Shown here piece after piece: positions 1 to 64,000 of a stretch of 64,000 nt of DNA. Each line of letters begins with the position of its first letter. The stretch's first letter is position 1. The notes under the pieces were generated by a model, which did no database searches, was not told the DNA's origin, and worked only from the letters and a program-made list of their open reading frames with translations. Position numbers and translations under genes: made by a program. The DNA is taken from assembly GCA_021646415.1 (NCBI GenBank), contig SOEU01000011.1, forward strand, positions 1 to 64,000. Direction: 5' to 3'. The stretch is from Candidatus Brocadia sp. (lineage in GTDB: Bacteria; Planctomycetota; Brocadiia; Brocadiales; Brocadiaceae).

Positions 1-148
1 AAAAAGGTTTTGAGAAGATCCCAATCTTCATTCATCATGGCTTTGTTCTCCTATAAGTAGCGGGATAATTGTTATAAAAATACCATGATGAATAAAATTT
101 GTCAATAAAACAAGTTAGCGCTTATGGGGGCAAGCCCCCAGGCGAGAA
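1..148 (+). promoter_or_regulatory. CRISPR leader region
   Basis: This AT-rich, gene-free stretch lies immediately before the first perfect CRISPR repeat. The opposite end of the array carries a degenerate repeat, so this side is the leader where transcription starts and new spacers enter. It contains a perfect 11-bp inverted repeat (30-40 ATTCATCATGG, 83-93 CCATGATGAAT). A GC-rich hairpin (125-131 TGGGGGC, 134-140 GCCCCCA) ends 8 bases before repeat 1. The leader assignment rests on array polarity; the role of the palindromes is unknown. Confidence 0.7.
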
Positions 149-959
149 CTTTCATTGAACCTATAAGGAATTGAAACACCCTTGCATTACTAAAGCGGAA
201 TTTTGGCGATGGGCTTTCATTGAACCTATAAGGAATTGAAACAACCCCCTTTCATTAAAAAAAATAACGGTTATCACCTTTCATTGAACCTATAAGGAAT
301 TGAAACCTCAATACAAACCTGAAACACATCAACGAGGTTTCTCTTTCATTGAACCTATAAGGAATTGAAACGAGCCGTTAATCCGGGCTGAAAGGAGTGG
401 AAAATGCTTTCATTGAACCTATAAGGAATTGAAACGAAAAATGAGGTAATAGATGCAATACGTGATGAGGCCTTTCATTGAACCTATAAGGAATTGAAAC
501 TTGCGGAGGTTAAGGTAACGCTCTGTTCGTTTTCCCTTTCATTGAACCTATAAGGAATTGAAACGTTGGTGTTGGAGGCGTTGGTGGGATTACCGTATGC
601 TTTCATTGAACCTATAAGGAATTGAAACCTTGGTTGAGCAATTAATCTATTTCCCCTCGACTACCCTTTCATTGAACCTATAAGGAATTGAAACGTTTAC
701 CTTAATGGTGAGTTCCGGCACAGACCAACTTTCATTGAACCTATAAGGAATTGAAACAGATCATCGCTGCAAAATTGTCTCAATGGTAACATCTTTCATT
801 GAACCTATAAGGAATTGAAACGCGATTCAGCCGGCAAGGTTTGTAATCCGAAATAATCTTTCATTGAACCTATAAGGAATTGAAACGGGTTTGGTGGTCG
901 TCAGTCAAGTAGGGTGGGCATCCCTACCTTTTGGCAAGGCGATGCCAAGGGAATTTTCA

Positions 960-987
960 TTGTTTATCGTGATATATCTGCTATAAT
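960..987 (+). promoter_or_regulatory. Sigma-70-type promoter of the intra-array gene
   Basis: TTGTTT at 960-965 and a perfect TATAAT at 982-987 are separated by 16 bases. A start about 7 bases downstream of the -10 box would fall at the ATG at 995, predicting a leaderless mRNA. This fits the lack of a Shine-Dalgarno sequence before that ATG. Inferred from sequence only. Confidence 0.55.
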
Positions 988-994
988 TGTCGCT

Positions 995-1237
995 ATGACT
1001 ACCATGATCACCGAGGTATATGAGGCATTCAAGGAGGCCGGCGTCTCGGAAGAGAAGGCAAAGGCAGCGGCCAGCGCCATTGCCGACTTTGAAAAACATT
1101 TTACCCATATCGAATCTGATTTAACAGACCTGAAAGCAGAAGTGAAGGTCCTAAAAATTGAAATAAATCTCGTCAAATGGATGCTGGGCTTTGTCATTGC
1201 CGGTATCATCTCCATAATCATCAAGCTATTCATCTAA
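995..1237 (+). CDS. Small coiled-coil protein with C-terminal membrane anchor (DUF1640-like)
   Basis: The 80-residue product starts MTTMITEVYEAFKEAG. It has a charged, heptad-like helical region with the segment DLKAEVKVLKIEINLVKW, and ends in one hydrophobic helix (about residues 60-80, LGFVIAGIISIIIKLFI). This layout resembles the short DUF1640/CCDC90-like proteins often found as orphan or multicopy genes in bacteria; the family call is tentative. An upstream in-frame ATG at 914 would add 27 residues encoded by repeat DNA. The ATG at 995 is preferred because it lies just after a TATAAT box. The gene sits inside the CRISPR array between repeats 12 and 13, flanked by 17-bp direct repeats. Its function is unknown. 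Confidence 0.65.
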   Translation: MTTMITEVYEAFKEAGVSEEKAKAAASAIADFEKHFTHIESDLTDLKAEVKVLKIEINLVKWMLGFVIAGIISIIIKLFI

Positions 1238-1294
1238 TCAAGTAGGGTGGGCATTGCCCACCATGCCCCAAAAATCTCCAGAACGGCACCCAAG

Positions 1295-1327
1295 AACCCT
1301 GTCAGGGTTTCAAACCCTGACAGGGTT
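1295..1327. repeat. Palindromic dispersed repeat (AACCCTGTCAGGGTT type)
   Basis: Two copies of the self-complementary unit AACCCTGWCAGGGTT face each other here. The same unit recurs at 34222-34256 as a double copy and at 10382-10396 as a single copy. It is part of repeat family B and has landed in the distal portion of the CRISPR array. Confidence 0.8.
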
Positions 1328-1490
1328 AATTTGTTCCCCCCCAGAGGAAACCCACCCCTACACCCCTCCCAGGAGGGGACTAATTGAAAACTTTCATTGA
1401 ACCTATAAGGAATTGAAACTAGATACCTCCTAAAAACCAAAAAGTTACGTTTTGCTTTCATTGAACCTATAAGGAATTGAAACACCCCTG

Positions 1491-1518
1491 GTAGGGACAC
1501 GGAGCACCGTGTCCCTAC
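1491..1518. repeat. Perfect palindrome occupying CRISPR spacer 14
   Basis: GTAGGGACACGG (1491-1502), a 4-base loop, and CCGTGTCCCTAC (1507-1518) form a perfect 12-bp hairpin. It fills most of the 41-nt spacer between repeats 14 and 15. This looks like a genome-dispersed palindrome rather than phage-derived spacer DNA. Confidence 0.8.
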
Positions 1519-1629
1519 AATTGTCTTTCATTGAACCTATCCGCGGATTGAAGCGTAAAAATTTTAAAGATCACGCTTTAGTCATTCTACCACATAAAAC
1601 AGGGGGGGAATTTGAATCGTTACCTATAA

Positions 1630-3084
1630 TTAAACATTCAGCGAAGGTATTAATTTCTTATCAATAAGATTATTGTTCCGTTTTAGAAGAGGGCGCACAA
1701 CCTGACTTATAAATTCTTCCGCCTGTTGCGGTGCCCTACCAATTAATTTGGCCGGGTCAGCAATTTCCTTCAATCTTGATTTAATCTTAAAAAAGGAAGG
1801 GTCTTGTGTGATTCGCTCTAAAAGGTCATTTTTGTTTCCCTCTTCTTTTATCTTGCGGGTGGCGTCCATTGCGTGTCTGCGAATCTTTTCATGCAGCTCC
1901 TGGCGGTCTCCACCTGCATTTACGGCTTCCATGAGGATGTTTTCCGTTACCAGAAAAGGTAATTCATCTGCAAGATGGAGGCTGATAACAGAGGGATAGA
2001 CGCTAAATCCGGATGCAACGTTCAAAACAATATTCAATATGCCATCAATGGCAAGAAATGCCTCGGGAACAGAAATTCTTTTGTTGGCAGAATCATCCAG
2101 CGTCCTTTCAAACCACTGGGAGGCAGCAGTAAATGCCGGATTTAAACAGTTACAGAGCACGTAACGTGCAAGGGCTGCAATCCGTTCACAACGCATAGGG
2201 TTCCTCTTATAAGCCATGGCCGATGAGCCGATCTGCTCTTCCTCAAAGGGCTCTTCTACCTCTTTCAGATGTTGAAGTAATCTCATATCGTTGGAAAACT
2301 TTTGGGAAGATTGTGCAATACCTGCCAGGCCAAAAGCTATCTGGCTGTCAATTTTCCGACTGTATGTTTGTCCTGTTACAGGATAATACCCATCAAATCC
2401 CATTTTCTTTGTGACGAGTTCGTCCAGTCTTTTAACCTTTTCTGTATCATTGTGAAAGAGTGACATAAAGCTGGCCTGTGTACCTGTGGTACCCTTTACA
2501 CCGTGGAACCGTAAACCCCTGATCTTCGTCTCAATTTCCTCAATATCGAAAATATAATCCTGTATCCATAAACAAATACGTTTTCCTAACGTTGTTGGTT
2601 GGGCCGGCTGGAAATGAGTAAAACTTAAGGTTGCAAGCCCTTTGTATTTCATTGCCTGATTTGAAAGGATGCTTACGATATTTACCAGCTTCGCAAGGAC
2701 AATAAGTAATCCTTCCTTCATCTGGATAAGGTCGGTATTGTCCTGTACGTAAGCACTGGTCGCACCGAGATGGATGATTGGCCTTGCCTTTGGACACTGT
2801 TCACCGTAGGCGTGGATATGCGACATAACGTCGTGTCTGAGTTTCCTCTCATACTCTCTTGCTACATCAAAGTTGATCGTGTCCTGAAAGCGTCGCATTT
2901 CATCGATCTGGTCGCTGGTAATAGCCCCTAGTCCGAGTTCTTGCTGTGCCTCAGCAAGCGCAATCCAGAGTTTCCGCCAGGTGCTAAATTTATGTTGATC
3001 AGAAAAGATGTAGCACATCTCTTTACTGGCGTATCGTTCAGAAAGTGGAGATTGATATTTGTTGTATTGGTTTTTTGGTATCAT
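1630..3084 (-). CDS. purB: Adenylosuccinate lyase, animal-like type
   Basis: The enzyme removes fumarate from SAICAR and from adenylosuccinate in purine synthesis. The 484-residue protein carries the fumarase/aspartase superfamily signature as GSSAMAYKRNPMR and the catalytic-region histidine in HLGATSAYVQDNTDL. Its C-terminal half (ASQWFERTLDDSANKR, then ELPFLVTENILMEAV) closely resembles vertebrate ADSL as I recall it, and the length is that of the eukaryotic form rather than the shorter Bacillus-type PurB. It stands alone, with the groEL terminator upstream and the CRISPR array downstream. The start gives MIPKNQYNKYQSPLSERYAS, which fits the family N-terminus. Confidence 0.95.
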   Translation of the reverse strand: MIPKNQYNKYQSPLSERYASKEMCYIFSDQHKFSTWRKLWIALAEAQQELGLGAITSDQIDEMRRFQDTINFDVAREYERKLRHDVMSHIHAYGEQCPKARPIIHLGATSAYVQDNTDLIQMKEGLLIVLAKLVNIVSILSNQAMKYKGLATLSFTHFQPAQPTTLGKRICLWIQDYIFDIEEIETKIRGLRFHGVKGTTGTQASFMSLFHNDTEKVKRLDELVTKKMGFDGYYPVTGQTYSRKIDSQIAFGLAGIAQSSQKFSNDMRLLQHLKEVEEPFEEEQIGSSAMAYKRNPMRCERIAALARYVLCNCLNPAFTAASQWFERTLDDSANKRISVPEAFLAIDGILNIVLNVASGFSVYPSVISLHLADELPFLVTENILMEAVNAGGDRQELHEKIRRHAMDATRKIKEEGNKNDLLERITQDPSFFKIKSRLKEIADPAKLIGRAPQQAEEFISQVVRPLLKRNNNLIDKKLIPSLNV

Positions 3085-3162
3085 TTTTATTGTTTTGCAC
3101 CCCGGAGTCCTGGTGGCAAACAGGTATTCTAATCATAAAAGGATAAAAATCAAACTGAAATA

Positions 3163-3198
3163 AAAAAGGCGTTGTACTTGAACAGTCAACGCCTTTTT
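3163..3198 (-). terminator. Intrinsic terminator downstream of groEL
   Basis: AAAAAGGCGTTG (3163-3174) and CAACGCCTTTTT (3187-3198) form a perfect 12-bp stem with a 12-base loop. Read on the minus strand it ends in a T-rich run. It lies between the groEL stop and purB and should end the groESL transcript; the A/T flanks could make it act in both directions. Confidence 0.85.
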
Positions 3199-3292
3199 AT
3201 TTAGAAATTTCTGCTTTCAAACACAGATTATGAGAATTTTACAAATACAACATTAATGTTCGTTTCATTTGAAGGAATCCATGTCCTGGTCG

Positions 3293-5217
<1,925 letters not shown>

Positions 5218-5246
5218 AACTCAAATCACTCCTTTCTTTAACAGAA

Positions 5247-5651
5247 CTATTTCCAATAGTATTTCGCAATAACTTGCTCCACGGAATCCCGTAATATATT
5301 AATGTTAATCGGTTTTGGTATCAGGGTATACACATCCTCACTTATAAGATCAATTTGAAGTTCCTTTGTTATTTCTCCTGACATAAAGATGCAAGGAATG
5401 GTAAGACTGATTTCCTTTTTTATAATCTTAAATGTTTCAAGACCACTATAATCAGGAAGGTGTACATCCAGAATTAACAGATGTACCTCTTCTGTTCTGG
5501 CTATCTTAACAGCCTCTCGTCCACAACTCGCAAGATATGTTGTGTAACCCTTGGGTTTAAATACGTCTTTTATACTGTCACGGCAGGATTCATCGTCATC
5601 AGTTATAAGAAGCGAATAGTGCCCTGCGCGCGGATCTAATAATGCCATCAT
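5247..5651 (-). CDS. Single-domain response regulator (receiver only)
   Basis: This 134-residue protein is a stand-alone CheY-like receiver. It shows the acidic pair in ITDDDESCRDSI, the phospho-acceptor Asp in LLILDVHLPDYSG, the Ser of the FMSGE switch and the conserved Lys in LIPKPINI. No output domain follows. It lies directly upstream of groES-groEL with 29 bases between, so the three genes may be co-transcribed, but no sensor kinase is nearby. Its partner and output are unknown. A second Met follows the first, at 5648. Confidence 0.9.
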   Translation of the reverse strand: MMALLDPRAGHYSLLITDDDESCRDSIKDVFKPKGYTTYLASCGREAVKIARTEEVHLLILDVHLPDYSGLETFKIIKKEISLTIPCIFMSGEITKELQIDLISEDVYTLIPKPININILRDSVEQVIAKYYWK

Positions 5652-6198
5652 ATTGAATCCTCATCTACTTTTGTGAAATATTTAGCAAATAATATACCAA
5701 TAAAATCATCACAAATTCCCCAAAGATATCTATCTGGTTGCCATTCAGGGAATCAGATAATTGAGGGTAGTACAAAAACAGCTCTATTGCTTCATAAAGC
5801 AACCACTTAAGGCTTCATTTAAAATTTAGGTTTGAATTTATTTTACAAATTTTTATTTTACTAATCAACACGATTTTGTCGTTGTCATTTTGACACTTTT
5901 AGGGCAAATAAATTTTTATTGCTGTCACTCCGGCAGACATATCTGCTCTAGATATTTCCCATCTCATCCTTGATTAATACGTCGTTTATTACTATAATCT
6001 TGCAGTTTAAATACGTTATCTGCGATTTGTCTTTACTTATGAGCCATGTTTGGACGTACAACACGATGCATGATAATGGCTGAATGTTTATATGGCTAGA
6101 TAGTTTTTAACCATTTAACCATTCATCTCATCAGCCAAACTTGCATCTTGTTTTTAATTGGTCTGAGGCTTCGCCTCGTTAGTAATTAGTACCAGGTC
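5652..6198. other. Intergenic region without recognised gene
   Basis: These 547 AT-rich bases separate the divergently transcribed response-regulator gene and the UbiA-family gene, so promoters for both should lie here. I see only an imperfect inverted repeat near 5731-5759 (TATCTG and CAGATA outer arms). No tRNA or convincing ORF is visible. Confidence 0.5.
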
Positions 6199-6210
6199 TT
6201 GATAGTGCAT

Positions 6211-7104
6211 ATGAATGAAACACAAAACGTCAAAATGGGTTTTTCTGACCTGCTGAAAAAAATTACTTCGATACTCGATTTAATCAAATTCAGTCATACG
6301 ATATTTTCGTTTCCCTTTGCAGTGATGAGTGCATTCCTTGCGGCAGGAGGCATGCCAGGTATAAAACAATTATTATTAATCATTGCAGCACTGGTAGCAG
6401 CACGTAGTGCAGCCATGTCTTTTAATCGGTTGGTTGATGCATCTTACGACGCCTACAACCCACGCACAGCTTATCGTGTCGAACTGCAAAAGAAAATCGG
6501 CAGAAGCTCTGTGTGGATATTTACCATTCTCTGCGTCATACTCTTTATTGCCTGTGCATGGTTACTTAACCGGTTGGCATTCTTTATGGCCCCCTTAGCC
6601 ATCCTTGTCATCTTTGGTTATTCATACACAAAACGGTTTACCCATTTATCTCATTTTGTCCTGGGTCTTGCATTAGGATTGTCACCTATCGGTGCATGGG
6701 TGGGGATTCAGGGGACACTGGCACCGACACCTTTCCTGCTGGCCTTTGCAGTAGTATTGTGGACAGCAGGGTTCGATATTATCTATGCATGTCAGGACCT
6801 GGAACACGACGTAAAGACAGGATTATATTCCATTCCTAAGAAATTAGGCATCAGGGGGGCATTAATACTTTCCGGGGTATTGCATCTTTTTATGGTATTA
6901 GTGCTGCTCGCGTTATCCCGATATGCCGATTTGGGTATGATTTATCTGTTTGGGGTATGTATCATTGCCGCTTTGCTGTTGTATGAACATGCCCTCGTAA
7001 GGCCCAAAGACCTATCAAAAATTAACACGGCCTTTTTTACCGTGAATGGAATTATCAGCGTTGGACTCATGGGTATAACATTAATAGACATCTTTGTGAG
7101 GTGA
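6211..7104 (+). CDS. UbiA-family prenyltransferase, probably menaquinone-type (MqnP-like)
   Basis: This is an integral membrane enzyme that joins an isoprenyl chain to an aromatic acceptor. It has the first Asp-rich motif as NRLVDASYDAYNPRTA and the second as YACQDLEHDVKTGLYSIP, with about eight hydrophobic segments between and around them. Both motifs match the 4-hydroxybenzoate/MqnP branch of the UbiA family. In bacteria lacking ubiquinone this branch usually serves the futalosine menaquinone route, so the MqnP role is an inference; no other mqn gene is adjacent. The ATG at 6211 is preferred, but a TTG at 6199 would add four residues. A terminator follows the gene. Confidence 0.85.
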   Translation: MNETQNVKMGFSDLLKKITSILDLIKFSHTIFSFPFAVMSAFLAAGGMPGIKQLLLIIAALVAARSAAMSFNRLVDASYDAYNPRTAYRVELQKKIGRSSVWIFTILCVILFIACAWLLNRLAFFMAPLAILVIFGYSYTKRFTHLSHFVLGLALGLSPIGAWVGIQGTLAPTPFLLAFAVVLWTAGFDIIYACQDLEHDVKTGLYSIPKKLGIRGALILSGVLHLFMVLVLLALSRYADLGMIYLFGVCIIAALLLYEHALVRPKDLSKINTAFFTVNGIISVGLMGITLIDIFVR

Positions 7105-7154
7105 GTTTGGATTTAGAGAAAGGGGGGTGTAAAACGATATGAGGGAGTTTAAAC

Positions 7155-7196
7155 AATAGTCTGGTATGTCAGAAATGGCATATCGGACTATTTTTG
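7155..7196 (+). terminator. Intrinsic terminator after the UbiA-family gene
   Basis: AATAGTC at 7155-7161 and GACTATT at 7186-7192 form the base of an imperfect stem that continues through TATG/CATA pairs. It is followed by a run of T residues, 50 bases past the stop codon. Confidence 0.65.
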
Positions 7197-7250
7197 TTTA
7201 TAGTCATTGGGATTCGGAAGCCCTTTTATTATTGCCCTTGCTTCTCATAT

Positions 7251-7278
7251 CATACAATGTGCCATGACACATTGTATG
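7251..7278. other. Perfect 11-bp inverted repeat
   Basis: CATACAATGTG (7251-7261) and CACATTGTATG (7268-7278) are perfect complements with a 6-base loop. The element lies between the UbiA terminator and the structured leader at 7350-7457. It could be an operator or an RNA hairpin; nothing decides between them. Confidence 0.6.
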
Positions 7279-7349
7279 CGCTTCTTTTGAATAAATGGGT
7301 TGCTATTTATACCTGTCATGTTATAGTCATAAATTCTTAATATTCAGTA

Positions 7350-7457
7350 TTTTAGGGTCTTTAAACCGTTTTTCCTGCAAACGCAGGAAAATAGAAAGGC
7401 AGCCTTACTGCCGAAGATGTTTTTTCAAAGATCATCTTTTGCAGTAAGGCGGTTTTT
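7350..7457 (+). ncRNA. Structured leader RNA with terminator-like hairpin (riboswitch candidate)
   Basis: Three nested structures are visible. A 9-bp hairpin has arms 7370-7378 (TTTTCCTGC) and 7383-7391 (GCAGGAAAA). A GGCAG-CCTTA-CTGCC hairpin occupies 7398-7412. A longer competing stem pairs 7402-7419 with 7433-7450 and is followed by GGTTTTTT. The small second hairpin would have to open for the long terminator stem to form, the usual logic of a transcription-attenuating leader. The segment GGCAGCC...TGCCGAAG resembles the 3' part of cyclic-di-GMP-I (GEMM) riboswitches, but the core GGACGCAAAGCC is not present, so the class is unassigned. Confidence 0.4.
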
Positions 7458-8042
7458 TAGCGAGGTCATATCTGAAGACGAGCTGAGAAAGAAGGTCACG
7501 GAGACGCTGAGGAAGTCAAAGGCTCTGGAAGAGGTATGGCATCATCCGGTAACAGGAAGCGATCTCCAGGCGGAGCTTGAGCGAATGGCAGAGACAACCA
7601 GGAATCCCGATATGTTACGTGAACTATGGGTGGCACTGGGGAATGATCCGCAGTTGATAGCGGAGGTCTTGGCCAGGCAGACGTTGGTGGAAAGACTCAT
7701 ACACGACTGGTATGCCTTCGATGAGCGGTTTCACGGGAGATTGAAGAAGCAAGCGATGAGAAAGGTGGAATCGCTCGGCAGGATAGAGGACATGAAGGAG
7801 ATGAAAGGTGCATATCATGAGATGGAGTGGAGAAAAGGGAGGAATTTGCCTACCGTATGCCTGAAATTGCTGCAACAGCATCCCTAGCCCCTCTGCCAAA
7901 TACCTGGCTTGCAGCATCTGTTGCATATTCAACTCCATCTGCCAGAATTTATCACACGACGGTGTGGACGGGCACACAGATGATTGTGTGGGGTGGATAT
8001 GGTGGCAGTTATCTCAACACTGGCGGATGCTATTCACCATAA
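7417..8042 (+). pseudogene. Frameshifted, truncated kelch-type protein gene
   Basis: Two reading frames appear to belong to one former gene. The first (about 7450-7830) encodes a charged helical domain with ISEDELRKKVTETLRKS and TRNPDMLRELWVALGN. The second takes over after an A/G-rich run near 7831-7842 and encodes AYRMPEIAATASLAPLPNTW followed by a single kelch-like repeat, YHTTVWTGTQMIVWGGYGG, ending at a stop at 8042. Complete relatives would carry many such repeats in a secreted protein. The apparent ATG at 7417 lies inside the terminator-like stem, so the true start may be lost. A frameshift from sequencing is possible, but the early stop after one repeat favours decay. Confidence 0.6.
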
Positions 8043-8482
8043 TAGCTGATGCAGGTGGCGCAAAAGTATGCGACAAACATGGCTCACGAGAAGAAGCGCG
8101 GACATGCATCACAAACCGGCTCGATCAGATCTGCTCCCATTTCATGCCTCATTTGTAAAGGCACTACTGTCCGGAACAAAAATCAACAAAGAAAGGATTT
8201 CAGATTGCATAATAAAAGGGTTTGCTCATATCAGGGAAGTCGTCAAACAACGGTACATTGGCCCCGTTCGGAAGGACAAAAAGAGTGATTGGGAATTCGA
8301 TGAAAAAATACGGATTAATCTCCCGATAAAGTGTTAGAGGGTATCGGGACCGGCTGTATTATGAAATATGACAGGGCAAAACTAATGATAAAACTGTCCC
8401 TGTCTTTATCAGCAATACGTTCGTAACACAGAAAGTCAGTATTCGGGAGTAAGCATTACGGCAGTATTTCGACCGCAGTCAT
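8043..8482. other. Region downstream of the kelch remnant, no assignable gene
   Basis: A short open frame ending at 8337 encodes a basic, helical stretch (including INKERISDCIIKGFAHIREV) that I cannot assign to a family. It lacks a convincing ribosome-binding site. It may be another fragment of a decayed locus. The rest holds nothing recognised. Confidence 0.3.
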
Positions 8483-8899
8483 CTATGCTTCTACAATCGC
8501 CAGAAATTCTTCCGGTGTTAAAACCGGCAGGTTATCAACCTTGTAATCGCTTTTATTCCTGGTAATAAGGCAGTCAGCGTTTGCTAAAACCGCCGAATAA
8601 TACTGCACGGCATCTTCAAAGTCCCTGAAATTTGACGTCAGTGATAGATCAATCACGCGCTCATCAACCGCCGCTACGTGAAAGACGATCCTGACCTTTT
8701 CTAAAATCTTTACAGACTTCTCCCGCTTCAGTTCTTTCGAGAGCAGGTAGTAAAGAGTCGGGAAACTGAGGGCGCAGATATATCCCTTCAATTTCTTCTC
8801 TTCGATCATTTTAAATACCCCCGCAGCCGGAAAGTAAAACTGCTCGCGCTTAAGGAAAATATCGAGAAAGAAATTGATATCGCAGAGGGCGGATTTCAA
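8483..8899 (-). CDS. PIN-domain toxin (VapC-like ribonuclease)
   Basis: The 138-residue protein has the PIN-domain layout. An N-terminal Asp sits in MKSALCDINFFLDIFLKRE, a central acidic pair in NFRDFEDAVQYYSA, and a C-terminal Asp-rich segment in CLITRNKSDY. PIN toxins cut RNA using a metal-binding acidic cluster and are held inactive by the partner antitoxin. The start codon overlaps the end of the upstream antitoxin gene by 4 bases, the usual arrangement for co-translated toxin-antitoxin pairs. The RNA target cannot be predicted. It ends EEFLAIVEA, a common tail for this subgroup. Confidence 0.88.
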   Translation of the reverse strand: MKSALCDINFFLDIFLKREQFYFPAAGVFKMIEEKKLKGYICALSFPTLYYLLSKELKREKSVKILEKVRIVFHVAAVDERVIDLSLTSNFRDFEDAVQYYSAVLANADCLITRNKSDYKVDNLPVLTPEEFLAIVEA

Positions 8900-9144
8900 C
8901 GATATTTTTCCTCAAGATGTTTTCTGTATTCCTCACGGGGCTTTTTTGTGCCTGCCCAGGCTGAAAGGACGCCTGATATTTCCGATAATACCGGAGACTC
9001 CGTCGTTCCCTTCCTTTCCCGAAGCGTGAGTGTCCTGAAATAATCCTCCACAATGCGTGACAGGCTGACTCCTTTGGCCTGTGCCGCTTTCTTTGCTTGT
9101 TTGATCAATTTACCATCTAATCGCAGAGTTAGTTTTGTAGTCAT
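8896..9144 (-). CDS. Ribbon-helix-helix-like antitoxin (DUF6364-like)
   Basis: The 82-residue protein starts TTKLTLRLDGKLIKQAKKAAQAKGVSL, cited here by its key residues: an N-terminal beta-strand, then a basic helix, as in ribbon-helix-helix antitoxins. The C-terminal half (residues 45-82) is charged and would wrap the PIN toxin encoded by the next, overlapping gene. Such antitoxins bind their own promoter. An AGGAGG-type site lies before the ATG, and an inverted repeat sits just upstream at 9159-9188. The DUF6364 label is from overall likeness, not a search. Confidence 0.8.
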   Translation of the reverse strand: MTTKLTLRLDGKLIKQAKKAAQAKGVSLSRIVEDYFRTLTLRERKGTTESPVLSEISGVLSAWAGTKKPREEYRKHLEEKYR

Positions 9145-9158
9145 GATATACCTCCTGA

Positions 9159-9188
9159 TGACGTATATATATTATTTTATCATACGTC
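9159..9188 (-). promoter_or_regulatory. Operator-like palindrome of the toxin-antitoxin operon
   Basis: TGACGTAT (9159-9166) and ATACGTC (9182-9188) form an inverted repeat around a very AT-rich centre containing TATATATA-like sequence. It ends 15 bases upstream of the antitoxin start codon and would overlap the promoter. That is where an autoregulating antitoxin-toxin complex is expected to bind. Confidence 0.6.
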
Positions 9189-9485
9189 TGATGTCAATGG
9201 TGAAAAATAAAGAATCCCATGTCTTTATCATCGGAACATGAAGAGCCACGAGTCAGAATACAGGGCTATAGTGTACATATATAATAGAAAATCCCGTCAA
9301 GTAGACCTTGCAAAGGATTATACCACCTACAAATGGCTTTTTATCGGTGGTGGTAGGTCAACCGTCCCCCGGTTGACAATATAGAGATTCAATCCTTCCG
9401 TGAATCTATGAAAACCTTCTTCCTAAAGAAAAATGGTGTTCCGGCGTATCTGTTCTCTTTTTTGTGGTCTGACTTCCCGCCCGCT
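9189..9485. other. Intergenic region with small hairpin
   Basis: No gene is recognised. TCAACCG (9358-9364) and CGGTTGA (9370-9376) form a 7-bp hairpin with a 5-base C-rich loop, just after a CCACC/GGTGG imperfect repeat. Function unknown. Confidence 0.45.
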
Positions 9486-9710
9486 TTATCTCCTGCTCAA
9501 TAACCACATGATCAGGGAGAAGATGATGCTGATGATGATGCAGGTGGTGATGGGGAAGTAGAAGCTAAAGTTTTTCTTTTGAACGACGATATCGCCGGGA
9601 AGTCTGCCTAGAAAAGGGATCTTGCCCCCGACCACAAAAAGCCCACCGATGATGATCATAAGAATGCCCAGGCCTATTAAAATCTTGCCAAATGCGCTCA
9701 ATTCACCCAT
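9486..9710 (-). CDS. DUF2905 small membrane protein
   Basis: The 74-residue protein consists of two hydrophobic helices (about residues 8-27 and 50-70). They flank the conserved segment GGKIPFLGRLPGDIVVQKKN, followed by FSFYFPITTC. This is the defining pattern of the DUF2905 family of inner-membrane proteins, whose function is unknown. It stands alone on the minus strand among repeat-rich DNA. Confidence 0.92.
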   Translation of the reverse strand: MGELSAFGKILIGLGILMIIIGGLFVVGGKIPFLGRLPGDIVVQKKNFSFYFPITTCIIISIIFSLIMWLLSRR

Positions 9711-9797
9711 AACGCGTACCTCCGGTTTCTAAAGTTCCTCGATAGGATATTTATTTAGGTCTTCAGCGACTTGCAATTACAAATTTCATGACAGGTG

Positions 9798-9915
9798 TCC
9801 ACCCCCTTTACCCCCGCCAGCGGGGGACAGTTGGTTGTCCCCCGCGGTGAGGGGAAACCTCCCCCTTTATCCCCTTCTAGAGGGGGACAGGGGGAGGAAA
9901 TTTTTGTTTGAAAAT
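9798..9915 (+). repeat. Dispersed repeat family C, copy 1
   Basis: A strongly strand-asymmetric, palindromic element containing CCCCCGCCAGCGGGGGACAG followed by TTGGTTGTCCCCC. It ends with GGGGGAGGAAA and TTTGAAAATTCC. An inverted copy with the same order of blocks lies at 20576-20668. It is non-coding. Confidence 0.85.
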
Positions 9916-9950
9916 TCCATACATCAAGTCAAGCACAGACAAATTGAGTT

Positions 9951-9985
9951 TGTCGTTCGACTGAGCGCTCACGACGAAGTCCGTG
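9951..9985 (+). repeat. Partial copy of the family A core
   Basis: GTCGTTCGACTGAGCGCTCA and CGACGAAGTC match the internal block of repeat family A. Another isolated fragment, in reverse orientation, lies at 37581-37610. Confidence 0.75.
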
Positions 9986-10090
9986 CCACTCAAAAAAACT
10001 GCTTAATTATCTTCATCGATAATTTAAACAAACATATTCCTTGCATGCAAATATAATCCGCTGTAGAATCCGCTTCATAGGATTGCTCCA

Positions 10091-10287
10091 TAAAACTTCT
10101 TTTTAAGGAAGTTTTTTACCGCTTGACTGAGCGTTTGTCTGAACTCGCGCCGCAGACTCACGACGAAGTCTTCGCCTTGTGAAGGAGGAACAAGGAAAGA
10201 TTGTTTATTATCTTTTACCTCCCCTCTCACCCCCTCCTTGCGAAGGAGGGGAAAGGGGGTGGTCTATTGGTTGTGGCTGTGCTGCAT
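10091..10287 (+). repeat. Dispersed repeat family A, copy 1
   Basis: About 195 bases shared with 22978-23165 (same strand), 24798-24988 (inverted) and 42295-42484 (same strand). The blocks are AAAACTTCTTTTT, a GACTGAGC...CGACGAAGTC core, and GGAGGAACAAGGAAAGATT. They are followed by a pyrimidine/purine hairpin around CCCCTCCTTGCGAAGGAGGGG and a GGTTG(C)GGCTxTGCTGC end. This copy has a diverged core. Confidence 0.85.
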
Positions 10288-10333
10288 CAGACTTTAATAA
10301 CCAGTGAAATCTCCTTTTGCGATAACACCTGAC

Positions 10334-10412
10334 CCGAACGAGTCGAAAAGGAGGAAATCCGAAGCACGAAATTTGTGAGTCAACCCTGACAGGGTTAGTT
10401 TTATTCATATTT
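10334..10412 (-). repeat. Dispersed repeat family B, copy 1
   Basis: Reverse-complement match to 34209-34307. Shared blocks are ATGAATAAAAYTAACCCTG, GACTCAC(A/G)AATTTCGT, CTTCGGATTT and TTTTCGACTYGTTCGG. It ends 54 bases upstream of the cytosine deaminase start. Confidence 0.85.
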
Positions 10413-10465
10413 TTGTTAAAAATGTCAAAATATTTTTCATAAGATGCTGGCAGGAGGGTAAATTT

Positions 10466-10900
10466 ATGGATAACTTTATGAAGGCCGCAATCGATGAGGC
10501 AAAATTCGGACTGCGTGAGGGCGGGATTCCCATTGGTTCTGTTCTTGTTATGGACGGAAAGATTGTCGGAAGAGGGCATAATAAACGTGTGCAGGAAAAT
10601 AATCCGATCATGCACGCTGAAATTAACTGCCTGAGTAATGCCGGGAGGATTGGCAGATACCGTGAGACGATCCTTTATTCTACCTTGATGCCCTGCTATC
10701 TTTGTGCTGGTGCAGTTGTCCAGTTTGGAATTAAGAAGGTCATTGTGGGGGAGTCAGAGAACTTTGCTGGTGCAAAAGAATTTATGGAATCACATGGGGT
10801 AAAGATCGTTGATTTAAACCTTAATGAGTGCAAACAATTGATGAAAGATTTTATCCGGAAAAATCCTGAACTTTGGAACGAGGATATTGGAGAGCTATAG
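10466..10900 (+). CDS. Cytosine deaminase, yeast FCY1-type
   Basis: A zinc-dependent deaminase, predicted to convert cytosine to uracil in pyrimidine salvage. The 144-residue protein has the zinc-site motifs HAEINCLSNAGRIG (His and catalytic Glu) and MPCYLCAGA (two Cys). Its C-terminus, ECKQLMKDFIRKNPELWNED then IGEL, matches the distinctive end of fungal FCY1 rather than bacterial TadA or CodA. A GGAGGG lies 8 bases before the ATG. It is followed after 26 bases by a small gene with its own strong AAAGGAGG site, perhaps in one operon. A related nucleoside deaminase function is the main alternative. Confidence 0.85.
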   Translation: MDNFMKAAIDEAKFGLREGGIPIGSVLVMDGKIVGRGHNKRVQENNPIMHAEINCLSNAGRIGRYRETILYSTLMPCYLCAGAVVQFGIKKVIVGESENFAGAKEFMESHGVKIVDLNLNECKQLMKDFIRKNPELWNEDIGEL

Positions 10901-10926
10901 CCAGCTAATAAAGGAGGTAGCAGAAA

Positions 10927-11232
10927 ATGTATACTGATATGCCAGATGAGGATAGACTTGAAAGACTCGAAAATAAACTCACTGAAATCAGGAAACTCTC
11001 CCTGGGAATACTGCTCCTGGCAAAGGAAATAGGGAAGGACAAACTAAAACAAAAAGAAGAAGTAACTGAAGTTATAAAGGCCATTGAGGAGGCAGAAGAA
11101 GCCTTCGTGGATAGTTCACTTACCGATAGATTTGAGAGGTGTGAAAATATCCTCGATGTGATTGACAAAAGGGTAAAAGGATTATTTCTCATATTAGAAG
11201 CGACATTGAAAAATCAGCAAAAAACGGAGTAA
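10927..11232 (+). CDS. Small helical protein of unknown function
   Basis: The 101-residue protein has no signal peptide or membrane segment and is predicted to be mostly helical with heptad-like spacing (LERLENKLTEIRKLSLGILL, then EVTEVIKAIEEAEEAF). I do not recognise a family. A strong AAAGGAGG lies 7 bases before the ATG, and codon use resembles the neighbours, so it is very likely real. It may share a transcript with the upstream deaminase. Confidence 0.75.
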   Translation: MYTDMPDEDRLERLENKLTEIRKLSLGILLLAKEIGKDKLKQKEEVTEVIKAIEEAEEAFVDSSLTDRFERCENILDVIDKRVKGLFLILEATLKNQQKTE

Positions 11233-11366
11233 ACGGTAGTCTCTCGGTTACATGAGGTAGTTGTGCCGTCACTGTAACGGATGAACGACGAAGCAATCTC
11301 ATAAATAGGAAAGTTGATAAAAAGACAATTCATTCATTTGTATAATTTATATAAGATATACACTTT

Positions 11367-12521
11367 ATGCAGTTACTTAGAGATTTGGTCATAGAAAATA
11401 TAAATAAAAAGGGAAAGATTACCTTTGCAGAGTTCATGCAAATGGTACTCTATCATCCGCAGCATGGCTATTATAACACTGATACGGAAAGGGTGGGAAA
11501 ATTTGGTGATTATTATACAAGCCCTGCTGTTCACAGGATTTTCGGGGAACTCATTGCAAAACAACTGGAAGAGATGTGGAGTATTATGGGGAAAGAGGAG
11601 TTCACTGTTGTTGAGCTGGGTGCCAACAGAGGATGGTTATGTTATGACATTGTTCAATGTATCAGGAAAGAATATCCGAGATTTTATGATAATTTTCATT
11701 ACATCATTGTAGAATCAAATCCTTACGCAAGGGAAAAACATCAGCTGCTTTTGGATGAAGTAGTAAAAAATCCTTTGTCTGACAGATCAGATGGAAAGGT
11801 ATCGTGGCATACTTACTCAGAGGATGGATTTTCCTTCGATAAAATTCAGGGATGTTTTTTATCAAACGAATTTGTTGACGCCTTGCCGGTCCACCGCCTA
11901 AAGGTAAAAAATAAGATTTTAAAAGAGGTATATGTAAGTTATAATGCAACAAATTTTTACGAAATAGACGATGAGATATCCGTGTCAGCTTTAAAAGATT
12001 ACCTTAAAGCCAATAAAATATATCTGAAAGAAGGCCAGGAATATGAGATAAATTTAGGCACTGAAGAGTGGCTAAAGCATGTTTCAGAAAAATTAAATAA
12101 AGGATTTATCATAACAATTGATTATGGCGATACGGCAGAGGGACTCTGTTGTAGAAGCAATACTGGAGGCACCGTCAGGTGTTATTATAAACATACTATC
12201 AATTGGGATTACTATGAACGATTGGGGGAACAAGACATCACTGCCCATGTGGATTTCACAAACCTGATAAATGCCGGGCGGTTAGTTGGATTAGATGTCA
12301 CAGGTTTTACAAAGCAATCCCATTATTTAATTGCCCTGGGGGTTTTGGAAAAATTAAATGGTACACATAACAATCTTGAGACGATATTAAAAGTGAAAAA
12401 CCTTTTTCATCCTGAGGGGATGGGAGAAGTTTTCAAGGTATTAATTCAGCATAAAAATATCGAAAATCCCCAATTAATCAGTTTAAGGCCGTTACAATCA
12501 GTAACAATGAGTAACAGTTAA
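11367..12521 (+). CDS. SAM-dependent methyltransferase, MidA/NDUFAF7 family (COG1565)
   Basis: The 384-residue protein begins with ITFAEFMQMVLYHPQHGYYN and has GDYYTSPAVHRIFGELIAKQ, both typical of the MidA family, whose mitochondrial member methylates an arginine of a complex I subunit. The SAM-binding loop reads VVELGANRGWL, with Ala-Asn where the family normally has Pro-Gly. Later motifs FLSNEFVDALPVHRL and ITIDYGDTAE are conserved. In a bacterium the target is unknown; a complex I role would be extrapolation. It stands alone after a 134-bp gap. Confidence 0.85.
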   Translation: MQLLRDLVIENINKKGKITFAEFMQMVLYHPQHGYYNTDTERVGKFGDYYTSPAVHRIFGELIAKQLEEMWSIMGKEEFTVVELGANRGWLCYDIVQCIRKEYPRFYDNFHYIIVESNPYAREKHQLLLDEVVKNPLSDRSDGKVSWHTYSEDGFSFDKIQGCFLSNEFVDALPVHRLKVKNKILKEVYVSYNATNFYEIDDEISVSALKDYLKANKIYLKEGQEYEINLGTEEWLKHVSEKLNKGFIITIDYGDTAEGLCCRSNTGGTVRCYYKHTINWDYYERLGEQDITAHVDFTNLINAGRLVGLDVTGFTKQSHYLIALGVLEKLNGTHNNLETILKVKNLFHPEGMGEVFKVLIQHKNIENPQLISLRPLQSVTMSNS

Positions 12522-12640
12522 CCACGGAAAGGCACGAAAAATCACAAAAAGATTAACATATGCAAAAGCAAATGTGAACTGGTGTAATTCCGTGAGTTTC
12601 AGCGGTGAGTAATATTTTTTTAATTGGAAAGGGGGATGTT

Positions 12641-12886
12641 ATGAATATAGGTCGCACACCGGAACCTGTCACCATAATGGAAGTCCTCATGGAGGCAATT
12701 AAGCGGGAACAGGAATCATATGATTATTACTATCGAGCAGCTTTACAAGCGGCAAAGCCTGCTACACGTAAGATGCTGTTAAACCTTGCAGAGTGGGAAA
12801 AAGGGCACATAGAAGAGTTAACCAACCACGTCATGGAACTCAAGGCCCAGATGGAGATCGACCGGGCCATTACCGGGGGTCTGTAA
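12641..12886 (+). CDS. Short ferritin-like (rubrerythrin-type) protein
   Basis: The 81-residue protein has the two-helix half of a ferritin-like fold. The first helix has the iron-ligand Glu in AIKREQESYDYYYRAAL and the second carries EWEKGHIEEL (ExxH). A full four-helix rubrerythrin has two such pairs, so this form would need to dimerise to build a diiron site. No rubredoxin domain is present. A GGGGG ribosome site at 12631-12635 fixes the ATG at 12641; an upstream in-frame GTG at 12605 lacks one. A role in oxidative-stress protection or iron handling is inferred from the family. Confidence 0.8.
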   Translation: MNIGRTPEPVTIMEVLMEAIKREQESYDYYYRAALQAAKPATRKMLLNLAEWEKGHIEELTNHVMELKAQMEIDRAITGGL

Positions 12887-12943
12887 ATATCTGATAATTT
12901 ACCGCAGGGAAAAACAAAAGCGCCGCGAAAATATTAAATCAAA

Positions 12944-13045
12944 AGGTGAAAAATAAAAAGGCAAAGTGTAAAATAGCAAAGCAAAATTCAAAGGGACAAT
13001 TTTACATTTTGCTAGGTATTTTAATTTTTTATCTTTCATTTTTAA
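12944..13045. repeat. Long imperfect inverted repeat
   Basis: The left arm (AAAAATAAAAAGGCAAAGTG, then TAAAAT) is complementary with gaps to the right arm (ATTTTACATTTTGC, then TTTTTTATCTTTCATTTTT). It could fold into a roughly 45-bp A/T-rich hairpin between the ferritin-like gene and the dehydrogenase operon. It may act as a terminator or be a dispersed element. Confidence 0.55.
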
Positions 13046-13084
13046 ATTTCTGAAATCAAATAGTGATATCAGGTGGGAAAAACG

Positions 13085-14062
13085 ATGGATATTAAGCGAG
13101 AAGATTTATTGCAATTGTATTATTATCTCAAATTAACAAGAAGACTGGAAGACAGGGTGACATCGCTTTATCATCAGGGAAAGATATTAGGGGGGGCGTG
13201 GACAAGTAACGGTACGGAAGCTGTTTCTGTAGGGTATGGTTATGCCCTTGAAAAGAACGATATTGCAGCACCATATTTCAGAGATATGGGGGCCTTCTTA
13301 GTTCGGGGGATTTCTGCAAAACGTATTATGGCGCAGTATTTGGGAAAAAAGACAGGTGTTACCGGCGGTAAGGAAGGAAATGTCCATATTGGGGATTTGA
13401 ACTTTGGTGTCTTTGCTTTCCCCAGCCATCTGGCAGATAATTATCCCGTGGGAACAGGCGCTGCCCTTGCCTTTAAAATGCGAGGTGAAAAGAGGGTCGT
13501 AGCTGCATGTACAGGAGATGGTGGGACGAGCCGCGGTGATTTCCACGAAGGAATGAATTTCGCTGCTGTAAGAAAATTACCCATTGTCTTTATCTGCAAC
13601 AACAACCAGTATGCTTATACTACTCCGTTAAGATTGCAGATGGCCATTAAAGATGTCGCTGAGCGTGCCCTGGCTTATGGCATACCCAGCAAGATTGTTG
13701 ACGGAAACAATATCGTGGAAGTTTATACGGCTGCAAAGGAGGCGTATGAGATTGCCAGGAATGGTGGTGGGCCCACATTTATAGAATGTAAGACCATGAG
13801 GATGCATGGCCATTCAGAGCATGACAGCGCCAAATATGTTCCGAAAGAACTCCTGGAAGAATGGAAGAAAAAAGATCCCATATCAAATATGGAAAAATAT
13901 TTGTTGGAAAATACTATTGACGGAAAAGATGAATTGGAAGGTATCGATTCGCGTGTAAAAAAAGAGATAGAAGAGGCAGAGGCATTTGCAGAAGAAAGCC
14001 CGTATCCCACCCCGGAAGATGGTTTGAAGGGTGTTTACGCAACACCCGGAGAAGAGATGTAA
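13085..14062 (+). CDS. 2-oxoacid dehydrogenase E1 alpha subunit (pyruvate/acetoin type)
   Basis: The thiamine-diphosphate subunit that decarboxylates the 2-oxoacid together with E1 beta. The TPP motif is visible as TGDGGTSRGDFHEGMNFAAV ending near NNNQYAYTTP. The substrate-region HIGDLNFGVFAFPSHLADN and the phosphorylation-loop equivalent RMHGHSEHDSAKYVP are also present. The 325-residue length fits pdhA/acoA. An AGGTGGGA lies 6 bases before the ATG at 13085; a GTG at 13073 is an alternative start. It heads the operon E1a-E1b-E2-lipB. Whether the substrate is pyruvate, acetoin or a branched oxoacid cannot be read from sequence. E3 is not in the window. Confidence 0.93.
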   Translation: MDIKREDLLQLYYYLKLTRRLEDRVTSLYHQGKILGGAWTSNGTEAVSVGYGYALEKNDIAAPYFRDMGAFLVRGISAKRIMAQYLGKKTGVTGGKEGNVHIGDLNFGVFAFPSHLADNYPVGTGAALAFKMRGEKRVVAACTGDGGTSRGDFHEGMNFAAVRKLPIVFICNNNQYAYTTPLRLQMAIKDVAERALAYGIPSKIVDGNNIVEVYTAAKEAYEIARNGGGPTFIECKTMRMHGHSEHDSAKYVPKELLEEWKKKDPISNMEKYLLENTIDGKDELEGIDSRVKKEIEEAEAFAEESPYPTPEDGLKGVYATPGEEM

Positions 14063-14100
14063 AAAGTCCTTAGAAAAAACAGAGAAGTGGAGGAGAGGAT

Positions 14101-15075
14101 ATGAAAGAGGTTACCTATCTTGAGGCGATTAAAGAGGCGATGGACGAAGAAATGTCACGTGATCCCAGCGTATTTGTTTTGGGTGAAGACGTTGGGGTTT
14201 ATGGAGGTGCGTTTCGTGCAACGGAAGGGTTTTATGAAAAGTACGGAGAGTGGCGCGTCCTGGATACTCCTTTATCCGAATCCGGCTTTACAGGCGCCGC
14301 TATTGGTGCAGCGCTTGTTGGTATGCGTCCCATTGTGGAGATGCAGTTTGCTGATTTTATCTCCTGTGCGTTTGATCAGCTGGTGAATGTGGCTGCAAAG
14401 AATCATTACCGGTGGGGGGCGGCTACTCCCATCGTTGTGCGTGCCCCATACGGTGGAAATATACATGGCGGGGCATACCACTCACAGTGTATTGAGGGAT
14501 TCTTTTTTAATGTGCCAGGATTAAAAATCGTTGCACCTTCTACGGCTTACGATGCCAAGGGTTTATTAAAGGCGGCCATTCGTGATAATGACCCGGTCAT
14601 TTATTGCGAACATAAATATCTTTACAGACGCATTAAAGATTCCATTCCTGAAGAAGATTATATTGTCCCCATAGGAAAGGCCCGAATTGCTTTGGAAGGC
14701 AAGGATATATCAATTATTACGTACGGTGCAATGGTTCACACTGCCCTTGAGGCGGCACAGGCACTGAATGAATATGGAGTCTCCTGCGAAATTGTTGACT
14801 TGAGAACCATCCTGCCATTGGACAAAAAATCAATCTTTACTACCGTAAAAAAGACAAACAAAGTTCTTGTCTTGCATGAACAGACCAAAACGGGTGGCGT
14901 AGGGGCAGAGGTCTCTGCCTTAATCAGTGAATATTGCTTTGACCATCTGGATGGACCCATTATCCGTGTTGCTGCCCCTGATACTCCGGTACCCTATAGT
15001 GCGCAAATGGAGGAAGCCTTTATTCCACAGCCGAAGAATGTCATTTCTGCAGTAGAAAAATTAATGCGTTATTAA
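14101..15075 (+). CDS. 2-oxoacid dehydrogenase E1 beta subunit
   Basis: The partner of E1 alpha in the heterotetrameric E1. The 324-residue protein has the family motifs GEDVGVYGGAFRATEGF, DTPLSESGFTGAAIGAA and EMQFADFISCAFDQLVN, and the C-terminal transketolase domain with EIVDLRTILPLDKKSI and VLHEQTKTGGVGAEVSA. The gene begins 38 bases after E1 alpha behind a GGAGGA site and ends 15 bases before E2. It is clearly in the same operon. Confidence 0.95.
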   Translation: MKEVTYLEAIKEAMDEEMSRDPSVFVLGEDVGVYGGAFRATEGFYEKYGEWRVLDTPLSESGFTGAAIGAALVGMRPIVEMQFADFISCAFDQLVNVAAKNHYRWGAATPIVVRAPYGGNIHGGAYHSQCIEGFFFNVPGLKIVAPSTAYDAKGLLKAAIRDNDPVIYCEHKYLYRRIKDSIPEEDYIVPIGKARIALEGKDISIITYGAMVHTALEAAQALNEYGVSCEIVDLRTILPLDKKSIFTTVKKTNKVLVLHEQTKTGGVGAEVSALISEYCFDHLDGPIIRVAAPDTPVPYSAQMEEAFIPQPKNVISAVEKLMRY

Positions 15076-15090
15076 TGAGGAGGTTGATGT

Positions 15091-16347
15091 ATGTCTGTTA
15101 ATGTGATTATGCCACAGATGGGTGAGAGTGTAGCGGAAGGGACCATTACCAAATGGCTCGTGCACGAAGGGGATAGAGTTGAAAAGGAACAACCTATTGT
15201 TGAAATCAGTACAGACAAGATCGACACAGAGGTGCCGTCACCGATTACTGGCATTCTGAAAAAGATCCTCTATCCCGAAGGTAAGACCATTCCTGTGCAG
15301 ACAGTGATTGCTCAAATTGAAACCGTTGAAGGAAAAGAAGGTGCAATCGTATCTCCAGAAAAACCCGAAGTTGTAAAGGAAAGAGAAACTGAAGCGGTTG
15401 TAAAGCCAACCGAGAAGTTTGTGGAAACGGAAGAAGGAGAAAAAAGGTATTCCCCTCTGGTAAGAAGATTGGCTAAAGAATATAACGTTAATTTAGATGA
15501 AGTAAAGGGTACTGGTGAAGGGGGGAGGGTTACGAAAAAGGACATTATGGATTACGTGGCCTCAAAAGCGGGTATTGTTACACCACCGGCAGAGGCCGAA
15601 AAGAAGGTTTTGGAGAGAGAAACTCTCCTCCCCTTTAGTCCAAAAAGAAAAATTACCGCTGATAGGATGGTACAGAGTAAGCTGACAGCCGCCCATGTGA
15701 CAACCGTATTTGAGGTTGATATGACAAAGGTTGCAAAGTATCGCGAGCTAAATCAGGATGCTATGAAGAGAGAGGGTATCCACCTTACCTATCTTCCATT
15801 TATAACCCTTGCTACAACTCGTTCCCTTAAAGAGCATCCCATAGTGAACGCCTCATGGACGGATGAAGGCATCATTCAGAAAAACTATATTAACATCGGG
15901 ATTGCAGTATCCCTTGAAGATGGATTGATCGTTCCGGTAATAAGGGATGCGGACAAAATGAACTTGTTGCAATTAGCCCAGAATATCCAGGATATTGCCT
16001 TGCGTGCACGTACAAAAAAATTAAAACCGGAAGAAGTTCAGGGGGGTACGTTTACTATCACAAATTATGGCCTCAATGGTAGCCTATTGGGAACACCCAT
16101 TATACTGCTACCGCAGGCGGCGATATTGGGTGTGGGGGCTGTTATCAAAAGACCGGTTGTAGTAGATGATGCAATTGCAATTCGATCCATGATGTATCTC
16201 AGCCTTTCCTTTGATCATCGGGTTATGGATGGGGCCAATGCCGATATGTTTCTTCGTAAAATAAAAGATATTCTGGAAGGATGGGAGGTTTCAATACATG
16301 AGGCGAAGAGGACTGCTCCTCCAACTGGATATAGTGGAGTATGGTGA
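15091..16347 (+). CDS. 2-oxoacid dehydrogenase E2, dihydrolipoamide acyltransferase
   Basis: Carries the acyl group on lipoyl-lysine and passes it to CoA. Order of domains: one lipoyl domain (residues 1-75, lipoyl Lys in EISTDKIDTEVPSP), a charged linker, an E3-binding domain (YSPLVRRLAKEYNVNLDEVK to DIMDYV, about 117-155), and the catalytic domain ending with SFDHRVMDGANADMFLRKI. The active His is in SFDHRVMDG. The last 50 bases overlap the lipB start in another frame, suggesting coupled translation. A single lipoyl domain is normal for Gram-positive-like or archaeal-like E2. Confidence 0.95.
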   Translation: MSVNVIMPQMGESVAEGTITKWLVHEGDRVEKEQPIVEISTDKIDTEVPSPITGILKKILYPEGKTIPVQTVIAQIETVEGKEGAIVSPEKPEVVKERETEAVVKPTEKFVETEEGEKRYSPLVRRLAKEYNVNLDEVKGTGEGGRVTKKDIMDYVASKAGIVTPPAEAEKKVLERETLLPFSPKRKITADRMVQSKLTAAHVTTVFEVDMTKVAKYRELNQDAMKREGIHLTYLPFITLATTRSLKEHPIVNASWTDEGIIQKNYINIGIAVSLEDGLIVPVIRDADKMNLLQLAQNIQDIALRARTKKLKPEEVQGGTFTITNYGLNGSLLGTPIILLPQAAILGVGAVIKRPVVVDDAIAIRSMMYLSLSFDHRVMDGANADMFLRKIKDILEGWEVSIHEAKRTAPPTGYSGVW

Positions 16348-17032
16348 GGCCTGGGAGTTTCAAAAGACGTTACTGGAAGCAAGGAGTTCTGGCAAGATAG
16401 AGGATTGTCTTGTCTTGCTTCAGCACCCACCGACCTTTACCTTCGGACGCAGATATAAAGAAGCTAACTTGATAGATAATAAGGAATATTACGAGAGCAA
16501 TGGTTTTGCCGTGTATAAAACCGATCGGGGCGGATTGGCTACCTATCATGGCCCAGGCCAGATAGTTGGCTATCCTATAATAAATATGGGTGCTTATACA
16601 AAGGATTATTATCAATATCTGCGGATGCTGGAAGAAGTAATGATAAGGGCATTATCTGACTTTAATATTGTGGCCAAACGAAATGAGGGATACACAGGGG
16701 TTTGGGTAAAGAAGGCAAAGATCGGGTTTATTGGTGTTCGGATTGCGGTGGGTTACACTATGCATGGTTTTTCTCTCAATGTAAACAATGATTTTTCGCC
16801 TTTCAATTTTATTACTCCTTGTGGAATTCAGGGGATGAGGGTTACTTCTATACAGGAATTATTAAACGAGAGCACAAAAATTGAAGAGGTCTATAATAAA
16901 CTTGCGCATCACTATGCGAATGTATTTCAAGTACAGATGATGCCTATTCAAATGAAGGTGATGACTCAGAGGATTCAGTTTGTGGAAGATCCATGTAAAT
17001 ATACAAATAAAGTTGAAGGTGACAATTCATAA
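16298..17032 (+). CDS. lipB: Octanoyltransferase LipB
   Basis: Transfers octanoate from acyl carrier protein to lipoyl domains, here most simply the E2 encoded just upstream. Motifs seen: FTFGRRYKEANL, RGGLATYHGPGQIVGYPI, the Lys of AKIGFIGVRI, HGFSLNVNNDFSPF and the active Cys in ITPCGIQGM. The 244-residue length is usual. The gene starts within the end of E2, 50 bases of overlap, behind a GGGAGG site 9 bases before the ATG, which supports the start. Together with lipA downstream it gives de novo lipoylation beside its substrate. Confidence 0.95.
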   Translation: MRRRGLLLQLDIVEYGEAWEFQKTLLEARSSGKIEDCLVLLQHPPTFTFGRRYKEANLIDNKEYYESNGFAVYKTDRGGLATYHGPGQIVGYPIINMGAYTKDYYQYLRMLEEVMIRALSDFNIVAKRNEGYTGVWVKKAKIGFIGVRIAVGYTMHGFSLNVNNDFSPFNFITPCGIQGMRVTSIQELLNESTKIEEVYNKLAHHYANVFQVQMMPIQMKVMTQRIQFVEDPCKYTNKVEGDNS

Positions 17033-17046
17033 AATAATGACATTTT

Positions 17047-17880
17047 ATGGTTAAACTAGAAAATACAAAAAATAACCGAAGCAAGATCCTTGAAGAAGGC
17101 ACAAAAGAAGGTATCTTTGGCAGCATAAAAGGCAGGGAAATAGACCATGTGGATTATGACCGATGGATGGGAGGACCCCGTGGACCGGAAAAGATAACAT
17201 TTAAAGATGGAAGCGCCGTAATATTTAAGTGCGATATTCGGCATTACTGGATGGCCAGCAATCCTGATACAGCAATTCGGGAGGCAATTGTTTATCAAAT
17301 CGACAAGGTCGTAGGGCTTGGATTGGTGCCAAAAACGATGGTAATTGACGATACATTCGGTAACGTGCGATATGATGGCTCAGTTCAGGAGTGGATTAAA
17401 GACGCAAAAGATGGCTATCAGATAAATAAATTTTCAGATGAAGAGAGGAAAGATTTTGAACGACTTAAGGTCTTTGATTTCGTAATTGGGAATAGCGACA
17501 GGCACCTGGGAAATGTTTTGTTTACCGACGATAATAAGTTACATGCTATCGATAACAATGCGTGTCTCATTATTGATAAAAATGAGGATATTTTGTCATT
17601 TTCAGATTCGATAATAATTTTCTTTAGCAGAAATGTTATTCACGATATGTCGCATATCGTGGAATTAATAAAAAAGTTTTATGCAAACAAAGATACGATA
17701 TTAAATTTAATAGATAAGTACATACACGATAATACAGAACTCGCCAAAGTAATGGTGGAGTCCAGGATAAATTATTTATATAACATGCTGAAAAAAGACA
17801 AACCATTTCCCCGGAAATACAGAGAGTGGCGGAAAGGGTTGGAAGAGGAAGTGCAAAATATATTGAGAAGAAAAAAATAG
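17047..17880 (+). CDS. PI3/4-kinase-like protein kinase fold protein
   Basis: The 277-residue protein has the nucleotide-binding core of the PI3/4-kinase-like group. VFDFVIGNSDRHLGNVLF is the catalytic loop (GNxDRHxxN) and KLHAIDNNACLI holds the metal-binding Asp. An N-terminal stretch with KITFKDGSAVIFKCDI could bear the ATP Lys. No membrane segment or extra domain is seen. Bacterial members include HipA-like and other Ser/Thr or small-molecule kinases, so the substrate is open. It sits between lipB (14 bases upstream) and lipA (66 bases downstream) on the same strand, so a link to lipoate or the dehydrogenase is suggested only by position. Confidence 0.7.
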   Translation: MVKLENTKNNRSKILEEGTKEGIFGSIKGREIDHVDYDRWMGGPRGPEKITFKDGSAVIFKCDIRHYWMASNPDTAIREAIVYQIDKVVGLGLVPKTMVIDDTFGNVRYDGSVQEWIKDAKDGYQINKFSDEERKDFERLKVFDFVIGNSDRHLGNVLFTDDNKLHAIDNNACLIIDKNEDILSFSDSIIIFFSRNVIHDMSHIVELIKKFYANKDTILNLIDKYIHDNTELAKVMVESRINYLYNMLKKDKPFPRKYREWRKGLEEEVQNILRRKK

Positions 17881-17946
17881 CCACTATTCAAATGTCGAAA
17901 TCGGTGTTCTTTGGTGGTGTGTGTATTAAGGATCAGAAATTATACT

Positions 17947-18801
17947 ATGCGTCCAAATTGGCTAAGGGTAAAGTTACCAGCAGGAAGAAATTACCATGAG
18001 ATAAAAGGTGTTCTGCGGGAGAAACGGCTTCACACGGTATGCGAAGAGGCAATCTGTCCAAATATCGGAGAATGTTTTGAAAAACGGACCGCGACATTTT
18101 TAATACTTGGTGACACCTGTACCAGACAGTGTGGATTTTGTGCTGTGAAGAAGGGCAGCCCTTCCGGGACAGATAGGAGCGAACCCCGTCGGATCGCCGA
18201 GGCCGTTAAACAGATAGAATTAAAATACATCGTACTTACCTCTGTAACAAGGGACGACCTTCCCGATGGCGGTGCATCAGCCTATGCAAAAACAATCAAA
18301 TGTATCCGGGAACAAGTAAAAGATTGCAGAATAGAAGTATTGATACCTGATTTTGGCGGGGTTTCAATAGCATTGGAAACAGTGATCAATGCCAGACCAG
18401 ACGTATTAAATCACAATATAGAAACGGTACCTCACCTTTATCCACAAGTGAGACCTATGGCCAGTTATGTACGTTCCCTGGAATTGTTAAAGAATGCACG
18501 TGAGAAAAATCCTTTTTTAACAGTAAAATCAGGACTCATGGTAGGTTTGGGTGAGAAATGGGATGAAATAATCAATACCATGCATGATATAAGGAATACA
18601 GGATGCAATATGCTTACTATTGGACAGTATCTGAGCCCAAAGAGGAATGCATTGGCGATTCGGCGTTTTTATACCCCCGATGAGTTTGAATTGTTAAAGT
18701 TAGAAGGGGAGAGATTAGGATTTTATCACATAGAATCAGGACCACTTGTGCGAAGTTCCTATCATGCAAAGATGCAATCAAATAACATTTTTGCTGAATA
18801 A
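17947..18801 (+). CDS. lipA: Lipoyl synthase LipA
   Basis: A radical-SAM enzyme that inserts two sulfurs into octanoyl groups on the E2 lipoyl domain. Both iron-sulfur clusters are visible: the auxiliary cluster in CEEAICPNIGEC and the radical-SAM cluster in CTRQCGFC. The C-terminal RSSYHA holds the conserved Ser ligand. VLTSVTRDDLPDGGA and IETVPHLYPQVRP are family hallmarks. The ATG at 17947 gives MRPNWLRVKLPAG, the normal start; an upstream GTG (17911) would add 12 atypical residues. Confidence 0.95.
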   Translation: MRPNWLRVKLPAGRNYHEIKGVLREKRLHTVCEEAICPNIGECFEKRTATFLILGDTCTRQCGFCAVKKGSPSGTDRSEPRRIAEAVKQIELKYIVLTSVTRDDLPDGGASAYAKTIKCIREQVKDCRIEVLIPDFGGVSIALETVINARPDVLNHNIETVPHLYPQVRPMASYVRSLELLKNAREKNPFLTVKSGLMVGLGEKWDEIINTMHDIRNTGCNMLTIGQYLSPKRNALAIRRFYTPDEFELLKLEGERLGFYHIESGPLVRSSYHAKMQSNNIFAE

Positions 18802-18933
18802 AGGAATTTTGTATAACCTGTACTCGTTTTTCAGCTCAAATATTTTCATATTTGGCCGATAATGTTATGATAAAATAAGGCTGTATATTGAGGTTGTTTT
18901 TTTGATGTACTGAGTTTAAGGGGAAATGCAGCG

Positions 18934-19842
18934 ATGAACGACGGTGATTTATACAGAAGTTTGTTGGATAGCCTCTCTGATGGAATATATGTTGTCGATC
19001 AGGGTAGGGTAATTACTTACGGTAATAAAGGTGCAGAGACTCTTACCGGTTATAAGAACTCCGAGGTGGTGGGGCAGTGTTGTAGAGGGAATATTCTGAT
19101 GTTTGTGGATGAGCAGGGGAGGGACGTCTGTGAGAAAGAATGCATGGCTGTAGAATCAATCGCTGACGGGCGCTCACGGAGTATGGAGGTGTATGTCCGG
19201 CATAAAGATGGCTATCGGATGCCTGTGTTAGTGCGCACGTCACCGGTCAGGAATTTAAACGGGCAGATTATTGGTGCAGTTGAGGAACTTTGCGATAATT
19301 CTTCGAAGGTTGAGTTTGTTCATAAGATTGAGGAACTTGAAAAGTGTGCCTTACTTGACCCCCTTACAGGATTAATGAAAAGACGTGGATTGGAAATGAA
19401 CTTGCGGTCTGTGTTTAGTGTGATGCAGAGACATGGTTGGTCGTATGGGATTTTTTTCGTGGATATCGATGAATTTAAAAGAATAAATGACGTATATGGG
19501 TATGATATCGGGAACAACGTGTTAAAGATGGTCAGCAAAACACTGTCAAATAGTGTAAGAGCATCAGATATGGTAGGTCGATGGAGTGGTGAGGAATTTA
19601 TGGTAATTGCTACCAATGCCAGTGAAGACCATCTGTATAAAATTGCAAATAAGATACGTATTTTAGTAGAGCAATCAGGTTTTTCCGTTGGAGCTGATCG
19701 TGTTCATGTTACAGTTTCTGTTTGTGCGACCATGGTACAACCAAATGATTCTGTGGATACTTTGCTTAAAAGAATAAACCGTTTAATGGAGCAATGTAAG
19801 GTTTCTGGCAAGAATTGTGTATCGGTAAAGCCGGATGGATAA
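18934..19842 (+). CDS. PAS-GGDEF protein (putative diguanylate cyclase)
   Basis: An N-terminal PAS domain (about residues 5-120, with LLDSLSDGIYVVDQGRVITY and PVLVRTSPVRNLNGQIIGA) is joined through a short coiled segment to a GGDEF domain (about 140-300). The catalytic signature reads GRWSGEEF, so the first Gly of GG(D/E)EF is Ser, while FVDIDEFKRINDVYG is intact. Some such variants make c-di-GMP, others only bind GTP, so activity is uncertain. No inhibitory RxxD site is obvious before the signature. The PAS fold suggests sensing of a redox or small-molecule signal. The gene is monocistronic. Confidence 0.9.
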   Translation: MNDGDLYRSLLDSLSDGIYVVDQGRVITYGNKGAETLTGYKNSEVVGQCCRGNILMFVDEQGRDVCEKECMAVESIADGRSRSMEVYVRHKDGYRMPVLVRTSPVRNLNGQIIGAVEELCDNSSKVEFVHKIEELEKCALLDPLTGLMKRRGLEMNLRSVFSVMQRHGWSYGIFFVDIDEFKRINDVYGYDIGNNVLKMVSKTLSNSVRASDMVGRWSGEEFMVIATNASEDHLYKIANKIRILVEQSGFSVGADRVHVTVSVCATMVQPNDSVDTLLKRINRLMEQCKVSGKNCVSVKPDG

Positions 19843-19874
19843 ATTAAACCCGAAGATATTGCAAATATTTCATT

Positions 19875-20549
19875 TTACAGTAACAATTCCTTAGGGATGC
19901 TGATATCGGTTACGATAACCTCTCCCGTATATGCTGGTCCATCTCCCAGAGAAAACCCCCTTTTCCTTGCTGCAAATGTTACGGTTTTTGTAGCCTTCAT
20001 GGCAGTACCCAAAATGTTGCCGTTATTGCAGTCGAGACCAGACGGTGTGTCCACAGATACAATGGGTTTATTTAGGTTATTAATGCCCTCAACGAGTGCT
20101 TTAAACGGTTCTCGTACCTCCCCCGAAAGTCCTGTCCCAAACAATGCATCGACGATGATGTCATAACTACCTAATTCTTTTAAGGCATTGGTTACTCCTG
20201 TGATATCAAGTACTTCTCTAACGGGGATTTTCATATTTACGAGTATTTGTAGGTTTATACCCGCATCTCCGCCTTTTAAAATATCAGAAATCCGTGCAAC
20301 AAGAAAGACATCCAATGGAATGCAATGATTGTAAAGGTGTCGTGCTACGACAAACCCATCACCGCCGTTATTCCCTTTTCCACATAAAACTGCCACTTTT
20401 GTTTTTTGTGGATTCTGTATTAATTTCAAAACTTCTTCAGCCACGTTCCTGCCTGCATTTTCCATAAGAACAATGCTCGGAATCTTGTATTCTTCAATAG
20501 CCTTTCTATCCAACTCCCGCATCTCTTCACGGGTTAATGACTTTTCCAT
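19875..20549 (-). CDS. nnrE: NAD(P)H-hydrate epimerase (YjeF N-terminal domain)
   Basis: Epimerises damaged, hydrated NAD(P)H so that the companion dehydratase can repair it. The 224-residue protein contains only the YjeF_N Rossmann domain: MENAGRNVAEEVLK, CGKGNNGGDGFVVARHL, DIIVDALFGTGLSGEVREP and VSVDTPSGLDCNNG. The dehydratase half (NnrD), fused in many bacteria, is absent here and must lie elsewhere if present. Converges on the PAS-GGDEF gene. Confidence 0.92.
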   Translation of the reverse strand: MEKSLTREEMRELDRKAIEEYKIPSIVLMENAGRNVAEEVLKLIQNPQKTKVAVLCGKGNNGGDGFVVARHLYNHCIPLDVFLVARISDILKGGDAGINLQILVNMKIPVREVLDITGVTNALKELGSYDIIVDALFGTGLSGEVREPFKALVEGINNLNKPIVSVDTPSGLDCNNGNILGTAMKATKTVTFAARKRGFSLGDGPAYTGEVIVTDISIPKELLL

Positions 20550-20575
20550 GCTTCCGGTTCTCTATCTTGATGTTG

Positions 20576-20668
20576 AGGAATTTTCAAACTTTAGTTCCTC
20601 CCCCTTAATCCCCCTCACTAAGGGGGACAACCAACTGTCCCCCGCTGGCGGGGGTGAGGGGGTGGACC
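20576..20668 (-). repeat. Dispersed repeat family C, copy 2 (inverted)
   Basis: The reverse complement reads CACCCCCTCACCCCCGCCAG, CGGGGGACAGTTGGTTGTCC, then GGGGGAGGAACTAAAG and TTTGAAAATTCC. It matches block by block with 9798-9915. Confidence 0.85.
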
Positions 20669-21021
20669 GCTGTTGCGAAAAATATCTATTTAAAAATTAT
20701 AGAAACGCAAATTTTGTATCTCTAGTCCATTTTCAAAGAAAAATCGTTGGGTTCTGTCTTTTAAAATCGAACCCAATTTATAATGTATTTTGTTCGATTC
20801 GTCTATCATAAATTTCTTTCTATTTTTTGTTTGATAGATTATTATAGCGTTACTTTGTAAAACTTCTTTTTGTGTGAGTTTTTATAATCCCCTTGATCCT
20901 CCTGGTTTTTTAAGGGGGACTTGAGGAAATCCCCCTTAATAAAGGGGGCGAGGGGGTTGTTTTTAACCGGTATTTACCGTGTATTTAAAAGTCGCTGACG
21001 GAGGCAGCCTCATTTTGACTC
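20669..21021. other. Repeat-bearing intergenic region
   Basis: No gene is recognised. A fragment of the family A end (TAAAACTTCTTTTTGTGTGA near 20859) is followed by a CCCTT/AAGGG palindromic block at about 20885-20960. Confidence 0.5.
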
Positions 21022-21426
21022 ATGAACATATTAATCAAATATCTTACCTTATTATCTTTACTCCTGAGTATTATTTTCTTTTCTCTCAATATTAATGCCA
21101 AAGAGGGGAAATGGAAATATTACGCAACTGGTGAGGACCGTACGAAGCATTATTACGATCCGGAAAGTGTAGTATATATCTCCGGTAATATTGTTAGGGT
21201 ATGGGAAAAAACGACTACTTCTGAGGCATCAACTTCTCTAACGAAAGAATTGGAGACTCTTCGGGAAATAGATTGTTCCAGACGAAGGTATCGTGTTCTT
21301 GAAATGCGGGTAGAGTTTAGAGATGGAAGCGAAAAGGAACAGTCTTTTTCTGGCCCTAAATGGATGGATATTACGCGAAATACGTGGTTAGATACTCTTT
21401 ATGAGATTTTATGTAAGGGAAAATAA
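21022..21426 (+). CDS. Secreted surface-adhesin E-like protein
   Basis: The 134-residue protein has a signal peptide (hydrophobic LTLLSLLLSIIFFSLNINA, cleavage near residue 26). The mature domain starts KWKYYATGEDRTKHYYDPES, contains VVYISGNIVRVWEKT and ends with a conserved Cys near KGK. This spacing matches the small surface-adhesin E-like domain (Adhesin_E, as in Haemophilus protein E). The domain is widespread in environmental bacteria and need not mediate host adhesion. It stands between a repeat block and convergent pyruvate kinase. Confidence 0.75.
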   Translation: MNILIKYLTLLSLLLSIIFFSLNINAKEGKWKYYATGEDRTKHYYDPESVVYISGNIVRVWEKTTTSEASTSLTKELETLREIDCSRRRYRVLEMRVEFRDGSEKEQSFSGPKWMDITRNTWLDTLYEILCKGK

Positions 21427-21465
21427 AAATTTATAATAAGTTTGTTTATATTGAGAGGTACAGAG

Positions 21466-22884
21466 TTAATAAACCCTCAAGAGATTGGTGGAACCTGGTT
21501 TCCAGACGGGGACGCCACCAGTGATGGCTAATGTTTCTTCCTTGCTGATATAACCAGCCTGCCTGGCGGCCTCGATACCCTTTTTCATCATATCGTCGGT
21601 GTTTTGCATAGGTTCGGTAAGTATGGGGATGACGCCCCATACCAGCGCAAGCCTTCTATAGGTATTGAGTGATGGAGTAACGGCAAGGATGATTTGTTTG
21701 GGCCGGTGTTTGGAAACAAACCGTGCTGTGCTTCCCGTTTGAGTGCAGGTAATAATGGCTTTAATATTAAGGTCATCAGCAACCTGACAGGTCGCACTGC
21801 TTATAGCATCGGGTATTGTGACTGTGCTACCCGGTATTCGAACCGTTTCTAAGTTATTTTTTTTGATCAGTCCAGGTTCAACTTCTCTGGCAATTTTCGA
21901 TAACATACGTACAGACTCGATGGGATAGCGACCTTTGGCCGTTTCTTCCGAGAGCATGACTGCATCGCTTCCATCAAAAATGGCGTTGGCTACGTCAGTC
22001 ACTTCTGCACGGGTAGGTCTGTAATTGTTGATCATGGATTCCAGCATTTGTGTGGCGGTAATGACTGGCTTACAATAACTGTTAGCAATGCGAATGATCT
22101 TCTTTTGAACAAGGGGGATCCTTTCCATGGGTATTTCTACTCCTAAATCTCCCCTTGCCACCATAATAGCATCAGCGATTTTTATAATATCCTCAAGATG
22201 ATCAAGCGCTTCATGTTTTTCAATCTTGGCGATAACCGGTATGTCTTTATTCCTCTGATGGATAAGCTCCTTAAGCTGTAAGATATCATCCTCGTTTTTA
22301 ACAAAAGACAGTGCCACATAATCCACATCATGCTCAATTCCAAAGTCAAGGTCTTTTTTGTCTTTTTCGGTGAGAGAGGTTATGGGCAGGCTTCTTGTTG
22401 GTATGTTGATTCCCTTTCTGGCGCTCAATACGCCACCAACAATAACCTGACAGAGAATATTAGTTTTATCTTTATGAACGACCTTTAATTCAATCTCTCC
22501 ATCACAAAGTAAGATAGTATCTCCTGTAAAAACATACTCGGGTAAAAGTGGGTAAGTAACAGACGCTATCTGTTCATTTCCTTCTAAAACTTTGTTTGTA
22601 AGTGTAAATAAGTCATTGGCTTTTAATGTAACGGATTCCCTGGATAACGCTCCTATCCTGATTTTTGGACCTGATAAATCCTGGATAATTGCAACTGGTT
22701 TTTTTAACTGTGCAGAAATAAGACGTATATTTTTAATAATATCTTTGTGATCTGGTAATGTGCCATGAGAGAAATTTAACCGCGCTACATTCATGCCCGC
22801 ATGTATCAGTTCCTCAATCATGAATGGGGAATTACAGGCAGGTCCAATAGTACAAACAATTTTGGTTTTGGAGAGATTATTCAT
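21466..22884 (-). CDS. pyk: Pyruvate kinase
   Basis: Converts phosphoenolpyruvate and ADP to pyruvate and ATP. The 472-residue protein has TKIVCTIGPACNSP, NVARLNFSHGTLPDHK, the metal/substrate motif IMVARGDLGVEIPMERIPL, and TATQMLESMINNYRPTRAEV with the Lys in IAKIEKHEA. The C-terminal allosteric domain is present. It may supply the 2-oxoacid dehydrogenase encoded nearby when run glycolytically. No other glycolytic gene is adjacent. Confidence 0.97.
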   Translation of the reverse strand: MNNLSKTKIVCTIGPACNSPFMIEELIHAGMNVARLNFSHGTLPDHKDIIKNIRLISAQLKKPVAIIQDLSGPKIRIGALSRESVTLKANDLFTLTNKVLEGNEQIASVTYPLLPEYVFTGDTILLCDGEIELKVVHKDKTNILCQVIVGGVLSARKGINIPTRSLPITSLTEKDKKDLDFGIEHDVDYVALSFVKNEDDILQLKELIHQRNKDIPVIAKIEKHEALDHLEDIIKIADAIMVARGDLGVEIPMERIPLVQKKIIRIANSYCKPVITATQMLESMINNYRPTRAEVTDVANAIFDGSDAVMLSEETAKGRYPIESVRMLSKIAREVEPGLIKKNNLETVRIPGSTVTIPDAISSATCQVADDLNIKAIITCTQTGSTARFVSKHRPKQIILAVTPSLNTYRRLALVWGVIPILTEPMQNTDDMMKKGIEAARQAGYISKEETLAITGGVPVWKPGSTNLLRVY

Positions 22885-22977
22885 TATAAAAATTTTGTCT
22901 TATAAAAATACAGATAGCCATATACTTGGGTATTTATAGTATTGGCACGAAAATATACTCTACAGTCAATTACTCTA

Positions 22978-23165
22978 TAAAAACTTCTTTTTTATGTAAG
23001 TTTTTTACCTCCCCTTTATCGTTCGACTGAGCTCATGACGAAGTCCCCTCCTTGCGAATGAGGAACAAGGAAAGATTATTTATTGTCATTTACCACCCCT
23101 TTCATCCCCTCCTTATGAAGGAGGGGAAAAGGGGTGGTTTTGGGTTGCGGCTTCGCTGCGTTACG
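22978..23165 (+). repeat. Dispersed repeat family A, copy 2
   Basis: A complete copy on the plus strand. AAAACTTCTTTTTTATGTAA is followed by the CGTTCGACTGAGC...GACGAAGTC core, GAGGAACAAGGAAAGATT, the CCCCTCCTTATGAAGGAGGGG hairpin nested in ACCACCCC/GGGGTGGT, and GGTTGCGGCTTCGCTGCG. It faces the inverted copy at 24798-24988, so the two enclose the rhodanese and MoeB genes. Confidence 0.9.
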
Positions 23166-23366
23166 CAGTTCTTCAGGACATCTGGTAGCCACAACTTTTA
23201 GAAGAACAATGTTCTGCAGGTTATAGCTGCAGCTACCAACTTTGACGTTTTTAGCAGGTAGAGGGGTGTGAATACGCAAGAAACTTATTAAAAAAGAAGT
23301 GTAAAATAATGCTAATTTTTGATATTCCAGCCTGCAGATTAAGCCCAATAATCAATCTGCAAATTA

Positions 23367-23816
23367 CTAAGGTTTTTCAACTGAATAGCCTTCTGACTTC
23401 CACTGATTAATACCCCCTTCAACATTATACAATTCTTTCAATCCTTTGTCTTTCAGTATCTCACATGCCCTGGCGCTGCGTTTTCCCTTTGCACAATGGA
23501 CAATCACTTTCTTGTCTTTGGGAATTTTATTGAGGTTTGCTTCCAGTTCCTGGATCGGAATGAGATTGGCACCCTTAATGTGAGCTTCATTATATTCCTC
23601 TTTCGTTCGCACATCCAGTATGAACACATCCTTTTCCTTCTCGATTAATTCCTTGGCCTGCCTGGCAGAGATATTCCTTACCTCTGTTTGTGTTTTTGTA
23701 CTGCCTTCCTCAGCGTGGAGTTTTTTAAAACCGAGCATGCCGGTAACTGTGCTTAAAAATAAGATTACACCCACAGATAAAACTATTACCTTACGTAAAT
23801 TTCTTTTCATATCCAT
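23367..23816 (-). CDS. Exported rhodanese-like sulfurtransferase
   Basis: The 149-residue protein has an N-terminal membrane/signal helix (VIVLSVGVILFLSTVTG) and one rhodanese domain with DVRTKEEYNEAHIKGANLIP and the active-site loop HCAKGKRSARA, where Cys would carry persulfide. It is predicted in the periplasm or anchored to the membrane. The start at 23816 is set by AAGGAG 8 bases before the ATG. The longer frame (to 23912) would translate dispersed-repeat DNA. The gene follows moeB on the same strand, a frequent sulfur-transfer pairing, though here the rhodanese is exported. Confidence 0.85.
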   Translation of the reverse strand: MDMKRNLRKVIVLSVGVILFLSTVTGMLGFKKLHAEEGSTKTQTEVRNISARQAKELIEKEKDVFILDVRTKEEYNEAHIKGANLIPIQELEANLNKIPKDKKVIVHCAKGKRSARACEILKDKGLKELYNVEGGINQWKSEGYSVEKP

Positions 23817-23887
23817 GAAACACTCCTTATTTATTTGTTTCTCTGCGACCTCTGCGACCTCTGCGGTGTGACTATTACTATTTTTGT

Positions 23888-24703
23888 TTAAGATCCGACG
23901 TGGGCGTGGCAAAACTCTTCGTAATCAATGAGTTCCTTAATCGTAGCTTTATCGCTGCATACCGGACAACTGGGATTCTTATGTATTTTGACCTTTTTAA
24001 AATCCATGTTCAGGGAGTCATAAATAAGCAATTTCCCTTTTAATATTTGCCCCTTGCCCAGGATAAGTTTTACAACTTCTGTGGCCTGGATAGAACCAAC
24101 CACGCCGGGCAAAACCCCCAAGACCCCGGCTTCCTGGCATGACGGTACCAGACCCGGTGGAGGTGGTGTTTCGTATAAGCAGCGGTAACATGGTCCATCA
24201 AACGGTACAATGGTAGTGACCTGTCCTTCGAATCTGAATATGGAACCATGTGACAGCGGTTTTTTGAGGAATACACACGCATCATTAACAAGATACCTCG
24301 TAGGAAAGTTATCAGCCCCATCAAGGATGACATCATAGTCTTTGATGATATCCATGATATTGTCTGAATTTAAACGTTCTGTATAAGGAATTACCTTTAT
24401 ATCCGGATTTAATGCCTCCAGGGTTTCCTTGGCTGAGATAGCCTTAGAGCGCCCCACATCTTTGGTAGAATGGAGTATCTGCCGTTGCAGGTTTGAATGA
24501 TCCACACAATCACTGTCGGCAAGGCCGATCTTTCCTATACCGGCTGCGGCAAGGTAAAATGCAGCAGGAGAGCCCAGTCCTCCTGCACCCACCAAAAAAA
24601 CCTTGGCATTCAAAAGCTTTTGCTGTCCCTTTCCACCTACTTCGGGGAGGATGATATGCCGTGAATAACGTTTTATCTGTTCTTCTGTAAATGGTGATGA
24701 CAT
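23888..24703 (-). CDS. moeB: Molybdopterin-synthase adenylyltransferase (MoeB/ThiF family)
   Basis: An E1-like enzyme that adenylates the C-terminal Gly-Gly of MoaD or ThiS. The 271-residue protein has RYSRHIILPEVGGKGQQKLL, the ATP loop VGAGGLGSPAAFYLAAAG, SNLQRQILHSTKDVGRSKA and two zinc-binding pairs, CYRCLYE and CPVC. MoeB and ThiF cannot be separated firmly without their partner, and no moaD or thiS lies nearby. Family A repeats in opposite orientation flank this gene and the rhodanese. Confidence 0.9.
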   Translation of the reverse strand: MSSPFTEEQIKRYSRHIILPEVGGKGQQKLLNAKVFLVGAGGLGSPAAFYLAAAGIGKIGLADSDCVDHSNLQRQILHSTKDVGRSKAISAKETLEALNPDIKVIPYTERLNSDNIMDIIKDYDVILDGADNFPTRYLVNDACVFLKKPLSHGSIFRFEGQVTTIVPFDGPCYRCLYETPPPPGLVPSCQEAGVLGVLPGVVGSIQATEVVKLILGKGQILKGKLLIYDSLNMDFKKVKIHKNPSCPVCSDKATIKELIDYEEFCHAHVGS

Positions 24704-24797
24704 CTTGTTTCCTTAGGTATTAAGCATTTTAAAAGTATTAAAAATATATGGAATCGCGTCTTTTAAATTATTACATACTTTCTGACGTAACATAACA

Positions 24798-24988
24798 TAG
24801 CGCAGCATAGCCGCAACCAACGATAACCACCCCTTTTTCCCCTCCTTCATAAGGAGGGGATGAAAGGGGTGGTAAATGACAATAAATAATCTTTCCTTGT
24901 TCCTCCTTCGCAAGGAGGAGACTTCGTCGTGAGCTCGTCGAACGATGAAGGGGAGGTAAAAAACTTACACAAAAAAGAAGTTTTTATT
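24798..24988 (-). repeat. Dispersed repeat family A, copy 3 (inverted)
   Basis: The reverse-complement version of copy 2, from CGCAGCATAGCCGCAACC through the AAGGAGGGG hairpin to AAAAAAGAAGTTTTTATT. Sequence agreement with copy 2 is high over its whole length by eye. Confidence 0.9.
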
Positions 24989-25190
24989 GGGTAATATTAT
25001 AAAAAAGGCCATGTCATGGTATATGACATAACCTCGGCCTTAGTTTTGGGAATTAGTTTTTCATCGAGAGTTAAGCAAAATTATTGCAAACCAAAAAATC
25101 GTTACTTATTGGAAAATAATAACAAACGATAGATTATTATTCAATAGATTTTACTTGCTGATATCCCATTTACAAGGCACAGTGTATTCA
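24989..25190. other. Intergenic region with possible hairpin
   Basis: GGCCATGTCATGGTATATGA and TCATATACCATGACATGGCC-like pairing around 25005-25045 (AAGGCCATG...CTCGGCCTT) suggests a terminator-like hairpin for the DUF362 gene on the minus strand. No gene is seen. Confidence 0.4.
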
Positions 25191-26222
25191 TTATACGTGA
25201 ATCACGTTAATTTTGGAAAGTTCGTCTATACCCAATCCCAGCGCGGCAGCAGTGGAGATATATTTGGGCTCTCGATTTGCCTGTTTTAGTGACGGAAGTT
25301 TCGTCTCTTTCCGTTTTTCTTCGACAATAGTATGGCATACCCTATCTAAGGCCACAGGGTCTCTGCCTACGATAATTCCGTTGTAATTCCATGTCCACTG
25401 CGGTTTGTAACCAGGCCCCCCCTGGTACTGTGCAAGAATTGCGTCACATACAATCAACCTTACCTTGTCTGCAATATACGAATGTGTATTCAATTCAGCA
25501 ATAAACGGATTGCAGTTATTCCCATGATATTTATTAGGATTATGAATAACGCCAAAAAAATTCTTCATTGCCACGCTTATCCCGGCCAGGTCATGGTCTT
25601 TTAAGACGGGAACATTAATAATAGCTGTACAGAAACGCGATACTATCTTACTAAAGCACGTTCCTACACTACCTGCCAATTGTGGCTCTGCCTCATAACC
25701 ACCGCCAGGGATTTCATCTGTGCCGAAACACTGGATTCCTTCAGTCTTGCGGCGGACACGGAATCCAGCGGTCTCAAGCTCCCGGCCAAAACGCTCAAAA
25801 ACAATAATATTTTTATCTTTAACGCCCGCTAGCTTTAGACCTTGAATAATAGATTCCACAACCGCAACATGAGGAGACATCGTCTTGCCTGATAGGCAGT
25901 TTAACTTTATGCCGACAATATCGTTAGGTTTAAAAAGGGCTTGCCATGCCTTTTCTTGTGACACGGCGTTTGTCAGCTGCATTACTGCTTTATGCAGTAA
26001 TCCCGAAACGAATGACTCTTTTAAATTCCTTGTTTCTGTAAACAAGTTGTCATCACGTGCAATTACTACCGTGGCAGGGTTAATCGTGGATATATCTTCT
26101 CCCCACGTAATAAGGGAGGTATTCGTCAGGCATTTCCCAATGATTGAAGAAGCATAAATACCGCTTCCCGTCAGTAAAGCTTTTTTAAGAAATAATCTTC
26201 TTTCCTCGTTTATTTTCATCAT
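25191..26222 (-). CDS. Tat-exported DUF362 protein
   Basis: The 343-residue protein begins with a twin-arginine-type signal (ERRLFLKKALLTGSGIYASS), so it is probably exported folded with a cofactor. The body is the DUF362 domain: DIVGIKLNCLSG, SPHVAVVESIIQGLKLAGV, FSKIVSRFCTAIINVPVLKD and SVAMKNFFGVIHNPNKYHG. DUF362 proteins are often fused to ferredoxin domains; here no CxxCxxC cluster motif is present. The reaction is unknown. A second Met follows the first. It stands alone. Confidence 0.88.
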   Translation of the reverse strand: MMKINEERRLFLKKALLTGSGIYASSIIGKCLTNTSLITWGEDISTINPATVVIARDDNLFTETRNLKESFVSGLLHKAVMQLTNAVSQEKAWQALFKPNDIVGIKLNCLSGKTMSPHVAVVESIIQGLKLAGVKDKNIIVFERFGRELETAGFRVRRKTEGIQCFGTDEIPGGGYEAEPQLAGSVGTCFSKIVSRFCTAIINVPVLKDHDLAGISVAMKNFFGVIHNPNKYHGNNCNPFIAELNTHSYIADKVRLIVCDAILAQYQGGPGYKPQWTWNYNGIIVGRDPVALDRVCHTIVEEKRKETKLPSLKQANREPKYISTAAALGLGIDELSKINVIHV

Positions 26223-26708
26223 TTGTCTGTTAAAAGGGAAAAGGTATTAATTTATTTTTTCTGAAAGATATCTTTCAGTTGCTCACTCACAAACTCCTGT
26301 TTGGATGTGTAATGGACGAGAAACTCAATTTCTCTTCGATTGTGTTCCCCAATAAGAGTTTGGGACAAGCAGTAATAGTTTGTTTAAAGGCAATTTCCAG
26401 CGGCTAAAATTTTAGGGATAAAGTGTTTACCATATTGCCAGTGGTTTTGTTTATAAATTATTGATAGATTTATAGGATTTATCATAAAAGCAATCTCATA
26501 AAAAGTCAATAAAGTTATCAGTAAGAAACACCATGGAATTTGTGGGTAAACACTCTGGCAATTTTAAATACTTCCTTGCAATACCCCCTATATTTTGTTT
26601 TAATAAAGAAATGCTATTAAAAGTCTTCCCGGAAATAACACGTCTGTAATGGTATGCCTTGTCAGAAACAGAAAGGCACTATAGATTCACACGCGCTACC
26701 TTTAATCA
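26223..26708. other. Intergenic region, no gene seen
   Basis: These 486 AT-rich bases lie between divergent genes, so they should hold both promoters. Only a small palindrome around GAGAAACTCAATTTCTC (near 26318) stands out. Confidence 0.5.
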
Positions 26709-28355
26709 ATGATCATGAGTCATATTAAACCTTTTTTTTGTCTTTCAGTTTCTTTCCTGGTATTAGTGTTTAGCGGTTGTACAACGGTAAAATATTATCC
26801 CGGCAATTTTGTAGAATCACTCCAGCATCCCACCAAATTTCCTGTAGTCTTCTCCGCCGATGTCCAAAACATTGAAGAGATTGCAAACAAAAATCCACTT
26901 GGTGAAGACGAAGATGTGAAGATTACCGATGTGGGTGAGAATAAAAATTCAAGTATGCACCTGATCCAGGTCCGTGAGAATGGAGAACTGCGTCCTCATT
27001 ACCACAAACGTCATGATGAAGTTATTTATGTTAAAAAGGGGAGTGGAATTGCCACCCTCAATGGTACACGATATCTGATAAAACCGGGTTCTATCCTGCA
27101 AGTTCCCGGTAAAACGGTGCATAAATTCCTTAATACCGGCAGTGAGCAATTTATGGCCGTTTCTATTATTTCTCCGCCATTTGACGGGAGAGACGAAAAG
27201 ATTATCAAGGAAAAGAAAAAAGCTGGCAGGCATATAAAAGAAGAAAAAAGACTCGCCACGAAAAAACCTGAAAAGACTGAAGAAAAAAGAGTTGTCTCAG
27301 ATACAAACAAAGAAGATGACGCAGAAGAAATCGGGACACCTATGGTTAAATCAGATAAAGTTGCAGTAAAGAAGTTGAATAGGCCTGTCCCTGAAGAATG
27401 GGATTATGATGCTGAAAAGCCATCACTTTCCTCGAGAAAGATATCGCCGCAAGAAGGGAAAAAGAAACAAGAAAATATAGCAGATGTCACAGAACCCGCA
27501 ACAAACCTTGAAGATGTGCATGAAAAGCTTGCAAAATTAGTGGAACTCAGGGAGGAAGGAACCATCTCTGCTGAAGAATATGAGGAAAAAAAGGATGCAC
27601 TTGTGGGAGGTCGGGATATCGGTGACCTCCCGGAATTAAAAGGTCACGCAAAAGGGAAAATGCCGGTGGAAGATGAATCTGTTTTGGATCAGGCTCTTCT
27701 CAACAATGATATCTCCGATGAAAATCAGGATACGGTGCCGGGCACACCGGATTTGGTTGATGAAAGCGAACCGGCAGAACATGAAGTTGCATCAGAAGAA
27801 AAAGAATCTTTGGAGGATAAACTAAAGATCCTGGAAGAAATGAGGCAGGAAAATTTGATCACTGAAGAGGATTATGCAGATAAGAAAAAAGAACTGGTGG
27901 GTATACCCGAAAGAGAAGAAAGCGGGGCAACGGTAGCCGAAAGCATAAATAGTGATGAACGTATCCAGGAGCTTAAGGAATTATACGATCAGGAACTCAT
28001 TACGGAAGAAGATTATAAACATAAGTTGAAGGAACTTACCGAAGCGCAGGACCCATCTCCAGAAATCCCCGGAGATGAAGAGCAAGCGTCTTCTCTGCCA
28101 TCCAACGATACCATCGAAGACGAACGAATCAGTGAGCTGAAAGCACTCTATGATGAGGGACTCCTTACACAAGAAGATTATGCATTTAAACTCAAGGAAC
28201 TGACGGGAGCAGAGACACAAAATTCTTCCCCTGGGATTTCTCCTGGAAATGAAATTAAAAATGAAAAGGTATCAGAACTCAATGAATTAAAGGAGCAAGG
28301 CCTTATTTCCGAAGAAGACTACGAATTTAAGAAGGCACAATTGTTGGGCAATTAA
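26709..28355 (+). CDS. Lipoprotein with cupin domain and five SHOCT-like repeats
   Basis: The 548-residue protein starts with a lipoprotein signal (lipobox VFSGC, Cys24). A cupin domain follows at about residues 75-155, with metal ligands in RPHYHKRHDE (His97, His99, Glu104) and VPGKTVHKF (His138). After a long Lys/Glu-rich linker come five copies of a 27-residue SHOCT-like helix pair at about 273-300, 372-398, 419-444, 474-500 and 521-547. They follow the pattern LxELxxxGLITEEDYxxKKxEL and are separated by acidic, Pro-rich spacers. SHOCT units usually occur singly at the C-terminus of membrane proteins. The protein probably sits on a membrane facing the periplasm; its ligand is unknown. Confidence 0.85.
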   Translation: MIMSHIKPFFCLSVSFLVLVFSGCTTVKYYPGNFVESLQHPTKFPVVFSADVQNIEEIANKNPLGEDEDVKITDVGENKNSSMHLIQVRENGELRPHYHKRHDEVIYVKKGSGIATLNGTRYLIKPGSILQVPGKTVHKFLNTGSEQFMAVSIISPPFDGRDEKIIKEKKKAGRHIKEEKRLATKKPEKTEEKRVVSDTNKEDDAEEIGTPMVKSDKVAVKKLNRPVPEEWDYDAEKPSLSSRKISPQEGKKKQENIADVTEPATNLEDVHEKLAKLVELREEGTISAEEYEEKKDALVGGRDIGDLPELKGHAKGKMPVEDESVLDQALLNNDISDENQDTVPGTPDLVDESEPAEHEVASEEKESLEDKLKILEEMRQENLITEEDYADKKKELVGIPEREESGATVAESINSDERIQELKELYDQELITEEDYKHKLKELTEAQDPSPEIPGDEEQASSLPSNDTIEDERISELKALYDEGLLTQEDYAFKLKELTGAETQNSSPGISPGNEIKNEKVSELNELKEQGLISEEDYEFKKAQLLGN

Positions 28356-28799
28356 ATCACACCTCAATTACTATTCCAGATTTTCCATACCCTGTATCAT
28401 TAAAGTTACTTCACGCAGCATTTCAGAAACATTGTTCTGGCACATGTTTTGCCCTTATTTTACAAGGCTTTTTGCTGAAAAACAAAATTATAGCAAATGG
28501 TACTTTTCACTTGATATTTTATCTCAAATGGAATATATATATCCCCTGAAATATCAATATGAAACAACAAAGAAAGATATTTACAATTTTAAAAATATAT
28601 GCAAAACAATGAATACTTGTCATAAAATTCTCACTGACATTGTTTCATAAAATGCGAAAACAAGCCACCTCTGTGGCTGGTATCATGCATTTTAAATTGT
28701 TCCGGAAGTTAAAATTTTCATCAGGGTTTATTTTGTTACCATGCAAGTAATGTGTTAATTCCCACAACAATTTAAATACGAGAAAAGGAGGGCAGGTAG
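28356..28799. other. Upstream region of the Rh channel gene
   Basis: No convincing gene. A small open frame at 28432-28650 lacks a ribosome site and a coding-like composition. AGCCAC/GTGGCT around 28662-28677 forms a short hairpin, and AAAGGAGG precedes the next gene. Confidence 0.5.
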
Positions 28800-30209
28800 A
28801 TGGCAATGAAAAGGTTTTTGAAGTTGTACGTTGTTATATGTATCGGTCTTTTATGCATTCCCTTGCTAGGGATGCCAAAAGTATCTGGCGGGACTGAAGC
28901 GTTAGAAAGTGGAGAAAAAAATCAATTGGTGAATCAGGCATTGCCCGCAATACATGACACCCAGAACGATTGGAACGCATGGTCTTCACTAGACCCTGAT
29001 CCCAATGCGGTTTCTGAAAACCATAAAATTCTCCTTGCCAGCAACAACGTGGAATCTCATACACCAGCAAAAAGTGAGTCAGTTCCTTCTAAGGTTGAAC
29101 ATACCGGCGAAATCACATCAGCAATGGAAGATTTTATCGAGTTAACGAAATATGGTAAGGCCATCCATGTCATGGCAATGTTGATGGTCGGTTTCGGATT
29201 TTTAATGGTCTTTGTAAAAAGATACGGTTATGGTGCCGTTACTGCTACCTATATTGCAGTAAGCATTGTTATTCCTTATTATATGTTTCTTAAAAAAATG
29301 GATATATTTGGGGAACCGGCTGAATTAACAATGGATCGGTTGATCCTTGCCGAGTTTTGTGCAGCAAGTATACTCATTGCCACAGGGGCATTCTTGGGTA
29401 GATTGAAGATGTCCCAATATATTATTATGGCATTGGTATTTGTTCCATCCTATATGCTGAATGAATGGATTATGTTAGAAAATGGCATGGGTCTTATCCC
29501 AAAAGGCCAGTTGATAGATACGGGTGGCTCTATCGTTATTCATCAATTTGGCGCTTATTTTGGATTAGGTGTGATTGTAAGAATGACCACGAGTGAGGAT
29601 TTTAACAAGAAGATCGAATCTGATAAGATCAGTAATCAATTTTCGATGCTAGGGAGTATGGTCTTATGGATATTCTGGCCATCCTTTTGTTCTGCACCAG
29701 CAGAAATATCAAAAATGCCCCTTGCCGCAGTCAACACTGTTCTTTCGCTTTGTGGTGCAACGGTAGCTACTTACATCACAAGTACAATGATTCGGAAAAA
29801 AATCGGTATAGAAGATATGGCCAATGCAGCCCTGGCGGGTGGCGTAGCTATTGGTTCTTCCTGTGCTCATACCACTCCAAGGGCTTCACTGATATTGGGT
29901 TTCATCGCCGGTATTTTAAGTGTCATTGGTTTTGCCCTTATTCAACCACGCCTTCAAAGAGCAATAAAAGGAATTGATACTTGTGGTGTCCATAATCTCC
30001 ACGGAATGCCTGGCATGTTAGGCGGTTTGGCAGCTATCTTTATAGCACAAAATGTCGTACCGGGATTGCAAATTAAGGGTGTCTTTATTACATTTATTAT
30101 TGCGTGGATTACGGGACTCGCTGCGGGAACAATCGTGTCCCTGTTTGGATATCGAAAACAGGCTTATGAAGATTCAGTGGAATTTATAGTTGAAGAGGAG
30201 CATCACTAA
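28800..30209 (+). CDS. Rhesus-type (Rh) ammonium channel with N-terminal extension
   Basis: A membrane channel for NH3/NH4+ (possibly CO2) of the Amt/Mep/Rh superfamily. The Rh branch is indicated by KAIHVMAMLMVGFGFLMVFV, then KRYGYGAVTATY, and by DTGGSIVIHQFGAYFGLGV, which carries the pore Asp and first His. DTCGVHNLHGMPGMLGG carries the second pore His. The first 110 residues contain a cleavable signal-like helix and a polar segment with no match I know, longer than in common Rh50 proteins. A strong GGAGGGCAGG site lies just before the ATG. It is followed by a perfect terminator, so it is transcribed alone. Confidence 0.93.
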   Translation: MAMKRFLKLYVVICIGLLCIPLLGMPKVSGGTEALESGEKNQLVNQALPAIHDTQNDWNAWSSLDPDPNAVSENHKILLASNNVESHTPAKSESVPSKVEHTGEITSAMEDFIELTKYGKAIHVMAMLMVGFGFLMVFVKRYGYGAVTATYIAVSIVIPYYMFLKKMDIFGEPAELTMDRLILAEFCAASILIATGAFLGRLKMSQYIIMALVFVPSYMLNEWIMLENGMGLIPKGQLIDTGGSIVIHQFGAYFGLGVIVRMTTSEDFNKKIESDKISNQFSMLGSMVLWIFWPSFCSAPAEISKMPLAAVNTVLSLCGATVATYITSTMIRKKIGIEDMANAALAGGVAIGSSCAHTTPRASLILGFIAGILSVIGFALIQPRLQRAIKGIDTCGVHNLHGMPGMLGGLAAIFIAQNVVPGLQIKGVFITFIIAWITGLAAGTIVSLFGYRKQAYEDSVEFIVEEEHH

Positions 30210-30245
30210 ATTTTTCTTCTTAAACTCAAAGGGTTCTTTACAAAT

Positions 30246-30282
30246 ACCTCCTGCATTGCGTTTCAATGCAGGAGGTTTTTTA
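30246..30282 (+). terminator. Strong intrinsic terminator of the Rh gene
   Basis: ACCTCCTGCATTG (30246-30258), a 5-base loop, and CAATGCAGGAGGT (30264-30276) form a perfect 13-bp stem followed by a T tract. Confidence 0.95.
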
Positions 30283-30598
30283 TTTAAAATTCACTGGTAT
30301 TTTCGGTTGACTCATTGATTGTATTCTGATATACACATTTACATAAGCTGCAGCGTTGAGCAGCGTAAAGTATATCTTTATGTATAGGAATTTCAAAATA
30401 GATTGTTCTTATCATGTCATTCTCACGAAAGTGGGAATCCCGGCGTTTTTTTTATCTGGATTCCCGTTTACACAGGGATGACAGAAACCTGTCCTCGTGG
30501 AAACGGGGAAAGGCAGTGTCGTTTTGCCTTGCAAAACAAAACTTAATTTAATGGCTGACTATTAAGAGATCCATGCAGAACAGGGGTAATATTAATTT
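30283..30598. other. Intergenic region with dispersed palindrome
   Basis: Contains a common palindromic element (CATTCTCACGAAAGTGGGAA, then TTCCCGTTTACACAGGGATG) at about 30417-30482, and no gene. Confidence 0.55.
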
Positions 30599-30869
30599 AT
30601 GAATTGGAAGATTATCGTGAGCGTATTTGTCACTATCTTTTTAGCAGAGCTAGGGGATAAGCACAACTGGCATCTATCCTGATGACCAGTAAGACAAATA
30701 AACCAGTGCTGGTTTTTATTGGTACTATGCTTGCATTTGCTGTAGTTACCGTTATAGGTGTTTTCGTAGGGGGGGCATAACGAAATTTTTGCCTATCTGT
30801 TTCATTAAGGTGGGTGCAGCGATTGCTTTTATTATTATCGGAATCCTTATTCTTATAGGTAAAATCTAA
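30599..30869 (+). pseudogene. UPF0016/GDT1-type transporter fragment with two frameshifts
   Basis: With one base restored near 30659-30663 and one in the G run at 30769-30775, the frame reads MNWKIIVSVFVTIFLAELGD, then KTQLASILMTSK. It continues through FIGTMLAFAVVTVIGVFVGG and ends IAFIIIGILILIGKI. This is one half of a UPF0016 (TMEM165/Gdt1) protein with the hallmark ELGDKT, a family of Mn2+/Ca2+ exporters. As given, two single-base losses break it. Either the gene is dead or the sequence has two indel errors, one of which is in a 7-G homopolymer. Its stop abuts the next start codon, as in a working operon. Confidence 0.8.
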
Positions 30870-31307
30870 ATGACCGAAAAACACCTGATAAATCACTCAC
30901 AACGTGTTGGAAAGGTGGCGAACCTGGTAATCTTTCTGGGCATATTAGGTATTATACTGAGTATCCTGGCATTTACCGTTAGCCAGGGACTTGCCCAACG
31001 TGGCTATGGGTTTAGCTCTATTACCATAGGATTATTCATGATTGGGCTCGGATACGGCATCCGCTACCGTTATAAATATTGTCTTTATGCCGCGATCGGT
31101 CTGTTTATGATTCTTTCGTGTAATTTTCTTTTCAGATTCTTTGTTCATCACACCACGTATCTTACCTTGCGGCTGGCCTTATGCAGCTGGATATCCTTTC
31201 GTCTCATCCAGTCTGTTCCTTCTATGCAAATGCTTATTGCAACGAACACCTTTCCGGATAAAAGCAACCGTTTTATGGAACTTTTAGTGAAACAAAAACG
31301 CTTATGA
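30870..31307 (+). CDS. Four-helix membrane protein of unknown function
   Basis: The 145-residue protein has about four hydrophobic helices (near residues 17-38, 48-64, 72-92 and 98-115) and a basic C-terminal tail. I do not recognise the family. It starts directly after the UPF0016 remnant stop and its stop overlaps the trpC start (ATGA), so it sits in a tight operon with trpC. Confidence 0.7.
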   Translation: MTEKHLINHSQRVGKVANLVIFLGILGIILSILAFTVSQGLAQRGYGFSSITIGLFMIGLGYGIRYRYKYCLYAAIGLFMILSCNFLFRFFVHHTTYLTLRLALCSWISFRLIQSVPSMQMLIATNTFPDKSNRFMELLVKQKRL

Positions 31308-32086
31308 CAATTTTAGATAAAATTTACAGATACAAGTTACTTGAGGTAACAGAAAATAAAAAGCGGATTTCTGTTGAGGTATTGAAGAATGACATTCAAA
31401 AAAGCCAAAACACGAAACCCTTTGGCAGGGCGCTAAAAGCAGACATCGGTATTAGCATTATCGCAGAGATCAAAAAGGCCTCTCCATCCGTTGGTATTAT
31501 CAGGAATGATTTCGACCCAATCGGAATTGCCCATCTTTACGAGGCAGGAGGAGCTGCAGCCATCTCTGTCCTTACGGACGAAAAATTCTTTCAGGGTAGA
31601 TTATCGTATTTGACGGATGTGAAGAAATCTGTAGACTTGCCCGTTCTGAGAAAGGACTTCATCATTGACACGTATCAAATTTATGAGGCACGGTCTGCCG
31701 GGGCTGATGCCATCCTGCTCATAGCTGCACTCCTCTCAGAAGAGGAAATCCAGTCTTTTTTAAGATTGGCAAGAGAATTGGGTATGGATTGCCTGGTAGA
31801 AATCCATTCTGAAACGGAATTACAAAAGGTCTTACAAACAAACGCCACGATTATTGGTATCAATAATCGTGATCTCACGACATTTAAGACCGACCTGGGT
31901 ACCACTCTCCGCCTAAGGCCTATGATCCCTGACGAAAAAATTATTATAAGCGAGAGCGGAATCAAATCACGAGAGGACGTGAAGAGATTGACCGACATCG
32001 GCGTCCATGCTATTTTAGTCGGAGAAACCCTGATGAAAAGTGATGATATACCAACCAAGCTCCATGAACTTTTAGGGATCCCATAA
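31304..32086 (+). CDS. trpC: Indole-3-glycerol phosphate synthase
   Basis: Closes the indole ring in tryptophan synthesis. The 260-residue TIM-barrel protein has the catalytic-region motifs SIIAEIKKASPSVGIIR, LPVLRKDFIIDTYQIYEARS and IGINNRDLTTFKTD, then IISESGIKSREDV and HAILVGETLM. It overlaps the upstream membrane-protein gene by 4 bases and stands apart from other trp genes. It converges on trxA with no gap. Confidence 0.96.
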   Translation: MTILDKIYRYKLLEVTENKKRISVEVLKNDIQKSQNTKPFGRALKADIGISIIAEIKKASPSVGIIRNDFDPIGIAHLYEAGGAAAISVLTDEKFFQGRLSYLTDVKKSVDLPVLRKDFIIDTYQIYEARSAGADAILLIAALLSEEEIQSFLRLARELGMDCLVEIHSETELQKVLQTNATIIGINNRDLTTFKTDLGTTLRLRPMIPDEKIIISESGIKSREDVKRLTDIGVHAILVGETLMKSDDIPTKLHELLGIP

Positions 32087-32416
32087 TTATTGCAGTTGGG
32101 CATCCAGTGCTGTCTTTAAGTCTTTCTTCGACTTCACGCCTATCATCTTATTCACTGCCTGTCCATTTTTAAACAGAATAATCGTTGGTATTGCGGTGAT
32201 TCCAAACTTAGCAGGGGTGTTGGTGTTTTCTTCCGTGTCCATTTTTCCTATCTTGGCCTTTCCTTTGTATTCCTTTGCCAGTTCGTCTATTACAGGAACC
32301 AGTTGCCTGCAAGGACCACACCAGGCTGCCCAAAAATCTACTAACACCGGGATATTTGATTTTAATACTTCTGCATCAAAATTTGCATCGGTAATTACGG
32401 CGACATCTTCAGACAT
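32087..32416 (-). CDS. trxA: Thioredoxin
   Basis: A 109-residue thioredoxin with the active site WAAWCGPCR, the cis-Pro loop GITAIPTI and a C-terminal helix. The start at 32416 is set by AAGGAGAAG upstream; a longer frame to 32455 would begin inside the previous gene. The gene overlaps the end of the ferredoxin:thioredoxin reductase catalytic-subunit gene by 8 bases, so the two are co-translated. This thioredoxin is the likely substrate of that reductase. Confidence 0.95.
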   Translation of the reverse strand: MSEDVAVITDANFDAEVLKSNIPVLVDFWAAWCGPCRQLVPVIDELAKEYKGKAKIGKMDTEENTNTPAKFGITAIPTIILFKNGQAVNKMIGVKSKKDLKTALDAQLQ

Positions 32417-32729
32417 ATTCTTCTCCTTTCTCCATCTGTGCCTGATAATCTGCACTCACAAAAAGATTGCAATGACACTCTCCGTCACGCTCAATTTCTT
32501 CAAGATGATACACACAGGGACAAATGATCTTTTTATCTCTTTCCATGTCCCCTGTAACCAATCGGCAGGGACAGTATGCGTGCCCGAATTTGATTTTACG
32601 CATCAGTAACCCATTAACCACCCTGTCCACAATTTTCGTATCCGGATTTAGCTTGCAAGTACTGGAAGTCGCATACTCGTTAAGTATCTTGCGGATTTTT
32701 ATTGCTTCGTGCTCTTTATTATTATCCAT
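32409..32729 (-). CDS. ftrB: Ferredoxin:thioredoxin reductase catalytic subunit
   Basis: Reduces thioredoxin disulfide using electrons from ferredoxin through a [4Fe-4S] cluster next to a redox disulfide. The 106-residue protein has the three diagnostic pairs AYCPCR, IICPCVYHL and ECHCNLF, plus KFGHAYCPCR spacing as in FTR beta. No variable (alpha) subunit lies nearby; non-photosynthetic bacteria often lack it. Paired with trxA it implies ferredoxin-driven thioredoxin reduction instead of the NADPH route. Confidence 0.93.
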   Translation of the reverse strand: MDNNKEHEAIKIRKILNEYATSSTCKLNPDTKIVDRVVNGLLMRKIKFGHAYCPCRLVTGDMERDKKIICPCVYHLEEIERDGECHCNLFVSADYQAQMEKGEEYV

Positions 32730-32966
32730 AACTTTCCACTCAATATATGAATCGTTTTATAAGGTTGATTCATAACAATTATATTTTATATATTTGGCAT
32801 ATTTCAAGAAAAGTTTAACAATAAACCGTAACTACATATTTTAATAGAACATACAACACATGGATGTTTTCACTTCATATGTAACGCATACTCCGAAGTC
32901 TGTACTGCCAATTGAATCCCAAGGAAACGATAAAAAAACAGTATTTCCTTTACAACAGAAATATTC

Positions 32967-32993
32967 GTGCTATAATTCCATCGTTTGTAACAC
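32967..32993. promoter_or_regulatory. Candidate NikR operator upstream of nikR
   Basis: GTGCTAT (32967-32973), 13 bases, and GTAACAC (32987-32993) form an imperfect palindrome 22 bases before the nikR start. It resembles the GTGTTAC-N-GTAACAC arrangement described for some NikR proteins. Inferred by eye. Confidence 0.4.
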
Positions 32994-33014
32994 AATGGAA
33001 TTGAGGGAGATTGC

Positions 33015-33431
33015 ATGTCAAGTTTGGTCAGATTCGGGGTCTCTCTGGAAAGAGAATTACTCCAAAGGTTTGATGAGTGTATCAAAGAAAAGAAATACAC
33101 CAATCGCTCTGAGGCCATACGCGATCTGATTCGGGAAGATTTGGTAAAAAAAGAATGGCAGGAGGGTAAAGAAGTAGCCGGATCAATCACGCTTGTCTAT
33201 AATCACCACAAAAGGGAATTGGTCAATCTTCTTATCGATATCCAGCACGATTATCATGACACGATCCTTTCCACCCAACATATCCATCTGGACGATGATA
33301 ATTGCCTGGAAATCATTGTAATAAAAGGCAGGCCGAAGGAAATCGAAGAATTATACAGGAAATTAAAGTCGGCAAAAGGGGTAAAACACGGGGGATTTTC
33401 CATGACGACAACGGGAACTGAGATACTTTGA
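33015..33431 (+). CDS. nikR: Nickel-responsive regulator NikR
   Basis: A ribbon-helix-helix repressor that binds DNA when loaded with nickel. The 138-residue protein has the DNA-binding part RFGVSLERELLQRFDECI with NRSEAIRDLIRE. Its ACT-like metal-binding part has His in the TLVYNHHKRELVN, STQHIHLDDDNCLEII (HxH and Cys) and KGVKHGG segments, covering the high-affinity site. It precedes the ECF-type nickel/cobalt transporter genes on the same strand and probably represses them. A TTGAGGGAG site precedes the ATG. Confidence 0.96.
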   Translation: MSSLVRFGVSLERELLQRFDECIKEKKYTNRSEAIRDLIREDLVKKEWQEGKEVAGSITLVYNHHKRELVNLLIDIQHDYHDTILSTQHIHLDDDNCLEIIVIKGRPKEIEELYRKLKSAKGVKHGGFSMTTTGTEIL

Positions 33432-33454
33432 TAAAGCTGTGTGTTTTTTTGCCA

Positions 33455-33489
33455 TAATGGTAGCACAAATATTATAATGATAGCATCAT
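33455..33489 (+). promoter_or_regulatory. Candidate NikR operator upstream of cbiM
   Basis: ATAATGGTAGCAC (33455-33467) and ATAATGATAGCAT (33475-33487) are near-identical direct repeats 20 bases apart. They carry the RTAGCA half-site also seen before the barrel gene (36186) and, complemented, before nikR. Candidate only. Confidence 0.4.
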
Positions 33490-33520
33490 ACTCTGGTTTT
33501 TATCTGGTGGGAAGAATTTT

Positions 33521-34135
33521 ATGCATATCAGCGATGGGGTACTCTCGCCCTATGTTGTTGGAATAGGATGGGCAATAGCCCTGCCTGTATTAGGGGTGTC
33601 CGTTCGCCGGTTACGAACTGACCAGGTCGGCACGTATGGGGTGGTTGCGGCAGCTTTCTTTGCAGGCTCGACAATCCATGTACCTGTCGGTCCGTTCAGC
33701 ATGCACCTTGTGCTCAGCGGTATGGCTGGACTCTTGCTTGGCTGGGGCGCTTTAACCATAGTTACTGTAGGTCTGTTTCTGCAGGCGCTGTTCATCGGTT
33801 TTGGTGGACTGACAGTTTTGGGTGTCAATATTTCTGTCATGGCCTTGCCTGGCGCCATTATAGGGGTGCTTGGACGTTATTCGATGAAGCAGGCTTCTCC
33901 CAAAAAACGCCCGTGGATAGGATCGCTTACCGGTGGGGGAACAATCTTGATTTCGGCTATTTTACTCTATGTGACGTTATCTACGACGCATACGGCGCTG
34001 ATGCCTCTGGCCAAATTGGTTTTTCTGGGCCATATTCCTGTCGCCATCGTAGAAGGTATTATCAGTTTTTGGCTGGTACATTTTCTGCAAAAAGTGAAAC
34101 CATCATTACTGGGGGTGTCAATACCAAATAATTGA
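33521..34135 (+). CDS. cbiM: Nickel/cobalt ECF transporter substrate-binding subunit CbiM/NikM
   Basis: The membrane subunit that binds the metal. The 204-residue protein starts MHISDGVLSP, whose N-terminal Met-His-Ile forms part of the metal site in this family. It then has FFAGSTIHVPVGPFSMHLVL and about six helices. The nearby nikR suggests nickel rather than cobalt, but cobalamin-linked cbiA downstream leaves cobalt possible. The start is firm because the second residue, His, must follow the initiator. Confidence 0.95.
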   Translation: MHISDGVLSPYVVGIGWAIALPVLGVSVRRLRTDQVGTYGVVAAAFFAGSTIHVPVGPFSMHLVLSGMAGLLLGWGALTIVTVGLFLQALFIGFGGLTVLGVNISVMALPGAIIGVLGRYSMKQASPKKRPWIGSLTGGGTILISAILLYVTLSTTHTALMPLAKLVFLGHIPVAIVEGIISFWLVHFLQKVKPSLLGVSIPNN

Positions 34136-34208
34136 GGTAAAAACACCTGAAAGTTCCCCTTAGAAAAGGGGGATAGTGGGGGTTGTAATTATTCTCACTT
34201 TAGCAAAA

Positions 34209-34307
34209 TTTATGAATAAAATTAACCCTGTCAGGGTTTTAAACCCTGACAGGGTTGACTCACGAATTTCGTACTTCGGATTTTGTCTTTTCCGACTTGT
34301 TCGGCTT
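34209..34307 (+). repeat. Dispersed repeat family B, copy 2
   Basis: Contains a double AACCCTG/CAGGGTT palindrome, then GACTCACGAATTTCGTACTT and TTTTCCGACTTGTTCGG. It matches 10334-10412 in reverse complement and lies between cbiM and the next transporter gene. Confidence 0.85.
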
Positions 34308-34341
34308 TGGGAGATTAACCAAGATGATGTGAGGTTACAAT

Positions 34342-34773
34342 ATGAAAATTATACTTTCTTATACTTTTGCTGTATTTCTTTTAGTGCCTTCCCTGGCGAA
34401 TGCCCATGGACTTTATCTATCCTCTGAAGGAGGAAAGTTGCATGCCAATTTCAGTGATCATTCTCCGGCCTCCGGTGCTGTGGTTACTGTTGTGGATGAG
34501 GATGGCATTGTAATTATGAGGGATACCATGGATGAGAAAGGTATGTGGACGTTGCCAAAAGACATAGAGGGGGAGCCAAAATTTGTCATCGTCGAGGCAC
34601 CAGGTGGGCATCTTATGCGGATCGCATGGCAAGAAGTTTTACAAGGAACTTCAAAAGGCTTCTTTGACTATTTCGGCGTCCGTATTGCAATTGGGATTAC
34701 CGTCCTTGTGGGAGGCGGTTTTTTAATAAAACGCCTGTTAAATCCGAAATCCGAAATCCGAAATCCAAAATGA
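34342..34773 (+). CDS. NikL-like auxiliary subunit of the nickel/cobalt transporter
   Basis: The 143-residue protein has a signal peptide ending in ANAHG, so the mature protein would begin with an Ala-His or His-Gly group. A beta-rich extracytoplasmic domain follows (SPASGAVVTVVDEDGIVIM), then one C-terminal helix (IGITVLVGGGFLIKRL). This layout fits NikL/DUF4198-type components of nickel ECF transporters. It overlaps cbiQ by 4 bases. The tail PKSEIRNPK resembles translated repeat DNA (ATCCGAAATCCGAAATC), so the original C-terminus may have been altered. Confidence 0.7.
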   Translation: MKIILSYTFAVFLLVPSLANAHGLYLSSEGGKLHANFSDHSPASGAVVTVVDEDGIVIMRDTMDEKGMWTLPKDIEGEPKFVIVEAPGGHLMRIAWQEVLQGTSKGFFDYFGVRIAIGITVLVGGGFLIKRLLNPKSEIRNPK

Positions 34774-35495
34774 GTACATCTCCCCCTTCAACAAAACTGG
34801 GAACGGTGCTTATATTGTTGATTCTGACAGGGCTTGGGTTGCTTGACAATCTGTTTTCTCTTCTCCTGTGTTTTTTGATTATTACTGTGTTGGCTGGGCT
34901 GGTAGTGAGAAAGGCGTTTGTTACCGCATGGCGTTGTAAAGGGGTGCTGATCTTTTTTTTCCTAACGGGTGCCACCTTGCTGTGGACAGAGGAGGGGCGT
35001 TCCCTTGCCCCTGTCCTGATAGCAAAGATGCTGGTTATGTGGTTGTGGGTTGTAATCTGGATAACCTGGGTTGGTTTTGAACGGATATTATTAACCTTTG
35101 AAAAATTAAGGGTGCCGTCGGTTTTGATACACATAGTAGCATTTACTGCACGGTTTCTGCCGATCTTATCAGAACGGTTAAAGATGATGCTTGCCGCCCA
35201 GGCCTCCCGTGGGGCGAAAAGAGGCATACATCCTTTACAATTGCGTAACCTTGCAGGAGGGGTTGGCTGTTTACTGTTAGCAAGTTTTGAGCAGGCTGAA
35301 AATGTCGAACGTGCCATGCAGTCCCGTGGCTTTAGCGGGACGTTCCCTTACCTTGTTGACGATAAAGATGTCGTTGCAGTGCCCTATGTCAGTTTGATTT
35401 CTCTCTTTCTCTTTACAAGTATTGTCTGGTTTGGAGTAGTTTGCGATGTCCTGTGTCATCCGTGCGCGGAATGTATCCTTCAGTTATCAAAATGA
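34770..35495 (+). CDS. cbiQ: ECF transporter transmembrane subunit CbiQ/NikQ
   Basis: The T-component that couples metal uptake to ATP hydrolysis. The 241-residue protein has about five helices and two coupling-helix motifs, AAQASRGA and AMQSRGFSG, in the cytoplasmic loop. It starts by a 4-base overlap with the NikL-like gene and its end overlaps cbiO by 50 bases in another frame. It is slightly shorter at the N-terminus than typical CbiQ. Confidence 0.92.
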   Translation: MSTSPPSTKLGTVLILLILTGLGLLDNLFSLLLCFLIITVLAGLVVRKAFVTAWRCKGVLIFFFLTGATLLWTEEGRSLAPVLIAKMLVMWLWVVIWITWVGFERILLTFEKLRVPSVLIHIVAFTARFLPILSERLKMMLAAQASRGAKRGIHPLQLRNLAGGVGCLLLASFEQAENVERAMQSRGFSGTFPYLVDDKDVVAVPYVSLISLFLFTSIVWFGVVCDVLCHPCAECILQLSK

Positions 35496-36168
35496 AGGGC
35501 TGGCGCTGTCTGATTTGTCGTTATCTGTTCATCAGCACGAAAAAGTAGGGGTGATAGGACCAAGCGGGGCCGGTAAAACTACTTTTTTCTGGCATTTAAA
35601 CGGCTTGTTAAAACCCAATTCGGGATGTGTAGAGGTGTTAGACCGTCCACTTGCTGAACATAAGAATATCAATGAAGTCAGACGTCACGTGGCGCTGACC
35701 TTTCAACAGGTAAATGATCAACTCTTCTGTTCTTCTGTCCGGGAAGAAATTGCCTTTGGCCCTAGAAATTTAGGCTGGCAAAAACAAGAGATACACGAAA
35801 CGGTTGAACGATGGCTGGCATATTTTGAATTGAAGGAAGTAAGCCATCGGCCTCCGCATCATTTATCGGGCGGGCAAAAAAGGAGTGTTGCTTTGGCCGC
35901 AGCAATGGCTATGGAACCACAATTGCTGATCCTCGATGAACCGGCAAACGATCTTGATCACAGGAACCGGCGCAGATTGATTACGTATCTGAAAGGTTTA
36001 TCGATAGCAGTTATGGTGGCATCGCATGATTTGTATTTAATTTCGGAAGTCACACAACGTTGTGTGCTCATGAACAAGGGACGGATCGTAGCAGATAGAA
36101 CCACTGATGAATTGGTACGTGATGAAGATACATTAAAACAATATGGGATGGAGGTGGTGAGAAGATAA
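35446..36168 (+). CDS. cbiO: ECF transporter ATP-binding subunit CbiO/NikO
   Basis: The ATPase of the transporter. The 240-residue protein has Walker A GPSGAGKTT, the Q-loop in TFQQVNDQLFCSSVREEIAFG, the signature LSGGQKRSVALA, Walker B LLILDEPANDLD and the switch His in VASHDL. A GGAG site lies about 9 bases upstream. It completes the M-L-Q-O set. Confidence 0.96.
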   Translation: MSCVIRARNVSFSYQNEGLALSDLSLSVHQHEKVGVIGPSGAGKTTFFWHLNGLLKPNSGCVEVLDRPLAEHKNINEVRRHVALTFQQVNDQLFCSSVREEIAFGPRNLGWQKQEIHETVERWLAYFELKEVSHRPPHHLSGGQKRSVALAAAMAMEPQLLILDEPANDLDHRNRRRLITYLKGLSIAVMVASHDLYLISEVTQRCVLMNKGRIVADRTTDELVRDEDTLKQYGMEVVRR

Positions 36169-36185
36169 ATATTTTTTTGGATATT

Positions 36186-36214
36186 GGTAGCACGTATATT
36201 GTATAAGTGCCATC
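36186..36214 (+). promoter_or_regulatory. Candidate NikR-type site upstream of the barrel gene
   Basis: GGTAGCAC (36186-36193), 13 bases, and GTGCCATC (36207-36214) form an imperfect palindrome. The half-site GTAGCAC also occurs before cbiM (33460) and resembles the right half of the nikR site. The halves face the opposite way from the nikR site, which weakens the case. Confidence 0.35.
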
Positions 36215-36267
36215 GGTATATTGTTGTTACTTTCTGAGATGCCATTGAGCAAGTTTTAGCTTTTGAT

Positions 36268-36354
36268 AGTTGTCATTGCGAGCAATAAAGCAACTCTATA
36301 CGCTTATAGATTGCACAGACATCTCGCACATGTCGTACACTCGCAATGACAACT
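36268..36354. repeat. Long inverted repeat (TTGTCATTGCGAG type)
   Basis: GTTGTCATTGCGAG near 36268 and CTCGCAATGACAAC near 36340 are inverse copies enclosing about 58 bases with GCAATAAAGC and AGATTGCACAGA. This is a common dispersed intergenic element. Confidence 0.75.
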
Positions 36355-36457
36355 TTTGCTTGTGTGGTAATCATATATTTTATTTATAGATTTCTGGGTG
36401 GCTTGGACAAACTTTGTTTGTCAGTGTTTAACTGGAGGATTCGGAGGTATCATGTTA

Positions 36458-37471
36458 ATGGAAAAAAGACACAGTCATTATTTTATATGCTTTATTTTGT
36501 TCGCTTTTATTTTTCTCATAAATACAACGAGCAGTTTTGCCCATCATGGAGGCGTTTCTACGGCGTTTGGGCCCGGTGCGCCCATTGAAACGGCTTCTCC
36601 GTTGGCTCTGGGGAAGGGGACTTTTCTAATCTACGAAAAATTTGAATACGTGCCTTTCGAACACAAAAACCATGCAGAGCCGGAAAATATCGATACCTTT
36701 ACCTTTTTAAATACCCTTATTGGATATGGCTTTACCGACGCCATCAGTGTCTATGCCATATTACCGGTGGCGATAAAGGAACAGGATAGCCTGGGCACAT
36801 CGAGCGGGATTGGAGATTTGGGGTTCATTTTTCAGTATGGGTTTAAGTTCGGTGAAAGAGATGGTATTCGTGGTTTATACGGCTACGGTCCGGAAGACTC
36901 CTATGGAGCCGAATACAGCACGGATGACTTAAAAATGGCCCTGCAGGCTGGGTTCACCGTGCCCACCGGTGAAACATCGAATCGTGATAATAGGGGAGAT
37001 ATTTTTGATATGGGGATGCAGCCGGGTTTTGATGCCCCCACTTTTCAGTTTGGCTTTATCGCCTCAAAGATGATCTTTCCTCATTTTACCCTGACGGGGG
37101 ATACATCGCTTACGACATTTACTGAGCACAACGATGGCAAGCCAGGCAACGAAATTCGCTTCAACGTAGCAGGCGGTTACGAAATATATGAAAAAAAGAA
37201 CGGGTTTCTCTCCCGGCTTGATATTATTGCAGAATCGAACGTGCTCCATCTTACCAAAGATCAGGATGAAGAGAACGAAACAGATGATGCGACAGGCGGG
37301 ACAATTCTTTATCTATCACCGGGTTTAAGGGCAACATTTGGCAAACACGTTAGCATTGGAATGCTGATAAAATTGCCGACATGGGAAGACCTGAACAACG
37401 AATCCGAACAGCAAGGCGCTGAAGGTCTGGAAGAGTATCGGGCAATCGTTACGTGCTCAGTTTCGTTTTAA
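36458..37471 (+). CDS. Outer-membrane beta-barrel protein, candidate metal channel
   Basis: The 337-residue protein has a signal peptide (HYFICFILFAFIFLINTTSS, cleavage after SFA) and a mature start HHGGVSTAFGPGAPIETASP. Alternating beta strands typical of the transporter/MetA-like barrel family follow (LMALQAGFTVPTGETSN-like turns, FNVAGGYEIYE) and a terminal Phe, CSVSF, as in BamA substrates. The first mature residues, His-His, could bind metal. GGAGGT sits 9 bases before the ATG at 36458, which is preferred over the ATG at 36398. Position behind the nickel transporter and a NikR-like site suggests a role in nickel passage across the outer membrane. Confidence 0.75.
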   Translation: MEKRHSHYFICFILFAFIFLINTTSSFAHHGGVSTAFGPGAPIETASPLALGKGTFLIYEKFEYVPFEHKNHAEPENIDTFTFLNTLIGYGFTDAISVYAILPVAIKEQDSLGTSSGIGDLGFIFQYGFKFGERDGIRGLYGYGPEDSYGAEYSTDDLKMALQAGFTVPTGETSNRDNRGDIFDMGMQPGFDAPTFQFGFIASKMIFPHFTLTGDTSLTTFTEHNDGKPGNEIRFNVAGGYEIYEKKNGFLSRLDIIAESNVLHLTKDQDEENETDDATGGTILYLSPGLRATFGKHVSIGMLIKLPTWEDLNNESEQQGAEGLEEYRAIVTCSVSF

Positions 37472-37825
37472 ATCAGGACTTCGGCAACCTATTATAGAAA
37501 AGGGCATAGAACCCACCCCTTCCGGGAGGGGATTTAAGGGGTGGGTTCCACGGGAAGGGGAGTTCATTATTCCCCTCTTGAAACTTCGTCGTGAGCGCTC
37601 AGTCGAACGAGGGCTATGGGTGTGTTGACTGCTTGTTCCCAAACTCTGTTTGGGAATATCAGGTTACCATGAAACTCTGTTTCATGGACGTCTGCTTAAC
37701 CGCCTGAAACTTATCAATTGATTTCTCGAAACAGAGTTTCTTACCCCGCTCGTTCTCAAACAGAGTTTGGGAACGAGCGGGGTAAACTTTGAAATTCCTG
37801 TACGTTAAATTACAAGGAGGTAACG
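37472..37825. repeat. Cluster of palindromic intergenic repeats
   Basis: No gene. The region includes an inverted fragment of family A (37581-37610), TTCCCAAACTCTGTTTGGGAA (near 37636), CATGAAACTCTGTTTCATG (37667-37685) and a long hairpin at 37742-37783. In that hairpin ACCCCGCTCGTTC pairs with GAACGAGCGGGGT and CAAAC with GTTTG. The three hairpins share the loop ACTCTGTTT or its complement. Confidence 0.8.
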
Positions 37826-38377
37826 ATGTTTGAAAATAGTAGTTTCAAAAAATGCGTGATAACCGTGGTGTTTTTTTATTGTTCTTTCATTTACGGTCAT
37901 AATATTTCCGCCCATGAGGGTCACTCTCACGAAGCAGTGATTACCATCGGGAAGAAGACCGTTGTTCATTTTCAGTCAATCCTGTCAACCTACCGGGAGG
38001 TTTATCATCGTTTAGTAAAGAGGGATTTGAATGGCATTACCGATTTGGCCCAAAAATTGTCTGATGCAGCACGGCAAGCTACCCGGACCGAACCTGACGG
38101 CGGCGGCCGGCATATGATGAAGCACGTACTTTCAGGCGCTGAGGACATGAGGAAGGCGCGAGATATTCAGGATGCACAAAAGGCATTCGCGTCACTGAGC
38201 GAAGCCCTCTTGCCATTCTTTAAGTTGTGGCCTAATCAGCTCAAACGGAATGAATTGAAGATATGCCAATGCAGACATGACGGGCATTGCTGGCTTCAGC
38301 CACAGAACTGTTCTGATGCCTGCCCATATTCTGCAGACCAGACAAAGGTTTGTACAGAAATTGAAGAGGTAAAGTAA
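37826..38377 (+). CDS. Secreted Cys/His-rich protein with DUF3347-like domain
   Basis: The 183-residue protein has a signal peptide (CVITVVFFYCSFIYGHNISA) and a mature start HEGHSHEAV with four metal-type ligands. A helical domain with QSILSTYREVYHRLVKRDLN and DAQKAFASLSEALLPFFKLW resembles the DUF3347 domain found beside copper/silver efflux proteins. The tail is rich in Cys (KICQCRHDGHCWLQPQNCSD, then CPYSA and VC). GGAGGT lies before the ATG. It probably binds metal in the periplasm within this nickel/cobalt island. Confidence 0.7.
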   Translation: MFENSSFKKCVITVVFFYCSFIYGHNISAHEGHSHEAVITIGKKTVVHFQSILSTYREVYHRLVKRDLNGITDLAQKLSDAARQATRTEPDGGGRHMMKHVLSGAEDMRKARDIQDAQKAFASLSEALLPFFKLWPNQLKRNELKICQCRHDGHCWLQPQNCSDACPYSADQTKVCTEIEEVK

Positions 38378-38402
38378 GTATCCGGAATTAGATAATACCT
38401 AT

Positions 38403-38487
38403 GCTGTTCGGGAGTGCATTACGAAAACCTCCTATTTGCGGTAAAAAGACCCATATAAAGTAATACTATTCTCGAACAGCTTTTTTT
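38403..38487 (+). terminator. Terminator-like long-range inverted repeat
   Basis: GCTGTTCGGGAG (38403-38414) pairs with CTCGAACAGC (38471-38480), followed by a T run (38481-38487), 26 bases after the previous stop codon. The 56-base loop is unusually long, so the terminator call is tentative. Confidence 0.5.
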
Positions 38488-38794
38488 CAGTTAAGAATCG
38501 GGAATACTTCGTCGTTCGTTTCACCGGGTAGCTCCAGCCCTTGTTTGGTTGCAATCATTCTTCACCAAGGATCGATGTCTCGGCAAAAGAATAGAGAAGT
38601 GTCATCACTGTTGTCTGGCGATAGCACGAATATGTTAATGATAACACTCTTGCTATCTGTGCGATATTTTCGCTGCTTTTTCGGTATTTCCTGTGCGTCT
38701 TTCAGTTGTAACGGGCTTAGTAAACAACCCGATTGTATAAGAAGTTTCATTCATTTATATTCTGCAAAAATGCACGAATAGGAGGATATTATAC
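38488..38794. other. Intergenic region, no convincing gene
   Basis: An open frame at 38545-38781 has no ribosome site and a random-looking product. A GGAGG at 38781-38785 serves the next gene. Confidence 0.5.
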
Positions 38795-38992
38795 TTGAGG
38801 TCATGTAAGTTCATTGTATGTCCAAATTGTGGTTACGATGAAAAGTTTAAAGTCTATACGAACAATGTCAAGGTGATTTATCAATCCGCCGAAGCTGGCA
38901 TACGTTCATTTGAAAGCAGTATTTTACCAAACCTGCGGAATAGTGATAACTATATCGAGTGTCAGTTGTGTTTTGAAAAATTCAGGGCATGA
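38795..38992 (+). CDS. Small zinc-ribbon protein (TTG start)
   Basis: The 65-residue protein has two Cys pairs, FIVCPNCGYDE near the N-terminus and ECQLCFEKF near the C-terminus, separated by about 43 residues, the layout of a zinc ribbon. TTG is chosen as start because GGAGG lies 9 bases before it; no ATG gives the first Cys pair. It precedes the deoxyhypusine-synthase-like gene by 57 bases on the same strand and may share its transcript. Function unknown. Confidence 0.65.
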   Translation: MRSCKFIVCPNCGYDEKFKVYTNNVKVIYQSAEAGIRSFESSILPNLRNSDNYIECQLCFEKFRA

Positions 38993-39049
38993 AACAAGGG
39001 AGACGAATGTGATACAGCATTTGATAAACGAAAAGGAACATATCATATT

Positions 39050-40090
39050 ATGAAAACAGACTTTATCCGGCCAGGGTTGACAAAAGTCACAATAGCACAT
39101 GAAGATAAGTACGAAACGACAAAGGACCCCATTACTCAATTTATGAGTCATCATTACCGGCATTTTAATGCCGCAGTCACAATAGATGCGGCCAGGGCTT
39201 ACAAGCGGCATCTTGAAAATGGTGGAAAGATGTTTTTAACAATGGGCGGTGCAATGAGCACCGCCGAACTCGGACTTTCCCTTGCGGAGATGATTCGTCA
39301 GGATAAGGTTCACGGTATCTGCTGTACCGGTGCAAATCTTGAGGAAGATGTCTTCAATCTGGTTGCACACAACCATTACGTACGTATTCCAAACTATCGT
39401 GAGTTAACCCCCGGAGACGAGGAAAATTTATTTAAGCAACATCTGAATCGTGTAACCGACACCTGCATCCCTGAGGCAGAAGCGTTGAGGCGTATTGAAA
39501 ACGCAATGCTTGAAGAGTGGACCGATGCCGATTGTCGGGGTGAGCGTTTTTTCCCGCACGAGTTTATGTTCAAGGTTCTGCTGAGTGGAAAGCTCAGGGA
39601 ATATTATCAAAGCGACCCGCGAGATAGCTGGCTGATGGAAGCAGCGATCCGAAATCTACCCATTTTTGTCCCGGGCTGGGAAGATTCAACGCTCGGTAAC
39701 ATGTACGCCGCACACTGTATTTCCGGTGAAATCAGGAATATCCACACGGTTAAAACGGGGATAGAGTATATGGTCTTGTTGGCCGAATGGTACATGCAGA
39801 TCGTCCCGAAGGGACTGGGCTTTTTTCAAATCGGCGGTGGCATTGCAGGAGATTTCCCCATCTGTGTGGTGCCGATGCTTCATCAGGACCTGAGACGCCC
39901 TGAAGTGCCACTTTGGGCATATTTTTGTCAAATCAGCGATTCAACGACAAGCTACGGATCATATTCTGGCGCAGTGCCAAATGAAAAGATTACCTGGGGC
40001 AAGCTCGGCAAGGACTCCCCAAAGTTCATCATCGAATCAGACGCTACCATCGTTGCGCCACTCATTTTTGCTTATGTGCTGGGATGGTAA
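39050..40090 (+). CDS. Deoxyhypusine synthase-like enzyme
   Basis: The 346-residue protein belongs to the deoxyhypusine synthase fold family: FLTMGGAMSTAELGLSLAEM, ICCTGANLEEDVFNLVAHNH, GFFQIGGGIAGDFPICVVPM and EKITWGKLGK. The Lys in ITWGK (about residue 318) aligns with the active-site Lys of true DHS. Bacteria lack eIF5A, and bacterial members make homospermidine-like or guanidino polyamines from spermidine-type donors, so a polyamine role is more likely than hypusination. No other polyamine gene is adjacent. Its presence in a metal-uptake region is unexplained. Confidence 0.9.
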   Translation: MKTDFIRPGLTKVTIAHEDKYETTKDPITQFMSHHYRHFNAAVTIDAARAYKRHLENGGKMFLTMGGAMSTAELGLSLAEMIRQDKVHGICCTGANLEEDVFNLVAHNHYVRIPNYRELTPGDEENLFKQHLNRVTDTCIPEAEALRRIENAMLEEWTDADCRGERFFPHEFMFKVLLSGKLREYYQSDPRDSWLMEAAIRNLPIFVPGWEDSTLGNMYAAHCISGEIRNIHTVKTGIEYMVLLAEWYMQIVPKGLGFFQIGGGIAGDFPICVVPMLHQDLRRPEVPLWAYFCQISDSTTSYGSYSGAVPNEKITWGKLGKDSPKFIIESDATIVAPLIFAYVLGW

Positions 40091-40505
40091 ATGCCAGTCA
40101 TTCAATACATGAAAAAGTAAGAATGATAACCAGGGATCATGGATGCCACTTTTTGATATTTGAATTTCTGCCTGATTTATTCCAGTATTGCATTGTGTAT
40201 TTCAATAAAGAAACTTTTAAGACTGGATCTCCCGATATATTTCAGTGCAGATAATTTTTATAGCCCTAATAATATAAATGTTTTACAAAGGAGACGGCAA
40301 ATTGTTTTAAAAAAAGGAATTGATTTTGCGCGTATTGCAGAATCAATAATCGGCCTATAGAATAAAAAAGAGAAACGATAGAGAAGAAATTATACCAAAT
40401 ATTTCGGTTCAACCTAGGACGGTTGAACCAGTGAGGTCTTTGAAGGCGTATTCCCAATTTTTCCGGTGAAATTTCTGTGATCAATCTTTTTAAGCGCATA
40501 TAGCT
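40091..40505. other. Intergenic region, no convincing gene
   Basis: A frame at 40160-40360 has no support. A small palindrome near 40412-40428 (AACCTAGGACGGTTGAACC) is the only structure noted. Confidence 0.45.
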
Positions 40506-40940
40506 GTGAGCAATACGAACAAGATTCTTGCCTGTATTCAAATCCTCATTTTTCTCAGCCACACATTGTGTGGCAGTGGCATCAACTTCAATGTTTCAGT
40601 GAAATCCGGCGAATTTCCCTGTAAAGATCACGAGTGTGGCTGTAAATCGGCATCTGATTGCAGGACGAATTGCTGTTGTTCACCACAGGGAAATTATGCA
40701 AAATCTCACCATGACGCAAAGAAACAGAAAAACGGCTTTCAATCATTCATCAGCAGCCTGATGTGTAAATCCGGTAGTGATGGAATCAGCGTGATAAACA
40801 CCGAACTGAAATATGTCCTGGAAGATGATTTTGTAATTCCCCAAATAGCATTTTTGTATTTTCTTGCCAGCGATATCATGGTGCACATCTGTGAACCTAT
40901 GGTATCACCTCCCGAAAAACCCCCGCGCTGTCCCGTATAA
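40506..40940 (+). CDS. Secreted Cys-rich protein
   Basis: The 144-residue protein starts at a GTG, with a signal helix (ILACIQILIFLSHTLCGSG). A Cys/His cluster follows (FPCKDHECGCKSASDCRTNC, CC) that could bind metal ions, then a polar middle and a C-terminal hydrophobic stretch (IPQIAFLYFLASDIMVH). I know similar small proteins only as unannotated neighbours of metal-efflux genes. Annotation as metal-related rests on the Cys cluster and location. Confidence 0.6.
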   Translation: MSNTNKILACIQILIFLSHTLCGSGINFNVSVKSGEFPCKDHECGCKSASDCRTNCCCSPQGNYAKSHHDAKKQKNGFQSFISSLMCKSGSDGISVINTELKYVLEDDFVIPQIAFLYFLASDIMVHICEPMVSPPEKPPRCPV

Positions 40941-41341
40941 AGTCCAACCAGCAGATAAAGTAAACGCTTATAGGCGCTGTATCCGGGGATATTAGCACGA
41001 AAAACTCCGCTTTACGATTTGCTTTGTTGTTCCTCGGAATGCTATCCCCTGTCGGCTTCTTTAACGTATGGGAATTTCAATTACCCCCATAATCTTCCCT
41101 TAAGCGAGGGAGACAGGGGGGGAGTTGCCGAAGGCATAATTTAAGCGTTTACTCTCAATCAATTTGCTCAACGATTTATGTATTAAGGGAAAAGATCATG
41201 CAGGCAAAGAGCCGTTTTGTTTAGCGGATTCTCCATCATTCATGACGGAAACGCCTTCCGTGAGCTGCCTTGTAAATTGATTGTAAAGTGTGAGATGAAC
41301 ACCGGGAATTTTATAATTTAAAAAAATGGAGAAATGAACTT
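40941..41341. other. Repeat-bearing intergenic region
   Basis: Contains a purine-rich block around 41090-41120 (AGCGAGGGAGACAGGGGGG) followed by GCCGAAGGCATAATTTAA, a short string also near 51885 and, diverged, at 42744. No gene is seen. Confidence 0.5.
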
Positions 41342-42184
41342 ATGATAAATCGTAAAGGTTACCTTGCCATTATCGCAATGATTGGAACAATGATAACTTC
41401 AGGAAATGTTATGGCTCATACAACGGTCATGTCAAAAAATACCCCTACGAATTACAGCTCCCGCGACGAGCTTGAAGGAACGACGGGCCTCAACAACTTT
41501 AGTATCCCTCACGGCTGTGATGGTCAACCCGTGAGGGCAATGAGCATTGTGTTCCCCAATGGAGCAGACTCTCTTGCCGAACGCACAGACACAAAAGAGT
41601 CAGTAACTCTTTCGGACCATATAACGGGCAACGCTGTGATGGGTGCAAGTCCTGCCGTAAACAGCCTTTTCAAAAAAATCAACAAACTGGTCGGAACCGT
41701 CCCGTCCTTTATCTCACACGGTGAGGAAAAAACGGAGGATGTCAGGGCATTTGTCTTCACAAACGGCTCATTAAAGGATGGTTTTACGGGGCTTATCCCA
41801 TGGCGTGCAACCTTTCCTGTGTTTAAAGCAGATTCCTGCGCAACGGCGATGACCGTATACATTGCCATTGCCAACTATTGCACAAAATCTAAGAATGAAA
41901 ATGACGATGACCGCGCCGATATATGGATGGGTCGTTTAACAGAAAAATTTAATGATCCGGACGTCGTATCGGTGGGTTTCTGGCCCTATCTGAGGGTTGT
42001 AAGAGACCTGGAAAAGAATCCCCTCCCTGAGGGTTGTGGCGAAGGATTTGAGATTAGCGTATATCCTTCCGACGAAGCAATTGATGAATTTCTGCCGGTC
42101 GCGGGATATTGGCCGGGAGGTGGCAACGGCGGCAATCATGGAGGACACGGAGGTGATGGAGGGCACGGTGGCCATAATCACTAA
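41342..42184 (+). CDS. Exported YcnI-like (DUF1775-like) protein with Gly/His metal tail
   Basis: The 280-residue protein has a signal peptide ending VMAH, leaving His at the mature N-terminus as in YcnI copper-binding proteins. The DUF1775-like body has NNFSIPHGCDGQPVRAMSIV and FPNGADSL, the HGC motif of the family. The last 25 residues are GGxHGGHGG repeats ending HNH, a flexible metal-binding tail like those of nickel- or copper-handling proteins. YcnI itself binds Cu(II). Here the neighbouring nickel transporter makes nickel or cobalt equally possible. Confidence 0.75.
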   Translation: MINRKGYLAIIAMIGTMITSGNVMAHTTVMSKNTPTNYSSRDELEGTTGLNNFSIPHGCDGQPVRAMSIVFPNGADSLAERTDTKESVTLSDHITGNAVMGASPAVNSLFKKINKLVGTVPSFISHGEEKTEDVRAFVFTNGSLKDGFTGLIPWRATFPVFKADSCATAMTVYIAIANYCTKSKNENDDDRADIWMGRLTEKFNDPDVVSVGFWPYLRVVRDLEKNPLPEGCGEGFEISVYPSDEAIDEFLPVAGYWPGGGNGGNHGGHGGDGGHGGHNH

Positions 42185-42294
42185 TGCTGTTACCGCGGGG
42201 CTTCTATGGTTTGTGAGAGTACTGCATCTCCCCGGCAAGGTGATGAGAGAGAAACTCCCTTGTATTTAAAGGGGGACGTCGGGTGGCACGGACA

Positions 42295-42484
42295 AACTTG
42301 CTTCTTTTTTGGTAAGTATTTACATCCCCTTCATCGTTCGACTGAGCACTCACGACGAAGTCCCCTCCATGCGAAGGAGGAACAAGAAAATATTATTTAT
42401 TATTTTTACCTCCCCTTTCATCCCCTCCTTGCGAAGGAGGGGAAAGAGGGGCGGTTGTTTTTGGTTGCGGCCATGCTGCGCGAG
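42295..42484 (+). repeat. Dispersed repeat family A, copy 4
   Basis: CTTCTTTTTTGGTAAGTATT, CATCGTTCGACTGAGC, CACGACGAAGTCCCCTCC, GGAGGAACAAGAAAATATTA, the CCCCTCCTTGCGAAGGAGGGG hairpin and GGTTGCGGCCATGCTGCG, all in the order of copies 2 and 3. Confidence 0.88.
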
Positions 42485-42594
42485 GTAATAACAGTAAATG
42501 CTTCGCCTCTCTGTAAATGCTGAAAATCTGTTTAAATAAAATTCCACTGCAATCACGCTATCATGCGCTTAATAAAAAAAAGAAAAAGGTATGT

Positions 42595-42759
42595 ATGAAA
42601 ATTTCGGCTATAGCTCTTTTATTTTTAGTCTTTACCTGTAAAACTATTTATGCCCACGGCGAATGTTGCCTTCCACGATCCTTTGCGGAGGCGACAATCT
42701 CGGGTGTAATCCTTGCGCCAAATTTTGCGCTTGGTGGCAAAAAATTACCGAAGGTCTAA
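42595..42759 (+). pseudogene. Truncated secreted protein, probably a gene remnant
   Basis: The 54-residue product is a signal peptide (MKISAIALLFLVFTCKTIYA) followed by HGECCLPRSFAEATISGVIL and a short tail. His and Cys-Cys at the mature N-terminus recall the barrel and DUF3347-like proteins in this island. It stops inside a copy of the short dispersed string CCGAAGG-TCTAATTTAA. It is likely a longer secreted gene truncated by that element; a real mini-protein is possible. Confidence 0.45.
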
Positions 42760-42880
42760 TTTAAGACGAAATACTTGACCAATATTGAGTAACAATATAC
42801 AATTTTGAGTTAATCAGAAATCTCTTTGTTTATTGCCAGTCGTTTATGATGTTTTCTTATTTGGCAAATTTATTCAGGCT

Positions 42881-44269
42881 ATGAAACAAACTTCGTCTTA
42901 TTATCCAAGGATACTGATAGCTGGTACGCATAGCGGTGTGGGTAAGACGACCATTACCCTTGGCTTAATGTCTGTCTTGGAGGAAAAAGGATACAAGGTA
43001 CAGGGCTTTAAGGTCGGTCCTGATTATATCGATCCATCGCATCATATGGCCATTACAGGACGACCGTCTCGTAACCTGGATACATGGCTGATGAATCGTG
43101 ATGTGTGTCTGGAATTATTCGAACATGCCTTTATGGGATCGAATATGGCAGTGATTGAGGGAGTGATGGGGTTATATGACGGCAGTCTTGATGGGTCGGA
43201 ATTTGGGAGCACAGCGCATCTTGCCAAGATATTGGATGTGCCTGCGATATTGGTAATGGACGCAAAGGGGATGTCACGCAGTGCAGGTGCAATTGTATTG
43301 GGGTATAAACATTTTGATAAAGATGTAAAAATACAAGGAGTAATCCTGAACAGAGTTGGGAGTGAGCGGCACTATACGTCTCTTAAAAAATCTATTGAAG
43401 ACAATTGCAATATCCCTGTATTGGGATATCTGCCTTTTGATGGAGAAATACTACTGCCAGAGCGACACCTTGGTTTAGTGCCGTCAATAGAACAGGAGTT
43501 CTCAAAGGCTGCGTATCAAAAAATCGGGAATTTGTTGTCGACCACTGTGGATATCGATACACTGATCGGTATTGCGTCCTCCCCAAATAATCTTCCTTCA
43601 TTTAAGAAGACGGTATTCTCTGAGATTAATGAGCGATTTAATTTTAGAATTGCCGTTGCTGTGGATGAAGCATTTAATTTTTATTATCAGGACAATCTTG
43701 ACCTTCTTGAGTTATACGGGGCTGAGCTAGCGTATTTTAGTCCACTGTATGATAAATATCTGCCTGCGGGCATTCATGGTTTGTATCTGGGGGGTGGCTT
43801 TCCTGAATTACATGCCGCTTTGCTTGCATCGAATACCACTATGAAAGAATCCATACGAAAAGCGCACAAGAATGGTGTGGTTATTTATGGAGAGTGCGGA
43901 GGAATGATGTATCTGCTTGAACAGTTGATAGATTTTAAAAAGAAGACATACGAGATGTGTGGAATACTGAAAGGGATGACAAAAATGGAGAACAAGAGGC
44001 AGGGATTGGGCTACATTACAGTTCAGGCGATACACGATAATCTCCTGTGTGAAAAAGGTGATAGATTTAAGGCCCACGAATTTCACTGGTCATCACTGCA
44101 TGTGCCCGAAGATACACGATTTGCTTATGCAATTTCTAAATGCAATGACAAAAAATCAAGGTTTGATGGTCTCATTGCTGACAGGGTGCTGGGTTCTTAT
44201 ACCCACGTCCACTTTGCAACTGATCCTGGACTTGTGAAACACTTTTTACGCTTTATGGGAAGTGCTTAG
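42881..44269 (+). CDS. cbiA: Cobyrinate a,c-diamide synthase (CbiA/CobB)
   Basis: Amidates the a and c side chains of (hydrogeno)cobyrinate in cobalamin synthesis using glutamine and ATP. The N-terminal dethiobiotin-synthetase-like domain has AGTHSGVGKTTITLGLM and KVGPDYIDPSHH. The C-terminal amidotransferase domain has the Cys in YGECGGMMYL and the His in GSYTHVHF. The 462-residue length fits. The ATG at 42881 is preferred to a TTG at 42833. A Ni-sirohydrochlorin amidase (CfbB) is similar in sequence, so cobamide use is inferred from bacterial context. No other cob/cbi biosynthetic gene is in view. Confidence 0.92.
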   Translation: MKQTSSYYPRILIAGTHSGVGKTTITLGLMSVLEEKGYKVQGFKVGPDYIDPSHHMAITGRPSRNLDTWLMNRDVCLELFEHAFMGSNMAVIEGVMGLYDGSLDGSEFGSTAHLAKILDVPAILVMDAKGMSRSAGAIVLGYKHFDKDVKIQGVILNRVGSERHYTSLKKSIEDNCNIPVLGYLPFDGEILLPERHLGLVPSIEQEFSKAAYQKIGNLLSTTVDIDTLIGIASSPNNLPSFKKTVFSEINERFNFRIAVAVDEAFNFYYQDNLDLLELYGAELAYFSPLYDKYLPAGIHGLYLGGGFPELHAALLASNTTMKESIRKAHKNGVVIYGECGGMMYLLEQLIDFKKKTYEMCGILKGMTKMENKRQGLGYITVQAIHDNLLCEKGDRFKAHEFHWSSLHVPEDTRFAYAISKCNDKKSRFDGLIADRVLGSYTHVHFATDPGLVKHFLRFMGSA

Positions 44270-44291
44270 TTTTTCATCTTCATGAAATAAA

Positions 44292-45356
44292 TCACATCTT
44301 GGTTAACAATGATAAAATGGAAGGGGTAATTTTATGAAGCGGAACAATCGTATCGACCGCACCCAATTTGATTGCTTCCTTGGGCATGCCAAATACCACA
44401 CAACTTTCTTCATCCTGAGCCATTGTTTTAGCACCCGCCTCCTTCATTTTCAGGAGACCACCTGCACCGTCATCACCCATACCAGTCATAATTACACCGA
44501 CGGCATTGCTCCCTGCATATTTTGCAACTGAATCAAATAAGACTTCTACAGAGGGTCTATGACGACGAACAGGCGGTTCCTGGTTTGTCGTCACATAATA
44601 TCGGGCGCCATTTCTTCGTAATTCCATATGATAATTTCCTGGCGCAATCAGCACCAGGCCAGGAATAATACTATCGCCATCCTTAGCCTCTCTCACTTCG
44701 ACAGAACAAAGAGAATTCAAACGGTCAGCAAATGATTTTGTAAACAATTGTGGCATATGCTGCACAATCAATATTCCCGGCGCATTCGGAGGCATCTGCA
44801 TCAGCACCGTCTTGAGCGCTTCCGTTCCACCTGTAGACGCCCCAATTGCAATAATCTTGTGCGTGCTATTGATCAATGCATGGCTCGTCTCTGTGTGCAT
44901 GGCAGTGGTATTTTTACTGCCGGTATTTTTAAAATATTCTTTCTTCTTAACTTTAACTCCTGCTGATTCTTTTATCTTTTCTGCTAATTCGGTTACTATC
45001 TCATAGAGAGTGTGTGAAACATCCAGTGATGGTTTCGCGACAAAATCCAGTGCGCCTACTTCTAAAGCCTTCAACGTAGTTTCGCAACCTGCCTGTGTCA
45101 ATGAGCTAACCATAATGACCGGTAACGGATAGTATGTCATTAATCTTTGCAAGAAGGAGATGCCATCCATTCTGGGCATTTCTATATCAAGGGTAATTAC
45201 ATCAGGTTTTAGATTTATGATTTTGTCCCTGGCAATAAATGGGTCCGCTGCGGTTCCCACGACTTCAATTCCGTGATCCCTGCTTAAACCTGTAGATAAT
45301 ATTTTTCTGACCACAGCTGAATCATCCACAATCAATACCTTTATTTTTTTTAGCAT
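44292..45356 (-). CDS. cheB: Chemotaxis methylesterase/deamidase CheB
   Basis: Removes methyl groups from chemoreceptors after phosphorylation by CheA. It has a receiver domain (phospho-Asp in VITLDIEMPRMDG) and a C-terminal methylesterase domain with the catalytic Ser in AIGASTGGTEAL, the His in LIVQHMPQLF and the Asp in MTGMGDDGAGGL. The start at 45356 follows AAGGAGG. A longer frame to 45377 is less likely. It is the last gene of the minus-strand chemotaxis cluster. Confidence 0.97.
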   Translation of the reverse strand: MLKKIKVLIVDDSAVVRKILSTGLSRDHGIEVVGTAADPFIARDKIINLKPDVITLDIEMPRMDGISFLQRLMTYYPLPVIMVSSLTQAGCETTLKALEVGALDFVAKPSLDVSHTLYEIVTELAEKIKESAGVKVKKKEYFKNTGSKNTTAMHTETSHALINSTHKIIAIGASTGGTEALKTVLMQMPPNAPGILIVQHMPQLFTKSFADRLNSLCSVEVREAKDGDSIIPGLVLIAPGNYHMELRRNGARYYVTTNQEPPVRRHRPSVEVLFDSVAKYAGSNAVGVIMTGMGDDGAGGLLKMKEAGAKTMAQDEESCVVFGMPKEAIKLGAVDTIVPLHKITPSILSLLTKM

Positions 45357-45395
45357 GTTAAGCCTCCTTACTTGCATCTTTGATTTGAAATTGAG

Positions 45396-46229
45396 TTACT
45401 TCTGATAAATTGTGGGTCGTACGTACCGGAATCTGGTTTCAGTGCCGGCAAGGCTTTCAGAATGACCTACGAAAAGATACCCATTAGGGGTAAGGTGCTT
45501 GTAAAATTTTGATACCAACTCAGTCTGGGTTTGTTTATTAAAATAGATCATTACATTTCTGCAAAATATAAAATCAAATTGTCCTTTGAAAGGAAAGGTT
45601 TTATCGGTAAGATTAAGCCTCCTGAATGCGATCAGGTTTCTTAAGAAATCTTTTATTTGATAATGATCTTTGAAATTGTGTGCTCCCCTTTCGAAATAGG
45701 TGTTTAGCATTTGAAGGGGAATACCCTTTAACCGGTCTTTTGCGTATATTCCCTGCATGGCCTTTTTTAAAACCCGGGTCGACAAATCGGTAGCTAATAA
45801 TTTTATATCCCATTCGTAGAGCTCTTTTATGCATTCTGCCAGTATCATTGAAATACTGTATGGCTCTTCACCGGTTGAGCAGCCTGCGCACCATATCCTG
45901 ATCTTTTTTTCCTTTTTTTTTCTTTTATCTTCCACTAAGAAAGGAATTACCTTTTCTGAAAGGAAATCAAAATGTGCTGCTTCTCTGAAAAATTCCGTGA
46001 GGTTTGTAGAGATGCAATCAAGCATACTGATCAGTTCTTCACCCGTTGTATCTGCTTCGGTAACGTATTTATAGTATTCTTTAAATGAGGTCAACGATCT
46101 TTCTCGTAAGCGCTTCATTAATCGGGATTTCAACAACTCTTTTTTTGCCGGGGTAAGATTTATTCCGCTTTCGTCATAGATTAAGCGCTGGAAAAGAGAA
46201 AATTCTTTATCGTTGATATCGATGTCCAT
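45396..46229 (-). CDS. cheR: Chemoreceptor methyltransferase CheR
   Basis: Methylates glutamates of chemoreceptors. The 277-residue protein has the N-terminal helical part (FQRLIYDESGINLTPAKKEL) and the SAM-binding domain with IRIWCAGCSTGEEPYSISMI and FDFIFCRNVMIYFN. It retains the beta-subdomain region that binds C-terminal pentapeptides of receptors, which matters because both receptors here end in an aromatic tail motif. It lies 39 bases upstream of cheB. Confidence 0.97.
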   Translation of the reverse strand: MDIDINDKEFSLFQRLIYDESGINLTPAKKELLKSRLMKRLRERSLTSFKEYYKYVTEADTTGEELISMLDCISTNLTEFFREAAHFDFLSEKVIPFLVEDKRKKKEKKIRIWCAGCSTGEEPYSISMILAECIKELYEWDIKLLATDLSTRVLKKAMQGIYAKDRLKGIPLQMLNTYFERGAHNFKDHYQIKDFLRNLIAFRRLNLTDKTFPFKGQFDFIFCRNVMIYFNKQTQTELVSKFYKHLTPNGYLFVGHSESLAGTETRFRYVRPTIYQK

Positions 46230-46495
46230 AGGTATTTTCCTTAAAAACCTTAAATAGCATCTAAAGAAAGCAGGAAGATCAGGAATATTATTCTGTAAAA
46301 ATTACTCTTTTGATTTCCAAAATTGGTTTTGCATAGTTTAAGATCAAGCCGTGTCTTTGTCTAACTGCTTTCAAATAGGAACGAACAATGATATCATCTG
46401 TCAATTTTTTAAATTCAAGTCCCATTTTCTTGCCTTCCTGTTTTCCTCAGATATTTTTTGTTATAAAAGGGCAAAATATCCTTTTAAGAGACCGT

Positions 46496-46901
<406 letters not shown>

Positions 46902-46905
<4 letters not shown>

Positions 46906-47507
46906 GTTTTTACTCCTATAGAATCTAACAATTTCGCAAACGATGTCATTTCAGGAACCAAAAACAGATAACATTCGAGTTCGGTACCACTAATTTCAAA
47001 TATTGTTTCTATCAGTAAGAGCTTATCATCCACCATGCCTTGTTCTAGTACAAGGTTCGAAAATATGACCCCTGCATAATCGTTATGTACCTGTGGTGGT
47101 TGTGGAATTAACTTTGCATTAAAATCCGAAACTAGTGCATTGCTGATGTGGCTGGCGAGAATGTTTCCGAGTTCCTGTACCGCACTTTCCGTAAAAACAT
47201 CGCATTCTTTTGAGGTTCCAATGCGTTGTCGAAGAAATAGGTCTGTAAGGATTAATGATCCTTCCAGGGGCAACATGAATAAAAGCCTGCAACCCTCGTT
47301 TCCCTTAAAATTAACCATAACGCTTATCATTTCTCTTTGATCTTCATTCATCTTCTCTGTAGCCTCACTAAGATCAGCAATGGATACTTTTGAAAGGGAA
47401 ATTCTTGCGCCTGTCCTCAGTGACTTTGATAATGCCCTGGATGCGCGATCAATGCTGAGGCTTGACATAATTTCCAATATTTTTAGGCGATCTTGAGTAA
47501 TATTCAT
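46902..47507 (-). CDS. cheC: CheC-type CheY-phosphate phosphatase
   Basis: The 201-residue protein has the CheC/CheX/FliY fold with one clear phosphatase motif, ESAVQELGNILASHISNAL (ExxN). The usual first motif near residue 15 is absent (SSLSIDRASRALSKSL lacks the Glu-Asn pair). A single active helix would make it more CheX-like in mechanism. It overlaps cheY downstream by 4 bases. CheD, encoded upstream, often binds CheC. Confidence 0.85.
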
Positions 47508-47668
47508 TTTTTACCTTCCTCTTTCTATCAAACTTTCATAACCACAAAGACACAAAGGGTACGAAGGCTCGTAATCAAAAATTCTAAATCACAAATTCCA
47601 AATCACAGATAAATAACAAATTGTTGTTTGGAGCTTGTTATTTGGCACTTATAACCAAGAGGGCAATA
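47508..47668. other. Intergenic spacer with repeat-like sequence
   Basis: Contains ACCACAAAGACACAAAGGGT and CAAATTGTTGTTTGGAGCTTGTTATTTGG-type sequence (written here by key parts), common dispersed non-coding strings, and no gene. Splits the che cluster between cheC and cheD. Confidence 0.4.
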
Positions 47669-48148
47669 CTAATAGACCACAACTGATTCACCAAATATGC
47701 GGCATGTCACATCACCAGTATTCGTATCAAATATAATATTGTATCCTTTTGTACCACCAGTTCGCGACGCAACTATCCTGATTCCTTCTTCTTTCAATAT
47801 CCGTCGTACTTCTAATTCATTTGATTCACCGATATTCAGCAGACCGTTAGCATTGAACATCTTTGCACCGCCAAAGATCTTAGCGTAAAGAGCGCTTCTG
47901 GAACCGCCTGCATAGGTAACCATTTGATAGATAAAATAGGGGAGTCCAGTATTCGCGTATTTAGTAATCTTTAAATCAGTACCATTTTTTTTTGGCAGCA
48001 TTATGTGCAGAAGTCCGCCAATCTTGTTTACCGGATCATGTAACACAACTCCAATGCATGAACCGAGCAATGTCTTTAATACATGAGGCGCTTGTGCAAT
48101 CTTTAGATCGCCAACACCAACTGTAATCATACACTGAGTATTGTTCAC
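47669..48148 (-). CDS. cheD: Chemoreceptor glutamine deamidase CheD
   Basis: Deamidates receptor glutamines and can stimulate CheC. The 159-residue protein has the catalytic Cys in TLLGSCIGVVLHD, the His in GGLLHIMLP and the Thr/Gly region ASRTGGTKGYNIIF (usually GGxxGR in the family). The catalytic Cys-His pair is intact. Confidence 0.94.
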   Translation of the reverse strand: MNNTQCMITVGVGDLKIAQAPHVLKTLLGSCIGVVLHDPVNKIGGLLHIMLPKKNGTDLKITKYANTGLPYFIYQMVTYAGGSRSALYAKIFGGAKMFNANGLLNIGESNELEVRRILKEEGIRIVASRTGGTKGYNIIFDTNTGDVTCRIFGESVVVY

Positions 48149-48180
48149 CGGAAAATTCCTTTCTCGATTTAATTATTCGG

Positions 48181-48264
48181 GTTAGCCGCAAAAATGCGCA
48201 AAATCAGTCATGTGTTTTCATTTTATAACTTTTTTTGTGCATTATGTGCCTTTTTGCGGCTAAC
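48181..48264. repeat. 14-bp perfect inverted repeat between cheD and the receptor gene
   Basis: GTTAGCCGCAAAAA (48181-48194) and TTTTTGCGGCTAAC (48251-48264) are exact complements enclosing 56 bases. It may terminate the receptor transcript or be a dispersed palindrome with separated arms. Confidence 0.75.
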
Positions 48265-48289
48265 ACCGGATAGTTACACTTTTTAGGCA

Positions 48290-50032
48290 CTAAAAATCCT
48301 TGAAATCGTTATTGAGAGGTATTAATTCTTCCGGCGTCCTGGCTAGTACCCTCTCACCTCTTGCAGTGCCATTACCGTTCGCCTTATCAACCGGCTTTGA
48401 AGAGTTATCGGCTTTTTTAATCTGAGTCGTTTGCTTACTTTTATTGCAAGAGACATCTTTTCTTGATGATTGAGATTTCTTTTCGAAATACGTATGAAGT
48501 TGTGCTTTTTCAGAAGTTTTCAAATCGTCGTCAATATTCCCGATTTCCATAGCCAACTCCTGTATAATAGCCTTCAGATTTTCAGCCTGTGCGGATAATT
48601 CTTCACTCGATGACGCTAACTCTTCTGCATTTGCCGCATTCTGTTGTATAACCGTGTCCACTGTTGTAACTGCCTTGGATATTTGATTAATTCCATCCGA
48701 TTGTTCCTGCGAGGCAGCGGCAATTTCCCCTGCTAAGTCTGTTACCTTCTTAGCCTCGGTTACAATTTCTTTAAGATTGGCTGCGAATTTATCGGCAATC
48801 TTTGCAGCATTCTCGGTACTTACCACCCTCGAATTGATTAAGTCCGCAGTTTCCTTAGATGCTACGGAACACCTTTGTGCAAGGTTGCGCACCTCTTCTG
48901 CAACAACGGCAAATCCTTTTCCATGCTCTCCTGCCCTTGCTGCCTCAACTGCCGCATTAAGAGCCAAAAGGTTCGTTTGAAATGCTATTTCATCAATTGA
49001 TTTGATTATCGAAAGGACTTTGTCATTGCCTGAATTTAAATCCCGCATAGTTGTCTGCAGGGTATCCAGGGCCTCATTTCCACTTTCAGCAGATGTTTTT
49101 GTCTTGATTGCAAGTTGATTGGCTTCCTTTGCGTTATCAGCGTTCTTTGTTGTCATTGAGGCCATTTCTTCAATTGAAGCAGAGGTCTCTTCTATTGAAG
49201 AGGCCTGTTGTGATGCCCCGTCAGCAAGAGACTGGCTGGAAGAAGAAATCTGGTTTGCTGCTGAAGTGACTTCTTCGGCGCCATTTTTTAAGTTATAAAC
49301 CAGTCTCTTAAGCAAAGATGTGATATTTCTGGCGATAAAAAAGACTATCGTCCCTATCAGAATCACGTAAATTCCATTTCCTATGATGTTGAAATTTCTA
49401 TTCGAGGAAATTGCTGCATTTACGGCGGCCATCGGTGCAGTTACGCTTATTCCGCCACGAATATCTCCCAGTTTGTAATTCTCCATTTGTCTGCCCGCCA
49501 GGTCTTTACCATCATTGGTGGGACTCGTTGACGGATCTCCATGACAGTTCAGGCATGCTTCTTCGATCTTTAGGGGTACCATTAATCGGAAGACCTCCGT
49601 GCCGTTCTCTAATTTCGCTATTTCTGAGATGTCTTTTAAACCAGGCTCTCTCTCAAATCTTTCTAACTGGTGGATCTCCCATGCATCAGGCTTGTTTGCC
49701 GGGTTTCTGTATTTAATACTCGTCTGTTTCATCTTAAAGATGGTTGTTTGACTGAAATGTTCTGAGATCTCCCGTCCTAAAACTGCCGGAATCACGCCCT
49801 TGAATTCAAAATTGCCTTTGGAATCCGTGTTTATTGTCTTTTGCTTTTCCGCAATTATCTTTCTCGCAGAAATTAATTGATCTGCTGCCATTCTTGCCTG
49901 TTTTTGTACCTCCGCCAACATCTGTGCCTTTTGTCTTTTTGTGTTGATATACGTCAAAATGCATGTCGAGACCACAATGACAGCGATAATCGTAACAATG
50001 AGTCTTGTCATCATATTCATTTTACCAATCAT
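48290..50032 (-). CDS. Methyl-accepting chemoreceptor with periplasmic c-heme domain
   Basis: The 580-residue receptor has two membrane helices (about residues 9-29 and 215-235). The periplasmic domain between them ends with [12 protein letters not shown], a CxxCH heme-c motif at residues 160-164; with [20 protein letters not shown] it matches DUF3365 (Tll0287-like) sensors. The cytoplasmic signalling tip reads [20 protein letters not shown] and [13 protein letters not shown]. The protein ends NNDFKDF, like the second receptor. Heme suggests sensing of redox state, O2 or NO. Several in-frame Met codons occur at the start. Confidence 0.93.
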
Positions 50033-50064
50033 TTTTTTCCTCCCGTTTTTTTCATTTTTCTATG

Positions 50065-50499
50065 TTATTCCTCGGTTGTTATACTTTTTGCGTAACTACT
50101 TGGATTATCAGGTTCGGGGTTGGTTGTTTTACTTTTTTCATAATTCTTAAGATATTTGATAAATCCATGGACGGCAGCGCGTTTTCTTCCCGCTTGCCCA
50201 TAGACTTCTTTGAATTCGTGGGAGGATATATACTCTTCATCCAGGGCAACATAGAGTTCGCTCTGAACCTCCGTACAAGACCGTTTAGCGTACCGTAAGA
50301 ACCGGATGAACTCGGCATTTGTAGCAGAATCAAAACCTTCGGCGATATTATGCATCGATGACCCCGAAGCTTCTTGTATCTGTCTTTTGAGTCCGTAGTC
50401 CTTGGCAAATTCCGGCTTTTTTGTCAGACGGTGTACTTTCCTCGTTAATTCGCGTGCCAAGCGCCAAGCCTCAATATCTTCAAACCTTTCAATCTTCAT
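50065..50499 (-). CDS. Four-helix bundle protein (23S rRNA intervening-sequence type)
   Basis: The 144-residue protein starts KIERFEDIEAWRLARELTRK and has SGSSMHNIAEGFDSATNAEF then FLRYAKRSCTEVQSEL, diagnostic of the small four-helix bundle (S23/IVP) family. Originally found in rRNA intervening sequences, its members are common orphan genes with a patchy, mobile-like distribution. It interrupts the chemotaxis gene order between a receptor and cheW and is preceded by (CCCTAAA) repeats. Function unknown. Confidence 0.9.
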   Translation of the reverse strand: MKIERFEDIEAWRLARELTRKVHRLTKKPEFAKDYGLKRQIQEASGSSMHNIAEGFDSATNAEFIRFLRYAKRSCTEVQSELYVALDEEYISSHEFKEVYGQAGRKRAAVHGFIKYLKNYEKSKTTNPEPDNPSSYAKSITTEE

Positions 50500-50504
50500 C
50501 TCTC

Positions 50505-50534
50505 TAACCCTAAACCCTAAACCCTAAACCCTAA
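50505..50534. repeat. Telomere-like tandem repeat (CCCTAAA)4
   Basis: Four consecutive CCCTAAA-type units lie just upstream of the four-helix bundle gene, between its start and cheW. This is a short non-coding heptamer array. Confidence 0.9.
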
Positions 50535-50590
50535 GTAGTTACTTTTTTACATTTATGCTAAAGTCACTGTTTCTATGGAAAAAAACAAAA

Positions 50591-51103
50591 TTAGCTTACA
50601 CTCGTTAAACTTTCGACCATATTAATCTCTTCCGTGCCTAAAACCTTGTCTATGTCGAGGAGAATTTTCACTTTGTTTTTTATCTTTGCCATGCCCAAAA
50701 AGATTTCAGTATTAATACCTTCTCCAAGATGAGGTGCAGGCTCCAAATCCTCACCATTAACATCGAGTACTTCCGAGACTGTATCTACAAGGACTCCTGT
50801 GAGTTTGTTTTTGACTTCCACCACGATAATACATGTCTCTTTTGTATGGTCAGTTTCCTGAAATCCGAATTTTAGCCTTAGGTCTACTACGGGAATTACC
50901 TTTCCACGGAGATTAATCACCCCTTTCATGTAAATGGGTGTCTGAGGCACGGGTGTTATATTCATAATACCTATAATTTCCCTCACCTTGAGTATCTCTA
51001 TGCCATACTCCTCACCGCACAACACAAAGGTCAGGTATTTTCCTTCATACAACAGGGCCTCCGAGGCACCTGATTTTTTTCCCTTTTCCATTACTGCTTG
51101 CAT
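50591..51103 (-). CDS. cheW: Chemotaxis coupling protein CheW
   Basis: Links CheA to receptors. The 170-residue protein has YLTFVLCGEEYGIEILKVRE, VINLRGKVIPVVDLRLKFG and GVLVDTVSEVLDV, the CheW SH3-like core. AAGGAG precedes the ATG at 51103. It is followed by the inserted four-helix bundle gene, then the heme receptor. Confidence 0.95.
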   Translation of the reverse strand: MQAVMEKGKKSGASEALLYEGKYLTFVLCGEEYGIEILKVREIIGIMNITPVPQTPIYMKGVINLRGKVIPVVDLRLKFGFQETDHTKETCIIVVEVKNKLTGVLVDTVSEVLDVNGEDLEPAPHLGEGINTEIFLGMAKIKNKVKILLDIDKVLGTEEINMVESLTSVS

Positions 51104-51259
51104 GTGGTTCTCCTTTCACTTGTTAAATGTAATAATTTAATGTTTAAGGTGCAGTTTCCTGCGCCGGATCCACCTTCATGGTGGTGGGTTCGCTTTGTTT
51201 AACCCACCCTACACCTTGTATCTGCATTTTGATATTTAATTTTCCATTTATGTTGAGAG

Positions 51260-51664
51260 TTACCCCTTCTCCTTCAAAAACGCACCAATTTTTTTATCCT
51301 CGTTCCCGATGTGATTCGTCAACCAATTACATAACCTTTGCTGAACTTGTATTACCAAATGTGAGGTAACACCGCTTGTTTCGAATTCTTTTTTTAAACC
51401 AGAAAAGTCTTGTATAAACTGAGCGTGCTCTTTCTTCTGCGACGGGTAGCCATCGTAGTTATTTTTGATCATGAGTTCTTCTTCCGAGCGGAAGTGTTTT
51501 ACCACATAATCTGCCAAAAATGTTATTACTTTACCCACTTCGTCCCGTCCCTTCCCTTGTGCCATTGCGCTCAGCAGATTGTTTACCCTGCTAAATATTC
51601 CTTTATGCTGATTATCAATCATGTCTACGCCCACAGCCAAATTTTCAGTCCATTGGATTGCCAT
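51260..51664 (-). CDS. Bacteriohemerythrin
   Basis: Binds O2 (or senses it) with a non-heme diiron site. The 134-residue protein starts MAIQWTENLAVGVDMIDNQH and has HKGIF, HFRSEEELM, HAQFI and NWLTNHIGNED, which together provide the His, Glu and Asp ligands (HxxxE, HxxxH, HxxxxD). The start follows GGAGG; a frame to 51700 is less likely. In this chemotaxis cluster it may deliver or report O2 for receptor signalling, together with the heme receptor. Confidence 0.93.
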   Translation of the reverse strand: MAIQWTENLAVGVDMIDNQHKGIFSRVNNLLSAMAQGKGRDEVGKVITFLADYVVKHFRSEEELMIKNNYDGYPSQKKEHAQFIQDFSGLKKEFETSGVTSHLVIQVQQRLCNWLTNHIGNEDKKIGAFLKEKG

Positions 51665-51700
51665 TTTTCCTCCTTTTTTGACGTTTAGTTTTACAGGCAA

Positions 51701-51908
51701 TTAGTTCCTCCCCCTTGATGGGAAAGATTAGGCGGGGTGAGAAAAGAACGATTACCCTCCCTTGACCCCTCCCACCAGAGGGAGGGGAATATTTAGTTGC
51801 CCAAGTCATAATTTAAATCCTAAGGAATTTCAAAGCCTCGGCTGTAGAGCGAAAGGTCTCTTCACTCTACATTGAGAAAGTCGCCGAAGGCTTAAATTTA
51901 CACCTTGC
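51701..51908. repeat. Palindromic intergenic repeats
   Basis: Contains a CTCCCxxxxGGGAG-type block (51760-51792) and TCGCCGAAGGCTTAAATTTA, a diverged copy of a string also at 41120 and 42744. No gene. Confidence 0.6.
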
Positions 51909-54068
51909 TTAAAAATCTTTAAATTCATCATCTGACATGGGGATTATGCGATTAGATTTGGTGGCCAACATGGCATGTTTCTTCCCGTTCTCTTCTTGCA
52001 AAGATTCGTCCAGTATATCGTGACTGGACCCGATGCTAGCTTCGTCTTTGTTTCCTCTCGCAATACGGTGATCTGTCTTTTTCCGGGCGGATAAGGTTCT
52101 TTTGCTTGAAGGAACAAATACTTCTTTTTTCGTTACTTGCATATTCTCCTTCCTTGAAACCACGGCATTTTCTTTGCCAGTGCCAACCTCTCTGGCGATT
52201 CTATCCACAAGCGTTCTCAGGCTTTCCGCCTGTGCTGAGAGTTCCTCACTGGACGAAGCGGTTTCTTCAGCATTCGCAGCGTTTTGTTGTGTAACCTGAT
52301 CCATCTGGGTAATGGCCTTGCTGACCTGGTCTATTCCATCCGCCTGTTCCTTCGAAGCGTTTGTAATTTCGTTTACAAGATCGGTAACCTTCTTTGCCTT
52401 CGTAACGATCTCTTTGAGGATTTCGCTCGATTGTTTGACAAGATCTGTGCCTGAAGTAACCTTCTTTGCGCTATCTTCAATGAGTCGGGTAATATCCTTC
52501 GCCGCACTGGCGCACCTCTGTGCAAGATTTCGCACTTCTTCAGCAACTACCGCAAAGCCTTTTCCATGTTCGCCTGCCCTCGCAGCCTCTACGGCAGCAT
52601 TGAGTGCCAGGAGGTTGGTCTGAAAGGCAATTCCGTCTATGACCTTGATAATGCTTACGATATTATTGCTGCTTTCGTTGATTTCCTGCATTGAATCGTT
52701 TACCTTTGTGATGGACTCGTTGCCAGTCTGCGCAGAATGATAGCAAGAGGTTGCTAATTCGGATGCCTTATGGGCATTCTCTGCATTCTGTTTGGTCATG
52801 GAAGACATCTCTTCCATAGATGAGGAAGTCTCTTCAATAGATGCAGCCTGCTCTGATGCCCCCTGGGCAAGGCTCTGGCTTGATGATGAGATCTGTTCTG
52901 AAGCAGAGGCTACCTGTGTGGAACTCTCGGTCAGATCGTTTAAAAGCGCCCTGAAAAGTCCCGATATCTTGCTGGTAATCTTGACAACCAGGATGCCTAA
53001 TCCTGCTACAAAACCAGCCGAAGCGATTCCAATAATAATCATCCATTTCCGTAAGTCATCAACAGCCTTGAACGCCTCTGCCTTGTCGATCTCGGCTATA
53101 ATTGCCCAATTCATGCCGAATACATTAAAAGGCGCATATGCACTTAAAACAGGTACGCCACGATAATCATTAATAACTTTACAGTCGGTTTTACCTCCAA
53201 TGGCCTCTTTTACAGCCTCTGTATCAACCTTACTAACCAAAACTGTGGGTTTTTCTGAGAATCTCGAATTGGAACGCATCAATTTATCTGCACCTATCAG
53301 ATACGTTTCTCCCGTTTCACCCAGACCCGATCGTTCTTGCATGACGGTATCAATTTTATTGATAGGCATCTGAAAGATAAGTATACCGACCTTCTGGCCA
53401 CCGTCGTAAATTGGGCTGGCAATAAAAGAAGCTGGGTCTCCATTCGAAGGGGCATACGGTTCGAAATCAGCCAGTTTTGAATAGCTACGATCATTGCCGG
53501 TATTCGCAGCGTTAACCTCTTTATAGAGCCTTCCAATATTGCTCGTGTTATAAGGTCCAGAAATTAAACTAGTGCCGAAATCAAGTTCTTTAAAAACCGT
53601 GTAAATGATATTTCCTGTTTCAGCATCTACGAGAAAAATATCATAATATCCATATTCTTCGAGATATTGTTTAAAGACGGGATGGAAACGTGCGTGCAAC
53701 TTGCTGTAATTGCTGCCATCCTGTGCGTCAAAATATTCCAATTTTTTGCCGGCTGGAAATGGATTTTTGGTAATATACAAATCCCGCACCTTTTCTGCTC
53801 CTACAACGCTAAATGCATTTTTAAATTCCTTTACGGCATTAATGACCATCTCATTTTTTGCAAGAGTAACGGCATCGCTTTTCCTCTTTGAAAACCACTC
53901 GTCAATAAAGGCTTGTTTTATGTTTCTCACAGAAACCAACTGGTTAAACGCCTGTTTTTCCAATGCTTTGCTGGAACTATAATAACTCAATACTCCAATT
54001 GCAATCAAAGGCACTAAGCCACCAATAATAAATAATGAGATAATCTTTGTACTTAAGTTCATCTTCAC
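51909..54068 (-). CDS. Methyl-accepting chemoreceptor with dCache-like sensor
   Basis: The 719-residue receptor has a signal/anchor helix (residues 8-28) and a long periplasmic domain of the double-Cache type (about 35-340; [40 protein letters not shown]). A second helix (345-365) and a cytoplasmic signalling domain with [20 protein letters not shown] follow. It ends SDDEFKDF, sharing the last four residues with the heme receptor. dCache domains bind small organic ligands; the ligand is not readable. A second Met lies at 54062. Confidence 0.94.
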
Positions 54069-54375
54069 GCAGTTCCCCCTTCTTTTTGGATCAGTGATAT
54101 AATGGCCTATACGTAGTTTTAGAAGCTCAGTTGCACTTGTTTGTATGGTACCTCCTTTCTTAGAGTCTGTGTGATGAAATAGAAATAACTGAGCGCTGTA
54201 ATTGGCTACTCATGCCGTATGATTCATTCTTAGGGAGGACTCTCGTTATCCCATAGCATTCTACAGCTAAATTCATCGCCTTTTGCCAAACCTCCAAATT
54301 CTAGGAACTTCTGATATTGTCTGACATTGTTCATCCCCCCCCAATCCTCAATACCTGACACCTGATAGCTGATAG
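54069..54375. other. Gap between receptor and cheA
   Basis: No gene. GCTCAGTT (54125-54132) and AACTGAGC (54187-54194) form an 8-bp inverted repeat. On the minus strand AAAGGAGGT (about 54150-54158) resembles a ribosome site but no frame of useful length follows it. Confidence 0.45.
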
Positions 54376-56175
54376 TTAATTCAACGCAATACTCATAATA
54401 CCCCCCACATCAAGGATAAGACCTACGTGTCCGTCTCCAAGTATGGCGCTGCCGGAGATTCCCTGAATATTGCGGAACTGTTCTCCCAAACTCTTAATAA
54501 CTATCTGCTGTTGACCCAGAAGGTCGTCGACGAGTATCCCACACCTTCGCCCTTCACCTTCAACGATAAGGATAAGGGCCTCCCAGGGATTCATTTTTTT
54601 GGGTTTAACGTTATACAAGGTGTGTAGTCGCACCATAGGTAACAAATTGCCTCGTACATTAATCAATTCTCCGCGTTGTTGCACGGTAGAAACGTCTTCT
54701 TTTTTCGGACGAATGGATTCTTCAATAGAGAGCATGGGGACAATATATTTTTCCGGCCCCACCTGTACAATCATGCCATCGATGATCGCCATGGTAAGGG
54801 GTAGTTTGATGGAAATTTTGGTGCCTTTTCCTTCAACCGTAAAAATTTCTATCTTCCCCCGCAAACGTTCAACGTTCTTTTTTACCACATCCATGCCTAC
54901 ACCGCGCCCTGAGACATCAGTCACCTTGTCTGCCGTAGAAAACCCGGCAGCAAAGATGAGATTATAGATTTGCTGATCGGAGAGTGTGGCATCTTCATCG
55001 ATCAGTCTTTTTTCAATAGCCTTTTTCAAAATTTTTTCTTTACAAAGACCCTTACCGTCGTCTTCGATTTCAATAACGATATTACCACCCCGATGGAAGG
55101 CATTTAATCGCACAAGACCATCAGCAGATTTCCCTCTGGCTGTTCGTTCCTCCTGAGGTTCGATTCCATGGTCGATCGAGTTTCTAATAATATGTACAAG
55201 CGGGTCACCGATTTCTTCAATCACTGTCTTATCCAATTCTGTATCTTCCCCGGAAATTTCCAGCCGTACTTTCTTGCCCACTTTTGCAGAAACATCCCGC
55301 ACGAGTCTGGCCATTTTTTGGAATGTTGATTTCAGAGGCACCATTCTCATGCACATAACCTGGTCCTGTATGTCCTTGACGATCTTGTTAAGGTGGGAAA
55401 GATTTTTATTTGTGCCATTGCTGGTGTTACCAAATGTCTCACTGATGAGGGCGTTAGCAATTACCAGTTCGCCCACAAGGTTAACAAGATTATCCAACTT
55501 TTGGGTATCCACTTTAACGGTTTCAGACGATGGCTTGCCAATTACCGACTGAATCTTAAGTGCGTTGGTAATCTTCTCAGGTGTGGTTATCCCTTTTTCG
55601 AGTAATATTTCACCCAGTTTTTTTCTACATCTCTGTTCTTCTAATGCCTGTTCCAACTGATCTTTGCTAATATCACCGGTTTCAAGTAATATTTCACCGA
55701 TATGCTTTTCTTTTGGAAAATGAGTATCATTATCTTTTTGTGAAGATGAATTTTGATTCCCCCCTAAAATAGCGGATATCTTTGATAAAAGTGGTTGGTA
55801 GTCAATTACCTCTGTTGAAGTATCTTTGTTATCTACTTTATTTGCTATAGTTTCTCTCAGTTTTTTTAATATGTCTACGCCTTCATACAGGATTTCAATA
55901 ATTTCTGATGTGATTTTTATTTTTGCCTTTCTTGCTTCGTCCAAAAGGGTTTCTAATTCATGGCTTACTTTACCGATATCTTTCAGACCCAGGAAGCCCG
56001 CGCTGCCCTTCATACTATGAATAGGACGGAATATACCGTTAATAATATCCATATCTTCCGGGTTTTCTTCTAACTGCAGTATCTTAGATTCAACATCCTC
56101 CAGGTGATCACAAGATTCGGCAAGAAATTCTTTAACAATTTCAACATCGTCCATAAAATTTATATTGTCTTCCAT
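54376..56175 (-). CDS. cheA: Chemotaxis histidine kinase CheA with MshEN-like insert
   Basis: Phosphorylates CheY and CheB. Domains: P1 with phospho-His in RPIHSMKGSAGF; a 52-residue insert (HIGEILLETGDISKDQLEQA, then KLGEILLEKGITTPEKITNA) that looks like two units of the MshEN/GspE N-terminal fold; P3 dimerisation; P4 ATPase with HIIRNSIDHGIE, DDGKGL and GRGVGMDVVK; and P5 CheW-like. A classical P2 is not visible. MshEN domains can bind cyclic-di-GMP in other proteins, but that is unproven here. The start at 56175 follows GAGGA by 8 bases. Confidence 0.95.
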   Translation of the reverse strand: MEDNINFMDDVEIVKEFLAESCDHLEDVESKILQLEENPEDMDIINGIFRPIHSMKGSAGFLGLKDIGKVSHELETLLDEARKAKIKITSEIIEILYEGVDILKKLRETIANKVDNKDTSTEVIDYQPLLSKISAILGGNQNSSSQKDNDTHFPKEKHIGEILLETGDISKDQLEQALEEQRCRKKLGEILLEKGITTPEKITNALKIQSVIGKPSSETVKVDTQKLDNLVNLVGELVIANALISETFGNTSNGTNKNLSHLNKIVKDIQDQVMCMRMVPLKSTFQKMARLVRDVSAKVGKKVRLEISGEDTELDKTVIEEIGDPLVHIIRNSIDHGIEPQEERTARGKSADGLVRLNAFHRGGNIVIEIEDDGKGLCKEKILKKAIEKRLIDEDATLSDQQIYNLIFAAGFSTADKVTDVSGRGVGMDVVKKNVERLRGKIEIFTVEGKGTKISIKLPLTMAIIDGMIVQVGPEKYIVPMLSIEESIRPKKEDVSTVQQRGELINVRGNLLPMVRLHTLYNVKPKKMNPWEALILIVEGEGRRCGILVDDLLGQQQIVIKSLGEQFRNIQGISGSAILGDGHVGLILDVGGIMSIALN

Positions 56176-56269
56176 ATTCTGTATCCTCATAAATCAAGTT
56201 TTAAAGGAAATCACAGAATCATCTGTGGAATCTGTGGTATCCGTATTTTCATCAGGTTAAAGTAATAAC

Positions 56270-57277
56270 TTACGAGGAATTTAAAAGTATGTTATTGTCA
56301 ACTATGTGTTTATTGATCTTTTCAATTAATTTTTGTCTTGTAAAAGGTTTTACAAGAAAATCTACTGCACCTGCGCGGATGGCTTGTATTACATTATTCT
56401 GTGTTGGAGCAGAGGAACACATAATGATCGGTATCGTGCTGGACATGGCGTTTCTTTTAATACGTTCACAGAGTGTTATCCCATCAACACCGTTCATATA
56501 AATATCCATCAGCACAAGGTCGACATGGTCTTTTTGAAGCAGAGAGAGAGCGCTATTTGGATTGTCAGTGACCAATACTTTATATTCACTGCTTAAAAGT
56601 TTCCGGATAATTCGTAAATCTGTGTTTGAATCGTCTACGGCAAGTATAGTACCCTTGAACTGCTTTTTGTTCTCTTCGATTACCTCGCAAAAAAACTCTT
56701 CGCCGACCAGTTTTGACACGCTTAGTATGAATTGACCGTCATCAAAACCCAGAATGCGCATCGTTGCCGTCAGAATAAGACATTCTTCATTCAAGGCTTC
56801 TTCACTGAGCCCGGTGCTTGCGTTTTCTTTGTCCATGAGAACTGTACTTGTTAATTTCAGATGGATGGGTTTGGGTAGTTTCGGTCTTAATTCATTATCC
56901 AGCATACCGCAGACCTGATTTGTAAATTCTTTAAATGCGTCCGCGCAATCACTGTCAAAAAGACCTTTGTTTGCATTATCTCTGATTACAGCATCTTCAA
57001 GGGTTAACAAGAGACTTCCAATGGTAATAGCCTCCTTTACCGCAAAGATTAAATACAATTCTCCTTCGTAAAACTCTTCTATTGCCAGCTTTGCCATTAC
57101 ATGACTTGTATTGATCTTTTTAATAAATGAGTTTAGCGTTGTATTCTGTAGCATGGGATTTGTCAGGAAAAACTGTTTGTTCGTCAGCTTGCCACAATCG
57201 GTACAAATCCGCGGAAATGTACTTACGAGAGTTTCCTCTAATTTAGAAGATGTCTTTTTGTTTGGGGATTTTTCCAT
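56270..57277 (-). CDS. CheC/CheX-like domain fused to a receiver domain
   Basis: The 335-residue protein has an N-terminal CheC/CheX-type region (about 30-200) with an ExxN motif in AFKEFTNQVCGMLDNEL. A second half is a receiver domain: AVDDSNTDLRIIRKLL, phospho-Asp in LVLMDIYMNGVDG, and FLVKPFTRQKL. A two-Cys pair (CTDCGKL) near the N-terminus could bind metal. The fusion could dephosphorylate itself or the CheY proteins encoded nearby. It lies between cheX and cheA on the same strand. Confidence 0.8.
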   Translation of the reverse strand: MEKSPNKKTSSKLEETLVSTFPRICTDCGKLTNKQFFLTNPMLQNTTLNSFIKKINTSHVMAKLAIEEFYEGELYLIFAVKEAITIGSLLLTLEDAVIRDNANKGLFDSDCADAFKEFTNQVCGMLDNELRPKLPKPIHLKLTSTVLMDKENASTGLSEEALNEECLILTATMRILGFDDGQFILSVSKLVGEEFFCEVIEENKKQFKGTILAVDDSNTDLRIIRKLLSSEYKVLVTDNPNSALSLLQKDHVDLVLMDIYMNGVDGITLCERIKRNAMSSTIPIIMCSSAPTQNNVIQAIRAGAVDFLVKPFTRQKLIEKINKHIVDNNILLNSS

Positions 57278-57297
57278 TTTTTATTACTATTGAATAT

Positions 57298-57825
57298 CTA
57301 TTTGTTTGATTCTTTGAGCAATAAGCCGATGTTAAACTTTTCGTTGTTGGAGATAAAGGGTGTCATGAGCCAGGGATCTTTACTGAAGCAGGAAAGTGTT
57401 GTGTCAGCTACAACAGGGTGATTGTTTACAGCGGTGATAGAAAGACCTTCTCCTGCGATTACAATTGGTATGGAGAGATGCATGTCACCATATTGGGCCG
57501 CCAGTTTTGTCTTTACATTTCCTGCGATCATGTTTGATACTTCACCGATGGCATCTTTAACCTCGCCCGAAAATTCGGTCAGTTCTGTCATCAACATAGT
57601 TGATGCGACCTTTAATGCGAACCTTTTTGAGCAAAACAGGGCAATAACACCGTGATATTTACCGGTGAAGCTTACCATGCCGATAACATCCGTTTTTATT
57701 TGTGTATCGTCTACCAATGAGGCCTCGTCATACTTCAAATCCATCATAATCATCGTTTCAAATAGTGTCTTTGTAGACTCGGTAATATCCGATGCGATGG
57801 TTTCCATCATACTTTCTAACGCCAT
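57298..57825 (-). CDS. cheX: CheX-type CheY-phosphate phosphatase
   Basis: The 175-residue protein has the CheX fold and phosphatase helix VKDAIGEVSNMIAGNVKTKL with the ExxN pair. FTGKYHGVIALFCSKRFALK and GEGLSI further fit the family. It is encoded next to a CheY (57896) and the CheC/X-receiver fusion, so the cluster has three phosphatase-type proteins. Confidence 0.9.
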   Translation of the reverse strand: MALESMMETIASDITESTKTLFETMIMMDLKYDEASLVDDTQIKTDVIGMVSFTGKYHGVIALFCSKRFALKVASTMLMTELTEFSGEVKDAIGEVSNMIAGNVKTKLAAQYGDMHLSIPIVIAGEGLSITAVNNHPVVADTTLSCFSKDPWLMTPFISNNEKFNIGLLLKESNK

Positions 57826-57895
57826 GATATATTTTCTCCTTTTCTTTATCTGAGTTTTTAAACTTTCAAAGTACGCATAAAAAGCGATGTGGCTA

Positions 57896-58273
57896 CTATT
57901 TTACGAGTAAGAAATTTCCTAATTTGGACTTCAATTGTTCCGGTGTGAACGGTTTTGTCAGATAACCATTTGCACCGCTGTTTTTTGCCTCTTCAATCTT
58001 TGTCTCGCTGCCTTCTGTGGTCACCATTACAATTGGAACATTGCTCTTTTGGCCCGACCCCCTGAAGGCCTTGACAAAATCTATTCCTGTCATGTTTGGC
58101 ATGTTCCAGTCACAGAGGATTAAGTCGATATTATTGGAAATGGCTTTTTCAAGACCTTCCCTTCCGTCTCCTGCCTCGACAAATTCATCCACGATCAGGC
58201 CAGATTGTTGGATGTTTCTCTGAATAATCTTTCTCATGACCGCCGAATCATCAATTATGAGCACTTTTGGCAT
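57896..58273 (-). CDS. cheY: CheY-type response regulator
   Basis: A 125-residue receiver: IIDDSAVMRKIIQRNIQQSG, phospho-Asp in LILCDWNMPNMTG, switch Thr in IVMVTTEGSET and Lys in YLTKPFTPEQL. DWNMPNM is typical of true CheY proteins that act on motors. Its start overlaps the end of the upstream HTH gene by 23 bases, so translation of the two is probably coupled. Confidence 0.95.
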   Translation of the reverse strand: MPKVLIIDDSAVMRKIIQRNIQQSGLIVDEFVEAGDGREGLEKAISNNIDLILCDWNMPNMTGIDFVKAFRGSGQKSNVPIVMVTTEGSETKIEEAKNSGANGYLTKPFTPEQLKSKLGNFLLVK

Positions 58274-58478
58274 GTTCCTTACCTCCGTTTACGTTGAAGT
58301 TATTAATTTCACTTTTTTCTTGTATCCACTGATCAATTTTAGACTGCTCAAATCGCCACATATTCATTATCTTAAAGGAAGGGATTGCCCCTTCCTTCAC
58401 TAACTTATATACTGTGCGGGGACTTATTTTAAGATATTCTGCGACTTGTTTTATTGTCATGATATTAGGGTTTTGCAT
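58251..58478 (-). CDS. Excisionase-family helix-turn-helix protein
   Basis: The 75-residue protein is a MerR-like/excisionase HTH (HTH_17): MTIKQVAEYLKISPRTVYKL, GAIPSFKI and WRFEQSKIDQWI. The charged C-terminal part ends HAKSAHN. It is the first gene of the chemotaxis cluster and overlaps cheY, so it may regulate the cluster or reflect a past mobile element. No integrase is nearby. Confidence 0.88.
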   Translation of the reverse strand: MQNPNIMTIKQVAEYLKISPRTVYKLVKEGAIPSFKIMNMWRFEQSKIDQWIQEKSEINNFNVNGGKEHAKSAHN

Positions 58479-58910
58479 AAACGTTTACCTCTTTGCATAT
58501 ATTGCCTTTTCATTGCATTTGTTACCTCGGATTATCGGAATAATAAAAAATAAATTTAGAAGGTATTTAGTATTTTTTACGAAGAAGACTAGCATGACTG
58601 GGTGAGAGGTCGGCGTAGAAAAGGTCTGAATGAGTGATAAGCCCCTGCCTTGCGTTTGATCAATAAAGAAATGGCGTGAATTATTCGAGGTGCGGTCCCC
58701 GGCAGGAATAAGTTTCTGCCATTTACAGAGAATGATCGCAGAAGCTATTATTCAAATAATTGGTAGGGTCTGTTTGGAGGATTTTCAATCTGTATATGAG
58801 AGCGTTGCTAAATGCCAAATCAGGAAACCGAGTCAGGGATACGGACTGGCTAGCGGAGCATTCGTCTCTAAAAAGCAATTTTGTCGGAAAAAAGATGTGT
58901 GAAGGTTTTG
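58479..58910. other. Intergenic region, no convincing gene
   Basis: This is upstream of the chemotaxis cluster and downstream of the convergently placed epimerase on the same strand, so the cluster promoter should lie in the left part. A frame at 58690-58902 is not supported. No clear RNA structure is seen. Confidence 0.45.
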
Positions 58911-59810
58911 TTAAGTGAGGTTTAGTAATTCTCGAATATATCGTTTTAAACCCTCAATCCCGGCGTAACGTAGGCCTAAGGACTTAGATTGAGTATTATC
59001 TATGGTGTGGATGGATTGTTTGGGAGTGCCACTGATGTTGGATTGAGAAGCACAGAGTTCTTTGGTTATTTGTGCTACTGTCATGTTATCAGCATAAAAG
59101 TCCACCAGATTGTAAATTTTCCCTGAGGCCTCTTTGTTGCTCATTGCTAAGTCTATTGCCTGAACTACATCTTCTACATGTACAACCTTTCCGCCACCTG
59201 AAACTTCAACGTTTATGCCCTGTTTAATGTCCTTCACGATATTATACCAGGCAGAGTGGGCCAGGTGTGGATTTATGCCATACATACCTACGGGACGAAA
59301 GATGGTTGTATCAAAGATCTTTGTCAAGTAATATGGATGACAAAATGCCTCAACGGATGCCTTATAGGCGCCATAATTTGAATCGGGTATGAGAGGATGT
59401 AATTCATCCAGCCTGATACGGGGAAAAATGTACCCGTATACCGCACAGGAACTGATAAAGATAAATTGTTTGATACCTGCCTGTTTAGAGGCGTCCAGAA
59501 GTTCTATACTGCCCAACAGATTAGCCTCTACAAATCGTTTGATGTCCTTATTGGCTGCTTCACGAAAAGAAGCCCCATCCCTTTCATAGGCCATATGGAT
59601 GACCACATCGGCGCCTTGTACAAATTTTTTCAAAGTCTTTTTATCGGTCATGTCACCCTGTAGAAAAGTGATCTTTTTCTGATAATCTTGAAGGTGTAAG
59701 GTGTTGCTGGTATTTCGTATAAGGGCCTGAATGGAAACATCTCTCTCAAAGAGTTTTTTTGCTACATAATGACCCAGAAACCCTGTCAGACCAGTTATCG
59801 CAACTTTCAT
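58911..59810 (-). CDS. NAD-dependent epimerase/dehydratase (extended SDR)
   Basis: The 299-residue protein has the Rossmann motif ITGLTGFLGHYVAKKL, DVVIHMAYERDG, the Ser of FIFISSCAVYGY and the catalytic pair in NYGAYKASVEAF (YxxxK), then TIFRPVGMYG. This is the extended short-chain dehydrogenase group acting on nucleotide sugars or isoprenoid-derived substrates; the substrate is unknown. It follows the tRNA-Sec gene on the same strand by 80 bases. Confidence 0.9.
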   Translation of the reverse strand: MKVAITGLTGFLGHYVAKKLFERDVSIQALIRNTSNTLHLQDYQKKITFLQGDMTDKKTLKKFVQGADVVIHMAYERDGASFREAANKDIKRFVEANLLGSIELLDASKQAGIKQFIFISSCAVYGYIFPRIRLDELHPLIPDSNYGAYKASVEAFCHPYYLTKIFDTTIFRPVGMYGINPHLAHSAWYNIVKDIKQGINVEVSGGGKVVHVEDVVQAIDLAMSNKEASGKIYNLVDFYADNMTVAQITKELCASQSNISGTPKQSIHTIDNTQSKSLGLRYAGIEGLKRYIRELLNLT

Positions 59811-59890
59811 GATTTATCTCTCCAATAATAAATCGGGGACGATTTTTTAGGGGTATCAAAAGTCCTAAATATTTGATATATAAAATATAG

Positions 59891-59987
59891 TGGCGGGAGC
59901 GTGTGGGAATCGAACCCACCTATCCCGCTAAAAGCGGGACAGACCGGATTTGAAGTCCGTCGCCGACACCAGCCGACATGCACTCCC
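59891..59987 (-). tRNA. selC: Selenocysteine tRNA (anticodon UCA)
   Basis: A 97-nt tRNA on the minus strand with an encoded CCA end (59891-59893). The anticodon loop reads CTTCAAA with anticodon TCA (59951-59953), which reads UGA. It has the tRNA-Sec hallmarks: a long acceptor stem (GGGAGTG pairs with CGCTCCC), a 6-bp D stem (GTCGGC with GTCGGC using G-T pairs) with a 4-base loop, and a long variable arm (TCCCGCTTTTAGCGGGA). The T arm is GTGGG-TTCGATT-CCCAC. This implies the organism uses selenocysteine. Confidence 0.95.
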
Positions 59988-60055
59988 ACACTATTTCGTA
60001 CTGCTTTTAGCCAAAGGTACGGCGATATTTTTGGGACTCACGCCAATTCAAAATT

Positions 60056-60733
60056 TTATGTACCAACGGTCTTGAATGGCGATTTGATATCCTTAGGCGT
60101 CAGAACGCCACCTGAAAGGAGTGTTCTAAATGCCTCTTCTACCGTAAGATTCGTATCGATAACAGCATCTTCAGTGGTATAGATTAAAAATCCTGTTGTT
60201 GGATTCGGTGTGGTTGGTATAAATACGCTGATAAATTTGTGTTCATTATTATACTGCGTCGCACCTGTTACAAACCCAATAGATTTTGTACCTTCTTTTG
60301 GGAAATCTATGAAAACCACACGCTTAAAAGACTGCTTGCCAGGTAAGCTTACTGCATTAATGATCTGTTTTACGGACGAATATATGTTTCTAATAACGGG
60401 GGTTTTTGTTAAGAGGTTTTCAAAATAATTAATAATGGCCTTACCAACAAAGTTGGCTGCAAATATGCCAATAAAGTACAATGCGAGGAATGTGAGAATA
60501 AGCCCCAAAAAGGTAATAATAAATTCATCAAGGGAGGTCTTTGGCAGGGCAACACCTAAGAATTGCAAGAACTTTTTGATAACTGGAGCGAGCGTGCCGC
60601 CAACGAAGCTGAAGAGAAATTTTACAACAAAAAAGGTTACATAGACAGGCAGGATTAATAACAGGCCTGTCAACATCCTTTTTCTGACGTCTTTTTTAAA
60701 ATGAGTGAACACTCCGTACCTTTTTTCTTCCAT
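60056..60733 (-). CDS. DUF502 membrane protein
   Basis: The 225-residue protein has two N-terminal helices (about 20-42 and 70-93) and a soluble domain with VKQIINAVSLPGKQSFKRVV, SIGFVTGATQ and FIPTTPNPTTGFL, the signature of the DUF502 family (mostly annotated only as membrane proteins). It begins 14 bases downstream of the IspH-UbiA gene, so the two are probably one operon. Function unknown. Confidence 0.92.
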   Translation of the reverse strand: MEEKRYGVFTHFKKDVRKRMLTGLLLILPVYVTFFVVKFLFSFVGGTLAPVIKKFLQFLGVALPKTSLDEFIITFLGLILTFLALYFIGIFAANFVGKAIINYFENLLTKTPVIRNIYSSVKQIINAVSLPGKQSFKRVVFIDFPKEGTKSIGFVTGATQYNNEHKFISVFIPTTPNPTTGFLIYTTEDAVIDTNLTVEEAFRTLLSGGVLTPKDIKSPFKTVGT

Positions 60734-60747
60734 AAACTATCACCAGT

Positions 60748-62490
60748 CTAAAAGTAGCTTGATTTCCAAACAAAGGCCATTATACCGGCAAATATAAAGT
60801 TAAAATCAGCAACAGTTTCAGGTAAGAGACCTTCTGATATAATTTTTTTCTGGAACAGATATTGATACCCACAGGCATAAGCAATGCAGGGGAGAAGATA
60901 ATATCCCAATGAGTTTGTCCATCCAAGGAACGGACTTACGGACAACAGAACAGCGATTAATGCAGTGATGATAATAAGAATTGTCTTTGTTCGTTCCTTT
61001 CCAATCGCAATAGGGATCGTTTCTTTCCCTAAAATACGGTCACCCTGAATATCACGTATATCAAGGACCACCGCCCTGATAAATGCGAGGCTGGATGCAA
61101 AGGCAATTGCAATGGCAAGCGACGGCATAAAACTTTTTCTGGTCCCGAGGAAAGGTATTAACGCAGTACTGACGGCCCACGCAATGCTATAAAAGATCTC
61201 TTTTGAGCCAGGTATTTGTTCAAGACTTCTATAACGGATCACACGGGACATACCCTTTGGTATGATCTCTAATCGATAAAAAATGCCAAAGAGACTGGCG
61301 AGGAAGATGCAGAAAAAAATGGATTTACTCAGGATAAATCCCAGAATAAAGGATGCCATCGCTCCGGTAATACCAAGACCAATGAAGAGGGTTTGTTTCC
61401 TTTCATAGAATTTAGCCCTTGCCGGTTCATTGAGCGCCACGGCTTCTTTATTTGCAAAGTGATTCAGAACCTGCATCGAAAATATAAAGAGTGCGGCAAT
61501 CAGACAAAAGCTTAACCGGGGTTGAACTCCCAGCAATACAGCGCATGCATAACTTAAACTCGCTGCCCCTAAGCCCGCATACATACAACTTCCAATGAAA
61601 AAACTAGCGATATTTTTTAAACCAAAGAAAAGCCTTCCGTATCTGTTTACTTTATAAGAATGTACCTTTTCAACAACCCTTTTGATCATCCAGTTGGGGG
61701 TAGAAGCGCCCGCGGTTACACCAATCGTATCATAATCTCTGAGCTTACTGAGGTCTAACTCGGCATCCGTTTCAACAAGGAATGTTGGCGTTCCCTGAGA
61801 CTCGCATATCTTAACCAGTCTGGTGGTATTGGCGCTTCCCCGTCCGCCAACAACAATCATGGCATCCACGGATTTGCTGAGACTTATGACCTCATCCTGT
61901 CGTTTGTAAGTGGAACTGCAAATAGTTTCAAATGATTCGCAGTTTGAATACCGTTTTTTAAGCCTCTGGATAGCCTCCTTAAACAGACGCCTGTCTTGTG
62001 TTGTTTGAGCGACAATACACACTTTGTCCATCGGGGGAAGTTGGTCTATTTCTTCCAGTTCCTGCACAACGTGTCCCTTACCTTCCGCATACCCTAATAG
62101 GCCTATAACCTCTGCGTGCCCTTTATCACCCACGATCACGGTTGAGTATCCTTGTGCGGCATATTTTTTAATAATGGATTGAACTCTCATTACGTGGGGG
62201 CAAGTGGCATCACAGACCTTTGCACCCGTACTTTCAATTTCTTTTCTGCGGGTAGGTGTAACACCGTGTGCCCTGATAACGACGGTGCTCTTAGAAAGAT
62301 CGGTTTGTCCGTTAACGACATGGATTCCCCGCTTTTCTAAATATTCAAGTACCTGTGGATTATGAATCAGTGGCCCATCAGTGAATACTCTACCATCCTC
62401 GTTTTTTTCGTTTGCCGCGTCCAAAAGGATGTCCATAGCCCGCCTGACACCCATACAAAACCCAGCTGTTTTAGCGACTTTTACTCTCAA
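60748..62490 (-). CDS. IspH-UbiA fusion: HMBPP reductase with prenyltransferase domain
   Basis: Residues 1-282 are a full IspH, the last MEP-pathway enzyme: the [4Fe-4S] Cys in AGFCMGVRRAMD, CDATCPHV and TICSSTYKRQDE, plus RAHGVTP and TTQDRRLF. Residues 285-580 form a UbiA-type membrane domain with about eight helices and the Asp motif VLDIRDIQGDRILGKETIPI. Its first motif is altered to LNHFANKEAVALNEPAR (no Asp). The fusion suggests the new isoprenoid precursor is fed to a membrane prenyl transfer, but the acceptor is unknown. DUF502 follows. Confidence 0.93.
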   Translation of the reverse strand: MRVKVAKTAGFCMGVRRAMDILLDAANEKNEDGRVFTDGPLIHNPQVLEYLEKRGIHVVNGQTDLSKSTVVIRAHGVTPTRRKEIESTGAKVCDATCPHVMRVQSIIKKYAAQGYSTVIVGDKGHAEVIGLLGYAEGKGHVVQELEEIDQLPPMDKVCIVAQTTQDRRLFKEAIQRLKKRYSNCESFETICSSTYKRQDEVISLSKSVDAMIVVGGRGSANTTRLVKICESQGTPTFLVETDAELDLSKLRDYDTIGVTAGASTPNWMIKRVVEKVHSYKVNRYGRLFFGLKNIASFFIGSCMYAGLGAASLSYACAVLLGVQPRLSFCLIAALFIFSMQVLNHFANKEAVALNEPARAKFYERKQTLFIGLGITGAMASFILGFILSKSIFFCIFLASLFGIFYRLEIIPKGMSRVIRYRSLEQIPGSKEIFYSIAWAVSTALIPFLGTRKSFMPSLAIAIAFASSLAFIRAVVLDIRDIQGDRILGKETIPIAIGKERTKTILIIITALIAVLLSVSPFLGWTNSLGYYLLPCIAYACGYQYLFQKKIISEGLLPETVADFNFIFAGIMAFVWKSSYF

Positions 62491-62868
62491 TAGTTACCTC
62501 GGAACTTTATCATGAAAAACTCCAGTGGGGGGGAACGAACGTTTGTTCTTGACAATAACTACCTGAACTACCTGAGATAATTGAGCTGTCTCAATATGGT
62601 AAAAATCTATTTGACTATGGCTTGCCATGCTTTGCTTTCGGGCGTGCCTCTGCATTAACCTCTTTTTATTCTTATCAATTGTGGCTAATTCTAGCAGTTA
62701 TAATGAGTGATGTCAATATTTTAATGTCAACTGAAAATATCAGGCTGAAGGGGTTTTTCCTTGCTATATAATTATCAGTTTTTCTATAATAATCGGATTG
62801 TAAATGAAGAACAAGACTTGTTCTTTTTCATTCTTTGCACAACTATCTTACACAAATATTTAGCCGCT
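62491..62868. other. Intergenic region between divergent genes
   Basis: No gene seen. TTGAG/CTCAA near 62581-62594 forms a small hairpin. Promoters for the IspH-UbiA gene and the glycosyltransferase should lie here. Confidence 0.45.
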
Positions 62869-63618
62869 ATGCACAGAAATAATATCCTTATTGCCATACC
62901 AGTCTTCAATGAAATCGCCGTGTATAACATTATTCAAAGGGTTAAAAATTTTTCTCTTGATGTATTAGTAATAGATGATGGTTCAACCTATAGTCTTCGC
63001 AAGGGGTTAATAAACGTCGAAAACATTCGTATGATCGTACATCCGAGAAATCTTGGCTATGGCAAAGCGATCATAGATGCATTCACGTATGCAATGAAAA
63101 ATAGATATGATTACCTATTAACAATTGATGGAGACGGGCAACATGAACCCGAAGAGATTTCTCTGTTTTTAAGAGAAATTCCCTTTTATGATTATGACAT
63201 CATATCGGGGTCGAGATACCTTTTCCCCATCAGAGTAGGCGCAGACGTACCGATAGAACGGTATCTTATTAATAAAAGGATTACCGGTATTTTAAATCGC
63301 ATAACTGGTTTTGGTTTAACGGATTCTTTTTGTGGTTTTAAGGCGTATAAGGTCGAAAAATTGAAGGCATTGCATGTGACGGAATATGGATATGGTATGC
63401 CACTGCAATTATGGATACAGGCATGGAAGAGGGGATTGCGGGTGAGGGAAATACCTGTTAAACTAATCTATAACGATCTCACAAAACATTTTGCAGGTGT
63501 TTTGGAAGACCCGGAAACAAGGCTGTTGTATTATAAAAATATTATACGAAAAGAGCTTGCAGATACGGAACAAAAGAATGTCGCTGTGCGCAGAACAAAG
63601 AAAACCGTAAGGTATTGA
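62869..63618 (+). CDS. Family-2 glycosyltransferase (dolichol-phosphate-mannose synthase-like)
   Basis: The 249-residue protein has the GT-A fold motifs IAIPVFNE, VLVIDDGST, NLGYGKAIIDAF and the DGDGQHEPEEI (DxD) metal site, and SGSRYLFP. No membrane segment follows, so it is probably a soluble glycosyl transferase to a lipid carrier or polymer. The ATG at 62869 is chosen because it starts just before the first beta strand; a longer frame has a hydrophobic, AT-rich lead. Confidence 0.88.
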   Translation: MHRNNILIAIPVFNEIAVYNIIQRVKNFSLDVLVIDDGSTYSLRKGLINVENIRMIVHPRNLGYGKAIIDAFTYAMKNRYDYLLTIDGDGQHEPEEISLFLREIPFYDYDIISGSRYLFPIRVGADVPIERYLINKRITGILNRITGFGLTDSFCGFKAYKVEKLKALHVTEYGYGMPLQLWIQAWKRGLRVREIPVKLIYNDLTKHFAGVLEDPETRLLYYKNIIRKELADTEQKNVAVRRTKKTVRY

Positions 63619-63645
63619 TATTTTTAAAGTTTTTATAGTTGTACA

Positions 63646-64000
63646 ATGATAGTAAAAAAAGATGCTCTTCCCCATGCCCTTTACATCCATATCCCTTTTT
63701 GTACAAGAAAGTGTAATTACTGCGATTTCAATTCGATTGTCTCGGGAACAAAAATAGTTGACCACTATCTTCATGCCCTTGAAAAGGAATTACGTGCTCT
63801 GCAACGGCGATATGTATTTAAAACGGTTTATATTGGAGGAGGGACGCCAAGCATACTGACCGAAACTCAGTTAAAAAAACTGCTTCACAGCGTTGTTCAT
63901 TATATCCCGGCTTCAGAGATACAGGAGTATACCGTTGAAGTAAATCCCGGCACACTGACCGGAAACAAGGTTGCATTGTTAAAAGAATATTTTGTGAACC
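63646..64000 (+). CDS. hemW: HemW/coproporphyrinogen-III-oxidase-like radical SAM protein (partial)
   Basis: Only the first 118 codons are in the window. They show ALYIHIPFCTRKCNYCDFNS (CxxxCxxC radical-SAM cluster) and YIGGGTPSIL, the start of the HemW family, which handles heme insertion or, in HemN, oxygen-independent decarboxylation. The short N-terminus before IHIPFC favours HemW. It follows the glycosyltransferase by 27 bases and runs off the window end. Confidence 0.9.
   Translation, partial: MIVKKDALPHALYIHIPFCTRKCNYCDFNSIVSGTKIVDHYLHALEKELRALQRRYVFKTVYIGGGTPSILTETQLKKLLHSVVHYIPASEIQEYTVEVNPGTLTGNKVALLKEYFVN

Follow-up and report, generated by a model that had tools for sequence, protein, structure and literature searches.

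We found a predicted lipoprotein in which a cupin is followed by five spaced SHOCT units, encoded in a Brocadia-type anammox bacterium (nearest named loci, Candidatus Brocadia and Jettenia). The gene occupies 26709-28355 on the plus strand of the window, the 64,000-nucleotide stretch of DNA analyzed here, and its reading frame of 548 aa is unbroken. The best explanation of this architecture, which we hold with about even confidence, is a lipid-tethered arm outside the cytoplasm that docks partner proteins at many similar sites. More tentatively, the anammox lineage may have a scaffold in the periplasm or anammoxosome that uses SHOCT as an extracytoplasmic docking module, with lipid-tethered, ordered sites gathering partners around a metal-binding cupin.

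The likelier start of the gene is the second ATG, at 26715 (MSHIK...), since the closest ortholog (L012) has that ATG alone in frame; it is also the start used in relatives. As in bacterial lipoproteins, the N-terminal signal peptide (26709-26780, +) ends in a lipobox, FSGC, with the lipid-acceptor Cys24 at codon 26778-26780. In an alignment of 31 relatives, Cys24 is invariant and G23 is >90% conserved; the residue at lipobox position -3, Phe, is not the classical one. From these signals the protein is predicted to be exported and lipidated. Sec-type signal peptides in anammox bacteria are found on cell-envelope and anammoxosome proteins alike (PMC2881027), so the signal peptide does not fix the final location, which would be the periplasm or the anammoxosome lumen. 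Behind the hydrophobic leader come a segment with the motif HPTKFP (residues 40-45; 26826-26843, +), which lies in the mature N-terminus and is conserved in anammox families, then the cupin, a charged disordered linker, and the five SHOCT units.

The cupin barrel (residues 70-155; 26916-27173, +) matches Cupin_2 (PF07883, E = 1.3e-12) and has the beta-barrel fold of the superfamily, residues about 55-155 being modeled mostly at pLDDT above 90 by AlphaFold with 31 relatives. A 136-residue cupin region aligns gap-free in 22 diverse sequences. Foldseek retrieves small cupins at E of about 1e-9, among them the phosphomannose isomerase of Thermococcus, KdgF, and TM1459; their identity of 14%-28% allows no activity to be transferred to the anammox cupin, and we rejected naming an enzyme activity from these matches, their identity being low and their functions mixed. 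A plasmid search returned distant cupins and nothing closer. The barrel includes H97, H99, H102, D103, and E104 (26997-27020, +) and H138 (27120-27122, +), and this protein has the metal-ligand pattern HxH(X)4E plus a distal H in H97, H99, E104, and H138. The preliminary description had claimed a full metal site. All four ligands are present here, but E104 is replaced by Val or Lys in ten of 31 relatives and H138 is replaced in four; no substitution occurs at H99, H102, or D103, and a single relative has Tyr in place of H97. In the aligned sequences, then, the near-invariant feature across the family is HxHxxHD only, not the complete canonical ligand set. We infer that the cupin binds metal.

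The tail begins with a charged linker (residues 166-266; 27204-27506, +) that is predicted to be disordered (pLDDT <50 for residues 167-262) and is about 40% identical among Brocadiaceae members. The five SHOCT units, all on the plus strand, follow at residues 272-300 (27522-27608), 370-398 (27816-27902), 417-445 (27957-28043), 472-500 (28122-28208), and 519-547 (28263-28349). The first is the most conserved and has a fixed first position, the third and fourth belong to a middle "ELY" type that is the main copy-number-variable class, and the fifth is a C-terminal cap type. Pfam assigns five stretches of the tail to SHOCT (PF09851; E = 4.6e-24, 83.9 bits against a gathering score of 27), and a whole-genome scan gives 25-30 bits per unit, at 27522, 27816, 27957, 28122, and 28269. 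The reversed tail and two shuffled tails have no SHOCT match, so the units are not generic charged helices; these controls rule out a low-complexity artifact, and the possibility raised at the outset that the units might be unrelated low-complexity helices is not borne out. AlphaFold with 31 relatives models five helix-loop-helix hairpins at pLDDT up to about 95, joined by linkers below 50, with a pTM of 0.32. In this model the tail would resemble beads on a string, confident hairpins on disordered linkers. Each unit has the two short helices and Gly-containing loop of a SHOCT, without indels, and the consensus is eKLxeLxELxEeGLIteeDYexKkxeL. The five copies over residues 272-547 depart from the usual single copy near the C-terminus, which is a typical and not an obligatory feature. 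The search for a solved structure matching the tail by sequence found none.

The unit helices have low hydrophobicity and a net charge of -1 to -4. Within the tail, paralogous units share 9-20 of 29 residues, and we found no DNA-level tandem repeat in the gene, which together indicate that the duplications are old and rule out a recent tandem repeat as the origin of the array.

Among the families of the order, the tail forms a graded series. By using a unit profile trained on this protein family, we counted zero SHOCT units in seven loci of family f2 (the cupin-only form), one C-terminal unit in 11 loci of f4 (a further f4 locus, L060, is frame-disrupted), and one unit or none in f5, most members of these last two families having a single C-terminal copy. 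The 29 Brocadiaceae arrays have four units (eight arrays), five (19), six (one), or seven (one), one overlapping 12-bit match in L035 having been discarded, and total protein length varies from 495 to 752 aa. In Candidatus Brocadia carolinensis the gene (L039:554-2240; the same gene in L010) breaks within the linker, at a poly-A run, into two frames that overlap, and it cannot be told whether this is an assembly error or real slippage.

The order of units within the Brocadiaceae arrays is largely fixed. Positional profiles place the units as 1-2-(3/4)n-5 in most proteins: Types 1 and 2 come first, type 5 is last in nearly all, and the middle types 3/4 are present in one to four copies, with copy number changing mainly there. 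The exceptions are L035 and L037, which double type 2, and L038, which departs at the second unit. These profiles were trained on five-unit proteins, which therefore score against profiles including themselves; independent support for the order comes from the four-, six-, and seven-unit proteins, which were not used in training and most of which conform. In Brocadiaceae a single SHOCT site may have grown into 4-7, chiefly through duplication of the middle type. Among 12 Brocadiaceae members, identity is 0.83 over the mature N-terminus and cupin and 0.62-0.77 over the SHOCT units, and the linkers reach only 0.40 before the array and 0.26-0.39 within it.

Of 62 genomes in the order, 52 encode a full-length ortholog of the cupin lipoprotein (168-233 bits with a profile of the cupin part) and two more a partial one; the remaining eight have no cupin match or weak unrelated ones. 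Beyond the order, scores reach no more than 73 bits in 13 other genomes of its class and 97 bits in a wider sample of the phylum. Judged from these profile matches, the protein appears to occur in nearly all anammox bacteria, with only weak relatives elsewhere. HZS_alpha, the hydrazine synthase profile, has matches in the source genome and in families f1, f2, f4, and f5. Both HZS_alpha and the cupin ortholog are absent from the lone f3 genome, which is 77% complete. Two class members that lie outside the order (G419 and G420) have 11 and 16 HZS_alpha matches, most of them within frames 770-1730 aa long; there the profile is therefore neither a clean marker nor specific for hydrazine synthase.

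One further protein of the source genome passes the Pfam cut-off for SHOCT (L098:3043-4074, - strand; G000:C8:15042-16073); it has an N-terminal hydrophobic leader, an N-terminal domain without a Pfam match, and two C-terminal SHOCT units. AlphaFold models it with low confidence outside the hairpins. Of the 62 genomes of the order, 59 carry a member of its family, and the 13 genomes from the rest of the class carry none; there are also extra copies, some matching the N-terminal part alone.

The gene neighborhood differs among the families. In Brocadiaceae, the cupin lipoprotein gene is usually flanked by a divergent DUF362 gene on one side and an ammonium transporter gene on the other, here at 25191-26222 (-; the product has a Tat-like N-terminus) and 28800-30209 (+; Amt family). 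The DUF362 link extends to family f2, and the Amt link is confined to Brocadiaceae among the loci examined; with 444 bp between the cupin and Amt genes, we draw no inference of a functional pairing with Amt. DUF362 was rejected as an obligate partner: It is a conserved divergent neighbor in f1 and f2, yet stop codons disrupt it in G006, G010, and G020, where the cupin gene beside it is intact. Further downstream, a hydrophobic 145-aa protein without a significant family match (30870-31307) is kept between amt and the trpC-like IGPS gene across Brocadiaceae. In all 21 loci of f2, f4, and f5 (L040-L060), the gene directly after the cupin gene on the same strand is surE (product assigned by NCBIfam); the gap is about -13 to 299 nt in 20 loci measured, and in several the stop codon overlaps the start codon. 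The cupin gene and surE were probably one transcription unit ancestrally; in the source genome surE is on a different contig. SurE is a cytoplasmic nucleotidase, so a shared function does not follow from the linkage. A promoter and terminator scan gave results near chance level.

A multi-site docking arm is consistent with the lipid anchor, the fixed order of units, and the contrast between conserved beads and variable linkers. In such an arm the anchor would hold the cupin near the membrane, and the long flexible tail would bear the ordered hairpins. The cupin would be the ancestral working domain, probably metal-binding, and might act as a sensor, a small-molecule binder, or an enzyme; since the cupin-only form persists in f2, the tail is dispensable for that ancestral function. 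Each SHOCT bead would be a docking site for another extracytoplasmic protein, and the tail would keep close to the cupin either several partner molecules or one partner that is itself repetitive; these sites would have been multiplied in Brocadiaceae. The identity of 62%-77% in SHOCT units against 26%-39% in the linkers is what would be predicted for binding beads separated by linkers that act only as spacing, and acidic, weakly hydrophobic helices fit protein contacts better than membrane insertion. We also count for docking the graded series of 0, 1, and 4-7 copies, the invariant lipobox Cys, the Pfam SHOCT matches with their negative controls, and the second SHOCT protein of the genome, which likewise bears a leader and, within the class genomes searched, occurs in this order alone. 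Against docking we count the persistence of the cupin-only form in f2, an export that is predicted from sequence, and the limited identity of paralogous units (9-20 of 29), which may not all bind the same thing; no partner of the tail was found in this analysis.

Conserved helical hairpins could also be spacers. The tail would then be an envelope tether, mainly a ruler of fixed reach between the anchoring membrane and another layer, in which the hairpins are compact spacers and only type 5 binds. A lipid anchor at one end of a long disordered tail, a distinct conserved unit at the other, and copy-number variation mainly in mid-array suit this alternative, which we nonetheless consider unlikely: Conservation of the inner units is similar to that of the last (0.62-0.77), and total lengths of 495-752 aa make a poor ruler. 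Self-assembly, in which SHOCT hairpins pair between molecules and oligomerize the lipoprotein into a lattice, is improbable. Similar repeated hairpins can give avidity, and SHOCT often accompanies oligomeric proteins, but in the sole published test that we found a SHOCT fusion was monomeric (PMC3581485), the units are net acidic, and the model, at its low pTM, gives no confident global arrangement of units. Of the scaffold suggested in the preliminary description, recruitment of partners therefore fits the ordered array of conserved beads, and oligomerization is not favored. Quite improbable, too, is a tail that has no binding function and consists of drifted SHOCT duplications kept as solubilizing or mass filler; it would agree with a copy number that differs between relatives and with SHOCT having no known ligand, but not with the strong conservation contrast between beads and linkers or the position-specific signatures across the family. 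Attachment of the chain to a membrane surface by the SHOCTs themselves, along the lines of the SHOCT-like domains of phage-shock-type systems, which are predicted to tether proteins to the inner leaflet (PMC11237479), is very improbable, since that prediction concerns the cytoplasmic side, the anammox lipoprotein is predicted to be outside the cytoplasm, its helices are weakly hydrophobic and acidic, and a lipid anchor is already present.

This near-universal, uncharacterized, predicted envelope protein of anammox bacteria offers a natural series of no, one, and 4-7 ordered units on one conserved domain within one order, which makes the question of SHOCT binding testable comparatively. Although SHOCT is widespread, we found no established SHOCT function or demonstrated ligand in the literature examined and, in the PMC subset searched, no paper describing SHOCT with a cupin or SHOCT with anammox, in agreement with the earlier statement that no described protein with this domain order was known. 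Small single-domain cupins (Cupin_2, PF07883; for example, Thermococcus PMI 7zvm, KdgF 5fq0, and TM1459) have the barrel fold and the HxH...E...H motif in common with the anammox protein but no described SHOCT tail, and the anammox family differs from them in lacking a conserved E and last H. Extracytoplasmic cupins of other Planctomycetota, such as L090 and L091, resemble it in having HxHxxHDE, a PP[FS]DGxD end motif, and either a signal peptide or a lipobox, but their scores with the anammox profile do not exceed 97 bits, and L090 and L091 show no SHOCT tail. SHOCT itself (PF09851) is a two-helix unit of about 28 residues, present mostly as one C-terminal copy, with eight copies in Naegleria D2VS68 (Eberhardt et al. 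2013, PMC3581485). The statement that it is normally found once at a protein end needs correcting in that multi-copy proteins had already been described in Naegleria; what appears new is the SHOCT array on an anammox cupin lipoprotein. The anammox units are of the same kind as those in that study and score above the Pfam cut-off; they differ in forming an ordered array of 4-7 that follows a lipidated cupin and is predicted to be extracytoplasmic. The SHOCT-like domains of phage-shock-protein contexts (PMC11237479) are related bihelical domains at protein ends, predicted to act at the inner leaflet and mostly without signal peptides, a model unsuited to the anammox protein because this is predicted to be exported; in contrast, the SHOCT units described here would lie, by prediction, at the outer side of a membrane.
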